Part shown: in pieces, positions 1 to 64,000 of the stretch
Numbering within the stretch: position 1 is the first letter of the stretch
How the letters are laid out: every line of letters begins with the position of its first letter
Assembly: GCA_016200005.1 (NCBI GenBank)
Contig: JACQFP010000063.1
Coordinates: 62,001 to 126,000, forward strand
Direction of reading: 5' to 3'
Source: Verrucomicrobiota bacterium
GTDB taxonomy: Bacteria > Verrucomicrobiota > Verrucomicrobiia > Limisphaerales > PALSA-1396
DNA: 64,000 nt
Made by a program: the position numbers and the translations under genes
Notes under the pieces: model-generated
Database searches by the model: none
Told to the model about the DNA's origin: nothing
The model's input: only the letters and a program-made list of their open reading frames with translations

Positions 1-478
1 GCCAGTCGGGGCGGGCGTCAATCCGCTGGCTGCCGGGCGATCCCCGGTCGTCGCGCCGATGGTTGGAGAGGGAATGGGCGGAAGCCCCAAGGCAGTAACC
101 AGGGAGACCCGCCTGTGCTGGAGGGTGCGCAGGGCGTCCAGTCCGCGTGCCTGGCTGGCGGGAGTCAGAGCGTCCGTAGTAGCGATGAAACGGGTAACGA
201 CCGTGGAGCGAAGGGAGCGCAGGAAGGTGGAAGTGCGAAGGACAGAAAGACGGAAAAGAAAACCAACGCGAGTGCCCGCGAGGGCTAGCCAGTGGTGGAA
301 TCAGCCGAGTGCAATTGGCTTGGGTGATACCGAACGTCTGACCGCCGGACTTGGGGACGAGGCGAAGAGCCGCTCCCTCTCGACAGAGCACCCACCGACT
401 GGAAAGCCGGATGCGCGAGAACCGCCTGTCCGGTTTGGAGGGAGGGGGAGCGGCCACCGCTGCTCTTCCTACCCCTAT
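1..478 (+). mobile_element. Degenerate group II intron remnant (3' part, no reverse transcriptase)
   Basis: At 404-436 the sequence can fold as group II intron domain V: AAGCCGG (404-410) pairs with CCGGTTT (430-436), the AGC catalytic triad sits at 405-407, the upper stem starts at 413-415/423-425, and a two-base bulge lies at 426-427. A G-rich/C-rich hairpin with features of domain VI follows (about 437-478) and ends in CCTAT. The upper stem carries a C-C mismatch (416/422), which suggests decay. No reverse transcriptase/maturase gene is present, so the element is an ORF-less or internally deleted copy whose 5' end may lie outside the window. Open frames across it are RNA-element shadows, not proteins. 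The domain V call is fairly firm; the exact ends are not. Confidence 0.68.
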
Positions 479-672
479 CCTGTTCCTTTTGACAGTATCG
501 CTTCGTTGCGTTCCGCGGCTCGAAGCGGAATGAATCCCACGCCCCTTCCGACTGCGGCCCTGCAGCGCCGGATAAGTTTCATGCCAAGGGGCCATCTACA
601 CTTTTGGGGATACCGCGCTGCTCCTGCAACGGCGTAAACTCAGCACGATCATGAACAGAAACCCATGTTCCT

Positions 673-783
673 CTGACCGCCGCCGGCACGAGTGCCGTGC
701 GGAAATACAAAGCCATTTACCGTCTCAACGGCGAACAAGTCGGCCAATGGACCGACGTCGCCAGCATCAGTGTGATGGGGTGA
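673..783 (+). pseudogene. C-terminal remnant of an exported or repeat protein
   Basis: A 36-codon open stretch ends in TGA just before the 1076-aa protein gene. Its translation contains KYKAIYRLNGEQVGQWTDV, which resembles the C-terminal tail of large bacterial surface or virion-like proteins from memory, but no start codon or upstream domain remains. The upstream neighbour is the intron remnant, so the parent gene was probably lost when that region rearranged. The rest of 479-832 shows nothing recognisable. The family assignment is uncertain; truncation is the main thing seen. Confidence 0.35.
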
Positions 784-832
784 AGTTCCATCCCAACTGA
801 ACTCAGGTTGTGAATCTCAAACTCAATACTAA

Positions 833-3800
833 ATGAAAACCAAACCTATCCTCGCACTCATCAAACGCTCCGCGCTGCTGCTGTTGCTCTCAACCCTCAA
901 CCCTCAACCCTCAATTTTTGCCCAGGGCACGGCGTTCACCTACCAAGGCCGGTTGAATGACGGCGGCAATCCGGCCAACGGGAGTTACGATTTGCGATTT
1001 GCGATCTACGACGCGCTGGCGGGTGGCAACGCGGTTGGCGACGCGCTGACGAACACCGCCACTGGCGTTAGCAACGGACTGTTCCTTGTCACGCTGGACT
1101 TTGGCGGCGTCTTCGGTGGCACGAACGTCTGGCTGGAAATCGCTGTGCGCACCAACGGCAACGGCGCGTTCAGCACCCTGAGTCCGCGCCAGCCCATCCT
1201 GCCGACGCCGCAAGCCCTCTACGCCGCCAGTGCCGGGACTGCCGTCACAGCGGCCGTTGCGGCCAGCGCGAATTCCGTTTCCGCCGCCAACGTGACCGGC
1301 ACCGTGGCCGACAGCCAACTGAGCTCCAACATTGTGCGATTGACCATTCCAAATACTACAACGCAAGCGACGGGTGGCGTGGTGGTCACTTCCGGGTTCA
1401 TTACCAGCGCCAACGTCACTAACGGCGGGTCTGGTTACACGGTGGCACCAATCGTTACCGTGGCGGATGTCAGCGGTTCAAACGCCGTCGTTACCGCCAC
1501 GGTTTCCGGCGGGTCGGTCGTGAGTCTCACGGTTCAAAATGCGGGCAGCCAATATTCCGCTGGTGCGACGCTGACGATTGCGCCACCACCGAGCAACGCC
1601 AATCAAACGTTTACCAGCGGCAATGTGTTCAATGGCGTCAACACTTTTGCCAACAGCGGCAATTCCTTCGTCGGCGCTTTCAACGGGACATTTGGAAACC
1701 TCTCCGGCGGGACAATTGCACTCAGCAGCAATTTGAACCTGCCCGCAACGACGACGACCGCCGGCATAATCTATTCCGGCGGCAACACCCTGATGCACGC
1801 CTTCGGAAATAATAACTTCTTCGCCGGTGCGGGCGCGGGCAATTTGACGTTGACGGGCCTTGGTCAAAACATGGGGGTAGGTGTAAATGCCCTCCATGCC
1901 GACACGACCGGCTACGGCAACACGGCCAACGGATTTTGGGCACTGATAAACAACACGAGCGGCATCTATAACACGGCCAATGGCAATCAGGCACTTTCCC
2001 GCAACACGACGGGCAACAACAACACGGGCACCGGCACTGGCGCACTTCTCGGCAACACAACCGGCAACAACAACACAGCCACCGGCGAGCAAGCGCTTGG
2101 GCTCAACACGACTGGCAGCCAAAACACGGGCACCGGCATGCAAGCGCTTCAGAACAACACGACCGGCAGTAGAAACACGGCTAATGGATACCAATCCCTT
2201 TTCTCAAACACGAACGGTGTTTCCAACGTGGCCAACGGTTATCAAGCCCTTTACTGGAATACGAGTGGCAGCTACAACACCGCCAATGGCGATTTCGCGC
2301 TGAACATCAATACGACCGGCTCGAACAACACGGCCAACGGCCATCAGGCGCTTTTCTTGAACACCACCGGCAGCTTCAACACGGCCAACGGCGATTCGGC
2401 GCTGAACCTCAATACGACCGGGTCGAACAACACGGCCAACGGCCATCGGGCGCTTAACTTCAACACCACCGGCAACTACAACACGGCGGATGGCGATTCG
2501 GCTCTTCACAATAACACCAGTGGCGCAACCAATATCGCACTGGGTTTTCAGTCAGGTTACAACCTCACGACTGGCAGCAACAACATTGACATCGGCAACC
2601 TTGGCGTCGCGGGTGAGAGCAGTACCATCCGCATCGGCACGCCGGGAATCCACTCCAACACGTTTATCGCTGGTGTTATCAACGCCAACGGCGGTGGTTT
2701 GACGAACCTCAACGCCTCGCAATTGGCCAGCGGCACGATTCCGCTGGCGCAATTGCCGGGCGCAGTAGTCACGAACAATAGTGCAGCAAGTGTGACCTTG
2801 AACGGCGGGTTCAGCGGCACATTCAGCGGCAATGGCGCGGGTTTGACGACCGTGCCCGGCACATTCAACTGGCAAGTCGTTTCGGGAACCAGTCAACAGG
2901 CCGCAGCCAATACCGGTTATCTGGTCACGAACAACGCGCAGGTGACAGTCACGCTGCCCACCACGCCGAACCTTGGAGATACCGTGCGGGTTTCCGGCAG
3001 GGGCGTGGGCGGCTGGAAGATCGCACAGAACGCGGGTCAATCCATCGAGGGCTTCACCAATTCTTACGGTGGTGTGCAATGGACCGCGCGGGACAGCAGC
3101 CGGAATTGGGATTCCGTCGCTTCTTCGGCGGACGGTACCAAACTCGTCGCGGCGGTTTGGCAAGGCCAGATCCACACTTCGACAAATTCGGGTGTAACGT
3201 GGACTCCGACCAGCGCGCCCGTTAGCAATTGGAATGGCGTTGCCTCGTCGGCGGACGGGGCCAAACTTGTCGCGGTGATCGATACCGCCGGCGGCCAGAT
3301 TTACACCTCCACCAACTCGGGCGCGACATGGACACTTACCAGCGCACCGAGTGCATACTGGTACTGCGTCGCTTCTTCGGCGGATGGGACCAAACTCGTC
3401 GCAGCGGGTGATAACGAGCAAATTTACACTTCAACGGATTCGGGCGTGACCTGGACTGCGCGCGATAGCAGCCGGCGTTGGTACTCGGTGGCCTCATCGG
3501 CCGACGGGACAAAGCTCGTCGCCGTCGTCCAGAGTGGTGGCCAGATTTACACTTCCACGAATTCGGGCGTGACGTGGACGGCCACCAGCGCGCCCAGCTC
3601 AAATTGGTCGTCCGTGGCCTCCTCGGCGGATGGGACGAGCCTCGTCGCAGGAGTTCATGCTGGCTCAATTTACATGTCTGCGGATTCGGGAATGAACTGG
3701 ACACCCACCAGTGCACCAAACACAGACTGGGGTTCCGTCGCGTCTTCGGCAGATGGCACCAAACTCGCCGCCGTCGTGCAAAGTGGCGGCCAGATTTACG

Positions 3801-4063
3801 CTTCCACGGATTCGGGCGTAAACTGGACGGCCACGACCGCACCTAGCGCAAATTGGATCTCTGTGGCCTCATCAGTAGATGGGAGCAGATTCGTCGCGGT
3901 GGTTTATGGCGGCCAGATTTACTCCTCTTCCCCGCCTGACTCCACTGCTGTCGGCACCTCAGGCTACCTGCTTGGCGCACGGCACATCGCCGTTGAACTT
4001 CAATACGTCGGTGATGGCCAATTCATGCCCATCAGCCACGAAGGAAATCCTCTGGCCTATTAG
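833..4063 (+). CDS. Large exported adhesin-like protein with 17-residue repeats and a seven-blade Asp-box propeller
   Basis: 1076 aa. A signal peptide (residues 1-30, cleavage near FAQG) is followed by an FTYQGRL domain common at the N-terminus of verrucomicrobial exported proteins. Next come Gly/Thr/Asn-rich linkers, about 13 tandem 17-residue repeats of the type NTTGSNNTANGxxAL (about residues 357-577) reminiscent of trimeric adhesin head repeats, then a second linker. From about residue 750 there are seven 41-43-residue units with the core SVASSADGTKLVA and the Asp-box-like S-T-N-S-G-V-T-W, enough for one complete seven-blade sialidase/BNR-type propeller. No catalytic residues are evident. 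Surface binding or attachment is inferred. The signal peptide itself includes the STLNPQPS micro-repeat. The next gene begins 15 bases after the stop, so the two probably form an operon. Confidence 0.85.
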   Translation: MKTKPILALIKRSALLLLLSTLNPQPSIFAQGTAFTYQGRLNDGGNPANGSYDLRFAIYDALAGGNAVGDALTNTATGVSNGLFLVTLDFGGVFGGTNVWLEIAVRTNGNGAFSTLSPRQPILPTPQALYAASAGTAVTAAVAASANSVSAANVTGTVADSQLSSNIVRLTIPNTTTQATGGVVVTSGFITSANVTNGGSGYTVAPIVTVADVSGSNAVVTATVSGGSVVSLTVQNAGSQYSAGATLTIAPPPSNANQTFTSGNVFNGVNTFANSGNSFVGAFNGTFGNLSGGTIALSSNLNLPATTTTAGIIYSGGNTLMHAFGNNNFFAGAGAGNLTLTGLGQNMGVGVNALHADTTGYGNTANGFWALINNTSGIYNTANGNQALSRNTTGNNNTGTGTGALLGNTTGNNNTATGEQALGLNTTGSQNTGTGMQALQNNTTGSRNTANGYQSLFSNTNGVSNVANGYQALYWNTSGSYNTANGDFALNINTTGSNNTANGHQALFLNTTGSFNTANGDSALNLNTTGSNNTANGHRALNFNTTGNYNTADGDSALHNNTSGATNIALGFQSGYNLTTGSNNIDIGNLGVAGESSTIRIGTPGIHSNTFIAGVINANGGGLTNLNASQLASGTIPLAQLPGAVVTNNSAASVTLNGGFSGTFSGNGAGLTTVPGTFNWQVVSGTSQQAAANTGYLVTNNAQVTVTLPTTPNLGDTVRVSGRGVGGWKIAQNAGQSIEGFTNSYGGVQWTARDSSRNWDSVASSADGTKLVAAVWQGQIHTSTNSGVTWTPTSAPVSNWNGVASSADGAKLVAVIDTAGGQIYTSTNSGATWTLTSAPSAYWYCVASSADGTKLVAAGDNEQIYTSTDSGVTWTARDSSRRWYSVASSADGTKLVAVVQSGGQIYTSTNSGVTWTATSAPSSNWSSVASSADGTSLVAGVHAGSIYMSADSGMNWTPTSAPNTDWGSVASSADGTKLAAVVQSGGQIYASTDSGVNWTATTAPSANWISVASSVDGSRFVAVVYGGQIYSSSPPDSTAVGTSGYLLGARHIAVELQYVGDGQFMPISHEGNPLAY
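1901..2563 (+). repeat. Tandem 51-bp coding repeats (about 13 copies)
   Basis: These are direct 51-bp units encoding 17 residues with the pattern N-T-T-G-x-x-N-T-A-N-G-x-x-A-L-x-x. Units in the middle (about 2150-2510) are the most alike and outer ones have drifted, as expected from slippage or recombination. No frame interruption is seen. Confidence 0.85.
3080..3947 (+). repeat. Seven coding repeats forming a propeller (Asp-box type)
   Basis: Seven units of 123-129 bp each encode W-T-x(3-7)-W-x-S/G-V-A-S-S-A-D-G followed by an Asp-box-like S-T-x-S-G-V-T-W. Seven is the number needed to close a propeller. Confidence 0.8.
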
Positions 4064-4078
4064 AGCAACAAAGGACTC

Positions 4079-4516
4079 ATGAAGAATCTTCTCCTGCTTG
4101 CCAGTTTGTTGATCCCGGCCATCGGCTTCGCGCAGCCATACGGCATTGACTGGTTCAAAGTCGCCGGCGGCGGCACGAGCACGGGTGGCGTGTATGCCGT
4201 CAGCGGCACCATCGGCCAGCCGGACGTCGGTAATGCGCTGACCGGCGGCAATTATTCCGTGACGGGCGGCTTCTGGAGTCTCATCGCCGTCGTGCAAATG
4301 CCCGGCGCGCCGTTGCTCACCATTGCGCGCTCCGGCGCGAACGTGATCATCTCATGGCCATCGCCTTCCACTGGCTTTTATTTGCAGCAGAATACCAATC
4401 TGGCCACGACCAACTGGACGAGCTTCACCGGCACAGTGGGCGACGACGGAACGACTAGAAGCGTGACCAATTCACCGCCGACGGGGAACAAATACTTCCG
4501 GCTGTTTCATCCGTAG
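4079..4516 (+). CDS. Small exported protein with a C-terminal domain common in verrucomicrobial secreted proteins
   Basis: 145 aa. A clear signal peptide (MKNLLLLASLLIPAIGFAQ) is followed by the motif IDWFKVAGGGTSTGGVYAVS and then GTIGQPD, seen from memory in many short secreted verrucomicrobial proteins. The C-terminal half (LLTIARSGANVIISWPSP ... YFRLF) is the immunoglobulin/fibronectin-like tail that ends many exported proteins of this group. It lies 15 bases after the large adhesin-like gene on the same strand and is likely co-transcribed. Function is unknown; a role as an accessory surface protein of the upstream protein is plausible but unproven. Confidence 0.75.
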   Translation: MKNLLLLASLLIPAIGFAQPYGIDWFKVAGGGTSTGGVYAVSGTIGQPDVGNALTGGNYSVTGGFWSLIAVVQMPGAPLLTIARSGANVIISWPSPSTGFYLQQNTNLATTNWTSFTGTVGDDGTTRSVTNSPPTGNKYFRLFHP

Positions 4517-4674
4517 CGTCAGGGAATTCGTGGACATTCGGTCATTTCGTTTCCCGATTCGCGCTGCACCGGTTGGAACTTCAGGTTACCTGCGGTGGGA
4601 AACCGGAGGGACGGCAGGCGGAGTGCATGATCAGTGTTCCCCTGACCGCCATTATTTGGTAGCAATGCAGACAG

Positions 4675-7600
4675 ATGCCCGACCGCCCTCGCCAACGCGC
4701 GCTCCTCACCTGGCTGGTTTGCGCCAGTTGGGTGGCGTCATTGTCCGCGGCGGAGGTCGAGTCCGGCGCGCGCGCGGAGCAACCGTATCGCGTGAAACGC
4801 TGGACAACTGAGGATGGGCTGCCGCAGAACCGCATCTCCTGCCTCAAGCAAACTCGCGACGGTTATCTGTGGCTCGGCACCTGGTTCGGGCTGGCCCGGT
4901 TTGATGGCGTGCGCTTTACCGTGTTCGACAAATTCAACACTCCGGAACTGGTGAACGACGCTATTAACGCCGTGGCGGAAGACACCGACGGCACGCTCTG
5001 GATTGCCACGGCCGACGGCTTGGTGAGTTATCGGGAGCATCATTTCCGCCGGCTTACAACGGCGCATGGATTGCCTGACCGCAAAGTCTGGCGCCTGACG
5101 GCCCGTCACTCCGGCGGCGTCTGGCTGCAGGCCGGCGATTTGGTAACGCGCCTGGAGGGCGGCAAGTTCTCGCAAGTCTGGAACATGCCATTGCACCAAG
5201 ATACTTCAATCCAGGCGCTGCACGAGGGCGCGGACGGCTGGCTTCACATCGTCACAGGGCACACTTGGCTGACGTTGTCGCCCAATGCGGACGAGTTGCG
5301 AACGAATCAAGTCGAGAATTCATCAGGAAATGCCTGGCTGACGGGGTTGTCCGCGAAGCAGCCGGGCAGTCTTTGGGTGGGCACTCAGCAAGGTCTTCAG
5401 CGATGGGACCAATCTGTCTCAAAGACCATTGGAACAAGCCAACTCGGCCAACGGCCCGTGGACTTCATCTATGAAGACCGCTCCACCAATCTGTGGGTGG
5501 ATACGAAACCGGGAGGGCTGTTTCGCGAGGATCACGGGCGCTGGACGGCCGTTGAATTGGGGGAGAGCGCCGCGCCCGTGTCCACGACCTGCATGGAGGA
5601 GGATCGCGAGGGAAATTTCTGGTTGGGAACCGATCAAGGGCTGGTTCAACTTCAGCGGCGACGGGTGCGCACTTACACCACGCGCGACGGCCTGGTTGAC
5701 GACCATGTGTGGTCGGTCTGCGAGGGAACGGATGGGACAATTTGGGTGGGGGCCGATCGGGGGTTAAGTCGGATTCACGACCGTCGCGTACTTCCGCTGG
5801 ACGCAGGTGACATTTATCCCGATCACCCCGACCGTTGCGTCTGGCCTCCCAGCGATGGCGGCGTGCTGATTGCAAAGTCGCGCATCGGCGTTTTAGAATT
5901 TAAGGAGAGGCTTATTCAACGAGTCGCAGCGAGCGCTCTGCCAAGCCCAAATATCTTCGCGCTCTACGAGGACCGATCGGGCCTTCTCTGGATCGGCACC
6001 GGTAACGGCGTCGCCGCGTTAAAAGACGGCCAAGTCACGGCTTCCTACACGAATTGGGCCGGTCGCTCTGAATATGACGTGCGGTGCATCTTGCAAGACC
6101 GGGCGGGAACTTTCTGGTTCGGCACGCAGGGTCAAGGACTCACGCGCCTGCGCAACCGAAAGTTCGACGTCTTCACCGAGCGCGACGGTCTGAGCAACAA
6201 CCGCGTCTGGGCTATCCACGAGGATGCCGATGGCGCGCTTTGGCTGGGCACGGAGAACGGTTTGACCCGGTTTTTACCGCCCGTAGGAGACGACGTGAGG
6301 AGACTCACTTCGAAAAGCAGAAAGCGGAAAGCAGAAAGCAGACATGAACAGAGCCTCCATACGTCGGCTCCTTCAAAGGAACGTGGAGGTGTGGGTCGCT
6401 TCTTCACCTTCAGACGGAGCCAGGGGTTGTTGGAAAACGCCGTGAATTGGATTCTCGAAGACGACTTCGGTTATCTCTGGCTAAGCGGACTGCGTGGCAT
6501 TTACCGGGTGAAGTTGGAGCAGTTGAACGCTGTGGCGGAGGGCCGCGTACAATCCGTGCAAGTCGCCGCCTTCGGCACTGCCGACGGCATGGAGAGCAGC
6601 GAGACCAATGGCGAAGGCCAACCCGCCGGCTGGAAGGCGCGCGACGGACGGTTGTGGTTTCCCACCACGCGCGGCGTCGTCGTGATTGATCCAAAGACGG
6701 TCGAGGTTAACGAAGTCCCGCCGCCGGTCGTCATCGAGCAGGTGAAGGCCGATGATGAAATAATTTTCGGAGACGGTGTAGCAGCCGGCGTGAGGAGGCG
6801 GACGATGGGACAGAATGGGAATATCCGCCTCCTCACGTCGGCGGTTACGAAGCTTGCTCCCGGTCGAGCGCAAGTGGTCGAAATTTCTTACACAGCGAAC
6901 ACGTTTGTGGATCCCAAGCGCGCGAGATTTCGCTATCGCATGATCGGACGTGATTCCGGTTGGCGTGATGTGACTGTGGATCGGGTTGCTCACTACACCA
7001 ACCTCCGCCCGGGCAACTACTGCTTTGAAGTCGTTGCCGCCAACCATCACGGCGTTTGGAGCCCAACACCGGCGAGTTTCCCTTTTGCGCTCGCGCCGCA
7101 TTTTTATGAAACGTGGCCCTTCTACCTCCTGTGCGCTGCAGCCGTGATTGGCTTGGCGTTAGGTGTACAAGCCTATCGTTTAAGGTGGCAACGGCGGCTG
7201 TTGAAACTGGAAGAGCAGCGCGCCCTGGCCAACGAACGAACGCGCATCGCGCGCGACCTGCATGACGATCTGGGCACCGCGCTGACCGGTCTGGCGCTCG
7301 AACTTGATGTCATTGGCCGCGAAGCCAGAGAGGTGACACCGGTGGCTGAACACCTCGGTGAAACCGCCCAGCGGACGCGCGATCTGGCCGAACGCATGCG
7401 CGAGGTGGTCTGGACCGTCAACCCGCAGTGCGACACGCTTTCCAGCCTGGCCAGTTTTCTGGAACAGCAGATCAGCCAGTTTCTCGGCGCGACCAGCGTG
7501 CGCGTGCGGCTGGATTTTCCCGAAGACATTCCGGCGATGCCGCTGGCGGCGGACGCGCGCCACCAACTGGCGCTCAGTGTGCGCGAGGCTTTGACCAACG

Positions 7601-7857
7601 TCGTGCGGCACGCGCACGCAAGTGAAGTCGTCGTGAGCCTGGCCATCGTCAACGGGTCTTTGATCGTGCAAGTCAAGGACAACGGGCGGGGCTTCCAACC
7701 GGGCGGACAGGTGGGAAACGGTCTGGCGAATCTCCGCGCCCGCTTGGAGCAAATTGGTGGCAGCTTCGAATGCGTTTCGACACCGGGCGCAGGAACCACC
7801 GTCACTTTTCGCCTGCCACTCCGACACGCGGCTGCCGAAAATGGAGGAATCGGATGA
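4675..7857 (+). CDS. Two-component propeller sensor histidine kinase (Reg_prop / Y_Y_Y / NarL-type kinase)
   Basis: 1060 aa. The signal peptide (to about residue 26) is followed by a long periplasmic sensor made of Reg_prop repeats of the type GxLWIGTxxGL (about 40-650), a Y_Y_Y domain (about 690-800), one membrane segment (about 811-835), a HisKA_3 dimerisation domain with RDLHDDLG (phosphoacceptor His863), and a HATPase with N-box Asn975 and the DNGRGF motif (Asp1002). The cognate regulator follows at once. In Bacteroidota and Verrucomicrobia such sensors often detect oligosaccharides (known of the family); the ligand here is unknown. Two palindromic elements are inserted in frame: residues about 537-567, between propeller repeats, and about 702-725, near the Y_Y_Y domain. 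The start was chosen for the signal peptide. Confidence 0.9.
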   Translation: MPDRPRQRALLTWLVCASWVASLSAAEVESGARAEQPYRVKRWTTEDGLPQNRISCLKQTRDGYLWLGTWFGLARFDGVRFTVFDKFNTPELVNDAINAVAEDTDGTLWIATADGLVSYREHHFRRLTTAHGLPDRKVWRLTARHSGGVWLQAGDLVTRLEGGKFSQVWNMPLHQDTSIQALHEGADGWLHIVTGHTWLTLSPNADELRTNQVENSSGNAWLTGLSAKQPGSLWVGTQQGLQRWDQSVSKTIGTSQLGQRPVDFIYEDRSTNLWVDTKPGGLFREDHGRWTAVELGESAAPVSTTCMEEDREGNFWLGTDQGLVQLQRRRVRTYTTRDGLVDDHVWSVCEGTDGTIWVGADRGLSRIHDRRVLPLDAGDIYPDHPDRCVWPPSDGGVLIAKSRIGVLEFKERLIQRVAASALPSPNIFALYEDRSGLLWIGTGNGVAALKDGQVTASYTNWAGRSEYDVRCILQDRAGTFWFGTQGQGLTRLRNRKFDVFTERDGLSNNRVWAIHEDADGALWLGTENGLTRFLPPVGDDVRRLTSKSRKRKAESRHEQSLHTSAPSKERGGVGRFFTFRRSQGLLENAVNWILEDDFGYLWLSGLRGIYRVKLEQLNAVAEGRVQSVQVAAFGTADGMESSETNGEGQPAGWKARDGRLWFPTTRGVVVIDPKTVEVNEVPPPVVIEQVKADDEIIFGDGVAAGVRRRTMGQNGNIRLLTSAVTKLAPGRAQVVEISYTANTFVDPKRARFRYRMIGRDSGWRDVTVDRVAHYTNLRPGNYCFEVVAANHHGVWSPTPASFPFALAPHFYETWPFYLLCAAAVIGLALGVQAYRLRWQRRLLKLEEQRALANERTRIARDLHDDLGTALTGLALELDVIGREAREVTPVAEHLGETAQRTRDLAERMREVVWTVNPQCDTLSSLASFLEQQISQFLGATSVRVRLDFPEDIPAMPLAADARHQLALSVREALTNVVRHAHASEVVVSLAIVNGSLIVQVKDNGRGFQPGGQVGNGLANLRARLEQIGGSFECVSTPGAGTTVTFRLPLRHAAAENGGIG
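6283..6373. repeat. Family A palindromic element, copy 1 (in frame in the sensor kinase gene)
   Basis: The left arm (6283-6308) and right arm (6351-6373) are inverted repeats with about 18 of 23 positions paired. The centre is a purine-rich run of AGCAGAAAG-type units. Read in the host gene it encodes DDVRRLTSKS ... QSLHTSA. It matches the copies at 6778, 32755 and 40894. Confidence 0.8.
6778..6848. repeat. Family A palindromic element, copy 2 (in frame in the sensor kinase gene)
   Basis: The arms 6778-6802 and 6824-6848 pair at about 22 of 25 positions, with a 21-base centre. Read in the host gene it gives VAAGVRRRT ... IRLLTSAVT. It is the shortest of the four copies and lacks the GAAATCC or AGCAGAAAG filler. 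Confidence 0.8.
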
Positions 7858-7890
7858 GCGCCCTCAACCCTCAACTCTCAACTCGCAACC
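7858..7890. repeat. Family B micro-repeat (CTCAACC-type) between kinase and regulator
   Basis: This is a run of CTCAACCCTCAACTCTCAA-type units right after the kinase stop. If translated in the regulator frame it gives QPSTLNSQPAS. Related runs occur at 888-917, 40479-40512 and, degenerate, at 57729-57751. Confidence 0.6.
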
Positions 7891-7897
7891 GGCCTCG

Positions 7898-8524
7898 ATG
7901 AGCATCCGGGTCGCCATCGTCGAAGACGACCGCGCCGTGCGCGAGAATCTCGCTGTGTTGATCGACGCCGCGCCGGGTTTTTCCTGCGTGGCGAGTTGCG
8001 CCAGCGCTGAAGAAGCGTGGAAGCGCATGCCGGAGGTGCTTCCCGAAGTCGTGTTGATGGACATTCATCTGCCGGGCAAGAGCGGCATTGAATGTGTCGC
8101 GCGATTGCGGACGATGTTGCCGCGCACGCAGGTGATCATGCTCACGGTGGAGGAAGACACCGAGCAAGTGTTCGAGTCATTGCAGGCGGGGGCGACGGGT
8201 TATCTGGTGAAACACGTGTCGCCCGACGTGATCCTGGAAGCTGTGGCTGAGGTGCATCGCGGCGGCGCGCCAATGTCCAGTCATATTGCCAGGAGAGTTG
8301 TGACGACCTTTCGCCAGGCGCCGGCATCCGACGACGCCGACTTGCGTTTGTCGCCACGCGAGGAAGACATTCTGCGACTTCTGGCCAAAGGCTATCGGTC
8401 GAAAGAGATCGCCGATGAACTCGGCATCGGTGTGGGTACAGTGAACACTCACGTGCGACACATCTATGAAAAACTCCATGTGCGTTCGCGCGCGGAGGCG
8501 GTGGCCCGATTCGTGGGCCAATAA
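7898..8524 (+). CDS. LuxR/NarL-family response regulator
   Basis: 208 aa. The N-terminal receiver domain has the acidic pair EDD (residues 9-11), phosphoacceptor Asp55 (VVLMDIHLPG), the conserved Thr in the VIMLTVEED strand and the KH loop. A C-terminal LuxR-type helix-turn-helix follows (LSPREEDILRLLAKGYRSKE ... VNTHVRHIYEKL). It is the partner of the upstream hybrid propeller kinase, 40 bases away. I chose ATG 7898, directly before SIRVAIVEDD. An in-frame ATG at 7841 would overlap the kinase and add a 19-residue extension made of the STLNSQPAS micro-repeat, which is unlikely to belong to the protein. Confidence 0.9.
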   Translation: MSIRVAIVEDDRAVRENLAVLIDAAPGFSCVASCASAEEAWKRMPEVLPEVVLMDIHLPGKSGIECVARLRTMLPRTQVIMLTVEEDTEQVFESLQAGATGYLVKHVSPDVILEAVAEVHRGGAPMSSHIARRVVTTFRQAPASDDADLRLSPREEDILRLLAKGYRSKEIADELGIGVGTVNTHVRHIYEKLHVRSRAEAVARFVGQ

Positions 8525-8772
8525 GTGTGCGCCCTCGAATCTACCAATCTCACTCTCTGCACGCGGGTCGTTAAAATTATCATCTCCAGCACTTCCGGCA
8601 CGCTGGGTGTTGTCGCGTTGTGCCCAAATACATCACGGCTTTGACTGGCGACGACACCGGCCAAGAGGCGTCATCACGCGCGACGATCTCCCGCTAACCG
8701 AAATTTCATGGATGCGGAGCGGTTTCGTTTTTTTTGCCGCCGGTTTGACGTAACTCGCTCAACGGCAAGCCG

Positions 8773-9169
8773 CGCATTTTTCAAACCGCGTCAGCAGCTT
8801 CTCTGGCAGCGCGCCAAGGAACTCGCGCCGGTGAAGGTGATGCTGCACTGCGGCGGCGGGGTACGCGAACTCTTGCCCGACCTCATCGACGCCGGACTCG
8901 ACGCGATCAATCCCGTGCAAATCACCTGTCGAGGCATGAATGCGGCGGGCCTGAAAAAGGATTTCGGCAACCGGCTCACCTTTTGGGGCGGCGGCTGCGA
9001 TACCCGCGATGTCTTGATCAGAGGGTCGCCCCAGGAAGTCTGCGCGCACGTTCGCGAACAAATGAAAATCTGGAGTCCCGGTGGCGGTTACGTTTTCCAG
9101 CAAGTCCACAATATCATGGCCGACGTGCCGCCCGCGAACATCGTTGCGATGTTCGACGCGGTGCGGTGA
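8773..9169 (+). pseudogene. UroD-family methyltransferase, C-terminal fragment
   Basis: About 130 residues match the C-terminal third of uroporphyrinogen-decarboxylase-like methyltransferases: FFKPRQQLLWQRAKELAPVK, then HCGGGVRELLPDLIDAGLDA, INPVQ, the WGGGCDTRDVL motif, and the end PGGGYVFQQVHNIMADVP followed by ANIVAMFDAV. Full-length relatives are about 350-400 aa, so the N-terminal two thirds, including the expected start of the barrel, are missing. The upstream 8525-8772 shows no matching sequence. A complete but different UroD-family gene lies 2.8 kb downstream. This was probably a second methyltransferase of the same locus. Confidence 0.75.
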
Positions 9170-9381
9170 TTTGAACTCTCTGCCTCGCGCAAGCTGAATT
9201 CTGGCCGCACGTAAAGAACAACCAATGCAATCTGATTCAAGCTTCTCAATCCTAAACGAACTGCGCCTTGACCCGTGTCTTTTTCAGCCATAGGCTCGCC
9301 CTATGAACGCGGGAAACCGATTCCCTTGTTACCCGTCCAAGACCCAATATCAGGGAAACCTTTCCTACTACCTGTACAGTT

Positions 9382-9741
9382 ATGCCTGAGAAGCGTTTCA
9401 AGATCGATAGCAGTGAGATCAAACCACTCGCTGAAGGACACGGTGGGTGCTATGCCACAGATATGGTAACGGTCGAAGGGCAGAAAGTTGGCTATATGTA
9501 TCGTGAGAAGCCTGACTTTCCGGAGGATAGCGGGTGGCGGTTCTTTTCAGGGAAGGAGAGTCAAGATTATCTGGAAGACGCAGGCCACACAGCGATTTAC
9601 GATGTGAACACCATAGCGAATTATGACACTGCGATCATTTCGTTGCTGGACGCTCCGATTGGCTCCGCATTTGAACGCCGTGGCTGGTTCGAAAAGTTCG
9701 TGGCCGTGCCTTTTGAACCACCCGATGAAGAGAAGGCGTAA
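9382..9741 (+). CDS. DUF2185 / Imm33-like immunity domain protein
   Basis: 119 aa, cytoplasmic, no signal peptide. It carries the family hallmarks GWRFFSGKES, IYDVNTIANYD and LLDAPIGSAFER. DUF2185 proteins include the Imm33 group, predicted to neutralise polymorphic toxins (family knowledge), although many are orphans. No toxin gene is next to it here. It is wedged between a UroD-family fragment and a second copy of that fragment's tail, so it was probably acquired by insertion. It could also be a housekeeping DUF2185 protein without an immunity role. Confidence 0.75.
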   Translation: MPEKRFKIDSSEIKPLAEGHGGCYATDMVTVEGQKVGYMYREKPDFPEDSGWRFFSGKESQDYLEDAGHTAIYDVNTIANYDTAIISLLDAPIGSAFERRGWFEKFVAVPFEPPDEEKA

Positions 9742-9757
9742 CCAGTGTGCTCCAGGA

Positions 9758-9799
9758 CCCGTGAACATCCTTGCGATGTTCGACGCCGTGAGCCAGTGA
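9758..9799 (+). pseudogene. Second copy of a UroD-family C-terminal tail
   Basis: Forty-two bases encode VNILAMFDAVSQ and a stop, nearly the same as the end of the fragment at 9129-9169 (ANIVAMFDAVR, stop). It is too short to be a gene. It suggests a duplicated or interrupted UroD-family gene with the DUF2185 gene inserted or exchanged between the two tails. Confidence 0.6.
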
Positions 9800-9808
9800 A
9801 TCGGAGGT

Positions 9809-11632
9809 TCACGCACGCGGCGGCGCGCTGACTTCTTCCTCGTCTATCATCCGTTCCGGCGCGGGCAGGTTTCGATACCACGTGAAGAACAGCACGATGC
9901 CCATCGCCACTGTCGTGCCGAAACATGGGCACGCGACCCCGTAGCGATGGAGAATCAAATAGAGCGTGCCGACGTAGAGCGCGCAAATCGCCACCAGCGC
10001 CAGCAAGGTGTTGAGCGCGTCGCGCGCGAACGGCGCTTCGCGACGGAACTGAGGATTCGCTGACAGCACACTGGCTTTCACCCGACCCCACGCACCCGCC
10101 GGCTGCACGGTTTCGTAAAAGCGGGCGAGGGTTGGTTCATCCGTCGGTTTCGTCAGCAACGCGGCGACGATGCAGATGACTGTGGACGCCAGCGCGATGA
10201 CGGGGAAGCCGACGTAAAGCGGCAGCGGCGTGCGCCAGAGATAAGTGTCGCCGAAGACCTGCCCCAGCGAGAGCGCCATGCCGCCGAAGATGCCGGCGGC
10301 GTAGCCCCAGCCGTTGAGCCGCCACCAATACCAGCGCAGCACGTTGGACGGCAGAATTCCCGCGGCGAGCGTTCCGAAAATCCACATGAACGCCGTATTG
10401 ATCGAAGTGCCGAAGCGCGAGATCACCAGCCCGATGACAATCAGCAGCGCCGACGCAACGTAGCTGGCGCGGATGAGCGTGCGCTGACCGGCCTGCGGAT
10501 TGACGTAACGCTGGTAAATGTCTTTGACCAGGTACGCCGCGCCACCGTTGATCGTGGAGCTGAACGTGGCGAGAAAGCCCGACAACAGCGCCGCCAGCAT
10601 GAAGCCCACGAGTCCGTGCGGCAGCCGCGCGCTGATGATGAGCGGCAGCGCCGCTTCCGGGTCTTTCCGCAAAGCCGCATCCAGCGCCGGATCGCCGAGA
10701 CCGATGATCGCCATCACGGCGATCGCCATCGTGAACGGCCAGCGCAAGGTGTGGATGACGCCCCACAACGCGCCGAGCTTCGAGGCATCGCGGGCATCCC
10801 GCGCCGCCAGGAAGCGTTGGAAATCAAACAACTGCTCCGGCCCGCTGAAGCAGAGCAACAACCCTTTCGCCAACCACACCGCGACGAGCGCGCCAAAGAG
10901 AGAAAAATCCGTGCCGCCCGAAACGACGCCTTGCAGTTCCGCGGGCCGCATCGCCGGCATGATGGAATTCCATCCGCTCGGTACGCTCGCCGCAAACTTG
11001 ACCGCGTCGAAATGTTGCCAGCCGATGAAGGCGAACGTAAGAGCGCCTGTGCTGAGCACGATGGTTTGCACAATTTCCACCCGCACGATGCCATGAAGTC
11101 CGCCCACGATGACGTAAACCCCCGTCACGCCGAGAATGAGCGCGGAGCATGTGAACGGCTCGAACGGCAGGAACACCGCGCCAAATTTCCCCATGCCGAT
11201 CGCGCCGTAGCCGAGCAACGCGGTGATGGTGAGAATGGCGAAGAGCGTGTAAGATAGCCGCGCCAGATCGCCTGCTTTGCCGTTCCCAAAGCGCGTGTAC
11301 ATCCATTCCGCGCCAGTGAGTACGCCGCTGCGGCGAATCCACTTGCCCATGTAAGCGAGATAAAACGCCGTGATCGGAAAGCCCCACAGCCAGTGCACCC
11401 ACATGCCTTTCAGACCCAGCAAAATAAACAGCGACACGATCCACATCGTGCCGGTGATGTCGAAGTAGGACGAAGAGCCGCTCATGGCCAGCGCCCACCA
11501 GGGCAACTGACGTCCGCCGAGAAAATAAGCCGACATCCCTTTGGCCGCGCGCCGCTTCATCGCGAAGCCGATGGACATGATCACCGCCAGGTAGAGAACA
11601 ACAATGAATTGATCGAGGATCGATAGTTTCAT
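9809..11632 (-). CDS. Sodium/solute symporter (SSS family)
   Basis: 607 aa integral membrane protein with about 13 predicted segments. It begins with ILDQFIVVLYLAVIMSIGFA and has the SSS-family motif region GMSAYFLGGRQLPWWALAMS. A cytoplasmic linker lies near residues 500-550 and an extra C-terminal membrane pair near the end. It imports a small solute with sodium; the substrate (sugar, amino acid, betaine or other) cannot be read from sequence. It is divergent from the UroD-family methyltransferase at 11980 across 347 bases, so both may share a control region and the transporter may bring in the methyl donor. That link is inference. Confidence 0.88.
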   Translation of the reverse strand: MKLSILDQFIVVLYLAVIMSIGFAMKRRAAKGMSAYFLGGRQLPWWALAMSGSSSYFDITGTMWIVSLFILLGLKGMWVHWLWGFPITAFYLAYMGKWIRRSGVLTGAEWMYTRFGNGKAGDLARLSYTLFAILTITALLGYGAIGMGKFGAVFLPFEPFTCSALILGVTGVYVIVGGLHGIVRVEIVQTIVLSTGALTFAFIGWQHFDAVKFAASVPSGWNSIMPAMRPAELQGVVSGGTDFSLFGALVAVWLAKGLLLCFSGPEQLFDFQRFLAARDARDASKLGALWGVIHTLRWPFTMAIAVMAIIGLGDPALDAALRKDPEAALPLIISARLPHGLVGFMLAALLSGFLATFSSTINGGAAYLVKDIYQRYVNPQAGQRTLIRASYVASALLIVIGLVISRFGTSINTAFMWIFGTLAAGILPSNVLRWYWWRLNGWGYAAGIFGGMALSLGQVFGDTYLWRTPLPLYVGFPVIALASTVICIVAALLTKPTDEPTLARFYETVQPAGAWGRVKASVLSANPQFRREAPFARDALNTLLALVAICALYVGTLYLILHRYGVACPCFGTTVAMGIVLFFTWYRNLPAPERMIDEEEVSAPPRA

Positions 11633-11979
11633 TCCGAGCGCTGGAAGTCTGACAAATCGGGTCGCCGTCTGAATTGACCCGAGTCAACGAATGACCGGTC
11701 GTGACACGGCAATCGTTCAGAAAAGTTCTTGTGAACCTCGCCAAGGAAAAAATGGCGGGAGCGTGAAATTTATTTCCGGAATGACAACGCCCGCTCCGAT
11801 GGTCACGCCCCGGCCGCAAGTCACGGGCTTACTCGCGTGGCCAAAGATAAAATTGTCCAGTGAAGTTACGGCTAAATCCATAGACAGGTTGAAGTTCGAC
11901 GCCAATGGCGCATTATTCCTTGACCTGCATCAAAGCGGTTGCAGTGTCTGAGCATTAGCCTTGCGCCTGAAGATTACTC
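11633..11979. other. Divergent intergenic region, symporter / methyltransferase
   Basis: 347 bases without a supported gene; short open frames here are not convincing. It must hold the promoters of both divergent genes. I see no clear operator, riboswitch or hairpin. Confidence 0.5.
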
Positions 11980-13209
11980 GTGAGCGCCATCTGTGAACCA
12001 ATTGAAACCAAGAGCGAATCCAACACGGAGAGGTTGTATCAGGAACGGTTGAAGCGCTACGTGACCGCGATGCGCAAGGGCAAACCCGACCGTATTCCGA
12101 TTCGTCCGTTCGTCGCAGAGTTCGCCGCGAAATACGCGGGCTACACCTGCCAGCAGGTCACGCATGATTTCGAGCAGGCGTTTGCCGCGGCGCGAAAATG
12201 CGCGGCGGATTTCGATTGGGACGCCGTCGTCGGCAACATGGTCTATGTTTGGACCGGCCTGACTCAGGCCATCGGTTTGAAATATTACGGCGTTCCCGGC
12301 ATCGACGTTTCGGCGGAAACCGGATTTCAATATCGCGAACCCTCGGAAGACCACGCGTTCATGCAGCCGGACGAATACGATGCGCTCGCCGCCGACCCGA
12401 CGGAGTTTTTGTTTAACGTTTGGCTGTCGCGCGTTTCGAGCGACGTCGCGCCGATGGGCAAGCCGACCTCCTATCGGAACAATCTCTCCTTTCTCAAAGG
12501 CGGCATGGCGATGTGGAATTATTTCGGCGCGTTTGTCCGCCAGGCTGAATTGCTCCGCAAAGAATCCGGCACAGTCAACGCCATCAGCGGAATTTTGAAA
12601 GCGCCCATGGACATCCTCGGCGACAAGTTGCGCGGCTACGTCGGGCTTTGCATGGATCTGCAGCAGCAACCTGATAAGGTCCGCAAAGGCTGCGAAGCCT
12701 TGATGCCGCATCTACTGCACGTGGCTCTCTCCGGCGCGGATCTGGAAAAGAATGTTCCGGTCACGATTTGGATGCACCGGGGTTGCGTGCCGCTGGTTTC
12801 GATGAATCATTTCGAGGAAATTTACTGGCCGACGCTCAAGCCGATCATTCTCGAATTGTGGCGGCGCGGCCATCAAACGCTTTTTTATGCGGAAGGCAAA
12901 TGGGGCGCGCATCTGAAAGCGTTTGCTGAACTGCCTGCGGGCAGCATTATTTACCACGTGGATCGCGACGACATTTTTGAAGTCCACCGGGCCTTGGGCC
13001 ACAAATTCGCGATTAGCGGCGGCGTTCCCAACACGCTCTTGGGCTTCGGCACGCCTGACGAAGTGCGTGCGTGCTGCAAGAAGATCATCGACGAAGTCGC
13101 GCGCGACGGCGGTTACATCATGGACGCGAGCGCGATTATTCAGAACGATGCAAAAGTGGAAAACGTAAAGGCGCTGACCGAGTTCACTCGTGAATATGGC
13201 GTTTACTGA
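11980..13209 (+). CDS. UroD-family (MtaA/CmuA-like) corrinoid methyltransferase
   Basis: 409 aa with the uroporphyrinogen decarboxylase-type barrel: RYVTAMRKGKPDRIPIRPF near residue 27, SGGVPNTLLGFGTPDEV near residue 347, and the C-terminal DGGYIMDASAII. In this family members next to a B12-binding protein and a RACo-type protein move methyl groups to or from a corrinoid, with zinc as cofactor; that is the likely role here since such genes follow at 16424 and 17120. It is not expected to be a heme-pathway HemE. The start is GTG at 11980, with no strong ribosome site. The methyl donor is unknown (a methoxylated compound or methylamine-type substrate are options). Confidence 0.82.
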   Translation: MSAICEPIETKSESNTERLYQERLKRYVTAMRKGKPDRIPIRPFVAEFAAKYAGYTCQQVTHDFEQAFAAARKCAADFDWDAVVGNMVYVWTGLTQAIGLKYYGVPGIDVSAETGFQYREPSEDHAFMQPDEYDALAADPTEFLFNVWLSRVSSDVAPMGKPTSYRNNLSFLKGGMAMWNYFGAFVRQAELLRKESGTVNAISGILKAPMDILGDKLRGYVGLCMDLQQQPDKVRKGCEALMPHLLHVALSGADLEKNVPVTIWMHRGCVPLVSMNHFEEIYWPTLKPIILELWRRGHQTLFYAEGKWGAHLKAFAELPAGSIIYHVDRDDIFEVHRALGHKFAISGGVPNTLLGFGTPDEVRACCKKIIDEVARDGGYIMDASAIIQNDAKVENVKALTEFTREYGVY

Positions 13210-13210
13210 A

Positions 13211-13396
13211 ATGAAAACTGAACCAAAGCCGGATGACCAACCGCGCGGGCGCGCTCCCGGCGTGTGCATTCCCTGGGAGGAAAAGTTGAAAGAGTTGCCA
13301 GAAATTCCGGGTGACAAACAGCTCGCGCGAAAAGTTTGGGAAGACGTTGATAGCCTGGCTTACACTTACATCTGGCATTGTCTGGTGTCCTTTTGA
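13211..13396 (+). CDS. Small uncharacterised protein, possibly a truncated gene
   Basis: 61 aa starting one base after the methyltransferase stop. It is charged, with no signal peptide or membrane segment, and contains the stretch PWEEKLKELPEIPGDKQLAR. It ends abruptly in a hydrophobic run (YIWHCLVSF) and a stop, which looks like the N-terminal piece of a longer protein broken at the edge of the rearranged region beginning near 13.4 kb. I do not recognise a family. Close spacing suggests co-transcription with the methyltransferase. Confidence 0.45.
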   Translation: MKTEPKPDDQPRGRAPGVCIPWEEKLKELPEIPGDKQLARKVWEDVDSLAYTYIWHCLVSF

Positions 13397-13630
13397 TGCC
13401 GTGTGAATGCTCGGTAGTGTCCTGATCTTGCGGCAGGATTGCGCCGAAGCAATGCACGATAAAGGCCAATCCTTCAAAAACCAACGAGTTGAATCCGCGC
13501 GGCAGGTTGCCAAACTCCGCAGCGTAATGAAACTCTGCGAACAGACTAATTTGCTCGCCGACAACGCAACCTCCGCATCTGCTCCACGCTTGATTCATTG
13601 CCTCTTACCAGTGTTAGATGACTGCTGTGG

Positions 13631-13809
13631 ATGAACCTCACGGACTATCACGCCAAATACTTTGCGCACGAGCTGACCAAGCGCTGTTCGTCTGACAGCA
13701 TGGGGAAACTCGCGGGCGCTGTCGCCGGGGGCACAGGTGGATTTGAATCCGCACCAGGTGGAGGCGGCGCTGTTCGCCTTCAATTCACCACTTTCCAAAG
13801 GCGCGCTGC
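13631..13809 (+). pseudogene. N-terminal fragment of a SNF2-family helicase (frameshifted)
   Basis: It reads MNLTDYHAKYFAHELTKRC ... MGKLAGAVAG in one frame and then DLNPHQVEAALFAFNSPLSK in the next, with the shift near 13725-13740. Together these match, from memory, the start of large SNF2/RapA-type helicases found in phage-defence loci, where the Walker A segment would follow directly. The rest of the roughly 900-1000-residue protein is gone. The upstream stretch 13397-13630 has no recognisable gene. Confidence 0.6.
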
Positions 13810-13935
13810 GGCCACATCAGCCGAATCAGGGCAAAAAAAGAGGGCAACCCTTTCGGATCACCCCATCGCAATTGCGAGAAGTTGCAATACATGTCGGCTT
13901 TTCAGCCTCGAAAATCAAGCCCCAATGTTTTATGA

Positions 13936-14084
13936 CCGCAGGGAGCGCAAAGAGCGCGAAAAACGGACGGCATCGTCGACGGGAGCGCGGACAGCCTTCT
14001 CCGCGCGTCGCGTTCGGTGGGCTGAAACTCGCGGACAATGCTGTCTGCACTCCGAGATTCTCTGCGCTCTTTGCGTTCTTTGCG
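13936..14084. repeat. Inverted repeat with GCGCAAAGA-type arms
   Basis: The arms at 13936-13959 (CGCAGGGAGCGCAAAGAGCG and following) and 14061-14084 pair at about 19 of 24 positions around a 100-base centre. It lies in the rearranged region between the helicase fragment and the first Mod fragment. Repeats of CGCAAAGAACGCAAAGAG type occur in several bacterial phyla. Confidence 0.5.
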
Positions 14085-14109
14085 ATTGAATAACGATGTC
14101 ACGAGAAAT

Positions 14110-14157
14110 AAAAACTGGAACTGACGTGGATTGGGAAGGAAAACCGACCCCGGCTGG
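14110..14157 (+). pseudogene. Type III Mod N-terminus, short duplicate
   Basis: It encodes KLELTWIGKENRPRLE, the same as residues 6-21 of the longer Mod fragment at 15405. The first 30 bases are identical to 15419-15448. Only this short stretch survives, and it abuts the stop end of the PIN toxin gene, so it and the 15.4-kb copy form direct repeats around the toxin-antitoxin pair. Confidence 0.65.
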
Positions 14158-14160
14158 AGG

Positions 14161-14556
14161 TCACGGATACACTTGCTGAATTATCCCATTCATCGCCACG
14201 GAGAACCCCGATCCCGGCTTCGCCCGCTGGGCCTGTTCAATGGTGTCGTCGAGAATCAGCGACAGCTTCGAGTGTTGTTGAAGCGGCGGGATGTTCGTCC
14301 AACCTTTGCTCAGGAAAAGAGCCGTCAATCCGCTCTCGTGCCAGGCCCGCCGTTCGTGCGCGCTCTTGCCAATTCGGTAGTCGCCGGAGATGACAATCCA
14401 GTCGCCCTCGTGTCCCAACGCGCGAATCCAGACTTCGTCTTTCGTGTCCGGGGCGAATTTGTCCTGGAGATGGGTGAAGCTGTGCTCAGGCTTGACCATC
14501 TCGTTCAAAGCGCGGGCGTGGCGGATGGCCAGGCAATTATCCAGAAAGAACTTCAT
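14161..14556 (-). CDS. PIN-like domain toxin (VapC45-like)
   Basis: 131 aa. It starts with MKFFLDNCL, the PIN-fold first strand with its catalytic Asp, and has a later acidic segment WIVISGDYRI typical of PIN-like RNases of the VapC45/DUF5615 type. The expected activity is a metal-dependent ribonuclease held in check by the upstream protein. The gene overlaps the antitoxin gene by 4 bases (ATGA), a usual toxin-antitoxin layout. The reading frame is complete, unlike its neighbours. The target RNA is unknown. Confidence 0.75.
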   Translation of the reverse strand: MKFFLDNCLAIRHARALNEMVKPEHSFTHLQDKFAPDTKDEVWIRALGHEGDWIVISGDYRIGKSAHERRAWHESGLTALFLSKGWTNIPPLQQHSKLSLILDDTIEQAQRAKPGSGFSVAMNGIIQQVYP

Positions 14557-15239
14557 GCAGCGAGCCGCTGCTCGAACTCCACCGCATCCTGGATCTCCCG
14601 TTCGGACACTTCATACCACCGCGCGGCCTCGGTGATCGAACCAGTTGCTTTGGCTGCGTTCCCCAGCACTTCCGTCGGGACGCCGTGCCGGGCCACGATT
14701 GGCCGGCCAAAGTTGCGAGTCGGATCGAGCACCACCAGCCGCTTCTCACCGAGCGGCCACCAGCGCACCAACCCGGTGCCATCCGCGAACTCCAGTTCTT
14801 TCAGGAATGGTTTGATGATTTGCGCAAATACCGCCTGCCGTTGCACGATTTCGATCAGGCTCGGCTCGCCCGTCTCGCGATGCAGTTCCACAAAAATCTC
14901 CCGCCCGTCGGTCACAAACCGGTTCGTGCAGAACGGATGCGAAACCTTGAACATCTCTTCGGCGCGTTCCCGCGCCTGCCGCAGCGTGGCCCAACTCACG
15001 CCTGCCTTGAGAAACGCGTCCACAAACCGGATTTCAATCAGGTCCAGAAACCCCAGCGCCAGACTGTGATCAATGGGCTCCCATTGGCCTTGCCACACAG
15101 GCGGCGATGCATACGCCTTCTTCCGCGAGCGGTAGCGATAACCGCGCAACCAGCGACGAATCCGCCCTGTGGAAACGTCGGTCAGCCGTGCCGCATCGCG
15201 AACAGTGTAAATGCCCGTATTGAAATAGTTGGAGTTCAT
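14553..15239 (-). CDS. MerR-HTH / DUF433 antitoxin
   Basis: 228 aa. The N-terminus has a MerR-like helix-turn-helix (YTVRDAARLTDVSTGRIRRW, residues about 11-30), followed by a middle domain and a C-terminal DUF433 region (FGRPIVARHGVPTEVLGNAA ... AARWYEVSEREIQDAVEFE). DUF433 proteins are regular partners of PIN-like toxins, acting as DNA-binding antitoxin and autorepressor (family knowledge). It is translated just before the toxin with a 4-base overlap. The promoter must lie in 15240-15404. Confidence 0.75.
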   Translation of the reverse strand: MNSNYFNTGIYTVRDAARLTDVSTGRIRRWLRGYRYRSRKKAYASPPVWQGQWEPIDHSLALGFLDLIEIRFVDAFLKAGVSWATLRQARERAEEMFKVSHPFCTNRFVTDGREIFVELHRETGEPSLIEIVQRQAVFAQIIKPFLKELEFADGTGLVRWWPLGEKRLVVLDPTRNFGRPIVARHGVPTEVLGNAAKATGSITEAARWYEVSEREIQDAVEFEQRLAA

Positions 15240-15404
15240 ATTGTCTGCTTGCGCAGCCGCAACTTAAGCCGGAGTCAGAACGGATTACAACGACATTTCC
15301 TGCTCGCGTGTTTTCGGCTGTCGTGTTTTCGGCTTGCCACGGCGGGGTTGCCACACTCCGTCGCGCTCGTTTAGTCTCCGCTCTCAGCGATCAGCAAGAC
15401 AGCC

Positions 15405-15557
15405 GTGACCAAAAAACAAAAACTGGAACTGACGTGGATTGGGAAGGAGAACCGGCCCAGGCTGGAGCCGCGCATCTTGCTGGAAGACCCGGAGAAGTCG
15501 TATCACGCGGCGCACCGGGTGACGGATCACGACCGGTTCGATGAGCGTATAAATTGA
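15405..15557 (+). pseudogene. Type III restriction-modification Mod (DNA methyltransferase), N-terminal fragment
   Basis: 50 aa from GTG. It matches the start of site-specific adenine methyltransferases of type III-like systems: KLELTWIGKENRPRLEPRIL, LEDPEKSYHAA, then HRVTDHDRFDERI and a stop, where intact relatives continue into the domain carrying the SAM-binding and DPPY motifs. Those are absent. It is thus an N-terminal stub left by a deletion. The DUF2130/Res fusion begins 9 bases later. Confidence 0.75.
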
Positions 15558-15566
15558 AAGGAACCT

Positions 15567-16223
15567 ATGGCGGAACCAACCATCATTTGTCCGAAGTGCA
15601 AAAATGAGATCAAGCTGAACGAATCTCTGGCAGCGCCGCTCATCGAATCCACGCGCCGCGATTATGAGCACCATTGGGAAAAAGTCGCCGGCCACGATGT
15701 TGTGGTGAAGCAGGGTTTCACTACGCTCAAGCCGCTGGCTTTTACTGCCCCGGCGGATGAGCCTGTTTACGATTTTCGCGCGCCCGTGGCCGACAAGTCC
15801 AAGATTCCACAGATGATTTTTGGCGGATTCAAGAAGTGCCTCTATCCGGTGCAGAAATTCCAGTCGGACCCCGAGCGCGTTCTTTCAGTGATTCTCGATC
15901 GCGAAGGCGACAAGTGGTTCAAGCCCGGCAGAGGCCAATTTCAAATCTTTTACAAGTGGGCCGCCGACCAGCGCGAATACCAGCCGGACTTCGTTGTCGA
16001 AATGCCGAAGTGCATTTACATGCTCGAACCGAAAATGCGGAAGGAAATGGAACACCCCGAAGTGATCGCGAAGAAAGAGTCAGCGGTTCGTTATTGTCAG
16101 CACGCAACGGAACACTCGGCCAAGAACGGCGGCAAATCGTGGAAGTATCTGCTGATCCCGCACGACGCCATCGCGGAGAACATGAGCATCGCGGGGTTGG
16201 CGGCGCAGTTTGCGGTGACGTGA
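15567..16223 (+). pseudogene. In-frame fusion of a DUF2130 N-terminus and a type III restriction (Res) C-terminus
   Basis: 218 aa, open frame with a good ribosome site (GAAAGGA). Residues 1 to about 33 (MAEPTIICPKCKNEIKLNES and APLIESTRR) match the zinc-ribbon start of DUF2130 proteins. From about residue 37 the match changes to the C-terminal end of type III Res subunits (VVVKQGFTTLKPLAF ... FQIFYKWAADQREYQPDFVV ... MLEPK ... WKYLLIPHDAIAENM). The helicase domains of Res and the body of DUF2130 are missing. I read it as a deletion joint that happened to stay in frame, so it could still be translated as an endonuclease-domain remnant. The D-(E/Q)xK-type core is partly visible (YQPDFVV ... MLEPK). 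Confidence 0.7.
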
Positions 16224-16423
16224 GGACGGATTAAATTCCGAGTCGAGAATATCCAAGTGCATGAACTCAGCGCGCCCTTGTAAGCTTTGCGGGACAATGC
16301 GCACACCAAGGAAATTTCAGTGGAATTAGAACACTACCGCAAGCACAATCGTTCCAACAAATTGACGCAGGTCAACGTCACGCCGCGTTCGAAGCGGTAA
16401 ATTAACTTGAAAGCATTTGAATT

Positions 16424-17083
16424 ATGGAAGACCTGAAGAAGCTCCACGACGCAATCCTCAACGGTGACGCAAAATCCTCCCGCGCCGTCACCGAACAAGC
16501 CCTGGCCGCCGGAATTGACCCGCTGAAGTTGGTCAACGAATTCATGATTCCGGCGATGGACGAAGTCGGGCGGCGTTTCGACTGCGGCGATTACTTCGTG
16601 CCCGAACTGCTTATTTCGGCCCGCGCCATGAAAGCCTGCCTTGAACTGATTCGACCTTTGCTCGTTGCGCGCGGCGACGAACCGTTAGGCCGCGTCGTCA
16701 TCGGCACAGTCAAAGGTGACTTGCACGACATCGGCAAAAACCTGGTCGCCGCCCTGCTCGAAGGCGGCGGGTTTGAAGTCATTGATCTCGGCGTCAACGT
16801 GACGCCGGAAAAGTTCATCGCCGTCATCAACGAGAAAAAAGCGAATGTAGTGGCGATGTCCGCCCTGCTCACGACGACGATGCCTGCAATGAAAACGACC
16901 ATCGACGCGTTCAAGCAAAATGGCGTCCGCGAAAAGATAAAGGTGCTGGTGGGCAGCGCGCCGCTGACCCAAAAGTTTGCCGATGAAATCGGCGCTGACG
17001 GTTTCAGCGACAACGCCGTGAGTGCCGTGGCGTTGGCCAAAACCGTTCTCGGTCTCGACAGCGCGCCAGCCTCGGCCACCTAA
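16424..17083 (+). CDS. Methyltransferase cognate corrinoid (B12-binding) protein
   Basis: 219 aa, cytoplasmic. It has an N-terminal helical cap domain (about 1-88), then a B12-binding Rossmann domain with the D-x-H-x-x-G signature in KGDLHDIGKNLV; His101 should be the lower axial cobalt ligand. SALLTTTMPAM and VLVGSAPLTQKFADEIGADG complete the family pattern of MtmC/MtbC/MttC-like proteins. It carries the methyl group between the UroD-family methyltransferase and an acceptor such as tetrahydrofolate. It lies directly upstream of its predicted reactivator. Confidence 0.9.
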   Translation: MEDLKKLHDAILNGDAKSSRAVTEQALAAGIDPLKLVNEFMIPAMDEVGRRFDCGDYFVPELLISARAMKACLELIRPLLVARGDEPLGRVVIGTVKGDLHDIGKNLVAALLEGGGFEVIDLGVNVTPEKFIAVINEKKANVVAMSALLTTTMPAMKTTIDAFKQNGVREKIKVLVGSAPLTQKFADEIGADGFSDNAVSAVALAKTVLGLDSAPASAT

Positions 17084-17119
17084 GTTTGACAGAATTGATT
17101 TAACAATTCCGGCCCGCCT

Positions 17120-18646
17120 GTGAGCGAACCGCTGCATATCGAGCTTCTGCCGTTGGGCCAAAAGTTTTCCATCGAGCGCGGTTCTGCGCTTCAGGATTTT
17201 TTGTTTCTTCAAGGTGTCGAGTTTCCGTGCGGTGGCTTGGGACGCTGCAAGGGATGCAAAATCAAACTGCTTCGCGGCGAACTGCCCGTCACGGATGAGG
17301 AAAAGCACAAGTTGTCCGTTGCCGAACTTGCGGACGGCTGGCGGCTGGCGTGCCGTCACCGGGCGAACGGCGATTTGAAAATTGAACTGGCGCAATGGGA
17401 GTCGCCGATTCTTTCCGACGATTCGGTTTTCGCATTCACTCCGCGAGCGGGCCTCGGCGCGGCGGTCGATCTGGGCACGACGACGCTGGTGGCGCAGCTT
17501 CTCGATTTGCCAACCGGCCACGTGCTGGGAGTGCGCATGGCCCTGAATACCCAGGCGCGCTATGGCGCGGACATCATGAGCCGGATTGAATTCGCCCTTG
17601 GCGGGAATCAGAGACTGCTGGGTGAAGTAATTCGGAAACAAATTGGCGCCATGATTGCCGAATTGCTCGCTGGCGCTGCCGCCGACGCCAATGAATTGCG
17701 GCGCATCATTATCGTTGGCAACACCGTCATGCATCATCTCTTTTGCGGCCTTGAGGTCACGCCGCTTTCGCACGAGCCATTCGAGCCTGAGGATATTGGT
17801 CTGCAAGTTTGTTGTGCGGATGAACTCGGCTGGCGATTCGCCAAAAATTCCACCATTCATTTTCTTCCCTGCCTTGGCGGCTTCGTTGGCAGCGACCTGC
17901 TGGCCGGCGTGCTGGCCACCCGCTTGCACGAACGAGAATCTCTGGCCGCCCTGATTGATCTGGGCACAAACGGCGAAATCGTCGTCGGCAATCGTGAACG
18001 GCTCCTGTGCGCGTCAACCGCCGCCGGTCCGGCCTTTGAAGGTGCGCGCATTTCGATGGGAATGCGGGCGGCGACGGGGGCGATTTCCGAAATCATGGTG
18101 CACGACGGAACATTTCACGCGCACGTCATCGGTAATGTTCCGCCGCGCGGCATCTGCGGCAGCGGACTGGTCGATGCCGTTGCGGGCGGCTTGGAACTGG
18201 GGCTGATTCAACCGTCCGGGCGTCTGGTCGCTGGCGATGCGCTGACGATTGCGCCGCCGGTTTCCTTGACCCAGCGCGACATTCGGGAGTTGCAACTGGC
18301 GAAAGGAGCAATTGCGGCGGGCATTCGAATTCTCACGGAACAGTGGGGAGCGCGATTGAACGACCTTTCACAAATTTTTCTCGCGGGAGCTTTTGGCAAC
18401 TACCTCAATTGCTCGAGCGCCAAGCGCATTGGACTTCTCAACTTCCCGCAGGAAAAAATCCAATCCGTCGGCAACTCCGCTCTGCTCGGTGCCAAGCTGG
18501 CTTTGTTCAATGCCGGCAACGACCTCGCCTACGCCTCGATTCGGAATCAAGTGAAGCACGTCTCGCTGAACGAAGTGTCACAATTCCAGGAGGTTTTCGC
18601 CGACGAGATGGGATTCCCGTCATCATCCAGACCCGCGCTGATTTGA
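17120..18646 (+). CDS. RACo-like corrinoid activation protein (2Fe-2S + ASKHA ATPase)
   Basis: 508 aa from GTG. The N-terminal ferredoxin-like domain has Cys37, Cys43, Cys46 and Cys78 (FPCGGLGRCKGCK ... RLACRH), a 2Fe-2S pattern. The linker and C-terminal DUF4445/ASKHA domain start near residue 114 with VDLGTTTLVAQLLDL and contain IIIVGNTVMHHLF, ALIDLGTNGEIVVGN and the C-terminal FLAGAFGNYL. RACo proteins use ATP to drive electron transfer that returns inactive Co(II) corrinoid to Co(I) (family knowledge). It is 36 bases downstream of the corrinoid protein gene and surely works on it. Confidence 0.9.
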   Translation: MSEPLHIELLPLGQKFSIERGSALQDFLFLQGVEFPCGGLGRCKGCKIKLLRGELPVTDEEKHKLSVAELADGWRLACRHRANGDLKIELAQWESPILSDDSVFAFTPRAGLGAAVDLGTTTLVAQLLDLPTGHVLGVRMALNTQARYGADIMSRIEFALGGNQRLLGEVIRKQIGAMIAELLAGAAADANELRRIIIVGNTVMHHLFCGLEVTPLSHEPFEPEDIGLQVCCADELGWRFAKNSTIHFLPCLGGFVGSDLLAGVLATRLHERESLAALIDLGTNGEIVVGNRERLLCASTAAGPAFEGARISMGMRAATGAISEIMVHDGTFHAHVIGNVPPRGICGSGLVDAVAGGLELGLIQPSGRLVAGDALTIAPPVSLTQRDIRELQLAKGAIAAGIRILTEQWGARLNDLSQIFLAGAFGNYLNCSSAKRIGLLNFPQEKIQSVGNSALLGAKLALFNAGNDLAYASIRNQVKHVSLNEVSQFQEVFADEMGFPSSSRPALI

Positions 18647-18767
18647 GATTATTTTCGCTCGCTACTTTGATTGGCGACAAGTCGGTTGAGTAGTCGGACA
18701 TGTTCCTGTTCCGCCATTTCCTGCCCTAGAAACTTGATGCTGACCAAGTCGTCGGAGACGCGCGGAG

Positions 18768-18881
18768 CGTTTGGAGTGCGGCGACTTATCGCCGCTTTGG
18801 GGAGGGCTTGCTCCAGGGCGAGTGTGTCTTTCCCACACGCCCCGTGTAACAGCGGCGACCAGTCGCCGCACTCTCCAAACG
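18768..18881. repeat. Intergenic palindrome between convergent genes (GCGGCGAC type)
   Basis: The arms 18768-18796 and 18851-18881 pair along nearly their full length apart from a two-base insertion and a two-base mismatch; core TTTGGAGTGCGGCGACT, with its own small inner palindrome in each arm. It sits between the convergent RACo and glycoside-hydrolase-like genes and could act as a two-way terminator. The rest of 18647-18959 shows nothing else. Confidence 0.75.
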
Positions 18882-18959
18882 TTGACGCGACCACCCGTAC
18901 TCCCTTCGGTTCATGCGTAGGATGGGGCGAGGGGAATTCATTTCGGCCATGCATATTGA

Positions 18960-20237
18960 TTATTGAAAGTCCCGGCCCTCACGGCACGCACTTTCCCACT
19001 TGCGGCTGGTTGCAAAAACCTTGACTTCGTGCGGCTTGAGGCGGGTGACAAAGCCGCCGTGTTCTACACTCGCGGTTTCAGAGCCGTAAAGCAGTTCAAG
19101 CTTTCGACCATTCAACTTCTTCAGTCCGACAACTTCGACCCCGAACTGCGATCGATCATCCTCGTTCACGAGCGCGATGAGCCACTCGCGATTGGCGTAG
19201 CGCGCGATCCATTTCACGCCACGACTTCCTTCCGGCGCTCGACCTTTGGATTCGGTCAATTCCACGCGCACGCCGGCTTCGTCCTTCGCGGTAAGGAACG
19301 GTTGCAGCGCGTTCAACTCATTCACCAAGGCGAGGAGCGATGGACGGAATGGCGATTCCTTCGGCACCACCTCACTGCCCCAATAGAGAATTCCATTTGC
19401 CCCGTGGGCGATGGCGCTGTAGGCCATCAGACGTGATTCGACGAAGGAAGGATAAACCAGATGCTCGTCCTTCGGCGGGGTCAATTCATGCCAGGAGAAT
19501 GCTTGCAGAACCATCCAAACTGGTTTGCCGCGAGCGACTCGCTGATACCGCTCCGTGAAGTCTCCAACTGTTTCCGGCACTCGCCGGTTTTCATGGATGG
19601 GATAAATGTCGCAACCGGTGATGTCGAGGTCATCGATGTATTCCCGGATGAACTTCAGATCGCTTTCCGCTGCCTCGTTAATCCAGATGGGAAGTTTCCG
19701 CTGATCAATGCGCCGCACCAGTTGGCAGCCTTCGCGCAATTTGGGCAGAATTCTCCTGGCTTCCGCCTCCGCATGTTGCACAGCCAGCGGCGTTTGTTGC
19801 CACCATTCATCAGGCTTCTTGTAAACGCCACTGCGATACAGGCCGCTGTAAGCGGTGAAATTCCAGACTACTTCATCCGGCCCTTCCCACACCGCCAGCG
19901 CGGGATGGTCCTTGACGGCATGCACGGCTTTTCGCAGCGCGTCGTTGTCCGCGCCCGATTGCAACGGCAGACTGATCCAGCCAAACATCCCCGCCGCCTG
20001 GGCGCGCTCGAGATCAGCCATATTGCCGCAATGCACCAGATTGAAACCGGCGTCGGCCATCGTGCGCAAATCCGCATCTGACTTGGGCAATTCGTAAGAG
20101 CCGATAGGAAAAAGGACGTGTCCGTTCTTAATCAACCACCCTCTCGGAGACTTCGCAGCTGATACCGAAAGGACCGTCACGCAACAAAGCTGGAACGCCA
20201 GGTAAACCAACAACTGTCGTCGAGTTGCACCGAGCAT
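18960..20237 (-). CDS. Exported glycoside-hydrolase-like TIM-barrel protein
   Basis: About 425 aa. A signal-like N-terminus (RRQLLVYLAFQLCCVTVLSV) precedes a barrel with repeated features of GH-A clan proteins: LFPIGSYELPKSDADLRTM, AGFNLVHCG, LAVWEGPDEVVWN (candidate acid Glu), a DIYP strand, WMVLQAFSW, GANGILYW. The C-terminal beta domain (WLIALVNEDDRSQFGVEV) fits a carbohydrate-processing enzyme. The exact family is not clear, and a non-catalytic role is possible. In-frame starts lie upstream at 20285, 20291 and 20342 (GTG); I chose 20237 since it puts the hydrophobic core close to the N-terminus. Convergent with the RACo gene. Confidence 0.65.
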   Translation of the reverse strand: MLGATRRQLLVYLAFQLCCVTVLSVSAAKSPRGWLIKNGHVLFPIGSYELPKSDADLRTMADAGFNLVHCGNMADLERAQAAGMFGWISLPLQSGADNDALRKAVHAVKDHPALAVWEGPDEVVWNFTAYSGLYRSGVYKKPDEWWQQTPLAVQHAEAEARRILPKLREGCQLVRRIDQRKLPIWINEAAESDLKFIREYIDDLDITGCDIYPIHENRRVPETVGDFTERYQRVARGKPVWMVLQAFSWHELTPPKDEHLVYPSFVESRLMAYSAIAHGANGILYWGSEVVPKESPFRPSLLALVNELNALQPFLTAKDEAGVRVELTESKGRAPEGSRGVKWIARYANREWLIALVNEDDRSQFGVEVVGLKKLNGRKLELLYGSETASVEHGGFVTRLKPHEVKVFATSRKWESACREGRDFQ

Positions 20238-20449
20238 TTGCCGGACACAGGACAAAGCACAGACGGAGTGTTTTAAGGTGCTCATCGTCATGTGGGTCGT
20301 TGAGGCGCAGATGTACACTGAGGGAGAAATTATTGCAACCACGCGAGGGCTTCAGCGCGGATTCTTGAGCTGATTTAAGTTGCGACGGGGCAGTAGTAGT
20401 TCTTGACCCGCCGCGAAAAAGAATTAAGCTGTCCAAAACCGAAAATCCT

Positions 20450-21229
20450 ATGATGTGGCCGAAGAAATCCATCTACCAATACTGGGAAAAAGAGCACCGG
20501 GCTGCTTTTACATTGATCGAACTCCTCGTCGTCATCGCCATTATCGCGATCCTCGCCGGCTTGCTGTTACCGGTGTTGGCGCGGGCGAAGACGAAGGCCC
20601 AAGCCATTTCCTGCCTGAGCAACACGAAGCAACTCACGTTGTGCTGGATCATGTACAGCGGTGACAACCGGGACGAATTGATACAGAACTATTTGCAAAA
20701 CCAGACGTACGCCTGGGTGCAAGGCGACGTCAACGCGGCTCCCGGCGACACCAATGTTAACAACATCAAGAATGGAAAACTGTTCCCGTACAACACCTCT
20801 TTGGGGATCTACGTGTGTGCCGCCGATGACTACAAACGGAATGGAAGGAAAGCAACCCGCGTGCGGAGTTTTTCCATGTCAGGGCAGATGAACAGCGACG
20901 TTGACTGGGTCAACCCCCGCTACCCGATCAACAGGAAGTACACTAACATTCTAAATCCGAGACCTGCCGGGGCCTTGGTGTTTATTGACGAGAGCACGAT
21001 CACGCTTGAAGACGCTTATTTTGCGATCCAAGTTGATAATCGAGTCTGGCAAAACAGCCCCTCCGATCGGCACGATCGCGGCGCCAACCTGAGCTTTGCC
21101 GATGGCCATTCGGAAATCTACAAGTGGAAGGAGCCGAAGACGGGCAAAGTGACTTGGGACACGCCGGCACAGAGGCCGGTGGACCGCGATTTCGACCGAG
21201 TGGCGGCCGCGATCGCTACCAAGTATTGA
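20450..21229 (+). CDS. Type II secretion/type IV pilin-like pseudopilin with H-x9-DG motif
   Basis: 259 aa. The prepilin N-terminal signal [20 protein letters not shown] is preceded by a short basic leader ending in Ala (A-F cleavage site). A DUF1559-type body follows, with the C-terminal signature [12 protein letters not shown] preceded by SDRHDRGAN. These proteins are multiplied in Planctomycetes and Verrucomicrobia and processed by a prepilin peptidase; their role in secretion or surface layers is not settled. No pilus assembly genes are nearby. Confidence 0.85.
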
Positions 21230-21300
21230 TCGAGGCGCACTCAACGGGCGGTCTTCCGCCAGGCTCCTTCGCGTCCGAACAATGAACCTGCCACCGACCC

Positions 21301-21377
21301 ACCCACCCCTTACCCCTCCCAGGCGGGGAACAATCCAACGTGCGCCGCTCCCCTCTTGGGAGGGGCAAGGGGTGGGT
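21301..21377. repeat. Intergenic palindrome between convergent genes (ACCCACCCCTT type)
   Basis: The arms 21301-21320 and 21358-21377 match at 19 of 20 positions as inverted repeats (ACCCACCCCTTACCCCTCCC). It lies between the convergent pseudopilin and metF genes and may end transcription in both directions. Confidence 0.75.
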
Positions 21378-21456
21378 TCAGGGGCTCGATTCGCGTAATT
21401 TGGTTCGCGGGGTCTCTCCCGGCACAAATCGCAATCCGACCAACGGCACAAACGCC

Positions 21457-22344
21457 TCAAGCCAGTCCGAGTTTCTTCAGGATGTGGGTCGTCGAGCGGG
21501 CTTTGTTCAGCGTGTAGAAATGGAGTCCCGGCACACCTTCACGCAGCAATTCGGCGCATTGTTCGGTCGCGTAGTCGATGCCGAATTCCGCAGTCGCTTC
21601 GTCGTTGTCGCCAAACTTTTCGAGGTCGTTCAAGAGCGGCTTGGGTAATTCCGCGCCGCATAACGCCGTGAACCGTTTGATCTGCGAAGCGCTCAGGATG
21701 GGGATGATGCCAGGACAGATCGGCACCGTCACACCAAGCTTGGTGAGGTAGTCGCGGAACTCGAAGAAGTCGGCGTTGTCGAAAAAAAGTTGCGTAAGCA
21801 CAAAATCTGCGCCGCAATCGATCTTCGCTTTCAAGCGCTGCCAATCGACGTATTTGCCCTCCTTGCAGGCGATATGCCCCTCGGGAAATCCCGCGGTGCC
21901 GATGCAGAACCCGCCGAGTTCTTTCAGAAACGCTACGAGTTGATAGGAGAACTCAAAGCCGCCTTCCGTCCTTTGGAATTCACTGTTGGTGCCGGTCGGA
22001 TCACCGCGCAACGCGAGAACGTTCTTGATGCCGAGACCACGCGCCTGTTCGATCACATCGCGCAATTGTGCTTTCGTCGAGCTGACGCAAGTCAGGTGGG
22101 CCATGGCGGTGAGGTTGTGCTCGCGCTGGATGCGATCCACGATGCCGAGCGTTTTGTCGCGCGTGCTGCCGCCGGCACCGTAGGTCACGGAACAATAATC
22201 CGGCTTGAGCTGAAGCAGGGCGGGAATGGTTTTTTCCAGAAGGTTGCGGTCGCCTTCCCCGGTTTTGGGCGGAAAGAATTCAAACGAAATGACCGGCTTT
22301 CCGGCGGCGCCTTTGGCGGCGTGAATGTCGCGTATGAACTGCAT
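21457..22344 (-). CDS. metF: Methylenetetrahydrofolate reductase
   Basis: 295 aa, the usual MetF length. It has the family start ISFEFFPPKTGEG, YCSVTYGAGGSTRDKT, ALRGDPTGTN, and FVLTQLFFDNADFFEF for the FAD barrel. It reduces 5,10-methylene- to 5-methyl-tetrahydrofolate for methionine synthesis; in methyl-transfer pathways it can run in the oxidative direction. The corrinoid genes 3 kb away make a functional link possible, though the gene has its own promoter. The start was set at ATG 22344 (MQFIRDIHAAKG). The open frame extends further upstream but only through the GAAATCC repeat region, which is not protein-like. Confidence 0.93.
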   Translation of the reverse strand: MQFIRDIHAAKGAAGKPVISFEFFPPKTGEGDRNLLEKTIPALLQLKPDYCSVTYGAGGSTRDKTLGIVDRIQREHNLTAMAHLTCVSSTKAQLRDVIEQARGLGIKNVLALRGDPTGTNSEFQRTEGGFEFSYQLVAFLKELGGFCIGTAGFPEGHIACKEGKYVDWQRLKAKIDCGADFVLTQLFFDNADFFEFRDYLTKLGVTVPICPGIIPILSASQIKRFTALCGAELPKPLLNDLEKFGDNDEATAEFGIDYATEQCAELLREGVPGLHFYTLNKARSTTHILKKLGLA

Positions 22345-22435
22345 GGCGGGCGGGATTGTTCGCGAAGTCGCCCGCCAAATGCAAGCGGGCAAACAAGGCC
22401 CTTCGCTGTTTTTGTGGAACCGAGGTGGTCTGAAG

Positions 22436-22600
22436 GAAATCCGGAATCCGAAGCTCGAAATCCGAAACAAGCCCGAAATCCGAAACCATGACGGTGAATT
22501 CCAAAACCAACGGTTGCGGCATGCTGTCGGGTACCGGTCGTTTTGGTCATTGCCATTTTCCTCCATTCGGATTTGTTTCGGATTTCGGATTTCGAATTTG
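22436..22600. repeat. GAAATCCGAAATCC-type repeat cluster in the metF/sulfatase divergent region
   Basis: Copies of GAAATCCGAA (22436-22488) and their inverted counterparts TTCGGATTTCGGATTTCG (22566-22600) form an imperfect inverted repeat with a 77-base centre. The same filler is found inside family A copies at 32755 and 40894. The 398-base divergent region 22345-22741 holds this element and presumably both promoters. Confidence 0.6.
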
Positions 22601-22741
22601 CTCCACCCGATCCGCATCCTCCACTCTGCCTCGCGCAGTGGCTGGATCACTGCGATGCGGCTTGCAGAACACCCAAACCCTGTTAACAAAAGACCCGTCT
22701 CAAAACGAACGACCAGCGGGATTCTGCAGAATGGAAAAATC

Positions 22742-24256
22742 ATGCGCTCAATTTTGTTCGCGATCATTTTCTGCCTGACGTTGCCGGCCCACTTTGGTTG
22801 GGCGCAGGAAAAACGCCCACCCAACGTGCTTTGGATTTGCGGCGATGATCACGCGCCCTACGTCATCGGCGCTTACGGCAACAACCAAGTGCGCACGCCG
22901 AACCTCGACAGGTTGGCATCGCAAGGAATGAGATTCGACCGTGCGTTCTGCAATTCGCCGGTCTGCACGGCCTCGCGGCAATCGTTCATCACCAGCCGTT
23001 ACCCGCGGACCATCGGCGTGACACAATTGAAAACGCCGCTGGCGGAAAACGAAGTCACGCTGGCGGAAGTTCTCAAGCGTGCCGGCTACAACACCGCCGC
23101 CATCGGCAAGATGCATTTTAACAGTCCGCTCAAGCACGGCTTCGCTCTGCTGATTGATCTGCCGCAACATCGGGCATGGTTGGAGGCAAAAGGCAGGAGC
23201 TTGCTGCCGTCGGGCGTGGAGGTGCAGCCGCCGTGGAAACCGTTCAAAGACCCGGCCAGTGTCTGGCTCAACAGCGCGTGCCGTCCCTTTGGGCTGATTG
23301 ATGCCGACATGGCCGGAACTTTTTTTGCGCAACAGGCGGCGAAGTTTTTGCGTGACCGGCGCGACAAGCCGTTTTTCCTGATCGCCAGTTTTTACGAACC
23401 ACATTCCCCGTTTTATTTTCCCGTTGAATATCGCGGCTGGCACAAGCCGGAGGAGTTCACGGTTCCCAAGGTCGGTCCGGAGGACGACTGGCAGATTCCG
23501 AAAATCTTTCGAAACCTCACCGACCGCGAGAAGCAGGGCATCATCGCCGCCTACTACACGTCGGCGGAGTTCCTGGATAAAAACATCGGGACGGTGCTCG
23601 ATGCGCTGGAAAAATCCGGGCAGGCGGAGAATACGCTCGTCATTTACACCGGCGATCACGGTTACATGCTCGGACAGCACGGACGCTTCGAGAAGCATTG
23701 CGGCTACGAGCCGGCCGTGCACTCGGCCTTGCTCATGCGTTATCCCGGCAAGATCAAACTAAAGCAGAGCACCAAGGCGCTCGTCGAATTCATCGATATT
23801 TTTCCCACCGTGCTGGACTACGCCGGAGTTCCGATTCCTTCCAATGTCCAGGGTAAGAGCCTGGTTCCCGTTTTGAGCGGGAAAACCAGGCGACACCGCG
23901 AACAGGTCTTCATTGAGTATTCGGAAAACGAAGAAGCGTACATCCGCACTGACCGGTGGAAGTTCATTTACTCGACCGGCAAGCGCGTGCGCGAAGATGG
24001 CTACGTCACCGACAATCCACAGCCCGGACGCACGATTCAACTCTTCGACCTCAAACGCGACCCGGAAGAAATGCAGAACCTCGCCCAGCGTCCGGAGTTT
24101 TCAAAAACCGTGGAGGATTTCACGAGGCGATTGGCCGAGCGTTTGAAACGCACTGCGCGGCAACCGGAGTTGATTCCGCAGACCGATGATGTTCATGCCA
24201 TCCTGGAATTTTGTCTGCAACCAAGAGACGTCACAGGAACGACAAAGTTGAAATAG
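22742..24256 (+). CDS. Type I (formylglycine) sulfatase, exported
   Basis: 504 aa. Signal peptide MRSILFAIIFCLTLPAHFGW. The metal-binding start PPNVLWICGDDHAPY and the sulfatase signature CTASRQSF with Cys75, to be converted to formylglycine, are present, as are the later motifs GKMHF, IYTGDHGYMLGQHGRFEKH and PTVLDYAGVPIP. A typical arylsulfatase/glycan sulfatase layout, periplasmic or secreted. The likely substrate is a sulfated polysaccharide; the exact one cannot be told. Upstream in-frame extension to 22325 is through repeats and was rejected. A palindromic repeat starts directly after the stop codon. Confidence 0.92.
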   Translation: MRSILFAIIFCLTLPAHFGWAQEKRPPNVLWICGDDHAPYVIGAYGNNQVRTPNLDRLASQGMRFDRAFCNSPVCTASRQSFITSRYPRTIGVTQLKTPLAENEVTLAEVLKRAGYNTAAIGKMHFNSPLKHGFALLIDLPQHRAWLEAKGRSLLPSGVEVQPPWKPFKDPASVWLNSACRPFGLIDADMAGTFFAQQAAKFLRDRRDKPFFLIASFYEPHSPFYFPVEYRGWHKPEEFTVPKVGPEDDWQIPKIFRNLTDREKQGIIAAYYTSAEFLDKNIGTVLDALEKSGQAENTLVIYTGDHGYMLGQHGRFEKHCGYEPAVHSALLMRYPGKIKLKQSTKALVEFIDIFPTVLDYAGVPIPSNVQGKSLVPVLSGKTRRHREQVFIEYSENEEAYIRTDRWKFIYSTGKRVREDGYVTDNPQPGRTIQLFDLKRDPEEMQNLAQRPEFSKTVEDFTRRLAERLKRTARQPELIPQTDDVHAILEFCLQPRDVTGTTKLK

Positions 24257-24399
24257 GGAGCACAGCCGCCCCGGCTGTAGTTCGGCGCGCCCTCGCGCCG
24301 AACATTCTGGCGCGTGATCAAAACGATGGGCGATGCGTCACGCCAGGATGCCAACGACGAGGGCGTCGTTGGCTGCGCCCGAGGGCGGGCGCGCTCCCC
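24257..24399. repeat. 143-bp palindromic repeat, copy 1 (GGGAGC...GCTCCC family)
   Basis: It begins GGAGCACAGCCGCCCCGGCT and ends GGGCGGGCGCGCTCCCC, with internal hairpins TTCGGCGCG/CGCGCCGAA and GCCAACGACGAGGGCGTCGT-TGGC. The second copy is at 26255-26398 in the same orientation, and the pair brackets the FG-GAP gene. Copy 1 touches the sulfatase stop codon and stops 12 bases before the FG-GAP stop codon. Confidence 0.85.
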
Positions 24400-24411
24400 A
24401 AACCATCAAAA

Positions 24412-26211
24412 TCACGGCGTGACGGTGCGGTAGAAGGCGGCGGCCGGACGCGGAGTTGTTTCGTGGTATTCGATGAGGCCGGAGGCGGGCGCGGTCTGCG
24501 TGTCGATGGTGTCCCACGGGCCGGTCACGCTGGACGCACGCTGCAATCGGTAGGTGAGTTCGGGGGCGCCGTTGAAGCGAACAAAGTAACCGCCGCTGCT
24601 GGCATCAGGCACGATGGTGAGTTGGGTGCCAAAGCCCAAGCCGGTGAAAACGTAGGCTGCCCCGGAGTCGGTGGCGCTGTTGTCGCTCTGGTTGCCGTTC
24701 ACGCCGGTGGCGTTACTGTCCTCCCCGATCGCCCCAACGACGACGGTGTCGCCCGACACGGCGACTGCAAAGCCGAAGGAGTCACCGGGGATGAAAACGT
24801 CTGAGCTACCGCCCGTGTTGGAGGCTTTGAGATAGGCCTGCTGGCTCCAGTTCGTCCCGTTGCGCACCAACACGTAGGCCGCGCCGGAGTTGGTGGCGCT
24901 GTTGTCCGTCTGGTTTCCGGTAATCCCGGTGGCGTTGCTGTCTTCGTAATACGCCCCGACCACCGTGGTGTCGCCCGATATCGCCACGGAGATGCCCAAC
25001 TGGTCACGCGCGTCCGTGTTGGATGCTTTGAGGTAGGCCTGCTGTACCCATGTCGTCCCGTTGCGGACAAAAACGTAAGCCGCCCCAGAGTCAGTGGCGC
25101 TGTTATCGTTCTGATTGCCGTTCACGCCGGTGGCGTTGCTAGCCTCGCCATACGCTCCGATCACCACCGTGTCACCCGACACCGCCACGGCGGAACCGAA
25201 CTGGTCATCCACGCCGGTATTGGAGGCTTTGAGATACGCTTGTTGGCTCCAATTCGTCCCGCTGCGGACGAAAACGTAGGCCGCGCCAGAGGCAGAAGCG
25301 CTGTTGTTGCTCTGGTTGCCGTTCACGCCGGTGGCGTTGCTAGCCTCGCCATACGCTCCGCTCACCACCGTGTCACCCGACACAGCAACCGACAAGCCGA
25401 AGTTGTCACCCGGCCCGGTGTTCGACGCTTTGAGATACGCTTGCTGGGTCCAGTTCGTCCCGCTGCGCACGAAGACATAGGCCGCACCAGAACTGAAGCC
25501 GCTGTTGTTGCTCTGGTCGCCGTTCACCCCGGTGGCGTAGCTGTTCTCGTTCCATGCCCCGACCACCACCGTGTCGCGCGACACCGCCACCGAATAACCG
25601 AAGCCGTCATTCGCGTCGGTGTTGGAAGCCTTGAGATAAGCCTGCTGGCTCCAATTCCCCGAACTGTCGCGCACGAAGACGTAGGTTGCACCGGAATGCG
25701 ATGCGCTGTTGTTGCTCTGGTTGCCGTTCACGCCGGTGGCGTTGCTAGCCTCGCCATACGCTCCGATCACCACCGTGTCGCCTGACACCGCCACTGAACG
25801 ACCGAAGGCGTCATTTGATCCGGTGTTGGAGGCTTTGAGATAGGCCTGTTGGATCCAATTCGTTCCGTTGCGCACAAAGACATAGGCGGCGCCCGATTCA
25901 GGAGCGTTGGTGTTGCTCTGGTCGCCGTTCACCCCGGTGGCGTTGCTGTTCTCATAGGGTGCCCCGACCACTATCGTGTCGCCCGATACCGCCACCGATT
26001 GGCCAAAGTTGTCACCAAAGTTAAGGGCGTCAGCCCCACCGGTGTTGGAGGCTTTGAGGTAGGCTTGCTGGGCGGGCGTGGGCGCGGCATACGCGCTCTG
26101 CAAACTCATGGCCGCCATCGCGAGTGCGGTGATGAGGCGACTGCTCAGAAGGTGGGAGCAGAAGTGAAGGAGCGGCGTGGTTTTCAAAGTGGTCTGTTTG
26201 TTTTCACGCAA
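24412..26211 (-). CDS. Exported seven-repeat FG-GAP/integrin-like propeller protein
   Basis: 599 aa. The signal peptide (to about residue 42, ending AYAAP) is followed by seven near-identical 67-73-residue repeats, each AYLKASNTG ... FGxSVAVSGDTVVVGAY ... SNATGVNGNQSNNSA ... SGAAYVFVR. The Asn/Asp-rich loops may bind calcium, as in FG-GAP propellers. The C-terminal domain (LTIVPDASSGGYFVRFNGAP ... FYRTVTP) is the tail domain common in verrucomicrobial secreted proteins. No enzymatic motif is present. A binding or surface role is inferred. High identity among repeats points to recent homogenisation. Confidence 0.85.
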   Translation of the reverse strand: MRENKQTTLKTTPLLHFCSHLLSSRLITALAMAAMSLQSAYAAPTPAQQAYLKASNTGGADALNFGDNFGQSVAVSGDTIVVGAPYENSNATGVNGDQSNTNAPESGAAYVFVRNGTNWIQQAYLKASNTGSNDAFGRSVAVSGDTVVIGAYGEASNATGVNGNQSNNSASHSGATYVFVRDSSGNWSQQAYLKASNTDANDGFGYSVAVSRDTVVVGAWNENSYATGVNGDQSNNSGFSSGAAYVFVRSGTNWTQQAYLKASNTGPGDNFGLSVAVSGDTVVSGAYGEASNATGVNGNQSNNSASASGAAYVFVRSGTNWSQQAYLKASNTGVDDQFGSAVAVSGDTVVIGAYGEASNATGVNGNQNDNSATDSGAAYVFVRNGTTWVQQAYLKASNTDARDQLGISVAISGDTTVVGAYYEDSNATGITGNQTDNSATNSGAAYVLVRNGTNWSQQAYLKASNTGGSSDVFIPGDSFGFAVAVSGDTVVVGAIGEDSNATGVNGNQSDNSATDSGAAYVFTGLGFGTQLTIVPDASSGGYFVRFNGAPELTYRLQRASSVTGPWDTIDTQTAPASGLIEYHETTPRPAAAFYRTVTP

Positions 26212-26254
26212 GACGCTACCAGCAGAATGTGTTTTTTACAATGAAGAAATAGTC

Positions 26255-26398
26255 GGGAGCGCAGCCGCCCCGGCTGCGGTTCGACGCGCCCTCGCGTCGA
26301 ACACTTCGTCGTGCAACCGAATCGCTTCACGCTGCGCAACGGCATGATGCCAACGACGAGGGCGTCGTTGGCTGCGCCCGAGGGCGGGCGCGCTCCCC
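26255..26398. repeat. 144-bp palindromic repeat, copy 2 (GGGAGC...GCTCCC family)
   Basis: The ends and internal hairpins match copy 1 at 24257, with TTCGACGCG/CGCGTCGAA in place of TTCGGCGCG/CGCGCCGAA (compensating change). It lies between the FG-GAP gene start and the DUF1501 gene end. The conserved 3' half (GCCAACGACGAGGGCGTCGT onwards) is almost identical to copy 1. Confidence 0.85.
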
Positions 26399-26415
26399 AT
26401 TCCACCGAATCGCTA

Positions 26416-27861
26416 CTATGCCAGCAGCTTCGTCACGATTTCACCGCTCACGTCGGTGAGGCGGAAGTCGCGGCCCTGGAAACGGAACGTCAGCTTTTTG
26501 TGGTCGATGCCGAGGCAATGCAGAAACGTCGCGTGGAAATCGTGAACGTGGACCGGGTCTTCCACGATGTTGTAACCGAAGTCGTCCGTCTTGCCGAGCG
26601 TGATGCCGCCTTTGATGCCGCCGCCCGCCATCCAGATACTGAAGCAACGCGGATGATGGTCGCGTCCGAAACTGGTCTTGGTGATTTCGCCCTGGCTGTA
26701 GCTGGTGCGGCCAAATTCGCCGCCCCAAATAACCAAGGTGTCCTCCAGCAGTCCGCGTTGTTTCAAATCAATGATCAACGCCGCCGAAGCCTGGTCGGTC
26801 AGTTTGGTCTGGCGCGTGATCTCGGCCGGCAGGTTGCCGTGATGGTCCCAGTCCCGATGGACGAGTTGAATGAAGCGGACGTCGCGCTCAGCCAGTCGCC
26901 GGGCGAGCAGGCAGTTGTTGGCGAAGGATGCCTTGCCCGGCTCCGCGCCGTAGAGGTCGAGCACTTCCTTCGGCTCTTTGGAAATGTCCATCAAGTCCGG
27001 CACGCTGGTCTGCATGCGATAAGCCATTTCATAGGCCTCGATGCGCGTGGCGATTTCCGGATCGCCCAGCTCGCCCAGCTCCATGCGGTTCAACTCTTGG
27101 ACGCCATCGAGCAACTGCCGCCGCGTCTGCGCGCTGATGCCTTTGGGGTTGGTCACGTAGAGGACGGGATCGCCCACGCCGCGGAATTGCACGCCCTGAT
27201 GGTTGCTCGGCAGGAATCCGCTGCCCCAATAACGCGCCTGCAACGGCTGGCCGCCGCTCCCAGAAACCAGCACCACGTAGGCGGGAATGTTTTTGTTCTC
27301 GCTGCCGAGGCCATAAGAAATCCAGGAGCCCATCGTGGGCCTGCCCGGTTGCTGGTTGCCCGTGGCGAAAAATGTTACTGCCGGATCGTGATTGATCGGC
27401 TCGGTGAACATGGAGCGGATGATGGCAATGTCATCAATGACCTGGGCGGTGTGCGGCAGAATCTCCGACAACTCGCCGCCGGACTTACCGTGTCGCTTGA
27501 ACTCGAACGGCGAGCCGACGCAGAGCAGTTGCTTCTGTCCACTGGTCATGCCGGTGATGCGCTGGCCCATCCGGATTGACGTGGGCAGTTCCGTACCGGT
27601 CAGGTCCTTCAGTTTTGGTTTGTGGTCGAACAGGTCGATGTGCGACGGCGCGCCGGACATGAACAGGTAGATCACGCGCTTGGCCTTGGGCGGGAAATGG
27701 AATGACTTGAGGACACCGTGCGATTGCACCGAGTCCGGCGAAGCGGCGAACAGATTCTCTTTGAGCAACGAGGCCAGCGCGATGGCGCCGACACCCGTGG
27801 CGCCGCGCCGCAGGAATGCGCGGCGAGAAATTGTTTTTTCAAATTCCGGTTGGTAGAACAT
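26416..27861 (-). CDS. DUF1501 family protein (Tat-exported), operon with PSD1 protein
   Basis: 481 aa. A twin-arginine leader (SRRAFLRRGATGVGAIALAS, near residue 12) predicts Tat export with a folded core. The alkaline-phosphatase-fold features of DUF1501 follow: KAKRVIYLFMSGAPSHIDLF, FIQLVHRDWDHHG, LVIWGGEFGRTSYSQG, GRDHHPRCFSIWMAGGGIKG. Family members pair with PSD1 proteins in Planctomycetes and Verrucomicrobia; a sulfatase-like hydrolase role is suspected, not proven. Its start is 3 bases from the PSD1 stop, so the two are one transcript. Confidence 0.9.
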   Translation of the reverse strand: MFYQPEFEKTISRRAFLRRGATGVGAIALASLLKENLFAASPDSVQSHGVLKSFHFPPKAKRVIYLFMSGAPSHIDLFDHKPKLKDLTGTELPTSIRMGQRITGMTSGQKQLLCVGSPFEFKRHGKSGGELSEILPHTAQVIDDIAIIRSMFTEPINHDPAVTFFATGNQQPGRPTMGSWISYGLGSENKNIPAYVVLVSGSGGQPLQARYWGSGFLPSNHQGVQFRGVGDPVLYVTNPKGISAQTRRQLLDGVQELNRMELGELGDPEIATRIEAYEMAYRMQTSVPDLMDISKEPKEVLDLYGAEPGKASFANNCLLARRLAERDVRFIQLVHRDWDHHGNLPAEITRQTKLTDQASAALIIDLKQRGLLEDTLVIWGGEFGRTSYSQGEITKTSFGRDHHPRCFSIWMAGGGIKGGITLGKTDDFGYNIVEDPVHVHDFHATFLHCLGIDHKKLTFRFQGRDFRLTDVSGEIVTKLLA

Positions 27862-27864
27862 AGG

Positions 27865-30800
27865 TCAACCTTTCGTGATCGTTTCGTCCAGATTCAAAAG
27901 AATGTTGCCGATGGCCGTCCACGCGGCCAGTTCGCTCACGTCCAGATCGGTGGGGCGCGGCGATTCACTGACGCTGAGCAGCGCTTCGGCGGCTGCTTTG
28001 TCCTGCCGATAGTTTTGCAATTGCTGCTGATAAATTCTTTCGAGCGCCTCCAGTTCATTTTTCTTGGGCGGTCGTGCCAAGGTGAGACGGAAGGCGTAGG
28101 TCAGACGTTTGGCGACATCGTCGCCGCCATTCTTCATCACGCGTGCCGCCAGACCGCGCGCGGCTTCGACATACACCGGATCGTTCATGAGGATCAACGA
28201 TTGCAGCGGCGTGCTGGTTCGCGGCCGTTGTACGGTACATACTTCGCGGCTGGGCGCATCGAAGGTGACGAAGGCCGGATACGGCATGGCGCGTTTCCAG
28301 TAGGTGTAAAGGCCGCGCCGATACAAGTCTTCGCCCTTGCTTTGAACGTAGGATTGACTGCTGAAACTGTCACCGAAGCCGACCTGTTCCCACAAACCGG
28401 GTGGTTGATACGGACGCACACTCGGTCCGCCAATTTTTCGATTCAAGAGGCCGCTGACCGCCAGCGCGTTGTCGTGAATCATCTCCGCGTCGAGCCGAAA
28501 ACGCGGGCCGCGCGCGTAGAGGCGGTTCTCCGGATCGCGTTCGACAAGTTCCTTGGTGACCTTGGCCGACTGGCGATAGGTGGCGGACATGACCATCATT
28601 TTTTGCATGGCCTTGATGTCCCAGTGCTGCGCGATGAACTCGGTGCCGAGCCAGTCCAACAAATGCGGATGGCTCGGCCATTCGCCTTGCACGCCGAAAT
28701 TATTGCTCGTCTTAACAATGCCGGTGCCGAAGAACATTGCCCAGAGTCGGTTCATTGTGACGCGGCTGGTCAAAGGGTTGTCAGGAGAGACCAGCCATCG
28801 GGCCAGCGCCAGACGGTTGACGGGCGCGCCAGCAGGCAACGGCGGCAGACTGGCGGGCGTGCCGGGCGCAACAAGTTCACCTTTGTTGCGAAAGTCGCCG
28901 CGGACAAGGACGTGCGTTTCGCGCGGCTTCTCCAAGTCCTGCATCACCATCGTGGAGGGGATTGTGGCTTCGAATTTGTTCAGCTCGTCGCGCTTGGCGG
29001 TGAGTTGTTGTTTCAACGTCTGAACTTCCGGCACGAAGGTCTCGCGATAATATTTTGTCAGTTCGGTTTTCTGCGCCTCAGTTCGCTTCTCCGGCACGAG
29101 CGGGAGAATGTTGCGAACGTTGTCCGGCAACGCGGCGAATTCAACCAACCCATCTGACGTGGTGACTGCCAGTCGGAAACGGCCGATGGCGTGTTGCTTG
29201 AAATCCGAATCAAACTTGAGGCGGACTTTCAGCTTCGTTCCTTCCGCGAAACCAAACGGTTGTTTGGCGATAAAGACGGCTTGGTGATCAACTTGATTTG
29301 CCGCTTCATACCCGGCGATGGCCCAGCCTTTGTTCGGCTTTCCTTCCAGCGCGGATTGCACGTTGAAATCTTTTTGATTCACATCGGCCACCGCCGACGC
29401 GAACTGAACCGGATACTTGGTGACCGGATTTTTGTCAGCAGCAAAATAATAGGCATAGTCGGCACCGCCATTGTTGATTTTCAACAACAGTTTGTTTTCA
29501 CCCGCGGCCAGCCGGAGCACCAATTTCTCCTGGTCGGCCGCGACACCACGCGCCACATCGTTCGCCAGCAGCTTGCGACCGTTGAACCAGACCTGAATGC
29601 CGTCGTCGCTGCCCAGCGAAATCATCATCTGTCGGGCGCTCTTGACGATGATCGTGCGATAGAGATACGTCGCGGCGTTCTCGGTGGAACCGAGCGATTG
29701 CACCATGCCGTCTTTCCAGTCCGGCTTATCGACCCACTTCAACTTGCCTTCGTCGTAAGTCTTGGTGAGGTCAATCTCCGCTTCGGAAATGAATGCCTTG
29801 CTGAAAGCTTCCTTCGCAGAGGCGGCTTTGAACGGCCCGAGCACATGCCAGACGCCGAACTCCGGTGACTCTGGACTCGACGAGGACGCCTCGCCGGATG
29901 GCGCGACTTCCGCCTCGGCCTCAAACGCGGTCAACACGAAATTGCCGTTCTCACTGCGGCTGCTTTTGGCGGGGAAGCTTGCGTCGGCCAACGCTTCGAG
30001 CCGGATGCCGGTGATGGCGTCCAGCGGCGTTTTCAAAATGACTTCATAAGTCTCCTTGTCCGGATTGGTACCGCCAGCGAGGACCGATTTGTCGTCGAGC
30101 TTTTTAAGCGTGGCCCCGCCCGCCGAAGTGAACTCCGCGGGATCAACCACCGACCAATCGGTGAGCACCTTCTTGCGGATTTCGTCTTCCCATTTGGCTT
30201 GGGCGAGATCGAGTTCCTTGTGCGGAGTTTCCAATTGCTTTTTCAAGTCGGAATCCAGCACCGCCGCCTTGTCGCGCAGTTCATCCCAGCGAACTTTCTG
30301 TTCGGGCGACGGAACTTTGATGCTCGGTGCGGGATTATCTTTCTGTCCATCGAGTCCTTTTTCCGCGATGGAATTGAAGAACGCGTAAAACTTGTAAAAA
30401 TCCTTTTGAGTGAAGGGATCGTATTTGTGGTCATGACACTCGGTGCAGGCCAGCGTGATGCCCAACCACACGGTGGCGGTGGTGTCCACGCGGCCCACTT
30501 GATACTTGGTGAGATATTCGTCGGGATCGGCACCGCCTTCAAAGTTGACCATTTCATTGCGGTTGAAACCCGTGGCCACCTTCTGATCCATCGTCGCGTT
30601 GGGCAAGAGGTCGCCTGCGAGTTGCTCGATGGTGAACCGATCGAAGGGCATGTTCTCATTGAACGCGCGGATGACCCATTCCCGCCACAACCAGATGTCG
30701 CGATTGTTGTCGATGTGATATCCGTTGGTGTCGGCGTAGCGCGCGAGGTCGAGCCAGAATTCCGCCATGCGTTCGCCGTATTGGGCCGACGCGAGCAAGC

Positions 30801-31476
30801 GATCCACAAGCTTTTCGTAAGCGTCCGGGTTTTTGTTCGACAGAAACGCGTCCACTTCCTCAATCGTGGGCGGCAGACCGGTGAGATCGAATGTCAGCCG
30901 GCGAATCAGGGTCAGTCTGTCGGCCTCGCTGGTGGGTTTGAGCCCTTCCTTTTCAAGTCGTGCCAGAACGAAATGGTCAATGGCATTGCGCGGCCAGGAT
31001 TTATTTTTTACCGCCGGCAACTCCGGTCGCTCAGGCGCGAGGTAGGCCCAGTGCCCTTTCCATTCCGCGCCCTCATCGATCCACTGGCGCAGCAATTCGA
31101 TTTGTGCCTTGGTAAGTGCCTTGCCGAATTTGGGCGGCGGCATGTGGTCGTCTTCATCGGTCGCGGTGATGCGACGGAACAAATCGCTCTGCTTGCTGCT
31201 GCCGGGGACGACGACCAATTTGCCTTTGTCCAGCGTTTTGAACAGACCGTCCTTTTGGTCGAGACGAAGTTTGGCTTTACGCTTGTTCTCGTCGGGACCG
31301 TGGCAGGCGAAGCAGTTTTCAGACAGGATCGGACGAATATCGCGGTTGAAATCGATGGCGGTTTTCTTCCGTGCCGGCTGGGTTGCACCGGAGGCGCTGG
31401 CCGCCAGCAGCGCGAGAATAGCCAACAGCCAAAGCAAACCAAGCCGTTGGCCATTGAGCAGACTGCGGATTTCCAT
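27865..31476 (-). CDS. PSD1 / planctomycete cytochrome c (PSCyt1-DUF1549-DUF1553) protein
   Basis: 1203 aa, exported (leader about 1-30). The heme c motif CFACH (Cys55-Cys58-His59) is in the PSCyt1 domain, followed by DUF1549 (SWPRNAIDHFVLARLE ... EQLAGDLLPNAT). A second Cys-rich site, CTECHDHKYDPF, lies near residue 345. A middle region of about 300 residues resembles a PA14/carbohydrate-binding-like insert (YLYRTIIVKSARQMMISLGS ... GIQVWFNGRKLL). C-terminal DUF1553 (RWLVSPDNPLTSRVTMNRLW ... PRTSTPLQSLILMNDP). A periplasmic redox/glycan-processing role is inferred from the family's usual context; biochemical function is not established. Confidence 0.9.
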   Translation of the reverse strand: MEIRSLLNGQRLGLLWLLAILALLAASASGATQPARKKTAIDFNRDIRPILSENCFACHGPDENKRKAKLRLDQKDGLFKTLDKGKLVVVPGSSKQSDLFRRITATDEDDHMPPPKFGKALTKAQIELLRQWIDEGAEWKGHWAYLAPERPELPAVKNKSWPRNAIDHFVLARLEKEGLKPTSEADRLTLIRRLTFDLTGLPPTIEEVDAFLSNKNPDAYEKLVDRLLASAQYGERMAEFWLDLARYADTNGYHIDNNRDIWLWREWVIRAFNENMPFDRFTIEQLAGDLLPNATMDQKVATGFNRNEMVNFEGGADPDEYLTKYQVGRVDTTATVWLGITLACTECHDHKYDPFTQKDFYKFYAFFNSIAEKGLDGQKDNPAPSIKVPSPEQKVRWDELRDKAAVLDSDLKKQLETPHKELDLAQAKWEDEIRKKVLTDWSVVDPAEFTSAGGATLKKLDDKSVLAGGTNPDKETYEVILKTPLDAITGIRLEALADASFPAKSSRSENGNFVLTAFEAEAEVAPSGEASSSSPESPEFGVWHVLGPFKAASAKEAFSKAFISEAEIDLTKTYDEGKLKWVDKPDWKDGMVQSLGSTENAATYLYRTIIVKSARQMMISLGSDDGIQVWFNGRKLLANDVARGVAADQEKLVLRLAAGENKLLLKINNGGADYAYYFAADKNPVTKYPVQFASAVADVNQKDFNVQSALEGKPNKGWAIAGYEAANQVDHQAVFIAKQPFGFAEGTKLKVRLKFDSDFKQHAIGRFRLAVTTSDGLVEFAALPDNVRNILPLVPEKRTEAQKTELTKYYRETFVPEVQTLKQQLTAKRDELNKFEATIPSTMVMQDLEKPRETHVLVRGDFRNKGELVAPGTPASLPPLPAGAPVNRLALARWLVSPDNPLTSRVTMNRLWAMFFGTGIVKTSNNFGVQGEWPSHPHLLDWLGTEFIAQHWDIKAMQKMMVMSATYRQSAKVTKELVERDPENRLYARGPRFRLDAEMIHDNALAVSGLLNRKIGGPSVRPYQPPGLWEQVGFGDSFSSQSYVQSKGEDLYRRGLYTYWKRAMPYPAFVTFDAPSREVCTVQRPRTSTPLQSLILMNDPVYVEAARGLAARVMKNGGDDVAKRLTYAFRLTLARPPKKNELEALERIYQQQLQNYRQDKAAAEALLSVSESPRPTDLDVSELAAWTAIGNILLNLDETITKG

Positions 31477-31691
31477 ATCACCAGAAATTGTATCTATTTA
31501 TCTGAAACGTGCAAACCTATGTTTTCTTTGGGTTTTGCGTATCTTTCGCCACCCAAGCCGGCCATGGAACCTGGCTGAAGATTTATCAGAACCGAAGGTT
31601 GATTTTGAACTGGGTCTGTGATGTATTGAGCCGTTGACGCGATGAATGGCAACGAAGCCGGTGTCGCGCACGAAGAAATCAAATCAAAATT

Positions 31692-32105
31692 ATGCAAGCG
31701 ATTGCCGAAGAAAGCGCCGTCATTCAAAAAACGAGAGAACTGTGCCAGACCCTGCTGGATCAACCCGACGTTCAATCCATGCGGCAACGGATTGACGCAT
31801 TCGTGGCGGATGATCGCGCCAAGGCACAATACGATGCGTTGATGGTCAAAGGCCAGTCGCTCCAGCAAAAGCAACAACTTGGCACGGCATTGAGCAACGA
31901 CGAGATTGCGGACTTTGAAAAACATCGCGAAGCATTCGTGAACAATCCGGTGGCCAAAGGCTTCCTCGACGCGCAGGAGGAAATGAATCAATTGCAGCAA
32001 TCCCTCGGTCAATATGTCACCAAGACGTTTGAACTGGGTCGCGTGCCTGGCCCGGAGGATTTTGATTCCGGCTCGTGCGGTCACGGTTGCGGGTGTCACC
32101 ATTGA
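31692..32105 (+). CDS. YlbF/YmcA-family protein with Cys/His-rich tail
   Basis: 137 aa, mostly helical. The Com_YlbF-type body (IQKTRELCQTLLDQPDVQSM ... AQYDALMVKGQSLQQKQQLG) is followed by the C-terminal metal-binding tail SGSCGHGCGCHH. In Bacillus, YlbF and YmcA form a complex with YaaT that holds Fe-S clusters and supports RNase Y-dependent mRNA maturation (family knowledge). Here the gene stands alone, so the role is inferred only from the fold. It is not linked to the neighbouring genes. Confidence 0.75.
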   Translation: MQAIAEESAVIQKTRELCQTLLDQPDVQSMRQRIDAFVADDRAKAQYDALMVKGQSLQQKQQLGTALSNDEIADFEKHREAFVNNPVAKGFLDAQEEMNQLQQSLGQYVTKTFELGRVPGPEDFDSGSCGHGCGCHH

Positions 32106-32279
32106 GTAAGAATTGTGATCACCAATTGGCTTCGTTACTAGTGTGGGCGTGGCGCAGGATCAGCCGTTTATTCTGTCTGAAGTGTTCCGTTCGCGTATTG
32201 AAGTAAATTCTCTCTTGAATCTGGGATGAGAAAAATAAAAGGTTTCACGGACTCTAAACAAATCTCAACTCAACAAATT

Positions 32280-32711
32280 ATGAAAAACATTCTCGCAAAC
32301 ATCCTCGCCGTTTCCGCCTTGGTAATCACTTTCACTTTCACCGCATCCGCCGATGATCTGGACAGTCTGAGCGGCAAGTGGTCGTTGAAGAAAAAGAGTC
32401 CTGATGGTCAGACCATCACGCAGTCGATCGAAATCAAGAAGGACAAGTTCACCTTCGAGATCAAGGGCAGCGACGGCAACACCGTGTTATACGCGGAAGG
32501 GAGCATCAAGCTGGAAAAACTGGGCGCGTTCAAGTCGATCAAGTTTTTCAACATCAAGGCCGGCCAATCCGCCTCGCAAACCGAGTCGGTGGATGAAGAG
32601 CGGCTGTCCATTTACCAGCTCGGCGAGGGGACGTGGACCTTGGCGGCAAACTTCGACGCCGTGCGTGATGAAAAGCCGAGCGTTGATGTTTATACCAAGG
32701 CGGGGAATTAA
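32280..32711 (+). CDS. Small exported lipocalin-like protein
   Basis: 143 aa. Signal peptide MKNILANILAVSALVITFTF, cleaved after ASA. The remainder is beta-rich with LDSLSGKWSLKKKSPDGQTI and later FTFEIKGSDGNTV and EGTWTLAANFDAV, suggestive of a lipocalin-type fold, though I cannot assign a family. The start was moved to 32280, the first Met before the signal peptide. Followed by a family A palindromic element in the gap before the epimerase gene. Confidence 0.65.
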   Translation: MKNILANILAVSALVITFTFTASADDLDSLSGKWSLKKKSPDGQTITQSIEIKKDKFTFEIKGSDGNTVLYAEGSIKLEKLGAFKSIKFFNIKAGQSASQTESVDEERLSIYQLGEGTWTLAANFDAVRDEKPSVDVYTKAGN

Positions 32712-32754
32712 AGGCGAATCGTGTCCGGTCGGTGATCGAACCGATGAATTCTTC

Positions 32755-32848
32755 GTAGCAGCCGACGTAAGGAGGCTCTGAATTAAAATTCCGAAATCTG
32801 AAACCCGAGATCCAAAATTGATCAGAGCCTCCCGACGTCGGCTGCTAC
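32755..32848. repeat. Family A palindromic element, copy 3 (intergenic)
   Basis: The arms 32755-32780 and 32823-32848 pair at 24 of 26 positions (GTAGCAGCCGACGT onwards). The centre is a degenerate GAAATCTGAAACCC run. It is the best-preserved palindrome of the four and the only one outside a gene. Confidence 0.85.
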
Positions 32849-32864
32849 GGGATCAACTGGCCGG

Positions 32865-33827
32865 ATGAAACCAACTGTTCTTGTCACCGGCGGCAGCGGA
32901 TTTATCGGCACGTGGGTCATCGCTGAATTGCTGCGACGCGAATGCCGGGTCGTCGTCTATGATCTCACCGACGGCGGGAAGAAGTGGCGACACCTTGTCG
33001 GATCATCGGCAAACGAAGTGACATTCGTGGGCGGTGATATTCTGGATGCAAAAGTGCTGGGCGCGTCGTTTGATGACCATCCGATTACCAATGTCATTCA
33101 TCTCGTCGGCCTGCTCACGCCCGCCTGCCAGCAGGATCCGTATCGCGGTTTTGAAATCAACGTCCTGGGCACGACGCGAATCTTTGAGTTGATCCGCGAA
33201 CGGAAGTCACAGATTCAAGGCGTGGCCTACGCCAGTTCGATTGCGGTTTACGGCAGCGCGGGGAACGATCCAACCAGTGTGGAGAGCGTTTCAGATGGAG
33301 GAAACGCCGCGCTCGAACCGCTCACGTTTTACGGCGCGTTCAAGCGGGCCAACGAATTGATCGCCCGGCAATACTGGTTGCACTTCGGAATCCCATCCGT
33401 GGGACTGCGTCCGCCGCTGGTGTATGGCTGGGGACGCGAGACGGGTTTGACGGCCGGGCCGACGCTGGCCGCGCGCGCCGTTGCCACTGGCGAACCTTTT
33501 GCGGTCAGCTTTTGCGGCCCGGCTAATTTCGGATACGTGGAGGATTCGGCGTGTGCTTTTGTGCGCGCGGCTTTGGAAATCAAGCAAGGCGCTCATACCG
33601 TGGATGTGCCGGGCGAAGTTTCCACGGTGGAAGAAATTGTCAGCTTGTTGAAGCGTATTGAACCGAGTGCTGCCTCCCGCCTTTCCATCGCCGGTCCACC
33701 GTTGCCATATCCAGCAACTCCGAGTCATCATGGCATCGAAAAATTGTTTCCAGATTGGCGAACCACTTCGCTGGAATACGGCTTCCGGCGCACGATTGAT
33801 CTCTATCGGAAGAATCAGGCAGGCTGA
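32865..33827 (+). CDS. NAD-dependent epimerase/dehydratase (extended SDR)
   Basis: 320 aa. N-terminal Rossmann motif VLVTGGSGFIG (residues 5-15), the catalytic pair in YGAFKRANE (Tyr-x3-Lys) with upstream Ser in VAYASSIAVYG, and the substrate loop RPPLVYG. A nucleotide-sugar or similar substrate is likely. The stop overlaps the convergent dehydrogenase gene by 13 bases. The gene follows the family A repeat. No pathway partners are near, so the substrate is left open. Confidence 0.85.
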   Translation: MKPTVLVTGGSGFIGTWVIAELLRRECRVVVYDLTDGGKKWRHLVGSSANEVTFVGGDILDAKVLGASFDDHPITNVIHLVGLLTPACQQDPYRGFEINVLGTTRIFELIRERKSQIQGVAYASSIAVYGSAGNDPTSVESVSDGGNAALEPLTFYGAFKRANELIARQYWLHFGIPSVGLRPPLVYGWGRETGLTAGPTLAARAVATGEPFAVSFCGPANFGYVEDSACAFVRAALEIKQGAHTVDVPGEVSTVEEIVSLLKRIEPSAASRLSIAGPPLPYPATPSHHGIEKLFPDWRTTSLEYGFRRTIDLYRKNQAG

Positions 33828-36214
33828 ATGGTGCCGAGCGACTCCGTCAAAGCCACGACTGCATTTTCTCCCGCAAAGATGGCTGCCAGAACTCCATCAG
33901 TCGGAGACTCAATCGGAACGACGGCTTTCTCAGTCTCCACCTCGACGATCGGTTCGCCGAGCCTGACTGGGTCGCCAATTTTTTTCAGCCAGCGGACAAC
34001 CGTGGCCTCCGTGACAGTCAGGTCCAGGTTGGGCATGACGATGGGAACACCGGAGGCGGTGGGTTTTTCGGCGGGTGTCACTGTCGCCGGTTTGGGGCGC
34101 GACTTCGTTGCCGACAACTCGGTGGCCGCAAAAGTTCTTCTTTGCAAACGAGCATCGTAGCCGCTCAATCGTCGCGGCAGCAGCGGTCGTCCCTCAACCA
34201 CGGCTTGAGCAGCCGCGACAATTTTGTCCACGGACACAACGATCTCGTTTTCCAGCGGCGGGCTGAAAGGTTGGGCCACCGGGTCTGGATGCAGTCGTCC
34301 CACGGGCGCGGCGAGTTTCTCGAACGCGTGTTCCATTACGGCAGCGGAAATCTCCGCGCCCACACCGCACATCGAGTAAGCCTCGTCCACAATCAAAAGT
34401 CGTTTCGTTCTGGCGACGCTTTCGAGAATAGTTTCAACATCCAGCGGCACGATAGTTCGCAGATCGATGATCTCGCACAAAACTCCTTCCTTCTCCAAGG
34501 ACGTGGCTGCTTCGAGACTGCGATGTACCAACACGCCACAGGTGACAATCGTCAGATCCTTTCCGGAACGAACAATCTCCGCCTGACCAAACGGGACGAA
34601 GTGTTCGCCCACTGGCACCTGCCCCTTGCTGCCGAAAAGAAGTTTGTGCTCCAGAAAAATCACCGGGTCGGAACAGCGAAGTGCGGTTTTGATGAGGCCC
34701 TTGGCATCGGCGGGATTCGACGGCACGACGACGATCAGCCCCGGAATATGCGCCCAAATTGGATAATAGGTTCCGCTGTGATGCGGCCCGGCGTTCTTGA
34801 TCGCGCCCATGCTGGCGCGCACAATCATCGGCACACTGATTTGTCCATTGCTCATGTAGCGCAGTTTGGCCGCCTGCTGAATGACCTGGCTGGCCGCTTC
34901 AAACAGAAAGTCGATGAACATCAGATCGGCGACGGCTCGATTGCCGGTGGCCGAGGCACCGATTGCCGCGCCCGTAAATCCGAGTTCGCAAATCGGCGTG
35001 TCGATCACTCGTTGCGCGCCGAACTCTTTCCAAAGTCCTTTCGTGTGGGCAAAGCTGCCGCCGCGTTCCCCGATGCCTTCGCCGAGGTAAATGATGTTGG
35101 GATCGCGCCGCATCTCTTCGGCTAAACCATCACGCACAGCTTCGAGCCAGCTTTGTTCAACAGTCTTGGGCGCGGGCTGAGCGGCGGTTGCGTATGGCAG
35201 TGGCGGGTTGACCGGGTTGGCCCAAACATGATCGTTGGCGGTAGCTGCGTCCGGCAACGGTGAGGATTCAGCGAACTCCACGGCAGCCTCAATGCGTTTG
35301 GTGACGCGGTCGTCGATTTCTCGGAGTTGCTCGTTCGTCGCCAGTCCTTCGGCGACCAGCCATTTTCCAAACCGCAGAATCGGGCAGCGGTTTTTCCAGG
35401 CGTCCAGTTCGTCCTGCTGGCGGTAAGTGCCGACCAGCGGATCGCCTTCGTGGTGTCCAACCGTGCGATAAGTCTTGGCCTCGATCAAGGTCGGCCCGCC
35501 GCCGCTCCGGGCGCGTTCCACCGCCTGTCGCGTGACTTCCCAGACCGCGAGCACATCGTTGCCGTCCACCGCGATTCCAGGCAGGCCGTAGGCCGCGGCA
35601 CGACTCGCGATCTCCGGATTTTTTGTCGCCAACGCCAGTGGGGTGGCGGTGGCGTAGAGATTGTTTTCGCACACGAAAATGACCGGTGCGTTCTGCGCGG
35701 TGGCGAGATTGACTGACTCGTGAAATGCGCCGTGGTTCGTCGCGCCGTCGCCGAAAAAGGCGACCGATACTTGATCCGTCTTGCGCACTTTGGCGCCAAG
35801 GCCGACACCAACAGTCGCGGGAATGCCGCCACCGACAAAGCCATTCGTCCCGAATAATCCGACACTTGGATCGTAAAGGTGCATGCTCCCACCGCGACCG
35901 CCACAGCAACCGGTTGCCTTGCCGTAAAGTTCCGCCAGCACGATTTTCGGATCAACGCCTTTGGCGATGGCGTGGCCGTGGCCGCGATGCGTGCTCGTAA
36001 TCCAATCATCCCGCCGCAGATGCGCGCAGACGCCGACCGCCACCGCTTCTTCACCCACATAAAGGTGAATGAAACCCGGCATCCGTCCGGCCTTGTATTG
36101 TTTTTGCGCGGCGAGTTCGAAGTGCCGGATCAAGACCATTTGCTCGTAAAGCGCGAGACAAGTCGCGGGTGCTGGACTGGTTGGCGCGGATGTGGAGATG
36201 ACGGCTGATTTCAT
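33815..36214 (-). CDS. Fused 2-oxoacid dehydrogenase E1alpha-E1beta with C-terminal lipoyl domain
   Basis: 799 aa. Residues about 15-330 are E1alpha, with the thiamine diphosphate motif GDGATNHGAFHESVNLATAQ ending in CENN. Residues about 350-680 are E1beta (IIYLGEGIGERGGSFAHTKG ... CGVLVHRSLEAA). After a linker rich in Pro/Lys, about 725-799 is a lipoyl/biotinyl domain (VEVETEKAVVPIESPTDG, target Lys in TEKA). Decarboxylation of a 2-oxoacid (pyruvate, branched-chain or acetoin-like) is expected. The lipoyl domain is normally on E2; none of E2 or E3 is in the window. The fusion is complete and in frame. Confidence 0.88.
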   Translation of the reverse strand: MKSAVISTSAPTSPAPATCLALYEQMVLIRHFELAAQKQYKAGRMPGFIHLYVGEEAVAVGVCAHLRRDDWITSTHRGHGHAIAKGVDPKIVLAELYGKATGCCGGRGGSMHLYDPSVGLFGTNGFVGGGIPATVGVGLGAKVRKTDQVSVAFFGDGATNHGAFHESVNLATAQNAPVIFVCENNLYATATPLALATKNPEIASRAAAYGLPGIAVDGNDVLAVWEVTRQAVERARSGGGPTLIEAKTYRTVGHHEGDPLVGTYRQQDELDAWKNRCPILRFGKWLVAEGLATNEQLREIDDRVTKRIEAAVEFAESSPLPDAATANDHVWANPVNPPLPYATAAQPAPKTVEQSWLEAVRDGLAEEMRRDPNIIYLGEGIGERGGSFAHTKGLWKEFGAQRVIDTPICELGFTGAAIGASATGNRAVADLMFIDFLFEAASQVIQQAAKLRYMSNGQISVPMIVRASMGAIKNAGPHHSGTYYPIWAHIPGLIVVVPSNPADAKGLIKTALRCSDPVIFLEHKLLFGSKGQVPVGEHFVPFGQAEIVRSGKDLTIVTCGVLVHRSLEAATSLEKEGVLCEIIDLRTIVPLDVETILESVARTKRLLIVDEAYSMCGVGAEISAAVMEHAFEKLAAPVGRLHPDPVAQPFSPPLENEIVVSVDKIVAAAQAVVEGRPLLPRRLSGYDARLQRRTFAATELSATKSRPKPATVTPAEKPTASGVPIVMPNLDLTVTEATVVRWLKKIGDPVRLGEPIVEVETEKAVVPIESPTDGVLAAIFAGENAVVALTESLGTIQPA

Positions 36215-36381
36215 GTGCTGGTCGTGCGTGGCATTTCATTCAATTAACGCTCCGCTGTCAAAAAGTAATGTTGCTTGTGAAGAGAATCGATTTGGTTTAC
36301 AAACGCCGCCACAGCCAATGCACAGCTTAACCAGACTACGAAATATTCTTGGCAGGCGCACAGCCCCCAAGTGTAACAGCG

Positions 36382-36444
36382 CCCCCTCACCCTGCCCTCT
36401 CCCCCTCGGAGTGGGAGAGGGTGGCCAAAGGTCGGGTCAAGGGG
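36382..36444. repeat. CCCCTCACCCTGCCCTCTCC-type palindrome, copy 1
   Basis: An imperfect hairpin (CCCTCTCCC / GGGAGAGGG core) that matches 37447-37508. The two copies flank the PQQ-like propeller gene in the same orientation. If translated with the downstream gene it would give a Pro/Gly-rich insert, but it lies before the likely start. Confidence 0.8.
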
Positions 36445-36512
36445 AATCCGAAACGCGTGAGAACCATCTACGGTCGGTCCAAGTTCCTCGTTCGTGTCTG
36501 AACAGTTTAAAT

Positions 36513-37394
36513 GTGTTGATCAACCTGGCTCTATGGAGCATTGCGAGCAACATTGCAGTTGGGGCGGAAGGTGAACAGCCCCCGGTCAAACATCGCATCC
36601 TGTTCGCCGAATATGGCAAGGGGCCAAACCGGCTCGTCGAGGTTTCGGCGGACGGCAAACTGGTTTGGGAGCACAAGTTTCCAAGCATCGCGGTCATCTT
36701 CGAGGTTCTGCCCAACGGCAACATTCTTTACGCTTACGGCGGCAAACCGACGGGCGTTCAGGAGATCAATCGCAATCATGAGGTTGTCTGGAACTACGAA
36801 AGCAAATGCCCGCAAGTGCTTGGTTGTTCGCGTCTGCCGAATGGCAACACGCTGCTGGGCGAACAAGGGCCTTGTCAGGCCGTCGAGGTGAATCCCGAAG
36901 GTAAAGTGGTTAGAACCACCAAGCTGACGACGAGTGTGGAGGGTTATCATTTGCAAGTTCGCAACGTTCATCAACTGGCCAACGGCAACATCCTGGCCGC
37001 GCACGAAGGGCAAGGAGCCATTCGCGAGGTCAATCCCGAGGGCCGCGTTGTTTGGGAACACGCGAATGTGGAAAATGCGGGTGACGCGTTGAGGCTCGAA
37101 AACGGCAACACGCTCATCTCCTGCGGCACGCAAAAGCGTATCATTGAAGTGACGCCCGATCACAAGGTGGTGTGGGAATTTGGAGCGAAGGACGCGCCCG
37201 AGTTGAACCTGACCTGGATTTCGAGCATTCAACGGCTCAAGAACGGCAACCTCATCGTTGGAAACTTTCTGCGCGGTCAGGAAGGCAAAGGCGTCCATGC
37301 CTTCGAAGTCACGCGCGATAAGAAAGTCGTCTGGACATTCGCCGACCATGAGATGCTGAAATCGCTGACAACGGTGCGCGTGTTGGACGACTGA
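36513..37394 (+). CDS. PQQ-like beta-propeller protein, exported
   Basis: About 293 aa from GTG 36513 (a start at 36516 TTG is also possible). Signal peptide-like LINLALWSIASNIAVGAEGE. The body has repeats of the type EVSADGKLVWEHKFP, VLPNGNILYAYG, RLPNGNTLLGEQG, RLENGNTLISCG, EVTPDHKVVWEFG, a WD/PQQ-like propeller found in many exported verrucomicrobial proteins. No PQQ-binding residues can be named. An in-frame extension to 36192 would run through the repeat and is rejected. Downstream a second copy of that repeat separates it from the MFS gene. Confidence 0.75.
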   Translation: MLINLALWSIASNIAVGAEGEQPPVKHRILFAEYGKGPNRLVEVSADGKLVWEHKFPSIAVIFEVLPNGNILYAYGGKPTGVQEINRNHEVVWNYESKCPQVLGCSRLPNGNTLLGEQGPCQAVEVNPEGKVVRTTKLTTSVEGYHLQVRNVHQLANGNILAAHEGQGAIREVNPEGRVVWEHANVENAGDALRLENGNTLISCGTQKRIIEVTPDHKVVWEFGAKDAPELNLTWISSIQRLKNGNLIVGNFLRGQEGKGVHAFEVTRDKKVVWTFADHEMLKSLTTVRVLDD

Positions 37395-37446
37395 GACAAA
37401 CTTCAGATGATCTTCCGCGCAATCACAACCTCGAATTTTAGCATCG

Positions 37447-37508
37447 CCCCCTCACCCTGCCCTCTCCCCCTCGGAGGGGGAGAGGGTGGCCGGAGGCCGG
37501 GTGAGGGG
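37447..37508. repeat. CCCCTCACCCTGCCCTCTCC-type palindrome, copy 2
   Basis: A near-perfect hairpin: CCCTCACC ... CCCTCTCCCCCTC pairs with GAGGGGGAGAGGG ... GGTGAGGG. It shares its sequence with 36382-36444. It sits after the PQQ-like gene and may act as its terminator. Confidence 0.85.
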
Positions 37509-37589
37509 ATATCCGGATACTTCGAATACTACTCGCAGTAGGTATGAATTGGTTGAACGGATCGTCACTTGCCGCACGCTAAAACTCTC

Positions 37590-38894
37590 ATGCCTCCTGC
37601 CATCGCGACATTTTTCGACCCTGAGCGGACGCGGAGGAAGATCGCGTGGCGGATTCTGCCGTTCGTCTTCATTCTCTACATCATCTCGTACCTGGATCGC
37701 GCCAACGTGGCATTCGCCAAGTTGAACATGTCGGAGGATCTCAAGTTCTCGGAAGCGGTCTTTGGTTTCGGCGCGGGCATTTTTTTCATCGGTTATCTGG
37801 TCTTGGAAATTCCCGGCGCACTGATCGTGGAACATTGGAGCGCGCGGAAATGGTTTGCGCGGATTCTCATCACGTGGGGATGTTGCACGGTGCTGGTCGG
37901 GTTGGTGCGAACTCCATTTCAATTTTACGCCGCGCGGTTTCTCCTGGGTGTTGCGGAAGCCGGATTTTTTCCGGGTCTCATTGTTTACTTCACGCATTGG
38001 TTCAGAAGCCGCGACCGGGCGCGGGCGCTCTCCGGCATGATCATGGCGATTCCGTTTGGACTGGCGCTGGGCGCGCCGGTGTCGGCGCTGATCCTGCAAG
38101 TGGACTGGTTCGGACTGGCCGGTTGGCGTTGGGTGTTTATTCTGGAAGGTCTGCCGGCCGTGTTGTTCGGCGTCATCACGCTTTTTTATCTGACGGATTT
38201 TCCCCGCGAGGCAAAATGGCTTGAGCAGCGCGAACGCGAATGGATCACCGCCGAACTGGAAACTGAGAAGCAAAAGAAGAAAGCGCTCGGGCGCATCACT
38301 GTCTGGCAGGCTTTGCGTCAGCGCAACGTCTGGTTTCTCGCGCTTGCGCTCTGTGCCGCCAACGCTGGTGGCTATGCGTTTGGTTTCTGGCTGCCAACAA
38401 CGATCAAGAAAGCTTCGGGTTTCTCCGCTTCGGCAGCGGCGGCGTGGACGGCGTTGCCTTATGCCTGCGGGCTGATTGCGATGTATCTGGCGGGACGATC
38501 TTCTGACCGCACTGGCGAACGGAAGCTGCACACGGCCATCGGACAGGCGATGACGGCGATTTTTTTGGCGCTAAGCACGATGCCGGGACAGTCCTTTCCG
38601 CTGGTCATGTTCTGGCTTTGCCTGACGGGCGCTGCGGCGTACTCCTGGCCGCCGCCATTTTGGGTGCTGCCAACGATGACGTTGACCGAATCCGCCGCTG
38701 CCGCGTCGATTGGCCTCATCAATTCCATCGGAAATCTGGGTGGGTTCATCGGGCCTTATGTGTTTGGCTGGTTGCGAGACGGCGGATTCTCTCATAACGC
38801 CAGCCTGCTTTTTCTTGCGTCCTGTTACCTGCTGGCAGCGATCCTGGTGCTGGCCGTTCGCGTGCGGCCTGAAGTTGTGCAAAAAAATAACTGA
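37590..38894 (+). CDS. MFS transporter (ACS-like anion:cation symporter family)
   Basis: 434 aa with 12 predicted membrane segments. The hallmark RILPFVFILYIISYLDRANV and AKLNMSEDL of the ACS family (galactonate, glucarate, tartrate and phthalate-type organic anion carriers) are near the start. Motif-like EAGFFPGLIVYFTHWF and GAPVSALIL are present. It imports an organic acid with protons; the actual substrate is open, but uronate-type sugars would suit the pectate-lyase remnant next door. The start is ATG 37590. Confidence 0.88.
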   Translation: MPPAIATFFDPERTRRKIAWRILPFVFILYIISYLDRANVAFAKLNMSEDLKFSEAVFGFGAGIFFIGYLVLEIPGALIVEHWSARKWFARILITWGCCTVLVGLVRTPFQFYAARFLLGVAEAGFFPGLIVYFTHWFRSRDRARALSGMIMAIPFGLALGAPVSALILQVDWFGLAGWRWVFILEGLPAVLFGVITLFYLTDFPREAKWLEQREREWITAELETEKQKKKALGRITVWQALRQRNVWFLALALCAANAGGYAFGFWLPTTIKKASGFSASAAAAWTALPYACGLIAMYLAGRSSDRTGERKLHTAIGQAMTAIFLALSTMPGQSFPLVMFWLCLTGAAAYSWPPPFWVLPTMTLTESAAAASIGLINSIGNLGGFIGPYVFGWLRDGGFSHNASLLFLASCYLLAAILVLAVRVRPEVVQKNN

Positions 38895-38970
38895 ACCGGA
38901 TCAAACTCGATCGAAGTAAATCTGGAAGGAGAGATCGCCCCGGCTAACGGCCCCATGCTCACCGCGGAGC

Positions 38971-39210
38971 TTACCGCCGACAGAGGCTGTTGAGGTATTC
39001 CTCAAGGCTGATGTAACCGTCGCCGTTCCAGTCAGCATTACGATCGGCTGGAACGGCCGGGTTCAACCCGTGTGGCTACTCCCAGGCGTCTGGCATTCCA
39101 TCGCGATGCCGGTCAACCGCTGCCGGGGAAGTGCGGAGAGCGGACCAGCCGCCCACCTGCTCTTGCGAATCGATCAACTTGCCCCGGCGATTGCGAACAT
39201 CGTCAATCAC
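38971..39210 (-). pseudogene. C-terminal remnant of a pectate-lyase-like protein
   Basis: On the minus strand the frame reads VIDDVRNRRGKLIDSQEQVG ... DRHRDGMPDAWE, an internal TAG, PHGLNP, then DRNADWNGDGYISLEEYLNS. This is the C-terminal calcium-binding (EF-hand-like, DxDGDGY) end that closes many verrucomicrobial and planctomycete pectate lyases. The catalytic beta-helix is missing, and the TAG breaks the fragment. It accounts for much of the otherwise gene-free 38895-39329; the rest of that stretch shows nothing more. Confidence 0.75.
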
Positions 39211-39329
39211 GCGCTGGCACACGACTATGTCTGGCCAATCTTGACCAGGTCTGGCATCGAGTCGTACCGTTACCCATAAATAAATCCGGTCTTCGAAAAA
39301 GCTGCAGGCTCTAACCGAGACGACTCAAA

Positions 39330-42272
39330 CTACCCAGTCTCGATCTGCTTTACAGCCTCGACGCAGCGACCGCAAATCGTCGGATGCTCCGGGTGCTTGC
39401 CAACATCCGTTTCCCAATGCCAGCAGCGCTCGCATTTCTGGCCGCGTGCGTGAAACACAAGAACAGTCGGAGCGTCATTTCGTCCTTCGACAGGAGGGCA
39501 GTCTCTGGAGACAAGCTTGAGTTCGGAAACATTTAGCATTTCTTTCATACTCGCGGCATGTGGTATCAGAGCCTCGATGACAGTCGGTGAACCTTCAAGT
39601 TCAACCTCTGCCTCTAGCGACTTTCCAATGGCTTTTCCTTGTCGGGCACCCTCCAAACCATCAAGGGTATGTTCACGCAGTTTGAACAATTTCTCCCAGA
39701 GCTCCCGTTCTGTTTCGGGCCGTTCAAACTGATTCGGGTGCCATGTCTGTTGGTGGATGGATGGAACAGCTTTACTAGGCACGAAGTCCCAAGCCTCATC
39801 CGCCGTAAACGCCAGAATCGGCGCGAGCATCTGGCACAGGCCCGTTACAAGCCGATGCAGCGCGCTCTGAGTCGAGCGGCGGCGGTGCGAATCGGCCGCG
39901 TCGGTGTAGAGCCGGTCTTTGATGACGTCGTGGTAAATCGAGGAAAGTTCGACCGCAATGAACTGACTGATCTTCTGATAAACGACGTGGAATTCGTATT
40001 TGTCGTAAGCCGCAATGACTTCGCTCTCAAGCTTCGAGAACTCGCTGAGAACCCAGCGGTCGAGACCAGTCAACTTGTCGTCGGCCACGGTGTGCTTCGC
40101 GGGATCGAAGTCGTAGAGGTTGGAGATCTGGTAGCGCAGCGCATTACGGATGCCGCGATAGGTCTCGGCCACCTTGTTGATGCGTTCCTCGCTGACGGTG
40201 ATGTCGTTGCGGAAATCCTGCGAGGCGACCCAAAGGCGCACGATGTCAGCGCCGTACTTCTTCACGTAAGCTTCGGCGGTCTGCGGTTTTTCATAGACGC
40301 CATGCGCCTGTCTGCTCTTGGAAATCTTTTCGCGGTCGGCATCGACCATGAAGCCGTGGGTGAGCACGGTCTTGTAAGGCGCGGCACCGTTGCCAGCCAG
40401 CGAGAGCAGCAGCGATGATTGAAACCAGCCGCGATGCTGGTCCGAACCTTCGAGATACATGTCGGCCTGCCAGGAATTGGTTGAGGGTTGAGAGTTGAGA
40501 GTTGAGTGATTCAATTCCGGGCGACGCATCAAGACTGCGCGCGACGACGAACCCGAATCAATCCACACGTCCAGCGTGTCGTTGGATTTGGTGACGGCTT
40601 CCGCTCCTTTCCAGTCTTTCGGTTTCACGAGCGACCAGAGTTCGCTCACGGATTTCTCGAACCAAACGTTGGAGCCATGTTTCTCGATGAGGTCGGCGGC
40701 GTTTCTGACAATCTGCGCGTCAAGGATGGGTTCGCCTTTCGCGTCATAGAATGCCGGGATCGGCACGCCCCAACTGCGTTGACGCGAGATGCACCAATCG
40801 GGACGCGATTGCACGGCGCTTTTGATGCGATTCACGCCCCAATCAGGAATCCATTGGACGCGGTCAATCTCGGCAAGAGCCTCTTGACGGAACGTAGCAG
40901 CCGAGGTGACGAGGCTCTGATCAATTTCGGATTTCGGATTTCGGATTTCGGATTTTGAAGTGAGCCTCCTTACGTCGGCTGCTACATGGTCAATTCGCAC
41001 GAACCACTGGTCCATCGCCCGGAAGATGATCGGCGTCTTGCTGCGCCAGCAGTGCGGGTAGCTGTGATGATAATTTTCCTGGTGCAACAGGACATTGCGG
41101 ACGCGCAGTTCGTGCAGCACGGCGCGGTTGGCGTCGCTCTCGCCGTGCTTTTCGAGAATGGCTTTGCCGATCATCTCGGCGGGCATCTGTTGTTCAACCG
41201 GCAATTCGTTCGTGTAAGCGAAGCAACCATCGTCATCAACGGGCGAATAAATCGGCAGGCCATTTTGACGACCGAGATTGTAATCGTCCAGGCCGTGACC
41301 AGGCGCGATATGGACGAAACCGGTGCCGGTGCTGTTATCGACAAACGAGTCGCCAGCGAACAGTTTTCCCGTGCGATTGCAAAAGGGATGGTGATATTCG
41401 ATCTGCTTGAGTTGATCGCCGGTCAGGCTGCGGATGATTTCGTAACCGCCCCAGCCGCACTTCTCGGCAACGGTGGACAACAACATTGTCGAGACAATGT
41501 AAGTTTGATCGCCGGCGCGGATGTGCGAGTAGCTGAAGGTGGAATTGTAAGCGACGGCGAGATTGGCGGGCAACGTCCACGGTGTTGTCGTCCAGATGAC
41601 GATGGAAGTGTTCGCCTCGCCGACGACCGGGAACTTGACGAAGATGCTCTGGCTGACGTGGTCCTGGTATTCCACTTCGGCCTCGGCGAGCGCGGTGCGG
41701 CAGGGGATGCTCCAATACACCGGTTTCTTGCCGCGATAAACAAATCCTTGCTCGACGATGTCGGCGAACAAACGAAGTTCGTCGGCCTCGTACTCCTTGT
41801 TCAGCGTCAGGTAGGGATTGTCCCAATCGCCGAGCACGCCGAGGCGCTTAAACTGCGTGCGTTGAAAGTCGATGTATTTGCGGGCATAAGCGTCGCAGGC
41901 TTTGCGGATCGTCGCCGCGTCGGCACTGGTGTCGCCAGCCTTCCGCATTTCTTGAGAAACTTTAAATTCAATCGGCAGGCCGTGACAATCCCAGCCCGGA
42001 ACGTAGGGCGCGCTGAAACCACGGAGTGTCTTGTATTTGACGATGATGTCCTTGAGGATTTTGTTCAGCGCCGTGCCGATGTGCACATCGCCATTGGCGA
42101 AAGGTGGGCCGTCGTGGAGAACAAATTTCTCCGCACCGGCGCGCGCAGCCTGGATTTTGTCGTAAAGTTTTTCGCTCTCCCATTTCTTCAAGCGTTCCGG
42201 TTCGCGCGCGACCAGATCGGCTTTCATGGGAAAGTCGGTGCGCGGCAGATTCAATGTGCTCTTGTAGTCCAT
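39330..42272 (-). CDS. ileS: Isoleucyl-tRNA synthetase with two repeat-derived insertions
   Basis: 980 aa. Class I synthetase with HIGT at 64-67, DGPPFANGDV before it, WDCHGLPIE, the CP1 editing domain, MYLEGSDQHRGWFQSSLL, the KMSKS-type loop as KISKS (649-653) and a C-terminal zinc finger CERCW ... CGRC. It charges tRNA-Ile and is essential in known bacteria. Two in-frame insertions are not in the family pattern: residues about 430-459 come from the family A palindrome (VAADVRRLTSKS ... QSLVTSAAT), and about 587-598 come from the family B micro-repeat (STLNSQPST). Start ATG 42272 chosen for MDYKSTLNLPRTDFPMK; the upstream in-frame extension has no family match. Confidence 0.93.
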   Translation of the reverse strand: MDYKSTLNLPRTDFPMKADLVAREPERLKKWESEKLYDKIQAARAGAEKFVLHDGPPFANGDVHIGTALNKILKDIIVKYKTLRGFSAPYVPGWDCHGLPIEFKVSQEMRKAGDTSADAATIRKACDAYARKYIDFQRTQFKRLGVLGDWDNPYLTLNKEYEADELRLFADIVEQGFVYRGKKPVYWSIPCRTALAEAEVEYQDHVSQSIFVKFPVVGEANTSIVIWTTTPWTLPANLAVAYNSTFSYSHIRAGDQTYIVSTMLLSTVAEKCGWGGYEIIRSLTGDQLKQIEYHHPFCNRTGKLFAGDSFVDNSTGTGFVHIAPGHGLDDYNLGRQNGLPIYSPVDDDGCFAYTNELPVEQQMPAEMIGKAILEKHGESDANRAVLHELRVRNVLLHQENYHHSYPHCWRSKTPIIFRAMDQWFVRIDHVAADVRRLTSKSEIRNPKSEIDQSLVTSAATFRQEALAEIDRVQWIPDWGVNRIKSAVQSRPDWCISRQRSWGVPIPAFYDAKGEPILDAQIVRNAADLIEKHGSNVWFEKSVSELWSLVKPKDWKGAEAVTKSNDTLDVWIDSGSSSRAVLMRRPELNHSTLNSQPSTNSWQADMYLEGSDQHRGWFQSSLLLSLAGNGAAPYKTVLTHGFMVDADREKISKSRQAHGVYEKPQTAEAYVKKYGADIVRLWVASQDFRNDITVSEERINKVAETYRGIRNALRYQISNLYDFDPAKHTVADDKLTGLDRWVLSEFSKLESEVIAAYDKYEFHVVYQKISQFIAVELSSIYHDVIKDRLYTDAADSHRRRSTQSALHRLVTGLCQMLAPILAFTADEAWDFVPSKAVPSIHQQTWHPNQFERPETERELWEKLFKLREHTLDGLEGARQGKAIGKSLEAEVELEGSPTVIEALIPHAASMKEMLNVSELKLVSRDCPPVEGRNDAPTVLVFHARGQKCERCWHWETDVGKHPEHPTICGRCVEAVKQIETG
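40479..40512. repeat. Family B micro-repeat inside ileS
   Basis: GGTTGAGGGTTGAGAGTTGA-type units lie in frame in ileS (minus strand), coding STLNSQPST between RPEL and WQADMYLEGSDQHRGW. Normal family members pass straight between these two blocks. Confidence 0.75.
40894..40985. repeat. Family A palindromic element, copy 4 (in frame in ileS)
   Basis: The arms 40894-40917 and 40962-40985 pair at about 21 of 24 positions. The centre is four GAAATCC-type units. In ileS (minus strand) it is read without stops as VAADVRRLTSKSEIRN ... SLVTSAAT. Confidence 0.85.
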
Positions 42273-42355
42273 CTGACTTTTCAAAGGGGAAGACGCTAAC
42301 AGCGGTGATGCCGGGAAGCAAGTTCGCTCGATGTCGCAGACAACTTCCGGCCGCA

Positions 42356-42382
42356 AAAAACCGTCCTGCGCAGACAGGACGC
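42356..42382 (-). terminator. Intrinsic terminator of the PEP-CTERM gene
   Basis: On the minus strand, right after the PEP-CTERM gene's stop codon, GTCCTG pairs with CAGGAC around a six-base loop and is followed by GGTTTTTT, a standard rho-independent terminator. It also lies 84 bases before the ileS start on the same strand. Confidence 0.8.
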
Positions 42383-42383
42383 T

Positions 42384-43094
42384 TTATCGGGAAGGGGATC
42401 GATTCCACCGGGGGCGGCGACGCAACGCAGTCCACGCCAATAAACCCAGACCGCCAAATAGAAAAAGGTCTTGCGGTTCGGGAACGACGGAAACCGTGAA
42501 ATTATCGATTCGGTCCGTGCCGGCGGTCGCGACCGTGCCACCACCGATCGAAGTGGTGCTGCCGTCGATGATGCGGAAATAAACGACGGGCGCATTATCA
42601 AGCGCAGTGACTGAACTGAGGTCGTAGGCAAAAGTAAAGAGGCCGGAACTGGTAGTCGAATTCCACACCGGATTCGGGGCGCCGTTCAGCAAGACGGTGT
42701 AACTCAAGCCAAACTGGGTAAACAGCACTCCGTCCGTACTATACTGCAAACTAAAATCCCGAGGCCCCGTGGAACTGCCGGTTTGATCATACGAAACCGC
42801 AATGCCGGTGAATCCGAGCGTGCTGGTTTGGAACTGCCAATAATCGCCCACCGACCAAACATTCGCGCTGTACGATTCAACCGAACCGTTCCCCGAAGGA
42901 TTGCTGTAAACGGCGACATTAGTACCCACCCCGACATGAAATCCAGAGGCGGTTCCGGTCCCCACTTCCGCGAGGTATGGCCCGGAGTTGGTGGGGACCG
43001 AGGCTTCAAACGTCCATTTGGCAATTTGCGCTAAGCCCGCTGGGACACAACAAAGTGAGGCGACAAGAATTACAGCAAGTTTTTTCACGGCCAA
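42384..43094 (-). CDS. PEP-CTERM sorting domain protein
   Basis: 236 aa. Signal peptide MAVKKLAVILVASLCCVPAG, a beta-rich middle domain and the C-terminal sorting signal VPEPQDLFLFGGLGLLAWTA followed by RRRPR. Such proteins are cut and anchored by an exosortase and often belong to exopolysaccharide-linked surface systems (family knowledge); no exosortase is in this window. The body gives no enzymatic clue. A clean intrinsic terminator follows the stop. Confidence 0.85.
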   Translation of the reverse strand: MAVKKLAVILVASLCCVPAGLAQIAKWTFEASVPTNSGPYLAEVGTGTASGFHVGVGTNVAVYSNPSGNGSVESYSANVWSVGDYWQFQTSTLGFTGIAVSYDQTGSSTGPRDFSLQYSTDGVLFTQFGLSYTVLLNGAPNPVWNSTTSSGLFTFAYDLSSVTALDNAPVVYFRIIDGSTTSIGGGTVATAGTDRIDNFTVSVVPEPQDLFLFGGLGLLAWTALRRRPRWNRSPSR

Positions 43095-43252
43095 TAAGAT
43101 GGTTCTTTTCGGCTGGATGCATCATTGGTGAACTGCGCGACGAGTGCAATACAAACTTATTCACATTTTGAATGCCTGGGCGTCCAAACCGCTTCGGTCA
43201 GCTAAACCATTGGGAAAGTTGCATTTGACGGCAAAATCGTTACGCTCTGCCC

Positions 43253-44284
43253 ATGATCAGATCGGAAAGACCGCCGGGTGACCCGGAATTGAAGCGTCGC
43301 ATCCAGGAACTCATCGCTTACAAAGGCGGCGGCCATAACCACGACCACGTCGAGGACATCATTGAAAGTGCGTTGAAGCTGCTGACCGATGTGGAAGACC
43401 GCGGCGACGTGCGCGTGATTCAAACGGCGATTCGTGAATTGCGCTATGCCTTCAAACTCTTTGCGCCTTATGCCGGCGTGCGCAAGGTGACGATCTTCGG
43501 TTCGGCGCGCACGCTGCCCAGCAAGACGGAGTATCAACAGGCGGTGGATCTGGGGCGCAAGATTGTCAAGGCCGGCTTCATGGTCATCACCGGCGCCGGG
43601 CCGGGGATCATGCAGGCTGGACACGAAGGCGCCGGCCCGGAAAAGAGCTTCGGCGTCAACATCCGGCTGCCGTGGGAACAAGGCGCCAATCCCATCATTC
43701 AAGACGACAAGAAACTGATCAACTTCAAATACTTTTTCACGCGCAAGCTGATTTTCGTGCGGCATTCGGATGCCATCGCCCTTTTTCCCGGCGGCTTCGG
43801 CACGATGGATGAAAGTTACGAGGCGTTGACACTGATGCAAACCGGCAAGAGCCAGTTGATGCCGCTGGTGCTGATCGAGAAACCCGGCGGCACTTACTGG
43901 AAAACGTGGGACAAGAACGTCCGCGAACATCTCCTGCGCAACCAGCTCATCTCATCGGATGACCTCCACCTGTATCACATCACCGATGACACGGACCAGG
44001 CAGTGAACATCATCACCCGCTTTTATCGCAACTTTCACTCCAGCCGTTTTGTGAAAGATCTGTTCGTCATCCGCCTCAAACATGCGCCATCACCTTCAGC
44101 CATCGAATCGATGAACGAAGATTTTGCCGACATCATCGCCGGCGAGAAGATCAAACTCATCGAAGCCACGCCGGAAGAAAAAGAGGATGAAGATGAGGTG
44201 AAGCTGCCGCGCATTGGATTCGGATTTGACCGCCGCCATTACGGCCGACTGCGCCAGTTGATTGATGTGTTGAACGGGTTGTAA
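43253..44284 (+). CDS. LOG-family / TIGR00730 Rossmann-fold protein
   Basis: 343 aa. Central lysine-decarboxylase-like fold: VTIFGSARTLPSKTEY, MVITGAGPGIMQAGHEGAG and PGGFGTMDESYEALTLMQTG (the PGGxGT motif). In plants and some bacteria LOG proteins release cytokinin bases from nucleotides; many bacterial ones act on AMP-type nucleotides, and the exact role here is not known. About 70 extra residues precede the domain (KGGGHNHDHVEDIIESALKL) and an acidic C-terminal tail follows. Stand-alone gene. Confidence 0.85.
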   Translation: MIRSERPPGDPELKRRIQELIAYKGGGHNHDHVEDIIESALKLLTDVEDRGDVRVIQTAIRELRYAFKLFAPYAGVRKVTIFGSARTLPSKTEYQQAVDLGRKIVKAGFMVITGAGPGIMQAGHEGAGPEKSFGVNIRLPWEQGANPIIQDDKKLINFKYFFTRKLIFVRHSDAIALFPGGFGTMDESYEALTLMQTGKSQLMPLVLIEKPGGTYWKTWDKNVREHLLRNQLISSDDLHLYHITDDTDQAVNIITRFYRNFHSSRFVKDLFVIRLKHAPSPSAIESMNEDFADIIAGEKIKLIEATPEEKEDEDEVKLPRIGFGFDRRHYGRLRQLIDVLNGL

Positions 44285-44293
44285 GCCGGTGAC

Positions 44294-45574
44294 TCACTCG
44301 TAACGCAACGATTCAATCGGGTCGAGGTTCGCCGCTTTGTAGGCGGGATAGGTGCCGAAGATGATGCCGACGAGCGAACAGATCAACAGGCCGATCACCG
44401 CCCAGTCGAAGGGAATCACGGGCGGCAGTTTCAGAAAAAATGCGGTGGCGTTTCCGCCGAGAATGCCGAGCAACACGCCCAGCGCGCCGCCGACTTCGCA
44501 GAGCACCACGGCTTCCATGATGAATTGTACCATGATGTTGCGCTTTTTGGCGCCGACAGCCCGGCGGATGCCGATCTCGCGCGTCCGTTCCGTCACCGAA
44601 ACGAGCATGATGTTCATGATGCCGATGCCGGCGGCGATCAACGCAATCGAACTAATCACCGCCACGCCCATGCGCACCGTCAACGTGAAGGATTTGAACT
44701 GGGCGATCATCGAATCATTGGAAAAGATTTCAAAATCGTCCTCCTTGCCCGGCGGCACCTTGCGGATCACGCGCATGATTCCGCGCACCTGTTCGACGGT
44801 GTCATCGTAGAGTTCCTGGCTTTGCGCCTGAACGAGAATCGACAAGCTCCGCCACGGCTGGTGACCATAGCGCCGCAAACCGGTGGTGATGGGAATGACG
44901 GCGAAGTTGTCCTGATTGCCGCCCAGCATCAAGCCGCGCGATTCCAACACGCCGATAACCGTGTAGTTGATGCCGTCAAACTTCACCTGTTCGCCAATGG
45001 CGGAACCGAATGGAAACAGTATCTTGGACAGACTGTTGCCGAGCACGCAAACGTCGTGTTCGCTGTCCACGTCTGAATCCAAAAGGGCACGGCCATCGGC
45101 CACAGTCCAGTTCTTCGCAGGGAAAGTTCCCGGCGTGGCACCGGAAAATTCGACGTTGGGCGGGGTTTTTTCGTAACGCGAAACCGCCTGCCCGCCCCAA
45201 AACCAGGTTTCCAGTCCCACGCTGCCCGCAAGTGTTGCCCGTTCCTGCACCTGCAGGCATTGAGCGAGCGTGATACTCTTGCGCCGCCAGAATTTTTCAA
45301 AGCCTTCCGGTCCGCCGAAATAAATGCCCGGCCACTTCCGCACCACGAACGTGTAACTTCCCAACCGGCTCAAATCCGCTTCGATGCTGGTCTGCATCAC
45401 GCGCATCGCCGTCATCACCACGATGATAGAAAACACGCCCACCAGCACGCCCAGCAAGGTCAGCGCTGAACGCAGTTTGTGCGACGTGAGCGCGTTCATC
45501 GCCATGCGAAAACTTTCGCGCGCTTCCGCGAACAGGATGGTTCTCTTTTTCGATCTCATCTGCAACTCACTCAT
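44294..45574 (-). CDS. MacB-like ABC transporter permease (second copy)
   Basis: 426 aa. An N-terminal membrane segment (ALTLLGVLVGVFSIIVVMTA), a large periplasmic MacB_PCD-type domain, then three C-terminal membrane segments with the FtsX motif TERTREIGIRRAVGAKKRNI. The last gene of the efflux operon, overlapping the previous permease gene by 8 bases. Two permeases for one ATPase suggest a heterodimer. Confidence 0.85.
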   Translation of the reverse strand: MSELQMRSKKRTILFAEARESFRMAMNALTSHKLRSALTLLGVLVGVFSIIVVMTAMRVMQTSIEADLSRLGSYTFVVRKWPGIYFGGPEGFEKFWRRKSITLAQCLQVQERATLAGSVGLETWFWGGQAVSRYEKTPPNVEFSGATPGTFPAKNWTVADGRALLDSDVDSEHDVCVLGNSLSKILFPFGSAIGEQVKFDGINYTVIGVLESRGLMLGGNQDNFAVIPITTGLRRYGHQPWRSLSILVQAQSQELYDDTVEQVRGIMRVIRKVPPGKEDDFEIFSNDSMIAQFKSFTLTVRMGVAVISSIALIAAGIGIMNIMLVSVTERTREIGIRRAVGAKKRNIMVQFIMEAVVLCEVGGALGVLLGILGGNATAFFLKLPPVIPFDWAVIGLLICSLVGIIFGTYPAYKAANLDPIESLRYE

Positions 45575-46796
45575 TCCTCAAGGCATCGACGGGATTCATC
45601 CGTGCCGCGCGCCAGGCGGGGAAGAAACCGGAAACGAGCCCGGTCATCAGCGCAACCAGCAGGGCAATCGCCACGACGAGCGGCGACATTCGCGCGGGCA
45701 TGAATTTCGCCATGACCAACGTCAACGGCCAGGCGATCGCCAGTCCCAACATTCCGCCCAGCAGACAGATGCTCGCGGCTTCGATCAGGAATTGGACCAT
45801 GATCGTGCGCCGTTTCGCGCCGATGGCTTTACGGATGCCGATCTCGCGGGTGCGTTCCGCCACCGACACGAACATGATGTTCATGATGCCGATGCCGCCG
45901 ACGAACAGCGAAAGTCCCGTGATGAAAAAACCGACGGCGGCAATTCTTCCCGCCACGCGATTGAACATCTTGATGAACATTTCCTGTTGATCGATGCCGA
46001 AGTTGTCCTCGTCGGCGGGCGCAACGTGGCGAATTCTCCGCATCACACCGCGCAATTCCTCTTTCGCATCCTCAAGCTGGCGCAGGTCGTTCACTTTCAC
46101 CTGAATTTGCACGTCCGGCTGCGCCCAAAAGCTGCTGACAAATTGTTGCATCGGGATGATCACCTGGTTGTCCGCGCTGAATGGCCCCATGAAGTTTCCC
46201 TGCTTCTCCAGCACACCGATGACTTCCAACGCCCCTCCGCCCAACTGAATTTTATTGCCCACCGGCGGTTCATCCGGGAACAGGTTCGTGGCGACGTTCG
46301 CGCCCAACACGCAGACCGCGCGGCCGCTATCCGATTCGCCCGGCGTAAAAAACCGGCCATCAACGACGGTCACTCCGCCTGTCAATAGAAACTGGTCCGT
46401 GGTGCCGATGACATTGACCATGTTCGAACTGCGGTTTTTGTATTTCACCGATGCGCGAGAATCCGCTTTGGGAGCGACGGCTTGCGCCAGAGTCATCTGC
46501 CGTTCCACCTCCCTGGCTTGCGCGATGGTAATTTCAGGACGGCGTTCGGCTGCGACCCATTCCTCGTCCGACTCGATGAACCAACCGAACCGCTGAACGA
46601 ACAACACATCCGAGCCGATGGCTGAGATGCTTTGAAGAAAGGCGCGATTGAAACCGTCGATGGCTGTGCCCATCAACGTCACGGTGACAATGCCGATGAT
46701 GATGCCCAACGTCGTCAGGCCGGAGCGCAGTTTGTTGGCGCGGATGGCGTCCCAGGAAATGCCCAGACCTTCCTTGAGTTCAGCGAAGAGGTTCAT
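45567..46796 (-). CDS. MacB-like ABC transporter permease
   Basis: 409 aa with the same layout as the next gene: N-terminal segment (LTTLGIIIGIVTVTLMGTA), periplasmic domain, FtsX core with AERTREIGIRKAIGAKRRTI and three C-terminal segments. It starts 6 bases from the ATPase gene stop. It should form the membrane part of the pump with the downstream permease. Confidence 0.88.
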   Translation of the reverse strand: MNLFAELKEGLGISWDAIRANKLRSGLTTLGIIIGIVTVTLMGTAIDGFNRAFLQSISAIGSDVLFVQRFGWFIESDEEWVAAERRPEITIAQAREVERQMTLAQAVAPKADSRASVKYKNRSSNMVNVIGTTDQFLLTGGVTVVDGRFFTPGESDSGRAVCVLGANVATNLFPDEPPVGNKIQLGGGALEVIGVLEKQGNFMGPFSADNQVIIPMQQFVSSFWAQPDVQIQVKVNDLRQLEDAKEELRGVMRRIRHVAPADEDNFGIDQQEMFIKMFNRVAGRIAAVGFFITGLSLFVGGIGIMNIMFVSVAERTREIGIRKAIGAKRRTIMVQFLIEAASICLLGGMLGLAIAWPLTLVMAKFMPARMSPLVVAIALLVALMTGLVSGFFPAWRAARMNPVDALRNE

Positions 46797-46802
46797 CCCG
46801 GT

Positions 46803-47483
46803 TCACACCCTTTCATCGCTGGCGATCTGGCCGTCGCGGATGCGCAGGATGCGCCGGGCGTGCTTGGCCACGTCCTCTTCGTGCGTAACGACGATGATGG
46901 TGTTGCCTTTTCGTGAAAGGTTCTCGAACAGATCCATGATCTCCACGCCGGTTTTGGTATCGAGGTTGCCGGTTGGTTCATCGGCGAGAATGATGGAAGG
47001 CTTGTTCACCAGCGCGCGCGCGATGGCGACCCGCTGTCGCTGCCCGCCGGACATTTCGTTGGGTTTGTGATGCATGCGGTCCGTCAGGCCGACGTTTTCC
47101 AGCGTGTCGAGGGCCACTTTCCGGCGTTCCTCGGCGTTCATGCCGGAATAAATCAGCGGTAGCTCGACGTTGTGAAGCGCGTTGGAGCGGGGCAACAAAT
47201 TGAAACTCTGAAAGACAAAGCCGATTTCGCGATTCCGGATTTCCGCCAGTTCATTGTCGTCCATTTCGCTGACTTTGTTGCCGTTCAACTCAAACTCGCC
47301 GTCAGTCGGCGTGTCCAGACAGCCGATCAAATTCATCAAGGTCGATTTGCCGGAGCCGGAAGGACCCATGATGGCTACGTATTCGCCGCGCTCGATTTCC
47401 AGCGAGACATTGCGCAAGGCGTGAATGGTCTCCGTGCCCATCTGATAGCGGCGGGAGATGTTTTGCAGTCGAATCAGGGCCAC
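46803..47483 (-). CDS. ABC transporter ATP-binding protein (MacB/LolD-like)
   Basis: 226 aa. Walker [10 protein letters not shown] (residues 40-48), Q-loop [14 protein letters not shown], signature [15 protein letters not shown], Walker [14 protein letters not shown] and H-loop VVTHEED. These are the features of the MacB/LolD class, which drives mechanotransmission rather than transport through the membrane. Between adaptor and permease genes in one operon, spacing 6-11 bases. Confidence 0.93.
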
Positions 47484-47494
47484 AAGATTCTACC

Positions 47495-48886
47495 TTATTT
47501 TTTCACTTCGGCGGGAGGCTTGCCAATCTTGATTCGTTTGCCGTTCTCCAACTCTCGACTGATGGCCTTGTAGCCGCCGGACACCACTTCCTGTCCCTCT
47601 TTCAATCCTTCGGTAATCTCCACGTAAGAATCATCGCTGATGCCCCGCTTGACCGGCAACATTTTGGCGCGTTCGGCTTCAACGACGAACACGACTTCAA
47701 TTGGTTTCGGGGCCTCGCCTGGTTTTTTGTCAGGCTTGGAGTTGTTTGTGGAAGTCATGGATGGCGCGTTCGTCGAGGCCGAAGAGACGGGATCGGTTTT
47801 CGCAGAGTTGGTGGTGGATTGTTTGGGGTCGCTCTTCGCGCCGGCGCGTTTGTCGGCGTCCGGCGCTTTGGGCAGTCGCGTTGTGACGCTGGCGATGGGG
47901 ACCGAGAGAACGTTTGTTCGCGAGCGGGTTTCAATTTCCGCGTTGACCGACATTCCCGGTCGGAAGGTTTCCTTTTCCTTGATCCGGATTTTTACTTCGA
48001 ATTTGGTCGCTTCCTGTGATTGACCACCGCCGCTGTTGCCGCCGCTGGCACCCAGCATGCCCGCACCTTTCGAGGAATTGGCAATCTCGGTCACGATGCC
48101 GTTGAATTTGCGGTCGCGGTAGGCATCCACTTCGAGCCGCGCCTTCTGTCCGAGGGCAATCAACACCACGTCGATTTCGCCAATATCGACGCGCGCTTCC
48201 ATCTCGTTCAAATCGGCTACCGTCATGACTTCCGTCCCGGCCATCATGGCGGTGCCGACGACGCGTTCGCCGAGTTGGGAGTTCAAGCGGCTTACGGTGC
48301 CGGTGAGCGGGGACACGATGGTGGTCTTGGACAGGTCTTCCTCGGCCCGCTGGAGCGCGGCCTTGGCGACGGCCACCTGATGCACGGAGCTTTCGAGTTG
48401 CGCCTTCGCAATATCATAGGCGGTCTTGACCTCCAGATAGGCGGAGTCGGAAATCAGTTTTTTGGCGAAGAGTTCCAGGTTGCGTTTGAATTCCAACTCC
48501 GCTTTTTGCAAGCTGGCCTCCGCAGTGGTCTTGCCGGCCAACGATCCCAGATAGCTCGCTTCGGACGAATTCTTGCTGGCGATGTAGAGGTCCGGCTTGA
48601 TCTTCAAAAGCAGGTCGCCCTTTTTGACCTGTTGTCCTTCCTTGACCGGCAACGCGATGATTTCGCCGCTGACTTCGGGGCTGATCTTGACTTGCAGCAC
48701 GGGCTGGATGCGGCCGTTGGCGACGACCAATTCCGTGATGTTCCGGCGGGCGACCTGCTCCTTCTGCACGGTGATGACGACTTCCTTCTTCTTGAAGTAG
48801 GCGAACACGCCACCTCCGGCGGCCAACAGCAAGATCAGGGACACGACGATGATCTTTTTGCGCTTTTTCGATTTGGGATTTGCCAT
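47495..48886 (-). CDS. MacA-like periplasmic adaptor (RND/HlyD family)
   Basis: 463 aa. One N-terminal membrane anchor (IIVVSLILLLAAGGGVFAYF), then a split lipoyl domain around a long helical hairpin (about 110-200) and the C-terminal beta-barrel with a Ser/Thr/Lys-rich low-complexity insert near 370-410. First gene of the operon. ATG 48886 was chosen because GAAGG stands at the right distance upstream, with MANPKSKKRKK as basic start. With the ATPase and permeases it should form a MacAB-like efflux pump; substrate unknown. Confidence 0.88.
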   Translation of the reverse strand: MANPKSKKRKKIIVVSLILLLAAGGGVFAYFKKKEVVITVQKEQVARRNITELVVANGRIQPVLQVKISPEVSGEIIALPVKEGQQVKKGDLLLKIKPDLYIASKNSSEASYLGSLAGKTTAEASLQKAELEFKRNLELFAKKLISDSAYLEVKTAYDIAKAQLESSVHQVAVAKAALQRAEEDLSKTTIVSPLTGTVSRLNSQLGERVVGTAMMAGTEVMTVADLNEMEARVDIGEIDVVLIALGQKARLEVDAYRDRKFNGIVTEIANSSKGAGMLGASGGNSGGGQSQEATKFEVKIRIKEKETFRPGMSVNAEIETRSRTNVLSVPIASVTTRLPKAPDADKRAGAKSDPKQSTTNSAKTDPVSSASTNAPSMTSTNNSKPDKKPGEAPKPIEVVFVVEAERAKMLPVKRGISDDSYVEITEGLKEGQEVVSGGYKAISRELENGKRIKIGKPPAEVKK

Positions 48887-49052
48887 TTGTTTGCCTTCTA
48901 AAGACACCCCGCCGGTCGTTTTGTTTCAATAATATTCGGAGTCAAGGCCACTGGGTTGTTCTGCCATCTGGCAATATACTCGTCTTGGCAGTTGAATAGC
49001 CTGCCGGCGAAAGTAGGAGATTGGAGGGGCGGTGTCCAGTTGGGATGTAAGG

Positions 49053-51032
49053 TCAACCGTGCTCCTCGGGAGAAATCCCTTGCACAAACGGCGGAATGGG
49101 ACAATCCAACGTGTCGGCGATGGCTCGCAACAATTCAGCCTCCTCGGGCTGGATGACGCCATCGGCGGCGACGGTGTAAGCGCAGGCGTTGAGCACGAGC
49201 CTTTTGACGTTCGGCGCTGCTTCGACCAGACGCTTCAACGCCGCATCGATCTGCGGGAGATTGCAATCTTGGGATTCGATGAGTGAAAGGATGTTTTCAG
49301 GAAGTTCTAGTTGCTGCGCGCCGAGGCGAAATGCGTTCTTGATCTGCGCCTCGTCGCCGTGGCCAAGATAAGCCAACGCCGAGAGCAGAAGGGCGCAATC
49401 CGGCACCAGCGGCTTGAGGACGTAATACTGAACGATGGGTTTTTTGACCGGCCCGAAATGCGGCGCGAGATGGCGCAGAACAATTTTCTGCAGCATGTAT
49501 TCAAACAGATCAATCTGCCGATCGCTCTCGATGATGAACTGCATGTTCTTCCTGAATTGTTCGTATTGCGCCGGTGAGAGTCGTTGCAGCGTCGGCAACG
49601 TCATATTCAGCAGCGGCAGTCTGGCCTGAGAAATCAGTTTGGATACTCCCGAAAACAGCGGCGCGATTTCCTGGTACACGCCGGGATCGCTTTGCAATTG
49701 GAGTTGGCGAAGCTGGATGGCTCTGGTCGTTTCATCGGGGCTGAGCAGCACGGAGTAAATCAATGCGGCGGCACTGGCTGGCTCGTGCGCGGCGCTTGAA
49801 AGAATTTCTGAAAGCGTCGATCTGAAATTGGCGGCGTATTCGAGGTGCATTGCACTGGGTGTGCCAAGGGAGGGCATGACACTGTCCGTCCGAACCGCCG
49901 CCGCGCTTAAGCCAGCGACGACCGGCGGCGCTCCGAGAAGATCGCCAATGCTCGGCGGGCGAACAGTTCTGGCCGGCGCTCGGGCTGCGGAACTCGCCGC
50001 TCGTTCTTCGGTTTCGATGGCGTCAACGCGGATGGATTTGAAGTTCCCGTCCCAGGTCGGATCGATGGCGCGAATGCGTTCCTCCAACGGCGGGTGAGTT
50101 TCCATGAGGCCGAAGAGTGTTTCGCCCATGCCGTTCGCAAAGAACATGTGGCTGGCCAGGTCGGCGTGGGCCGATTCAATTCGGGAGCCGTAACCGAGGC
50201 CGCCAATTTTTTGCAGCGCGCCGGACAGACCGGCAGGATTGCGCGTGAATTGGACGGAGGAGGCATCCGCGAGAAACTCGCGCTGGCGGCTGACCGCGCT
50301 TTGAATGAGCCGCCCGAAGAAGACACCAATCCAGCCGATCAGTAGAAGCGCGAGGCCGAGGAGAGGCAGAAGATTGCGGTCGCGGCTGCTGCGGCTGCGC
50401 AATTGCAACAGAACCCGGCCAACAATGGCCAGGCCCATGATGCCGAAAATGAGGCCGATGAGCCGGAGGTTGAGGCGCATGTCGCCGTTGAGGACGTGAC
50501 TGAATTCGTGGCCGATGACTCCTTGCAATTCGTCGCGCGAGAGCAGCTTCATGCATCCTTGCGTGACGGCGATGACCGTATCGCTGGTCGAGTGTCCGGC
50601 GGCGAAGGCGTTGATGCTTTGTTCCGGCAGTAAGTAAACCTGTGGCACGGGCACACCGGAGGCGATGGCCATTTCTTCGACGACGTTGAGCAGTTTGCGC
50701 TCGTTGGGATCGGCATTGTCCGGGTTGATAAGCTGTCCGCCAAGCATCTCGGCCACGGCGCTGCCGCCTTGCGAAAGCTCCATGATTTTTGCCGCGCTGC
50801 CGATCGTGATGACAGCGAGCGTGCCGAGCGCGACCCATAGAAAAACCTGCGGATTCCAAAGCGAGGCAACCGCAGCCACATCCTGGGATGGGTGGTTCAA
50901 TCTGCCTCCGAACAGCGCAAAGGCAATGACGAGATAAACCGACAGGATGATCAACGCGACGGCGGCAGCGAAATACACCACCAGCAGTTTGGTGTTGCGA
51001 TGTGCTTTGGCCTGGCGCTCAAAGAAGTCCAT
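49053..51032 (-). CDS. M48-family membrane metallopeptidase with C-terminal TerB-like domain
   Basis: 659 aa. Two N-terminal membrane segments, then the zinc site HEFSH in VIGHEFSHVLNGDM and the third ligand in REFLADASSVQFT, as in HtpX/M48 peptidases, with further membrane segments around it. The long C-terminal part (about 400-659), not present in HtpX, ends in a helical region resembling TerB (NACAYTVAADGVIQPEEAEL). It stands with LemA and a small membrane protein, a neighbourhood often seen for LemA. Membrane-protein quality control is the likely role. Confidence 0.85.
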   Translation of the reverse strand: MDFFERQAKAHRNTKLLVVYFAAAVALIILSVYLVIAFALFGGRLNHPSQDVAAVASLWNPQVFLWVALGTLAVITIGSAAKIMELSQGGSAVAEMLGGQLINPDNADPNERKLLNVVEEMAIASGVPVPQVYLLPEQSINAFAAGHSTSDTVIAVTQGCMKLLSRDELQGVIGHEFSHVLNGDMRLNLRLIGLIFGIMGLAIVGRVLLQLRSRSSRDRNLLPLLGLALLLIGWIGVFFGRLIQSAVSRQREFLADASSVQFTRNPAGLSGALQKIGGLGYGSRIESAHADLASHMFFANGMGETLFGLMETHPPLEERIRAIDPTWDGNFKSIRVDAIETEERAASSAARAPARTVRPPSIGDLLGAPPVVAGLSAAAVRTDSVMPSLGTPSAMHLEYAANFRSTLSEILSSAAHEPASAAALIYSVLLSPDETTRAIQLRQLQLQSDPGVYQEIAPLFSGVSKLISQARLPLLNMTLPTLQRLSPAQYEQFRKNMQFIIESDRQIDLFEYMLQKIVLRHLAPHFGPVKKPIVQYYVLKPLVPDCALLLSALAYLGHGDEAQIKNAFRLGAQQLELPENILSLIESQDCNLPQIDAALKRLVEAAPNVKRLVLNACAYTVAADGVIQPEEAELLRAIADTLDCPIPPFVQGISPEEHG

Positions 51033-51060
51033 TCAAAACGTGCTGCCGGGATCTGGCCGG

Positions 51061-51552
51061 CTACGCGACCACTCTGCTAGTGCTCGGCGACACTCGTGTC
51101 TCACCGTGTTCCTTCCCTATTTGCTCCGCCACTGACGAGACGAACTGCTCGACTCGGACCGCTTCCGGGCCGGCGCCGATTACCTCAAAGGCATAGTTTC
51201 CGCCTTTAAGCTTGAACACGAAAACCTGCAACGGCCGCCTCCTAAAAATCACGCAAGCGATGCCGCTGAACGCGATCATGCCCACGACAGCCAACGCTGG
51301 CCAAATCAAGCCACTGTTGAAGACGAGGATGATTGCGCCGAGCAGCGCAATAGCGATGAGCACCACTCCGCCGTGGAAAAGTGGAGCTAAAATCCGTGCG
51401 CTATCGAATTGTGCGCTCAACGATGCCAAATCGTATCGGGCATCAAAGGTCGATCCAAACCTGCGACCACGCACCGCCAAATGATCCGGCAGCAAGATGA
51501 ACCGCCTTCGGACGCCGCCGAAACTCTGTTCATATGTGGCAAGCGTGTCCAT
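51061..51552 (-). CDS. Uncharacterised membrane protein, LemA/M48 cluster
   Basis: 163 aa. An N-terminal soluble part (about 1-60) precedes two membrane segments (GGVVLIAIALLGAIILVFNS and LIWPALAVVGMIAFSGIACV) and a basic, beta-rich C-terminus. I do not recognise the family. It lies between the LemA and peptidase genes on the same strand, with gaps of about 30 bases on both sides, so it is probably co-expressed with them. Confidence 0.6.
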   Translation of the reverse strand: MDTLATYEQSFGGVRRRFILLPDHLAVRGRRFGSTFDARYDLASLSAQFDSARILAPLFHGGVVLIAIALLGAIILVFNSGLIWPALAVVGMIAFSGIACVIFRRRPLQVFVFKLKGGNYAFEVIGAGPEAVRVEQFVSSVAEQIGKEHGETRVSPSTSRVVA

Positions 51553-51584
51553 AAAGACCAGGCGTTCGTTTTGTCCATAGCTCG

Positions 51585-52187
51585 TTAGAACTGCACCTTC
51601 GGTGCGTCCTTCTGCTCCGGCTTGTCGATGACAAACAACTCGGCGGCGGTGAAGTTGAACGTGTTCGCGATGAGGCTCGCCGGGAACACTTCACGCTGCG
51701 TGTTGTAAACCATCACCGAATCGTTGTACGCCTGGCGCGCGAAGGAAATTTTATTTTCCGTCGAGGTCAACTCTTCCGTGAGCTGCATCATGTTTTGGTT
51801 GGCCTTGAGATCGGGATATTGCTCGGAGACAACCATCAATCGACTGAGCGCGCCGGTCAGGCCGCTCTCGGCGGAAATGAGGCCCTTCACGGCGCTTGCG
51901 TCGCCGGGATTGGCGGCGGCGGTCTGCGACGCGGCGTAGGCGATATTGCGCGCCTTGGTGACGGCTTCCAGCGTTTCGCGTTCGTGCTTGATGTAACCTT
52001 TGGCAGTCTCGACCAGGTTCGGAATCAGGTCGTAGCGCCGCTTGAGTTGCACGTCAATCTGCGCGTAGGCGTTCTTGAATCGGTTGCGCAGCGCGACCAG
52101 CCGGTTGTAAGCGCTGACCACGTAAATCAGGATAAAAAACAGCGGGATGATGATGATCAGCCCGAGGATGAAAATCGATTTTAGCAT
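51585..52187 (-). CDS. lemA: LemA family protein
   Basis: 200 aa. One N-terminal membrane segment (IFILGLIIIIPLFFILIYVV) followed by the LemA core YNRLVALRNRFKNAYAQIDV-QLKRRYDLIPNLVETAKGYI and helical repeats to the end (NTFNFTAAELFVI). LemA proteins are membrane-anchored helical bundles of unknown action, often with HtpX/M48 peptidases (known context), as here. First gene of a three-gene group on the minus strand. Confidence 0.93.
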   Translation of the reverse strand: MLKSIFILGLIIIIPLFFILIYVVSAYNRLVALRNRFKNAYAQIDVQLKRRYDLIPNLVETAKGYIKHERETLEAVTKARNIAYAASQTAAANPGDASAVKGLISAESGLTGALSRLMVVSEQYPDLKANQNMMQLTEELTSTENKISFARQAYNDSVMVYNTQREVFPASLIANTFNFTAAELFVIDKPEQKDAPKVQF

Positions 52188-52347
52188 GGCGGTCCTTTCA
52201 TTTAGTTGGGCAATAAGTAGGGCAGCGCGCAGGTCGAAGCAATTATATTCTGGCGGGTTGTTTGTAAGATAACCACTCCCTGGCGCTGTAATCTGATGCA
52301 GCCAAGGTTGCTTCGACCAGCGCTCAAACCTGCTTCACTCAAAGCGA

Positions 52348-52378
52348 ACGCGCCTGCACTGGGAAGATGCAGGCGCGT
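52348..52378 (-). terminator. Strong GC hairpin after the beta-helix protein gene
   Basis: ACGCGCCTGCA (348-358) pairs perfectly with TGCAGGCGCGT (368-378) around a nine-base loop, about 45 bases after the stop of the beta-helix gene. The run after it is weak in T, so it may be a factor-dependent or poor intrinsic terminator. Confidence 0.6.
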
Positions 52379-52422
52379 AAGCGATGACTGGAATGTCCTG
52401 CGTTGTGACGCAGGGCATGAGC

Positions 52423-54258
52423 CTACGGAAGTTTGAGAATGGCGAAGTATTGGTTTCCGTCGCCGACAGTGACAGTAGCACTATAGTTGACACTGAAGTT
52501 GGTAACGCCCGGCACCGTTGTCCACGACGGGCTGCTCAGGCTGGGAGTGATCTTCAACGCGTAGCCTGTCATCCAGATCGGCTGTGTCCAGGAGATCGTT
52601 AGCTGGTTTCCAGCTACGCTAGTCCCCAGCTTGGGTTCGAGCACTGGGGCCACGTTGGCACCCAAGCCCTGCCCCGGAGAGCCGCTGGCCAGTTGAAAGG
52701 CATTTGGCGCGTTGGGATCGTTATTCACGAATACCGGAGTTGCGCGAAACACTGTGCCCGTGCCGACGAAATTGGTGTCGTACCCTGCATACAAACGGCA
52801 ACCGATCACGTTGGTAAGCGCCTGATCCCAAGGCTGTGTATCTTCAGTATCGATACTTCCTACCATACAATTGTCGATGATGATCTGAGAGTTATTGTTC
52901 ATAAACCGATTGAACACCGCCGACCATGGGAACGAGCCGAAATTGGCCAAGCCATTCGTCCAGGCAGGATACAATCCGCCCACCAGTTCCGGACTGCCAT
53001 TGGTCAACGTGATGCCGAAGGAATCAACCGACGGAGGAACGTTGTCGCCGATTTGGTGGAAGATGCTGTTGCTGACGGAAAGCGTTGCCCCCGCCCCGCC
53101 TCGACCGGCACCGACGCCGCTGACGCAATCTACAAACGTGCAATGATCAACGGTAAGGAGATTGCCGTTATGGTTGTTGACGCCGCCATAATATGCTCGC
53201 TGAGCGTTGGCGCTGCCACAATTCACAAAGACGCAATTGCTGACGCTGCCGGAAGGAACGTGCCCGTCCTGGGTCTGGATGGCTACGGCCGAATTCTCAT
53301 CATCACCGTTACGTGCCTGATTGGCGCGCGTAAACACAGAGGATTCCACGTAAACATTGGCCCCGCGGCCGCGAAATTGGAATTTTGCTTGCGCGTCGAA
53401 GCGGCACTTTTTGATGATTACATTGAGCGAACCCGGTCCACTTTCGCGGTTGGATGGAAAAATACCATAGTCTCGACAATGGTGGAAATAGCAGCCTTCG
53501 AAGGTGACGAAGACGTCCCGTCCGTCGCTGTAAAACTCCATGCGCACATATCCCCCGAGTTGGCCGGTTCCTTTACCGGTTGCTTTCTCGTCCAGATATC
53601 CTGCAGTACCGTCCGGAACACTGTTGGTATCAACACCTGTTCCTATCGGTTCCAAGGGATTAGCATCCGGAGCCACCCCAATGAACTCGCAGTTGCGCAC
53701 AAGACTGCCGTTGGAATCCCGTCCGCCCGGCACGGCACGCGGAACGGAACTCGGGTCTCCCTGTTGCGCAACAAACAGCAGGGGGCTCGCAAAACTCAAT
53801 GTAGCCAAGGTATTGGTAGGAATTCGAAACAGGCAATTCTCGATTAACACGTTTGTGGCCATGAGCATCATGGCCGCGTTATTGAAATCGGGCTGCGCCT
53901 CGAGGATAAGGTTGGCGACCACGGAGTTATTTGCAAAAAGCCCGAATCCGGCAAAACGGGTTGCGGAATTCACCTCGACGTAGCTTTTCGCGTCACTCGG
54001 AGTGATCACCGGACGTTTGTCGCCGGTTTGGTTCGAGGTCAGCGTCACGGCCGAACCGCCGGTATCTGGGTTTCCGATTTCCAGGTTTTCCACGTAGTGG
54101 GCGCTGTCGATGATCGTGATGGTGGAGGCGCCACTGTCGATCGCTGCCTGAATGTTGGTATAATCGCCCCCCCCTGATTGCTTCACCGTGACCGACACTG
54201 CCCAACTGGAAACGATGGGAATCAACAACGCCGCTACTGCGAATGATGTCTTTTTCAT
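52423..54258 (-). CDS. Exported parallel beta-helix protein (pectate-lyase-like fold)
   Basis: 611 aa. Signal peptide MKKTSFAVAALLIPIVSSWA, then a right-handed beta-helix with motifs such as DYTNIQAAIDSGASTITIID, NNSVVANLILEA, VLIENCLFRIP, VDHCTFVDCVSGVGAG, LSVSNSIFHQ. This fold serves pectate lyases, rhamnogalacturonases and many binding proteins; no catalytic trio could be named. The C-terminal fibronectin-like domain (LTISWTQPIWMTGYALKITP ... YFAILKLP) is the export-related tail shared with neighbours. ATG 54258 has a good ribosome site (AGGAAGGA). Confidence 0.8.
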   Translation of the reverse strand: MKKTSFAVAALLIPIVSSWAVSVTVKQSGGGDYTNIQAAIDSGASTITIIDSAHYVENLEIGNPDTGGSAVTLTSNQTGDKRPVITPSDAKSYVEVNSATRFAGFGLFANNSVVANLILEAQPDFNNAAMMLMATNVLIENCLFRIPTNTLATLSFASPLLFVAQQGDPSSVPRAVPGGRDSNGSLVRNCEFIGVAPDANPLEPIGTGVDTNSVPDGTAGYLDEKATGKGTGQLGGYVRMEFYSDGRDVFVTFEGCYFHHCRDYGIFPSNRESGPGSLNVIIKKCRFDAQAKFQFRGRGANVYVESSVFTRANQARNGDDENSAVAIQTQDGHVPSGSVSNCVFVNCGSANAQRAYYGGVNNHNGNLLTVDHCTFVDCVSGVGAGRGGAGATLSVSNSIFHQIGDNVPPSVDSFGITLTNGSPELVGGLYPAWTNGLANFGSFPWSAVFNRFMNNNSQIIIDNCMVGSIDTEDTQPWDQALTNVIGCRLYAGYDTNFVGTGTVFRATPVFVNNDPNAPNAFQLASGSPGQGLGANVAPVLEPKLGTSVAGNQLTISWTQPIWMTGYALKITPSLSSPSWTTVPGVTNFSVNYSATVTVGDGNQYFAILKLP

Positions 54259-54552
54259 ACGGTTGTCCTTCCTTGCATTGAGTGTTTCTGACACTGATTT
54301 AATTAGTGATGCGGTTAACAGGTTTGTTAGATCGAGGCGATCTACCTGCAGGCCAAGGGACGACAAAAGTCGTTCCCACTCTTTTCCTTTTGAAGGTCAA
54401 TGAAGCCAAGAAGGGCTACCTTCCGAAAGGGTTGTAGTGAAATCAGTAGATTGTCTCTGGTTCGGGCGATTCTTCAGACGGGCATGACAGAATGTCAAGA
54501 ACGTTTATGGCAGACTTTCGCCCGTTTTCCCGTCGGGGTTGTTGAGGCTTCG

Positions 54553-55431
54553 TCACTTCACGAACCCATGCTGTTTGAGCCAGAAACTGCAATCCTTTGT
54601 CCACGGATGCCACTGGGTCGGGTCGTATTGCTTGCTGCCGAGTGCCAGTCCATGCGCGCCTTTCTGGTAGATGTGCAGATCAAACGGAACGCCGGCCTTT
54701 CGAAGCGCGGCGGCGAAATCGAGGCTGTTCTCAACTTTGACCGTCCGGTCCTCGTAGGTGTGCCAGATGAAGCAGGGCGGGGTTTGAGGCGTGACCTGCA
54801 GTTCATTGGAAAGGAGCTGGACGAGTTCCGACGATGGGTCGCTGCCGAGCAGATTGTTCTTCGAACCTTGATGGGTGTTTGCTCCCATCGTGATCACGGC
54901 GTAACAGAGAACGCCGAGATCAGGACGGGAACTTTGTCGCTCGACGGGATCGGCGGCGTCTGGTTGCCCGGCGTCAAAATGCGTCAACAACGTGGACGCC
55001 AGATGGCCGCCCGCCGACGAACCCATGATACCGACGCGCTTTGGATCGAGTTTCCATTCGCCGGCTTTGGCGCGCACCAGACGCACCGAGCGCGCCGCGT
55101 CCTGCAACATTGCCGGGTGATGATAACCCCCCGATCCCAGCCGATACTTCAACACAAAACCGGCGATGCCCTGTTCGTTCAGCCAAAGCGCGTAGTCCTT
55201 TCCTTCGTACGGCGCGAGGGCGGCGTAGCCGCCGCCCGGGCAAATGATCATCGCCGCGCCGGTCGCCTTGGCGGCGTCGGGCAAGAAAGGAATAATCGTG
55301 GGAATGTCCTTGTCTTCTTTGCCGAGCGCGCCGGGTGCGCCCTCCGGCCAGAGCGGAACGGGTTCGCCAGTTTCAGCGCGAGCATTGAACCCCATTGAAA
55401 GCAAGGCAAGCAGCAGGAAGAAAGTTTTCAT
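54553..55431 (-). CDS. Exported alpha/beta hydrolase (acetyl-esterase-like)
   Basis: 292 aa. Signal peptide MKTFFLLLALLSMGFNARA. Core of the BD-FAE/esterase-lipase type: ICPGGGYAALAPYEGKDYAL oxyanion-loop region, nucleophile in GIMGSSAGGHLAS (G-x-S-x-G), and late acid and His candidates in FIWHTYEDRTV and YQKGAHGLALG. Such enzymes remove acetyl or feruloyl groups from plant polysaccharides (known for relatives). The neighbouring beta-helix protein and the pectate-lyase relic support a pectin/hemicellulose theme. Confidence 0.82.
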   Translation of the reverse strand: MKTFFLLLALLSMGFNARAETGEPVPLWPEGAPGALGKEDKDIPTIIPFLPDAAKATGAAMIICPGGGYAALAPYEGKDYALWLNEQGIAGFVLKYRLGSGGYHHPAMLQDAARSVRLVRAKAGEWKLDPKRVGIMGSSAGGHLASTLLTHFDAGQPDAADPVERQSSRPDLGVLCYAVITMGANTHQGSKNNLLGSDPSSELVQLLSNELQVTPQTPPCFIWHTYEDRTVKVENSLDFAAALRKAGVPFDLHIYQKGAHGLALGSKQYDPTQWHPWTKDCSFWLKQHGFVK

Positions 55432-55511
55432 GATGCCGACACGATAATGAGCACCCTGAAAAATTCAACCAGGAGATTCGGCAAGAAGTCCGCGCACCCG
55501 TTTCGCCAGAC

Positions 55512-56966
55512 TCAAGTCAGGATGGCGTTGACAACTTCTCCGGAAACATCGGTCAGACGAAAATCGCGTCCCTGAGACCGATATGTGAGGCGCTTGTGAT
55601 CGATGCCACACAAGTAGAGCATCGTCGCATGCAGATCGTGAACATGCACCGGATCAACCGCGGCGCGATAGCCCAGTTCGTCCGTTTCGCCGTAGGTGAC
55701 GCCGCCTTTGATGCCGCCGCCGGCCAGCCAGATGGAAAAGGCGAGCATGTGATGATCGCGACCCGTGCCCTGTCCCATCGGCGTGCGGCCGAATTCGCCG
55801 CCCCAAAGGATGAGCGTGTCGTCGAGCAACCCCCGTTGCTTGAGATCCTGGACCAATGCCGCAGAGGGCCGGTCGGTGTCCCGGGCGGCGCTCTTCATTC
55901 CTGACTCGATGTCGCCGTGATGATCCCAGGCGCGATGGTAAAGTTGGATGAAGCGGACACCGCGTTCGGCGAGCCGCCGCGCGAGCAGACAGTTGGACGC
56001 GAAGCTGCCGTCGCCCGGTTTCTCGACGCCGTAAAGTTCAAGGATGTGCTTCGGCTCGCGGCTGAAATCTGTCAAGTCCGGGATGCTGGTCTGCATCTTG
56101 AACGCCAGTTCGTACTGGGCGATGCGCGTGTGGATTTCCGGGTCGATGCGTTCCTCGGCCAGCATACCGTTGAGCCGGTTGATTTCCTCGACGACCTGCC
56201 GCTGCGTACTCTGACAAACGCCTTCGGGATTGCCGACGTAATGAACCGCGTCGCCCTTCGACTGAAAGAGAATTCCCTGAAACTTGCTCGGCAAGAATCC
56301 GGCGGACCACTGTCGCGCTGAAACCGGTTGCTGGCCGGTCTTGCCTGCGGACGTGAGCACAATGAAGCCGGGCAGATTGTCCGCCTCCGCGCCGAGACTA
56401 TACAACAGCCACGACCCCATGCTGGGCCGGCCCTTGATGATCGAGCCGGAGTTCATGAAGGCGTGCGCCGGATCGTGATTGATCTGCTCCGTCTGCATCG
56501 AGCGGACGATGCTGATGTCGTCGGCAATCTCGCCAATGTTCGGGAACAACTCGGAAATTTCCTGCCCGGACTTTCCCCATTTCTTGAATTCACAGAACGG
56601 CCCGCGCGCCTTCAGTACGGCGTGCTGGAGTTGAGCGAGTTGCTGACCTTTCGTGAACGATTCTGGAAACGGCTGGCCATCCAGTTCCTTCAGCTTTGGT
56701 TTGAAGTCGAACGTTTCCAGATGTGACGGCCCGCCCGCCATGCAGAGGTGGATGACACGTTTCGCTTTGATCGGAAAATGCGGCGGGTTCACGATGCCGC
56801 GCCAGCGTCCTGCGGGTGCGGCCTGCGCCGCCTGCGCGCTGCCGACGAGTTGCGGATCGAGCAGGCTAGCGAGCGCGATGCCGCCCAAGCCGTAGGCCGC
56901 GCGACCCAGAAAAGTCCGGCGGCTGATGTTCAACTGATATTCGGGAGAATTAAATGAGGGGATCAT
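55512..56966 (-). CDS. DUF1501 family protein (Tat-like leader), second operon
   Basis: 484 aa. Leader with ISRRTFLGRAAYGLGGIALA (Tat-like, RR near 15). DUF1501 core features: KAKRVIHLCMAGGPSHLETF, RFIQLYHRAWDHHGDIE, LILWGGEFGRTPMGQGTG, HMLAFSIWLAGGGIKGGV. Same gene order as at 26.4-31.5 kb, but the two pairs differ throughout, so this is an old paralogous pair. Starts 6 bases after the PSD1 stop. Confidence 0.9.
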   Translation of the reverse strand: MIPSFNSPEYQLNISRRTFLGRAAYGLGGIALASLLDPQLVGSAQAAQAAPAGRWRGIVNPPHFPIKAKRVIHLCMAGGPSHLETFDFKPKLKELDGQPFPESFTKGQQLAQLQHAVLKARGPFCEFKKWGKSGQEISELFPNIGEIADDISIVRSMQTEQINHDPAHAFMNSGSIIKGRPSMGSWLLYSLGAEADNLPGFIVLTSAGKTGQQPVSARQWSAGFLPSKFQGILFQSKGDAVHYVGNPEGVCQSTQRQVVEEINRLNGMLAEERIDPEIHTRIAQYELAFKMQTSIPDLTDFSREPKHILELYGVEKPGDGSFASNCLLARRLAERGVRFIQLYHRAWDHHGDIESGMKSAARDTDRPSAALVQDLKQRGLLDDTLILWGGEFGRTPMGQGTGRDHHMLAFSIWLAGGGIKGGVTYGETDELGYRAAVDPVHVHDLHATMLYLCGIDHKRLTYRSQGRDFRLTDVSGEVVNAILT

Positions 56967-56972
56967 ACGCTT

Positions 56973-60173
<3,201 letters not shown>

Positions 60174-60771
60174 ACTATCCGTGAATGATTGGACTTTTAT
60201 CAAGCCCATACCGCTCAATATTCGCATCTCCGCCACGAGCCTTGACCGATCCGGCCTGTTCAAAGCTGACAATCTGTTCTGTTAATCTATCGTCTCCGGA
60301 CGGTGCCACGGTCTGGCTGGCTGGGGATGACTGCGACTGTAATCAACAACCAGCAAGGCGGGATCAGCGCCTCCCAGTGCTTCGGTGAAGCGATTGCGTC
60401 GTTACATCCAAAGTCATGGGCGGGCAGTCTTATTTCTTTACGCCGGAAGGCACGCTGTTTTCTTGGATATGAAAATCTATTTCCCGGCGCGCGGGTCCGG
60501 ACGGAATCATCCGTTGACGGATGGCCTCGAACCGAGGCCGGAATGAAGGATGGAAGGTCAAGCCCGAAAGCCTGACCAAACCCAACCTGTCGTGATTTCC
60601 TGCAACGGACATTTGACGAACACTACCCCGCCGCTCGCACCGCAGAATTTTTGGCGTGACAGGCATGGCGGGCCGTGGTATTCGACCACTATTAATCCAT
60701 TTCTGACGTGCTGTGGGGGTGGGAATTGCGTCTGAATTCTATGCGGAACAATTACAGCGCTACGAGACTTT
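60174..60771. other. Divergent region, PSD1 operon / delta-60 repeat gene
   Basis: About 600 bases with no supported gene; several short open frames have no protein character that I can recognise. It should carry promoters of both divergent transcripts. No clear palindrome or operator was noticed. Confidence 0.45.
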
Positions 60772-63602
60772 ATGAGAACAGGTCTTTTGTTCACACAGAT
60801 CGGATGGAGTCCATTTGCGCTGAGTTTAATGGTTGCGGCGTCGGCGCAAGCAGCGCCCGGCGACCTGGATACGACATTTGCCGGGACGGGCACGACGCGC
60901 CTTGGCTTCGGCGGTGGCTATGATCAAGCGAACGCCGTCGCAGTGCAGGCCGATGGCAAGCTGGTCATGGCGGGTTTTTCCGAGGCGGGTCAATATCCTT
61001 ACGGGACTCCTGAGTTTTCGTTGGTGCGACTTGACACGAACAATGTCCTGGACGCTTCCTTCGGTGATGGCGGAAAGGTGCTGACGCCGGTGAGTTCAGT
61101 GGGGCTTCCGTCCACGGATGCCCGCGCGAATGCGGTGAAGATTCAGGCGGATGGCAAAATTGTCGCCGCGGGTTATGCGTACACCGGCACCAACTATTCT
61201 ACATTCACAGTGGTGCGCTACAACACGGACGGTTCGCTCGACACGACCTTCGGCACCAACGGGACCGGAATCGTTTACACAGATTTCGGCCAGGCATCCA
61301 AAATCAGCGCGATGGTAATCCAGTCCGATGGCAGAATTCTTGTCGTTGGCCATCTTGTCGTTCCGTTTAACGGCGGCGGCGACCATTTCGCACTGGCGCG
61401 CTACCAAACCAACGGCGTGCTCGACACTTCGTTTGGAAACGGCGGCATACAAACGACGGTTGATGGCACCGAGTATTGTACTGGACGCGGGTTGATGATT
61501 CAATCGGATGGTAACATCGTCGCGGTCGGGACCGGAATCGGTAGTGGTCATGGCGGGGTTGATTTTGCCGTGTTTCGTTACACGACCAATGGTGTCCTCG
61601 ACACTACATTTGGCGGCGGCACCGGCAAAGTGTTCACGCAAATATCCACCAATAACAATAATTACTCTGATTCTGCCAATGCCGTGGCCACCCAATTTGG
61701 CAACGGCACGATCCAAAACCCGGACAGGATCGTCGTGGCTGGCTCTTATCAAACCGACTATCCGGCGTATCATTCGGTCTTTGCGCTGGTTCGCTACAAT
61801 CTGGACGGTTCGTTGGACACCTCCTTTGGCACTGGCGGCATCGTGACCAATTCAATTACCAGCGGCACCGCAACTTTTAATGGGGATACGGCAGTATCCT
61901 TGGTGGTGCAAGGATTCTCCATCCAGCCGCGCAAAATCACTGTTGGCGGTTACAGCTATGCCAATGGAACGAAATACTTCACCTTGGCTCGTTACAACTC
62001 CGCTGGCGGCTTTGACACAACATTTGGAACCAACGGTACAGGAACCATCACGATCCCCTTCAGCCCCGGCGTCGATGCTGCAGCAAACGCCCTGGCGTTT
62101 CAGTCGGGCAAATTCGTGCTGGCCGGTTATTCAGGAGTTTACTCGCACAACTACGATTTCGAGGCGATGCGTTTAATTCAGACGGATCGCCTGACACCAA
62201 CTTTGGCAACGGCGGATTGCTGTCGGTCGATATCGCAGATCTCGATTCAACCGCCCATGGAGTGGCGATCCAATCGGACGGGAGGATGGTTGTTACCGGG
62301 AGCGCCAATAACTCATCGAACAATATTCTTGCGGTGGCCCGGTTCAACGTTGACGGCACTCTGGATACTTCCTTCGGCGCGAACGGAAAAGTGACTACTG
62401 CCGTGGGCACGGGGCTGTCCGAGGGAAAAGCAATCCTCATTCAGCCGGATGGCAAGGTTGTCGTGGCCGGTTCGAGTTACAACGGCGCGAACGACGACTT
62501 TGCCGTCCTGCGTTACAACACCAACGGCGCCCCCGACACGTCGTTTGGCACGGACGGGATTGTGACTACTCCGATTGGCACTGGCAATGATGTTGCCAAC
62601 GCGATCGCCCTGCAATCGGACGGCAAGCTGGTTGTAGCGGGTAACAGTTACAATGGCGCGAACAATGATTTTGCCGTCGTGCGTTACAACGCCAACGGCA
62701 CCCTCGACACGTCGTTCGATGGTGATGGCAAGGTGACCACCGCCATCGACATGGGCGAAGACCAGGCTTTAGCGGTGAAAATTCAAGCGGACGACAAGAT
62801 TGTCGTGGCGGGTTATGGCACCATCGGAACGGCAATTGAGATGGCCGTCGTGAGATACCGAACCAACGGTGCCCTTGACACCACGTTCGGTTCCTTCGGA
62901 AGAGTGGCTACTGCTATTGGGAGCGGCGGGGTGGACGCGGGGTTTGGGTTGGTAATCCAAACAAATAGCAGGATTGTCGTCGCAGGTCTCACGGTCAACG
63001 GTGGGAATGTCGATGTGGCCATCGTGCGCTACAACACCAACGGCACCCTTGACACTTCCTTCGATGGAGATGGGAAAGTGACCACGCCGATTGGTCTTGG
63101 TACGGACGAGTCTTTGGCAATGGCGCTTCAAACGGACGGTAAAATCTTCGTGGTCGGCGCGAGTACGATTGGCGCTCATTTGGAGTTTGCCGCCGTGCGC
63201 TATAACACCGATGGTTCGCTTGACGATTCGTATGGTATCGGCGGCAAGGCCATCGTTGATTTTGGCGACAATGCTGACAATACCGGCTATGCGCTCGCGC
63301 TGGACCCGATTGGCCGCGCCGTGATCGCAGGCGACGCCGGCAGTCTGTTCGGCGTGGCGAGGCTTCAGGCCGACCCATTCTTGAAGATTCTTTCCATCAC
63401 CCATCTCGGAAATGGCGACAATTTTCTGACCGGCGTCGGAGTTCCCGGCGGCAGTCATACGATGAATGGCTCGACCACCCTAAACGCCGGCAGTTTCTCC
63501 GCCCTGGGCCCTGTCGCAGTCGATGCGTCAGGAATGTGGGAGTACGAGGATGCTGCGCTGGCCGGCGTGAGCAATCGCTTTTATCGCCTTTCTTTGCCTT
63601 AA
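60772..63602 (+). pseudogene. Exported double seven-blade delta-60 repeat protein, frameshifted
   Basis: A signal peptide at the start (ends QAAPGD) is followed by about 14 repeats of the type GSLDTSFGxxGxVTTxxG ... AxQxDGKIVVAG, seven before and seven after about 62184. The frame is lost there: the upstream frame continues out of register to 62394, while the downstream half is open to 63602. At 62180-62190 the sequence reads AGACGGATCGC where AGACGGACGGATCGC would restore D-G-S-P-D-T-N-F-G, so loss of one 4-base CGGA unit is the simplest account. C-terminal Ig-like tail domain (ITHLGNGDNFLTG ... NRFYRLSLP). A sequencing or assembly error is possible; otherwise only the first propeller is made. 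Confidence 0.7.
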
Positions 63603-63673
63603 ACGCAGCGCGTGGCTGGCGCTGGACATAGGCAACCTCACCGACACGTTTCGCCCCGGCCGATGGTGCATTC

Positions 63674-63711
63674 GGACAAGTTCATGTTGCATATGCAACA
63701 TGAACTTGTCC
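63674..63711. repeat. 38-bp perfect palindrome
   Basis: The two 19-base arms (GGACAAGTTCATGTTGCAT and its complement) meet with no spacer. It lies between the delta-60 gene's end and the end of the partial right-edge gene, partly inside that gene's last codons. Confidence 0.9.
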
Positions 63712-64000
63712 TTGATCATTGGCGGTTGTGGCCACGCAGTTGTCGCCCGGCTTCCCGAAGCCATCCCACCCGCCGCCGCCACACCGCTTCTCCCACGGGA
63801 CGCGCTTGCCCGTCGGATCGAATGTTGCCTCGACGCGGTTTCCGTCCTTTTGGCCTTCGCTCGCGGATTGGGTCTCGCCGTAATCCACACCGTCCATGGC
63901 TGTCAGACCGGCGGTGCTGCCGACGCGTTGCTCCGCTGCGGTGCGGAGGGCATTCTCCTTGAAATCATCCGGGTTGCTTTGCGAAGCTGATCGCGAACCG
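63682..64000 (-). CDS. Partial gene at the right edge, uncharacterised
   Basis: The minus-strand frame is open from the window edge to TGA at 63682, at least 105 residues, so the start lies outside. Its end reads EATFDPTGKRVPWEKRCGGG, then GWDGFGKPGDNCVATTANDQ. I do not recognise a family. The stop falls inside the perfect palindrome, so the true C-terminus could have been altered by it. Low confidence that it is a real gene; the frame is open on a GC-rich strand. Confidence 0.35.
   Translation of the reverse strand, partial: GSRSASQSNPDDFKENALRTAAEQRVGSTAGLTAMDGVDYGETQSASEGQKDGNRVEATFDPTGKRVPWEKRCGGGGWDGFGKPGDNCVATTANDQGQVHVAYAT

Follow-up and report, generated by a model that had tools for sequence, protein, structure and literature searches.

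The window, a 64,000-nucleotide stretch of the draft genome of an uncultured Verrucomicrobiota bacterium of the order Limisphaerales (Verrucomicrobia subdivision 3), carries the gene of a propeller-type sensor histidine kinase and, on the opposite strand, the isoleucyl-tRNA synthetase gene ileS. Four copies of a palindromic element lie in the window, two within the kinase gene, one between genes, and one within ileS (Table 1). The first-pass annotation had described inverted arms around a purine-rich centre at 6283 with matches at 6778, 32755, and 40894. The arms, the centre, and all three matches are real.

Table 1 Features of the window related to the palindromic element
Feature	Position	Strand	Description
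Sensor histidine kinase	4675..7857	+	Propeller type; Reg_prop/Y_Y_Y/HisKA_3/HATPase_c; 1060 aa
REPIN copy 1	6283..6374	+	92 nt; head-to-head REP dimer; keeps the kinase frame, read as VGDDVRRLTSKSRKRKAESRHEQSLHTSAP
REP arm, left, of copy 1	6283..6306	+	GTAGGAGACGACGTGAGGAGACTC: GTAG tag, stem, GA/GA mismatch, GTGA loop
Spacer of copy 1	6314..6342	+	Heptamer array (AAAGCAG)n, purine-rich
Inverted REP arm, right, of copy 1	6351..6374	-	
REPIN copy 2	6778..6848	+	71 nt; keeps the frame of the kinase that also hosts copy 1 (VAAGVRRR..RLLTSAVT)
REPIN copy 3	32755..32848	+	94 nt; intergenic
Isoleucyl-tRNA synthetase (ileS), host of copy 4	39330..42272	-	tRNA-synt_1, Anticodon_1, zf-FPG_IleRS
REPIN copy 4	40894..40985	+	92 nt; within ileS and in its minus-strand reading frame, VAADVRRLTSKSEIRNPKSEIDQSLVTSAA
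Spacer of copy 4	40924..40955		(ATTTCGG)n array

GTAG opens the left arm in all four copies; in copies 3 and 4 it also ends the right arm, in the form CTAC. The right end is mutated to TTAC in copy 2 and has decayed to CTTC, where CTAC is expected, in copy 1. In each arm, the GTAG tag is followed by a stem of five pairs and a tandem GA/GA mismatch, after which a single closing pair leads into a GTRA loop; one arm subfamily has paired GA/TC in place of the mismatch. As single-stranded DNA, all four copies fold better than their dinucleotide shuffles (z = -3.2, -6.3, -9.1, and -6.5 for copies 1 to 4, respectively). Isolated arms fold as DNA with -2 to -8 kcal/mol, some subtypes weakly. In addition, paired positions of the arms covary. 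The closing pair 12-17 occurs as C-G (191 arms) or G-C (74 arms; association p = 5e-27), and pair 6-23 as C-G (149 arms) or A-T (125 arms; p = 1.6e-28), both associations being computed on 163 distinct arms. These p values are inflated by the relatedness of the arms; the changes nonetheless recur in several combinations across subfamilies.

As the first-pass annotation had proposed, we searched the arm pattern against the whole 6.54 Mb genome, which gives 231 matches with at most three mismatches and a single match for the reversed pattern. A position weight matrix scan of a 1.05 Mb sample (100 stretches picked around arm matches, and the window) finds 295 arms in 181 elements; 114 of these elements are head-to-head dimers, and the other 67 are single arms. 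Dimer partners are mostly of the same outer subtype, and dimer size is mostly 58-97 nt. A simple gene caller based on codon usage, whose calls are crude, places 107 of the 181 elements between genes, 57 within called genes, and 17 across gene ends. About 82% of the sampled DNA is called coding, indicating that the elements still avoid genes, although far less so than in Pseudomonas fluorescens, where 14 of 1,067 REP 16-mers of strain SBW25 overlap genes (PMC3116915). The extragenic preference of GTAG REPs and REPINs is therefore present here, but the intragenic share of about one-third is far above that of SBW25; such a share is atypical for REPs and counts against reading the element as a REPIN.

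Arms are present in 38 of the 58 genomes searched. When the exact dimer pattern is searched in one genome per species, nearly all of the matches listed are labelled Verrucomicrobia subdivision 3 or Limisphaerales, consistent with the proposal of the first-pass annotation that this lineage has its own family of palindromes within proteins. The exceptions among the matches listed are five loci whose label is just bacterium or Proteobacteria.

Arms of the family also surround genes of RAYT transposases. The Pfam profile Y1_Tnp (PF01797) identifies four genes in the genome of the window, none of them near arms, and none of the 34 PF01797 loci in this genome and ten relatives has an arm within about 1.5 kb. 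The absence of a RAYT, first suggested by this search, was overturned when the NCBIfam model REP_Tyr_transpos found the right genes. One RAYT of the window's genome (G000:C34:9603-10295) lies amid 19 clustered arms, and a second (C34:37767-38309) is flanked by TC-type arms. A query with the orthologue from G038 finds this RAYT lineage in 8 of 56 genomes (one of them as a fragment), besides one weak match. Arms of the family flank both sides of 9 of the 10 full-length RAYT loci in the window's genome and its relatives, the doubly flanked loci of the relatives being in G038 (two), G054, G045, G022, G011, and G050. The flanking subtype is CCG in G000, G038, and G054, CAG in G045 and G038, GAGA in G022 and G011, and TC in G000 and G050. 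At the tenth locus (G011 C141), the flanking hairpins have the form GTAG-stem-GTRA and a different stem sequence. Wherever the RAYT lineage occurs, a genome has at least 11 arms, and the median elsewhere is 2 (Mann-Whitney p = 0.0002). In the window's own assembly, no RAYT was found whose flanking arms are of precisely the window-copy subtypes (GTAGCAG.. and GTAGGAG..); such subtypes flank RAYTs in relatives. No RAYT of the lineage was found in the arm-rich genomes G001, G009, and G037, which are draft assemblies, where repeat-rich loci assemble badly.

Two further observations concern these transposase genes. The RAYT gene at G000:C34:9603-10295 (L416) is itself host to a REPIN, which keeps the frame and lies near the C-terminal end of the protein. 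Y1 genes at L106 (G009:C46) and L134 (G038:C192) have other GTAG hairpins on both sides (GTAGCCGTGGGCCTAGGCCCACGG; GTAGCCGGAGGT..), which are further REP families of the order, different from the window family.

Because of the GTAG tag, the self-folding arms, and the RAYT neighbours, we place the element in the REP/REPIN class. It is very probably a REPIN, that is, a miniature, non-autonomous mobile element that belongs to a REP family of Limisphaerales with a cognate RAYT (TnpA-REP, HUH Y1). Like the known GTAG REP, BIME, and REPIN systems with RAYTs (PMC3733652, PMC3116915, PMC8266576), the family has a 5' GTAG, forms head-to-head dimers, is present in tens to hundreds of copies, and has a conserved stem mismatch in the hairpin (as in E. 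coli REPs) and RAYT genes flanked by the same hairpins. It differs from them in the GTRA loop with the tandem GA mismatch, in its occurrence in Limisphaerales, in the share of roughly one-third of its elements within called genes, and in the heptamer-array spacers of some copies.

The kinase reading frame is stop-free across copies 1 and 2, as the first-pass annotation had stated for its reading through the element, and the Reg_prop, Y_Y_Y, HisKA_3, and HATPase_c domains are all kept. In the alignment with homologues that the annotation had suggested, most homologues match residues 10-533 and 574-1050 of the kinase and skip residues 534-573. The insert of about 38-40 residues is slightly longer than the 92-nt element. 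A kinase from another genus (G047, L145) also carries a REP arm at the second site, with the same insertion point and phase. An AlphaFold2 model of the kinase has a mean pLDDT of 81, and within residues 34-1052 the pLDDT falls below 50 only at residues 541-571 and 711-721, which are the two inserts; these low values are partly due to gap columns in the alignment. Residues 541-571 are placed between strands 529-534 and 575-579. Copy 1 is thus in a predicted loop between propeller strands; copy 2 is in the linker before the Y_Y_Y core.

At the place of copy 1, the kinase of G016 has a different low-complexity stretch, also of about 40 residues; that this stretch is REP DNA was ruled out from its residues. 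The G016 kinase is what one would expect if the residues at this place were an ordinary variable loop whose similarity to the repeat arises from coincidence or codon bias. However, the DNA in question is an inverted repeat that matches hundreds of genome copies, both kinase inserts and the ileS insert show REP DNA, and no homologue has the same residues without it. The DNA evidence refutes the variable loop, to which we give practically no chance.

The reading frame of intragenic copies was assessed with dimers that have open, coding-like sequence for 150 nt on each side on the same strand, which avoids ORF ascertainment. In the window's own genome, all 25 such dimers are in frame and open. 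In the other named genomes (80 loci), 18 of 21 are in frame, one has a stop, and two are out of frame. The pooled in-frame excess has p = 1e-17 against a null of one-third. The frame bias anticipated by the first-pass annotation is strong, but its claim that the elements keep one stop-free frame does not hold. Among intragenic dimers, the left arm is read as GTA GCA.. (VAADVRRL) in 16 and as xGT AGC.. (SSRREEA) in 13, and the only phase excluded is the third, in which TAG appears. For the right arm, the reading ..LLTSAAT occurs in 20 of 29 dimers, compared with about 15 expected from open frames (p ~ 0.01), a mild bias. An intragenic REPIN would add about 25-30 residues to the protein, mostly hydrophilic, in loops that seem to tolerate them. 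Clean insertion, with one constant length and a fixed target duplication, is not supported: intragenic dimer lengths are 1, 2, or 0 mod 3, and the net insert lengths fit no single constant target change. No insertion was caught in the act.

These results bear on the analogy with Rickettsia palindromic elements drawn by the first-pass annotation. The analogy stands for behaviour. The Rickettsia elements likewise lie in frame in many unrelated genes and form solvent-exposed segments, and orthologues can have different elements at one place (PMC3767692, PMC3733652). An independent palindrome family of this kind, adapted to translation in one frame, could also explain the in-frame copies in many unrelated proteins, the inserts in predicted loops, the homologues without the residues, and the mild bias of the right-arm phase. 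The analogy fails for identity. By description, the Rickettsia elements are 100-150 bp long and belong to Alphaproteobacteria, and the intragenic RPE-4/6 are members of the CGTC group without a dedicated transposase (PMC3733652). The CGTC tag of the RPE-4/6 type was not found here; the tag of the window family is GTAG, which together with the self-folding arms and the RAYT linkage points to REP/REPIN. In addition, the two left phases are about equally used, and most copies are still intergenic. An independent family of the Rickettsia kind is therefore very unlikely. Wolbachia palindromic elements (PMC3767692), also compared by description, are palindromic and lie in part within genes, but belong to the CGTC-4 group and to another phylum.

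The REPIN in ileS lies in an essential gene, and no second full-length IleRS was found in the genome. The ileS products of relatives align as residues 1-430 and 459-980, or hold something else at that point; the solved IleRS structure (PDB 8c9e) likewise skips residues 428-457. The point is empty in G024 (IDH-DK-FRE), G042, G022, and G009 and is filled by a window-family REPIN in G000 and G001. It holds GTAGGACAGGCGTCGCGCCTGTCC-type dimers (VGQASRLS..) in G010 and G051, and the GTAGGGACGCGGTGCTCCGCGTCCC type (VGTRCSAS..) in G003, with a remnant in G007. The inserts of G000, G010, G051, and G003 are inverted repeats, with 20-23 of 24 end positions complementary. Three unrelated GTAG families with different stems therefore occupy one ileS point across different genera.

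By Pfam, other hosts are intact: MutS, RF3 (prfC), ArgJ, and UvrA, which like IleRS are housekeeping proteins, as well as a CofH-like radical SAM enzyme, a DUF1015 protein, an aminotransferase, a number of protein kinases, and an FG-GAP protein in which three copies lie. An A2M protein is a further host. The uvrA gene (L175) has three in-frame REPINs, at residues 146-172, 683-706, and 1010-1040, the third between the ABC signature and Walker B. RF3 is hit at the same point in G000 and G027. The ArgJ loop holds REPINs in G000 and G001 and different, heptamer-like in-frame arrays in six other genera (loci L242-L248).

Recurrence at the same point in ileS, in RF3 (G000 and G027), and at the second kinase site (G000 and G047) would be expected if the transposase had a target in these genes, that is, if insertion were site-specific. 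We consider this targeting unlikely, because the families at the ileS point have different stems and the ArgJ loop of six relatives holds unrelated heptamer arrays. For the same reasons, the shared sites suggest permissive loops, and are best read as loop tolerance plus selection. Alternatively, the inserts could be functional, either because REPINs in mutS and uvrA alter the mutation rate or because hairpins in the mRNA regulate expression. In accordance with such a function, uvrA has three copies and mutS one in this genome, and each uvrA gene of Opitutus terrae has two insertions (PMC3733652). However, hosts of every kind are hit, including kinases, FG-GAP and A2M proteins, the aminotransferase, and argJ, and a functional role appears highly improbable.

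The sampled DNA contains other repeats as well. Exact tandem runs of at least 18 nt number 83 for period 7 and 9 for all other periods from 2 to 12 together (1.05 Mb sample). The main heptamer units are AAATCCG, AACTCTC, and AACCCTC, and 45 arrays lie within called genes; arrays of the window are at 889-914, 22576-22594, and 40487-40506. These period-7 arrays are reminiscent of cyanobacterial heptanucleotide repeats. Another palindrome, CCCTCTCCCCCTCGGAGTGGGAGAGGG, is at 36359-36450 and 37424-37515 of the window, and similar sequence seems to be translated in frame as LTPSLSPSDGERVAKPGEG in MutS (L104) and as LSPSDGERDGVRG in UvrA (L175). Long in-phase repeats are found in large ORFs at 24590-26071 and 1903-2597 of the window (201-nt and 51-nt units). 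A broader proposal is that, across the order, new peptide segments of conserved proteins have several REPIN families and the heptamer arrays as a main source, and that the elements themselves are adapted to translation, their arms and spacers being poor in stops and one phase being preferred. We regard it as speculative and rather improbable.

We propose the following course for the REPIN, drawing on the REP-RAYT literature and the linkage described above. The RAYT would bind the single-stranded GTAG hairpin and would copy or move the dimer to new places, possibly to the present day. Most copies would stay between genes. Insertions into genes would survive only where the frame remains open and a loop tolerates about 25-30 extra, mostly hydrophilic residues, which would presumably be translated as part of the protein and be neutral. 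Kinase copies 1 and 2 would be two such survivors.

REPINs and RAYTs are already known, as are GTAG REPs within genes of Verrucomicrobia (PMC3733652). In Opitutus terrae, intragenic GTAG REPs have been reported, with both uvrA genes doubly hit (PMC3733652). The elements described here resemble those of O. terrae, a member of the same phylum, in that REPs and dimers lie in genes, add 20-30 residues, and hit uvrA more than once. They occur in another lineage of the phylum, and the comparison with the O. terrae families GTAG-17 to -20 covers their description. Several families at one site are seen in the ileS of Limisphaerales and are not described for O. terrae in the text consulted (PMC3733652). 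A literature search returned no report of such elements for Limisphaerales. New are the family found in Limisphaerales, the RAYT lineage that goes with it, the strong in-frame bias, the essential host gene, and the three unrelated families at one point of ileS.

The frequency with which REPINs enter proteins in this lineage is striking, as is the presence of several unrelated families at the same spot. An IleRS loop that is empty in some genera and REPIN-filled in others is a natural experiment on mobile DNA becoming protein, and there are many matched proteins with and without an insert. The RAYT lineage and its cognate arms provide material for biochemistry outside Proteobacteria. Annotators should be aware that SSRREEA, VAADVRRL, and LLTSAA stretches in these proteins derive from the repeat. 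Finally, the shared sites bear on a question that is open for Rickettsia, namely whether elements at one place reflect an insertion hot spot or a common origin (PMC3767692).

Follow-up and report, generated by a model that had tools for sequence, protein, structure and literature searches.

A hairpin read in frame in a Verrucomicrobiota sensor kinase gene is probably a GTAG REP dimer kept as a tolerated linker insert

GTAG REPs, as described by Di Nocera et al. in 2013 (PMC3733652), consist of an unpaired GTAG tag and a short stem-loop body, occur dispersed at high copy number, for the most part between genes, and often form dimers in which the tags lie on the outside (HH) and the spacer varies between 20 and 100 bp. 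Intragenic copies coding for 20-30 aa, including double hits in one ORF, were published in the same study, with UvrA among the host proteins and Opitutus terrae (Verrucomicrobia) as the richest species (PMC3733652). REPINs, described from Pseudomonas and E. coli in extragenic DNA (PMC3116915), also join two inverted REPs into one long hairpin that is repeated as a unit, and are linked to a neighbouring RAYT. The REPs of E. coli contain a conserved stem mismatch that is needed by TnpA-REP (PMC8266576). Palindromes tolerated in frame inside protein genes are found as RPE in Rickettsia, where RPE-4 and RPE-6 are CGTC repeats, not GTAG repeats (PMC3733652). Hairpins also form the ends of IS200/IS605 elements, where they are recognised by Y1 HUH transposases.

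The element studied here, named copy 2, is located in a 64,000-nucleotide stretch of a Verrucomicrobiota genome (the window, to whose full length the coordinates of copies 1 to 4 and of the kinase gene refer). Repeats of this type had been described before, and copy 2 is a further GTAG REP among them. The unpaired tag and stem-loop body, outer tags, variable spacer, high copy number, intragenic copies, two hits per gene, uvrA as a target and a verrucomicrobial host are all shared with the published elements, while the body sequence seems to be order-specific, most arms contain a G-A mismatch, and no REPtron was found. This tandem G-A mismatch resembles the irregularity required by TnpA-REP in E. 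coli. The organization as two inverted REPs in one long, repeated hairpin is that of the REPINs, but here one in three of the copies sampled lies within a gene, and a linked RAYT was not found. The in-frame position inside protein genes recalls the Rickettsia RPE, from which copy 2 differs in tag, host and sequence, and the hairpins recall the IS200/IS605 ends, although no transposase lies between the arms and no autonomous copy was seen. Three aspects go beyond PMC3733652, namely the order-wide recurrence of different REP families at identical loops, the covariation within the arm and the absence of a linked RAYT.

Copy 2 (6778..6848, + strand, 71 bp) is a head-to-head REP dimer that lies in frame in a gene (4675..7857, + strand) encoding a two-component sensor of 1060 aa, with a Reg_prop propeller followed by Y_Y_Y, HisKA_3 and HATPase_c domains. 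It codes for kinase residues 702-725, VAAGVRRRTMGQNGNIRLLTSAVT, in phase 0, in agreement with the peptide VAAGVRRRT...LLTSAVT that an earlier, sequence-only reading had placed in the kinase frame. The left arm (6778..6802, + strand) is composed of the GTAG tag and the hairpin body and has two differences from the consensus of the CCG subtype, and in the right arm (6824..6848, - strand) GTAA replaces GTAG and the rest is consensus; copy 2 is a lightly decayed CCG-subtype dimer, with three differences in both arms together. The arms, of 25 nt each and 21 nt apart, are complementary at 22 of 25 positions (88%), the same value that had been reported before, and the best arm pairing in codon-shuffled kinase genes was 16-18 of 25 (six shuffles). 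Folding of the element transcript, which the sequence-only reading had proposed as a check, gave -50.8 kcal/mol (z = -7.1). The 21-nt spacer (6803..6823, + strand) is unrelated to those in other CCG-subtype copies, and the claim that conservation is confined to the arms is largely correct, the exception being one recurring spacer subclass, TCCGAAATCCGAAATCCGAAA, with 25 matches versus none in the control. This spacer repeat was found in the 92-94 bp dimers of genome G000, where it is read as KSEIRNPKSE.

Two features overlooked in the sequence-only reading identify the family: every arm forms its own hairpin, and the GTAG tags face outwards in the dimers. The tag was intact in 93 of 108 arms. 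In a single arm, bases 5-12 pair with bases 17-24 to form a helix of eight pairs closed by a GTNA loop; 71.9% of the cells were paired, and the covariation score was 0.319, versus 0.091 in shuffled data. Among 44 distinct arms, 41 cells had changed on both sides versus 15.4 in shuffles, a figure reached by none of 500 shuffles (slid structures gave 0-12), and compensatory change was observed at five pairs. Pairs 10-19 and 11-18 are usually tandem G-A mismatches, and are GA/TC in one arm subtype (28/108 arms). Since the TAG of the tag and the TGA of GTGAG share the third reading phase, only two phases of the arm are usable. The flanks just outside GTAG are rich in pyrimidines (87 of 108 arms), and CT is found nearby in 38%, compared with 23% in the background; such pyrimidine-rich flanks with extra CT would agree with Y1 cleavage and are no proof of it. 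A target-site duplication was not apparent in flank composition. By their sequence features, arm, tag and dimer can be assigned to the GTAG REPs.

The arm GTAGCAGCCGACGTGAGGAGGCT had 180 matches in the genome (at most three mismatches), compared with none for the reversed control. Arms pair head to head as dimers, mostly of 69-94 bp, 46 of which were found in 1.24 Mb, and a census of chosen contigs amounting to 2.04 Mb (31% of the genome) gave 67 paired dimers, versus none in the reversed sequence. Fourteen pairs of dimers were less than 3 kb apart, where 6.4 were expected. Counted by eye, 22 of the 67 dimers (~33%), in 17 genes, were clearly intragenic, that is, with an open frame extending well beyond both dimer ends, while not all of the others were shown to be intergenic. 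Since random 75-bp stretches fall in long open frames far more often (76-91%; 76% for frames of at least 300 aa), coding DNA is under-hit relative to chance, as expected with purifying selection, and the earlier suggestion that the element targets coding DNA is not supported. In the clearly intragenic copies the frame is preserved and the phase that reads TAG and TGA is not used, in a census that rests on open frames and which frame-breaking insertions into genes would escape. Host identity was backed by Pfam for eight of nine genes checked, plus the kinase, including UvrA (three copies), IleS, a P-type ATPase (a copper ATPase), Ser/Thr kinases, a GMC oxidoreductase and an FG-GAP protein (three copies); prfC, whose product was named by sequence, is also among the intragenic hosts. 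Within the window, copy 3 (32755..32848, CAG subtype) has no long open frame across it, and copy 4 (40894..40985, - strand) is in frame inside ileS, in a loop where GTAG REPs recur.

The kinase gene contains a second REP dimer, copy 1 (6283..6374, + strand, 92 bp), which is in frame, covers residues 537-567 and belongs to the GAGACG/GAGCCG subtype. Because their arm subtypes differ, copies 1 and 2 are most simply regarded as independent insertions, as had been proposed, and the frame said to be common to copies 1, 2 and 4 is indeed so, with copy 1 in phase 0 and copy 4, which lies on the minus strand in ileS, sharing that phase. Relative to nearly all aligned relatives, copy 1 separates two propeller segments as a clean insertion, and one kinase relative (L040) has an unrelated insert at this site. 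Copy 2 sits in the linker between IIFGDG and LAPGR, which varies in length and sequence across 12 relatives; the linkers of the relatives are not palindromic, fold weakly and lack the element. The Y_Y_Y domain recognised by Pfam (residues 744-804; 6904..7086, + strand) starts downstream of the insert, which is part of a variable linker and not of the normal Y_Y_Y domain. AlphaFold models of the region, made with the 12 relatives, had a mean pLDDT of 82.9, with values below 50 over most of the insert (residues 62-76 of the modelled segment, in which the insert occupies 57-80). The variable linker, the low model confidence over the insert and the like pattern in other genes bear out the view that the sensor is tolerant.

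The same protein loops were occupied by different REPs in related genomes. The IleS loop contains the GTAG arm family of copy 2 in G000 and G001, and other GTAG REP dimers in G010 (GTAGGACAGGCGTC...) and G003 (GTAGGGACGCGG...), and is empty in G009, G006, G008, G012, G002 and G005. At UvrA site 3, the family of copy 2 is present in G000, G010 and G018, partly decayed in the last two, while G015 has GTAGCGGCGGTC... and the other genomes are short or have unrelated sequence. These patterns represent recurrent entry into permissive loops, and the data fit tolerated insertion into loops, not the targeting of coding DNA. The uvrA gene at L213 (G000:C6:65594-68977) carries three in-frame REP dimers, and other GTAG REPs are found at the same loops in relatives. 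The possibility that the spacer is host DNA trapped between two separate REPs was rejected because relatives whose IleS and UvrA loops are empty do not have the spacer. A clean empty site at the DNA level, which would fix the insertion ends and any target duplication, was not found among the kinase homologues, which are too distant in DNA sequence, or at the IleS and UvrA flanks, which differ by several bases.

The arm was found in 117 of 196 genomes of the order, in many families and with near-identical sequence. Among 114 genomes of the phylum from outside the order, only G261 carries it; this genome, from the same class and another order, has 22 arms, and a recent transfer is possible. In a public scan, nearly all named records were Verrucomicrobia, many of them labelled Limisphaerales or subdivision 3, and a few MAG labels, e.g. 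Klebsiella, look wrong.

Y1 transposases were present in the own genome (four hits) and in each of the 17 others tested, which were G261 and 16 REP-rich relatives; about 85 loci were examined across the 18 genomes. None of these ~85 loci, including the four own ones and all 13 in G261, had the REP of copy 2 within 500 bp, and no RAYT was found near the arm in 120 public contig stretches carrying it. Many RAYTs of the order are flanked by their own, different GTAG REPs. Because a REPtron for the family of copy 2 was sought and not found, the element is filed as a GTAG REP dimer working like a REPIN, and not as a RAYT-linked REPIN, and because a cognate RAYT was not found to adjoin the family, its way of moving is inferred.

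The reading that we favour, with a probability of about 0.85, is that copy 2 is a non-autonomous, REPIN-like GTAG REP dimer that was copied in and kept as a tolerated in-frame insert in the linker. A dimer of this type would be able to form hairpins as single-stranded DNA and would move in that form through a Y1 enzyme, copy 2 having probably been copied into the kinase gene by a Y1/HUH transposase acting in trans. Its retention would be due to an intact frame, the lack of a stop in that phase and the position within a flexible linker, just before Y_Y_Y; the insert would be translated, and would be neutral for the kinase rather than useful. Inverted-repeat ends with variable spacers, and the failure to find a cognate RAYT beside the arm family, would also suit a MITE of a classical DNA transposon, with inverted repeats that start with GTAG by chance and a DDE transposase elsewhere. 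However, each arm is itself a hairpin with compensatory change, the outer tag is that of the published REPs (PMC3733652) and no target duplication is apparent from flank composition, making an origin of this kind unlikely. A functional RNA hairpin (attenuator, thermometer or processing signal) selected to regulate the kinase gene would account for the very stable fold (z = -7.1), but is very improbable given that the same palindrome is dispersed over unrelated genes and intergenic sites, that orthologous linkers fold weakly without it, and that all Rfam matches were sub-threshold. Identity with a known RNA family was rejected on these matches (mir-138, 28.5 bits versus a cut-off of 50).

Two further alternatives concern the fate of the insert in the protein. 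It is decidedly unlikely that the insert is a selected segment that changes kinase function, and not a tolerated passenger: both kinase inserts are in frame and stop-free, and the same loops are filled repeatedly in other genes, but subtype, length and sequence vary at the same sites, relatives do without them, and model confidence over the insert is low. Removal of the insert from the RNA, or ribosome skipping, either of which would leave it absent from the protein, could explain why conserved genes such as ileS, prfC and uvrA carry inserts; yet intragenic copies, in an open-frame-based census, keep the frame and avoid the TAG/TGA phase, which would be needless if they were removed, and this alternative is scarcely credible.

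With copy 2 as a tolerated GTAG REP dimer, the in-frame hairpin is explained as one of a published class, and the order-wide set allows the same protein loop to be compared empty, with one REP family and with another, so that protein tolerance of natural in-frame insertions and REP mobility become testable. A bolder and rather unlikely proposal is that the GTAG REPs of the order, in several families, and even whole RAYT genes, have adapted to coding sequence, that REP peptides are a standing source of new protein segments and that the mobiliser of the copy 2 family is not a linked RAYT. Such adaptation would involve arms whose stops are confined to one phase, recurrent use of loops in proteins that serve replication, repair and translation, and maintenance from one species to the next.

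RAYT genes nested in frame in other genes were also observed; these are a stronger lead than the hairpin and, if confirmed, would be of greater importance. In two genomes of one genus (L182:397-3276, G139; L184:1732-4710, G099), a DinG-type helicase gene (dinG) harbours a whole RAYT gene with GTAGGACAGGCGTC-type REP flanks, in frame and uninterrupted by stops, and Pfam recognised DEAD, Y1_Tnp and Helicase_C_2 within one open frame. Another (L183:2-3979, G148) is in frame in the gene for DNA polymerase III alpha (dnaE), where it is located with flanking REP-like peptides between the finger and HHH_6 domains. Further RAYTs in long open frames were found at L153, L154, L159 and L177, the contexts being a DNA methylase-like gene, a position before or within a type I restriction HsdR-like gene, one after a proline racemase, and a large gene.

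A low-complexity repeat, CTCAACCCTCAACTCTCAAC, occurs at positions 7863-7882, 889-908 and 40480-40499 of the window. In UvrA and IleS it reads as STLNPQLST-like peptides, and its 44 matches are about twice the 23 of the reversed control.
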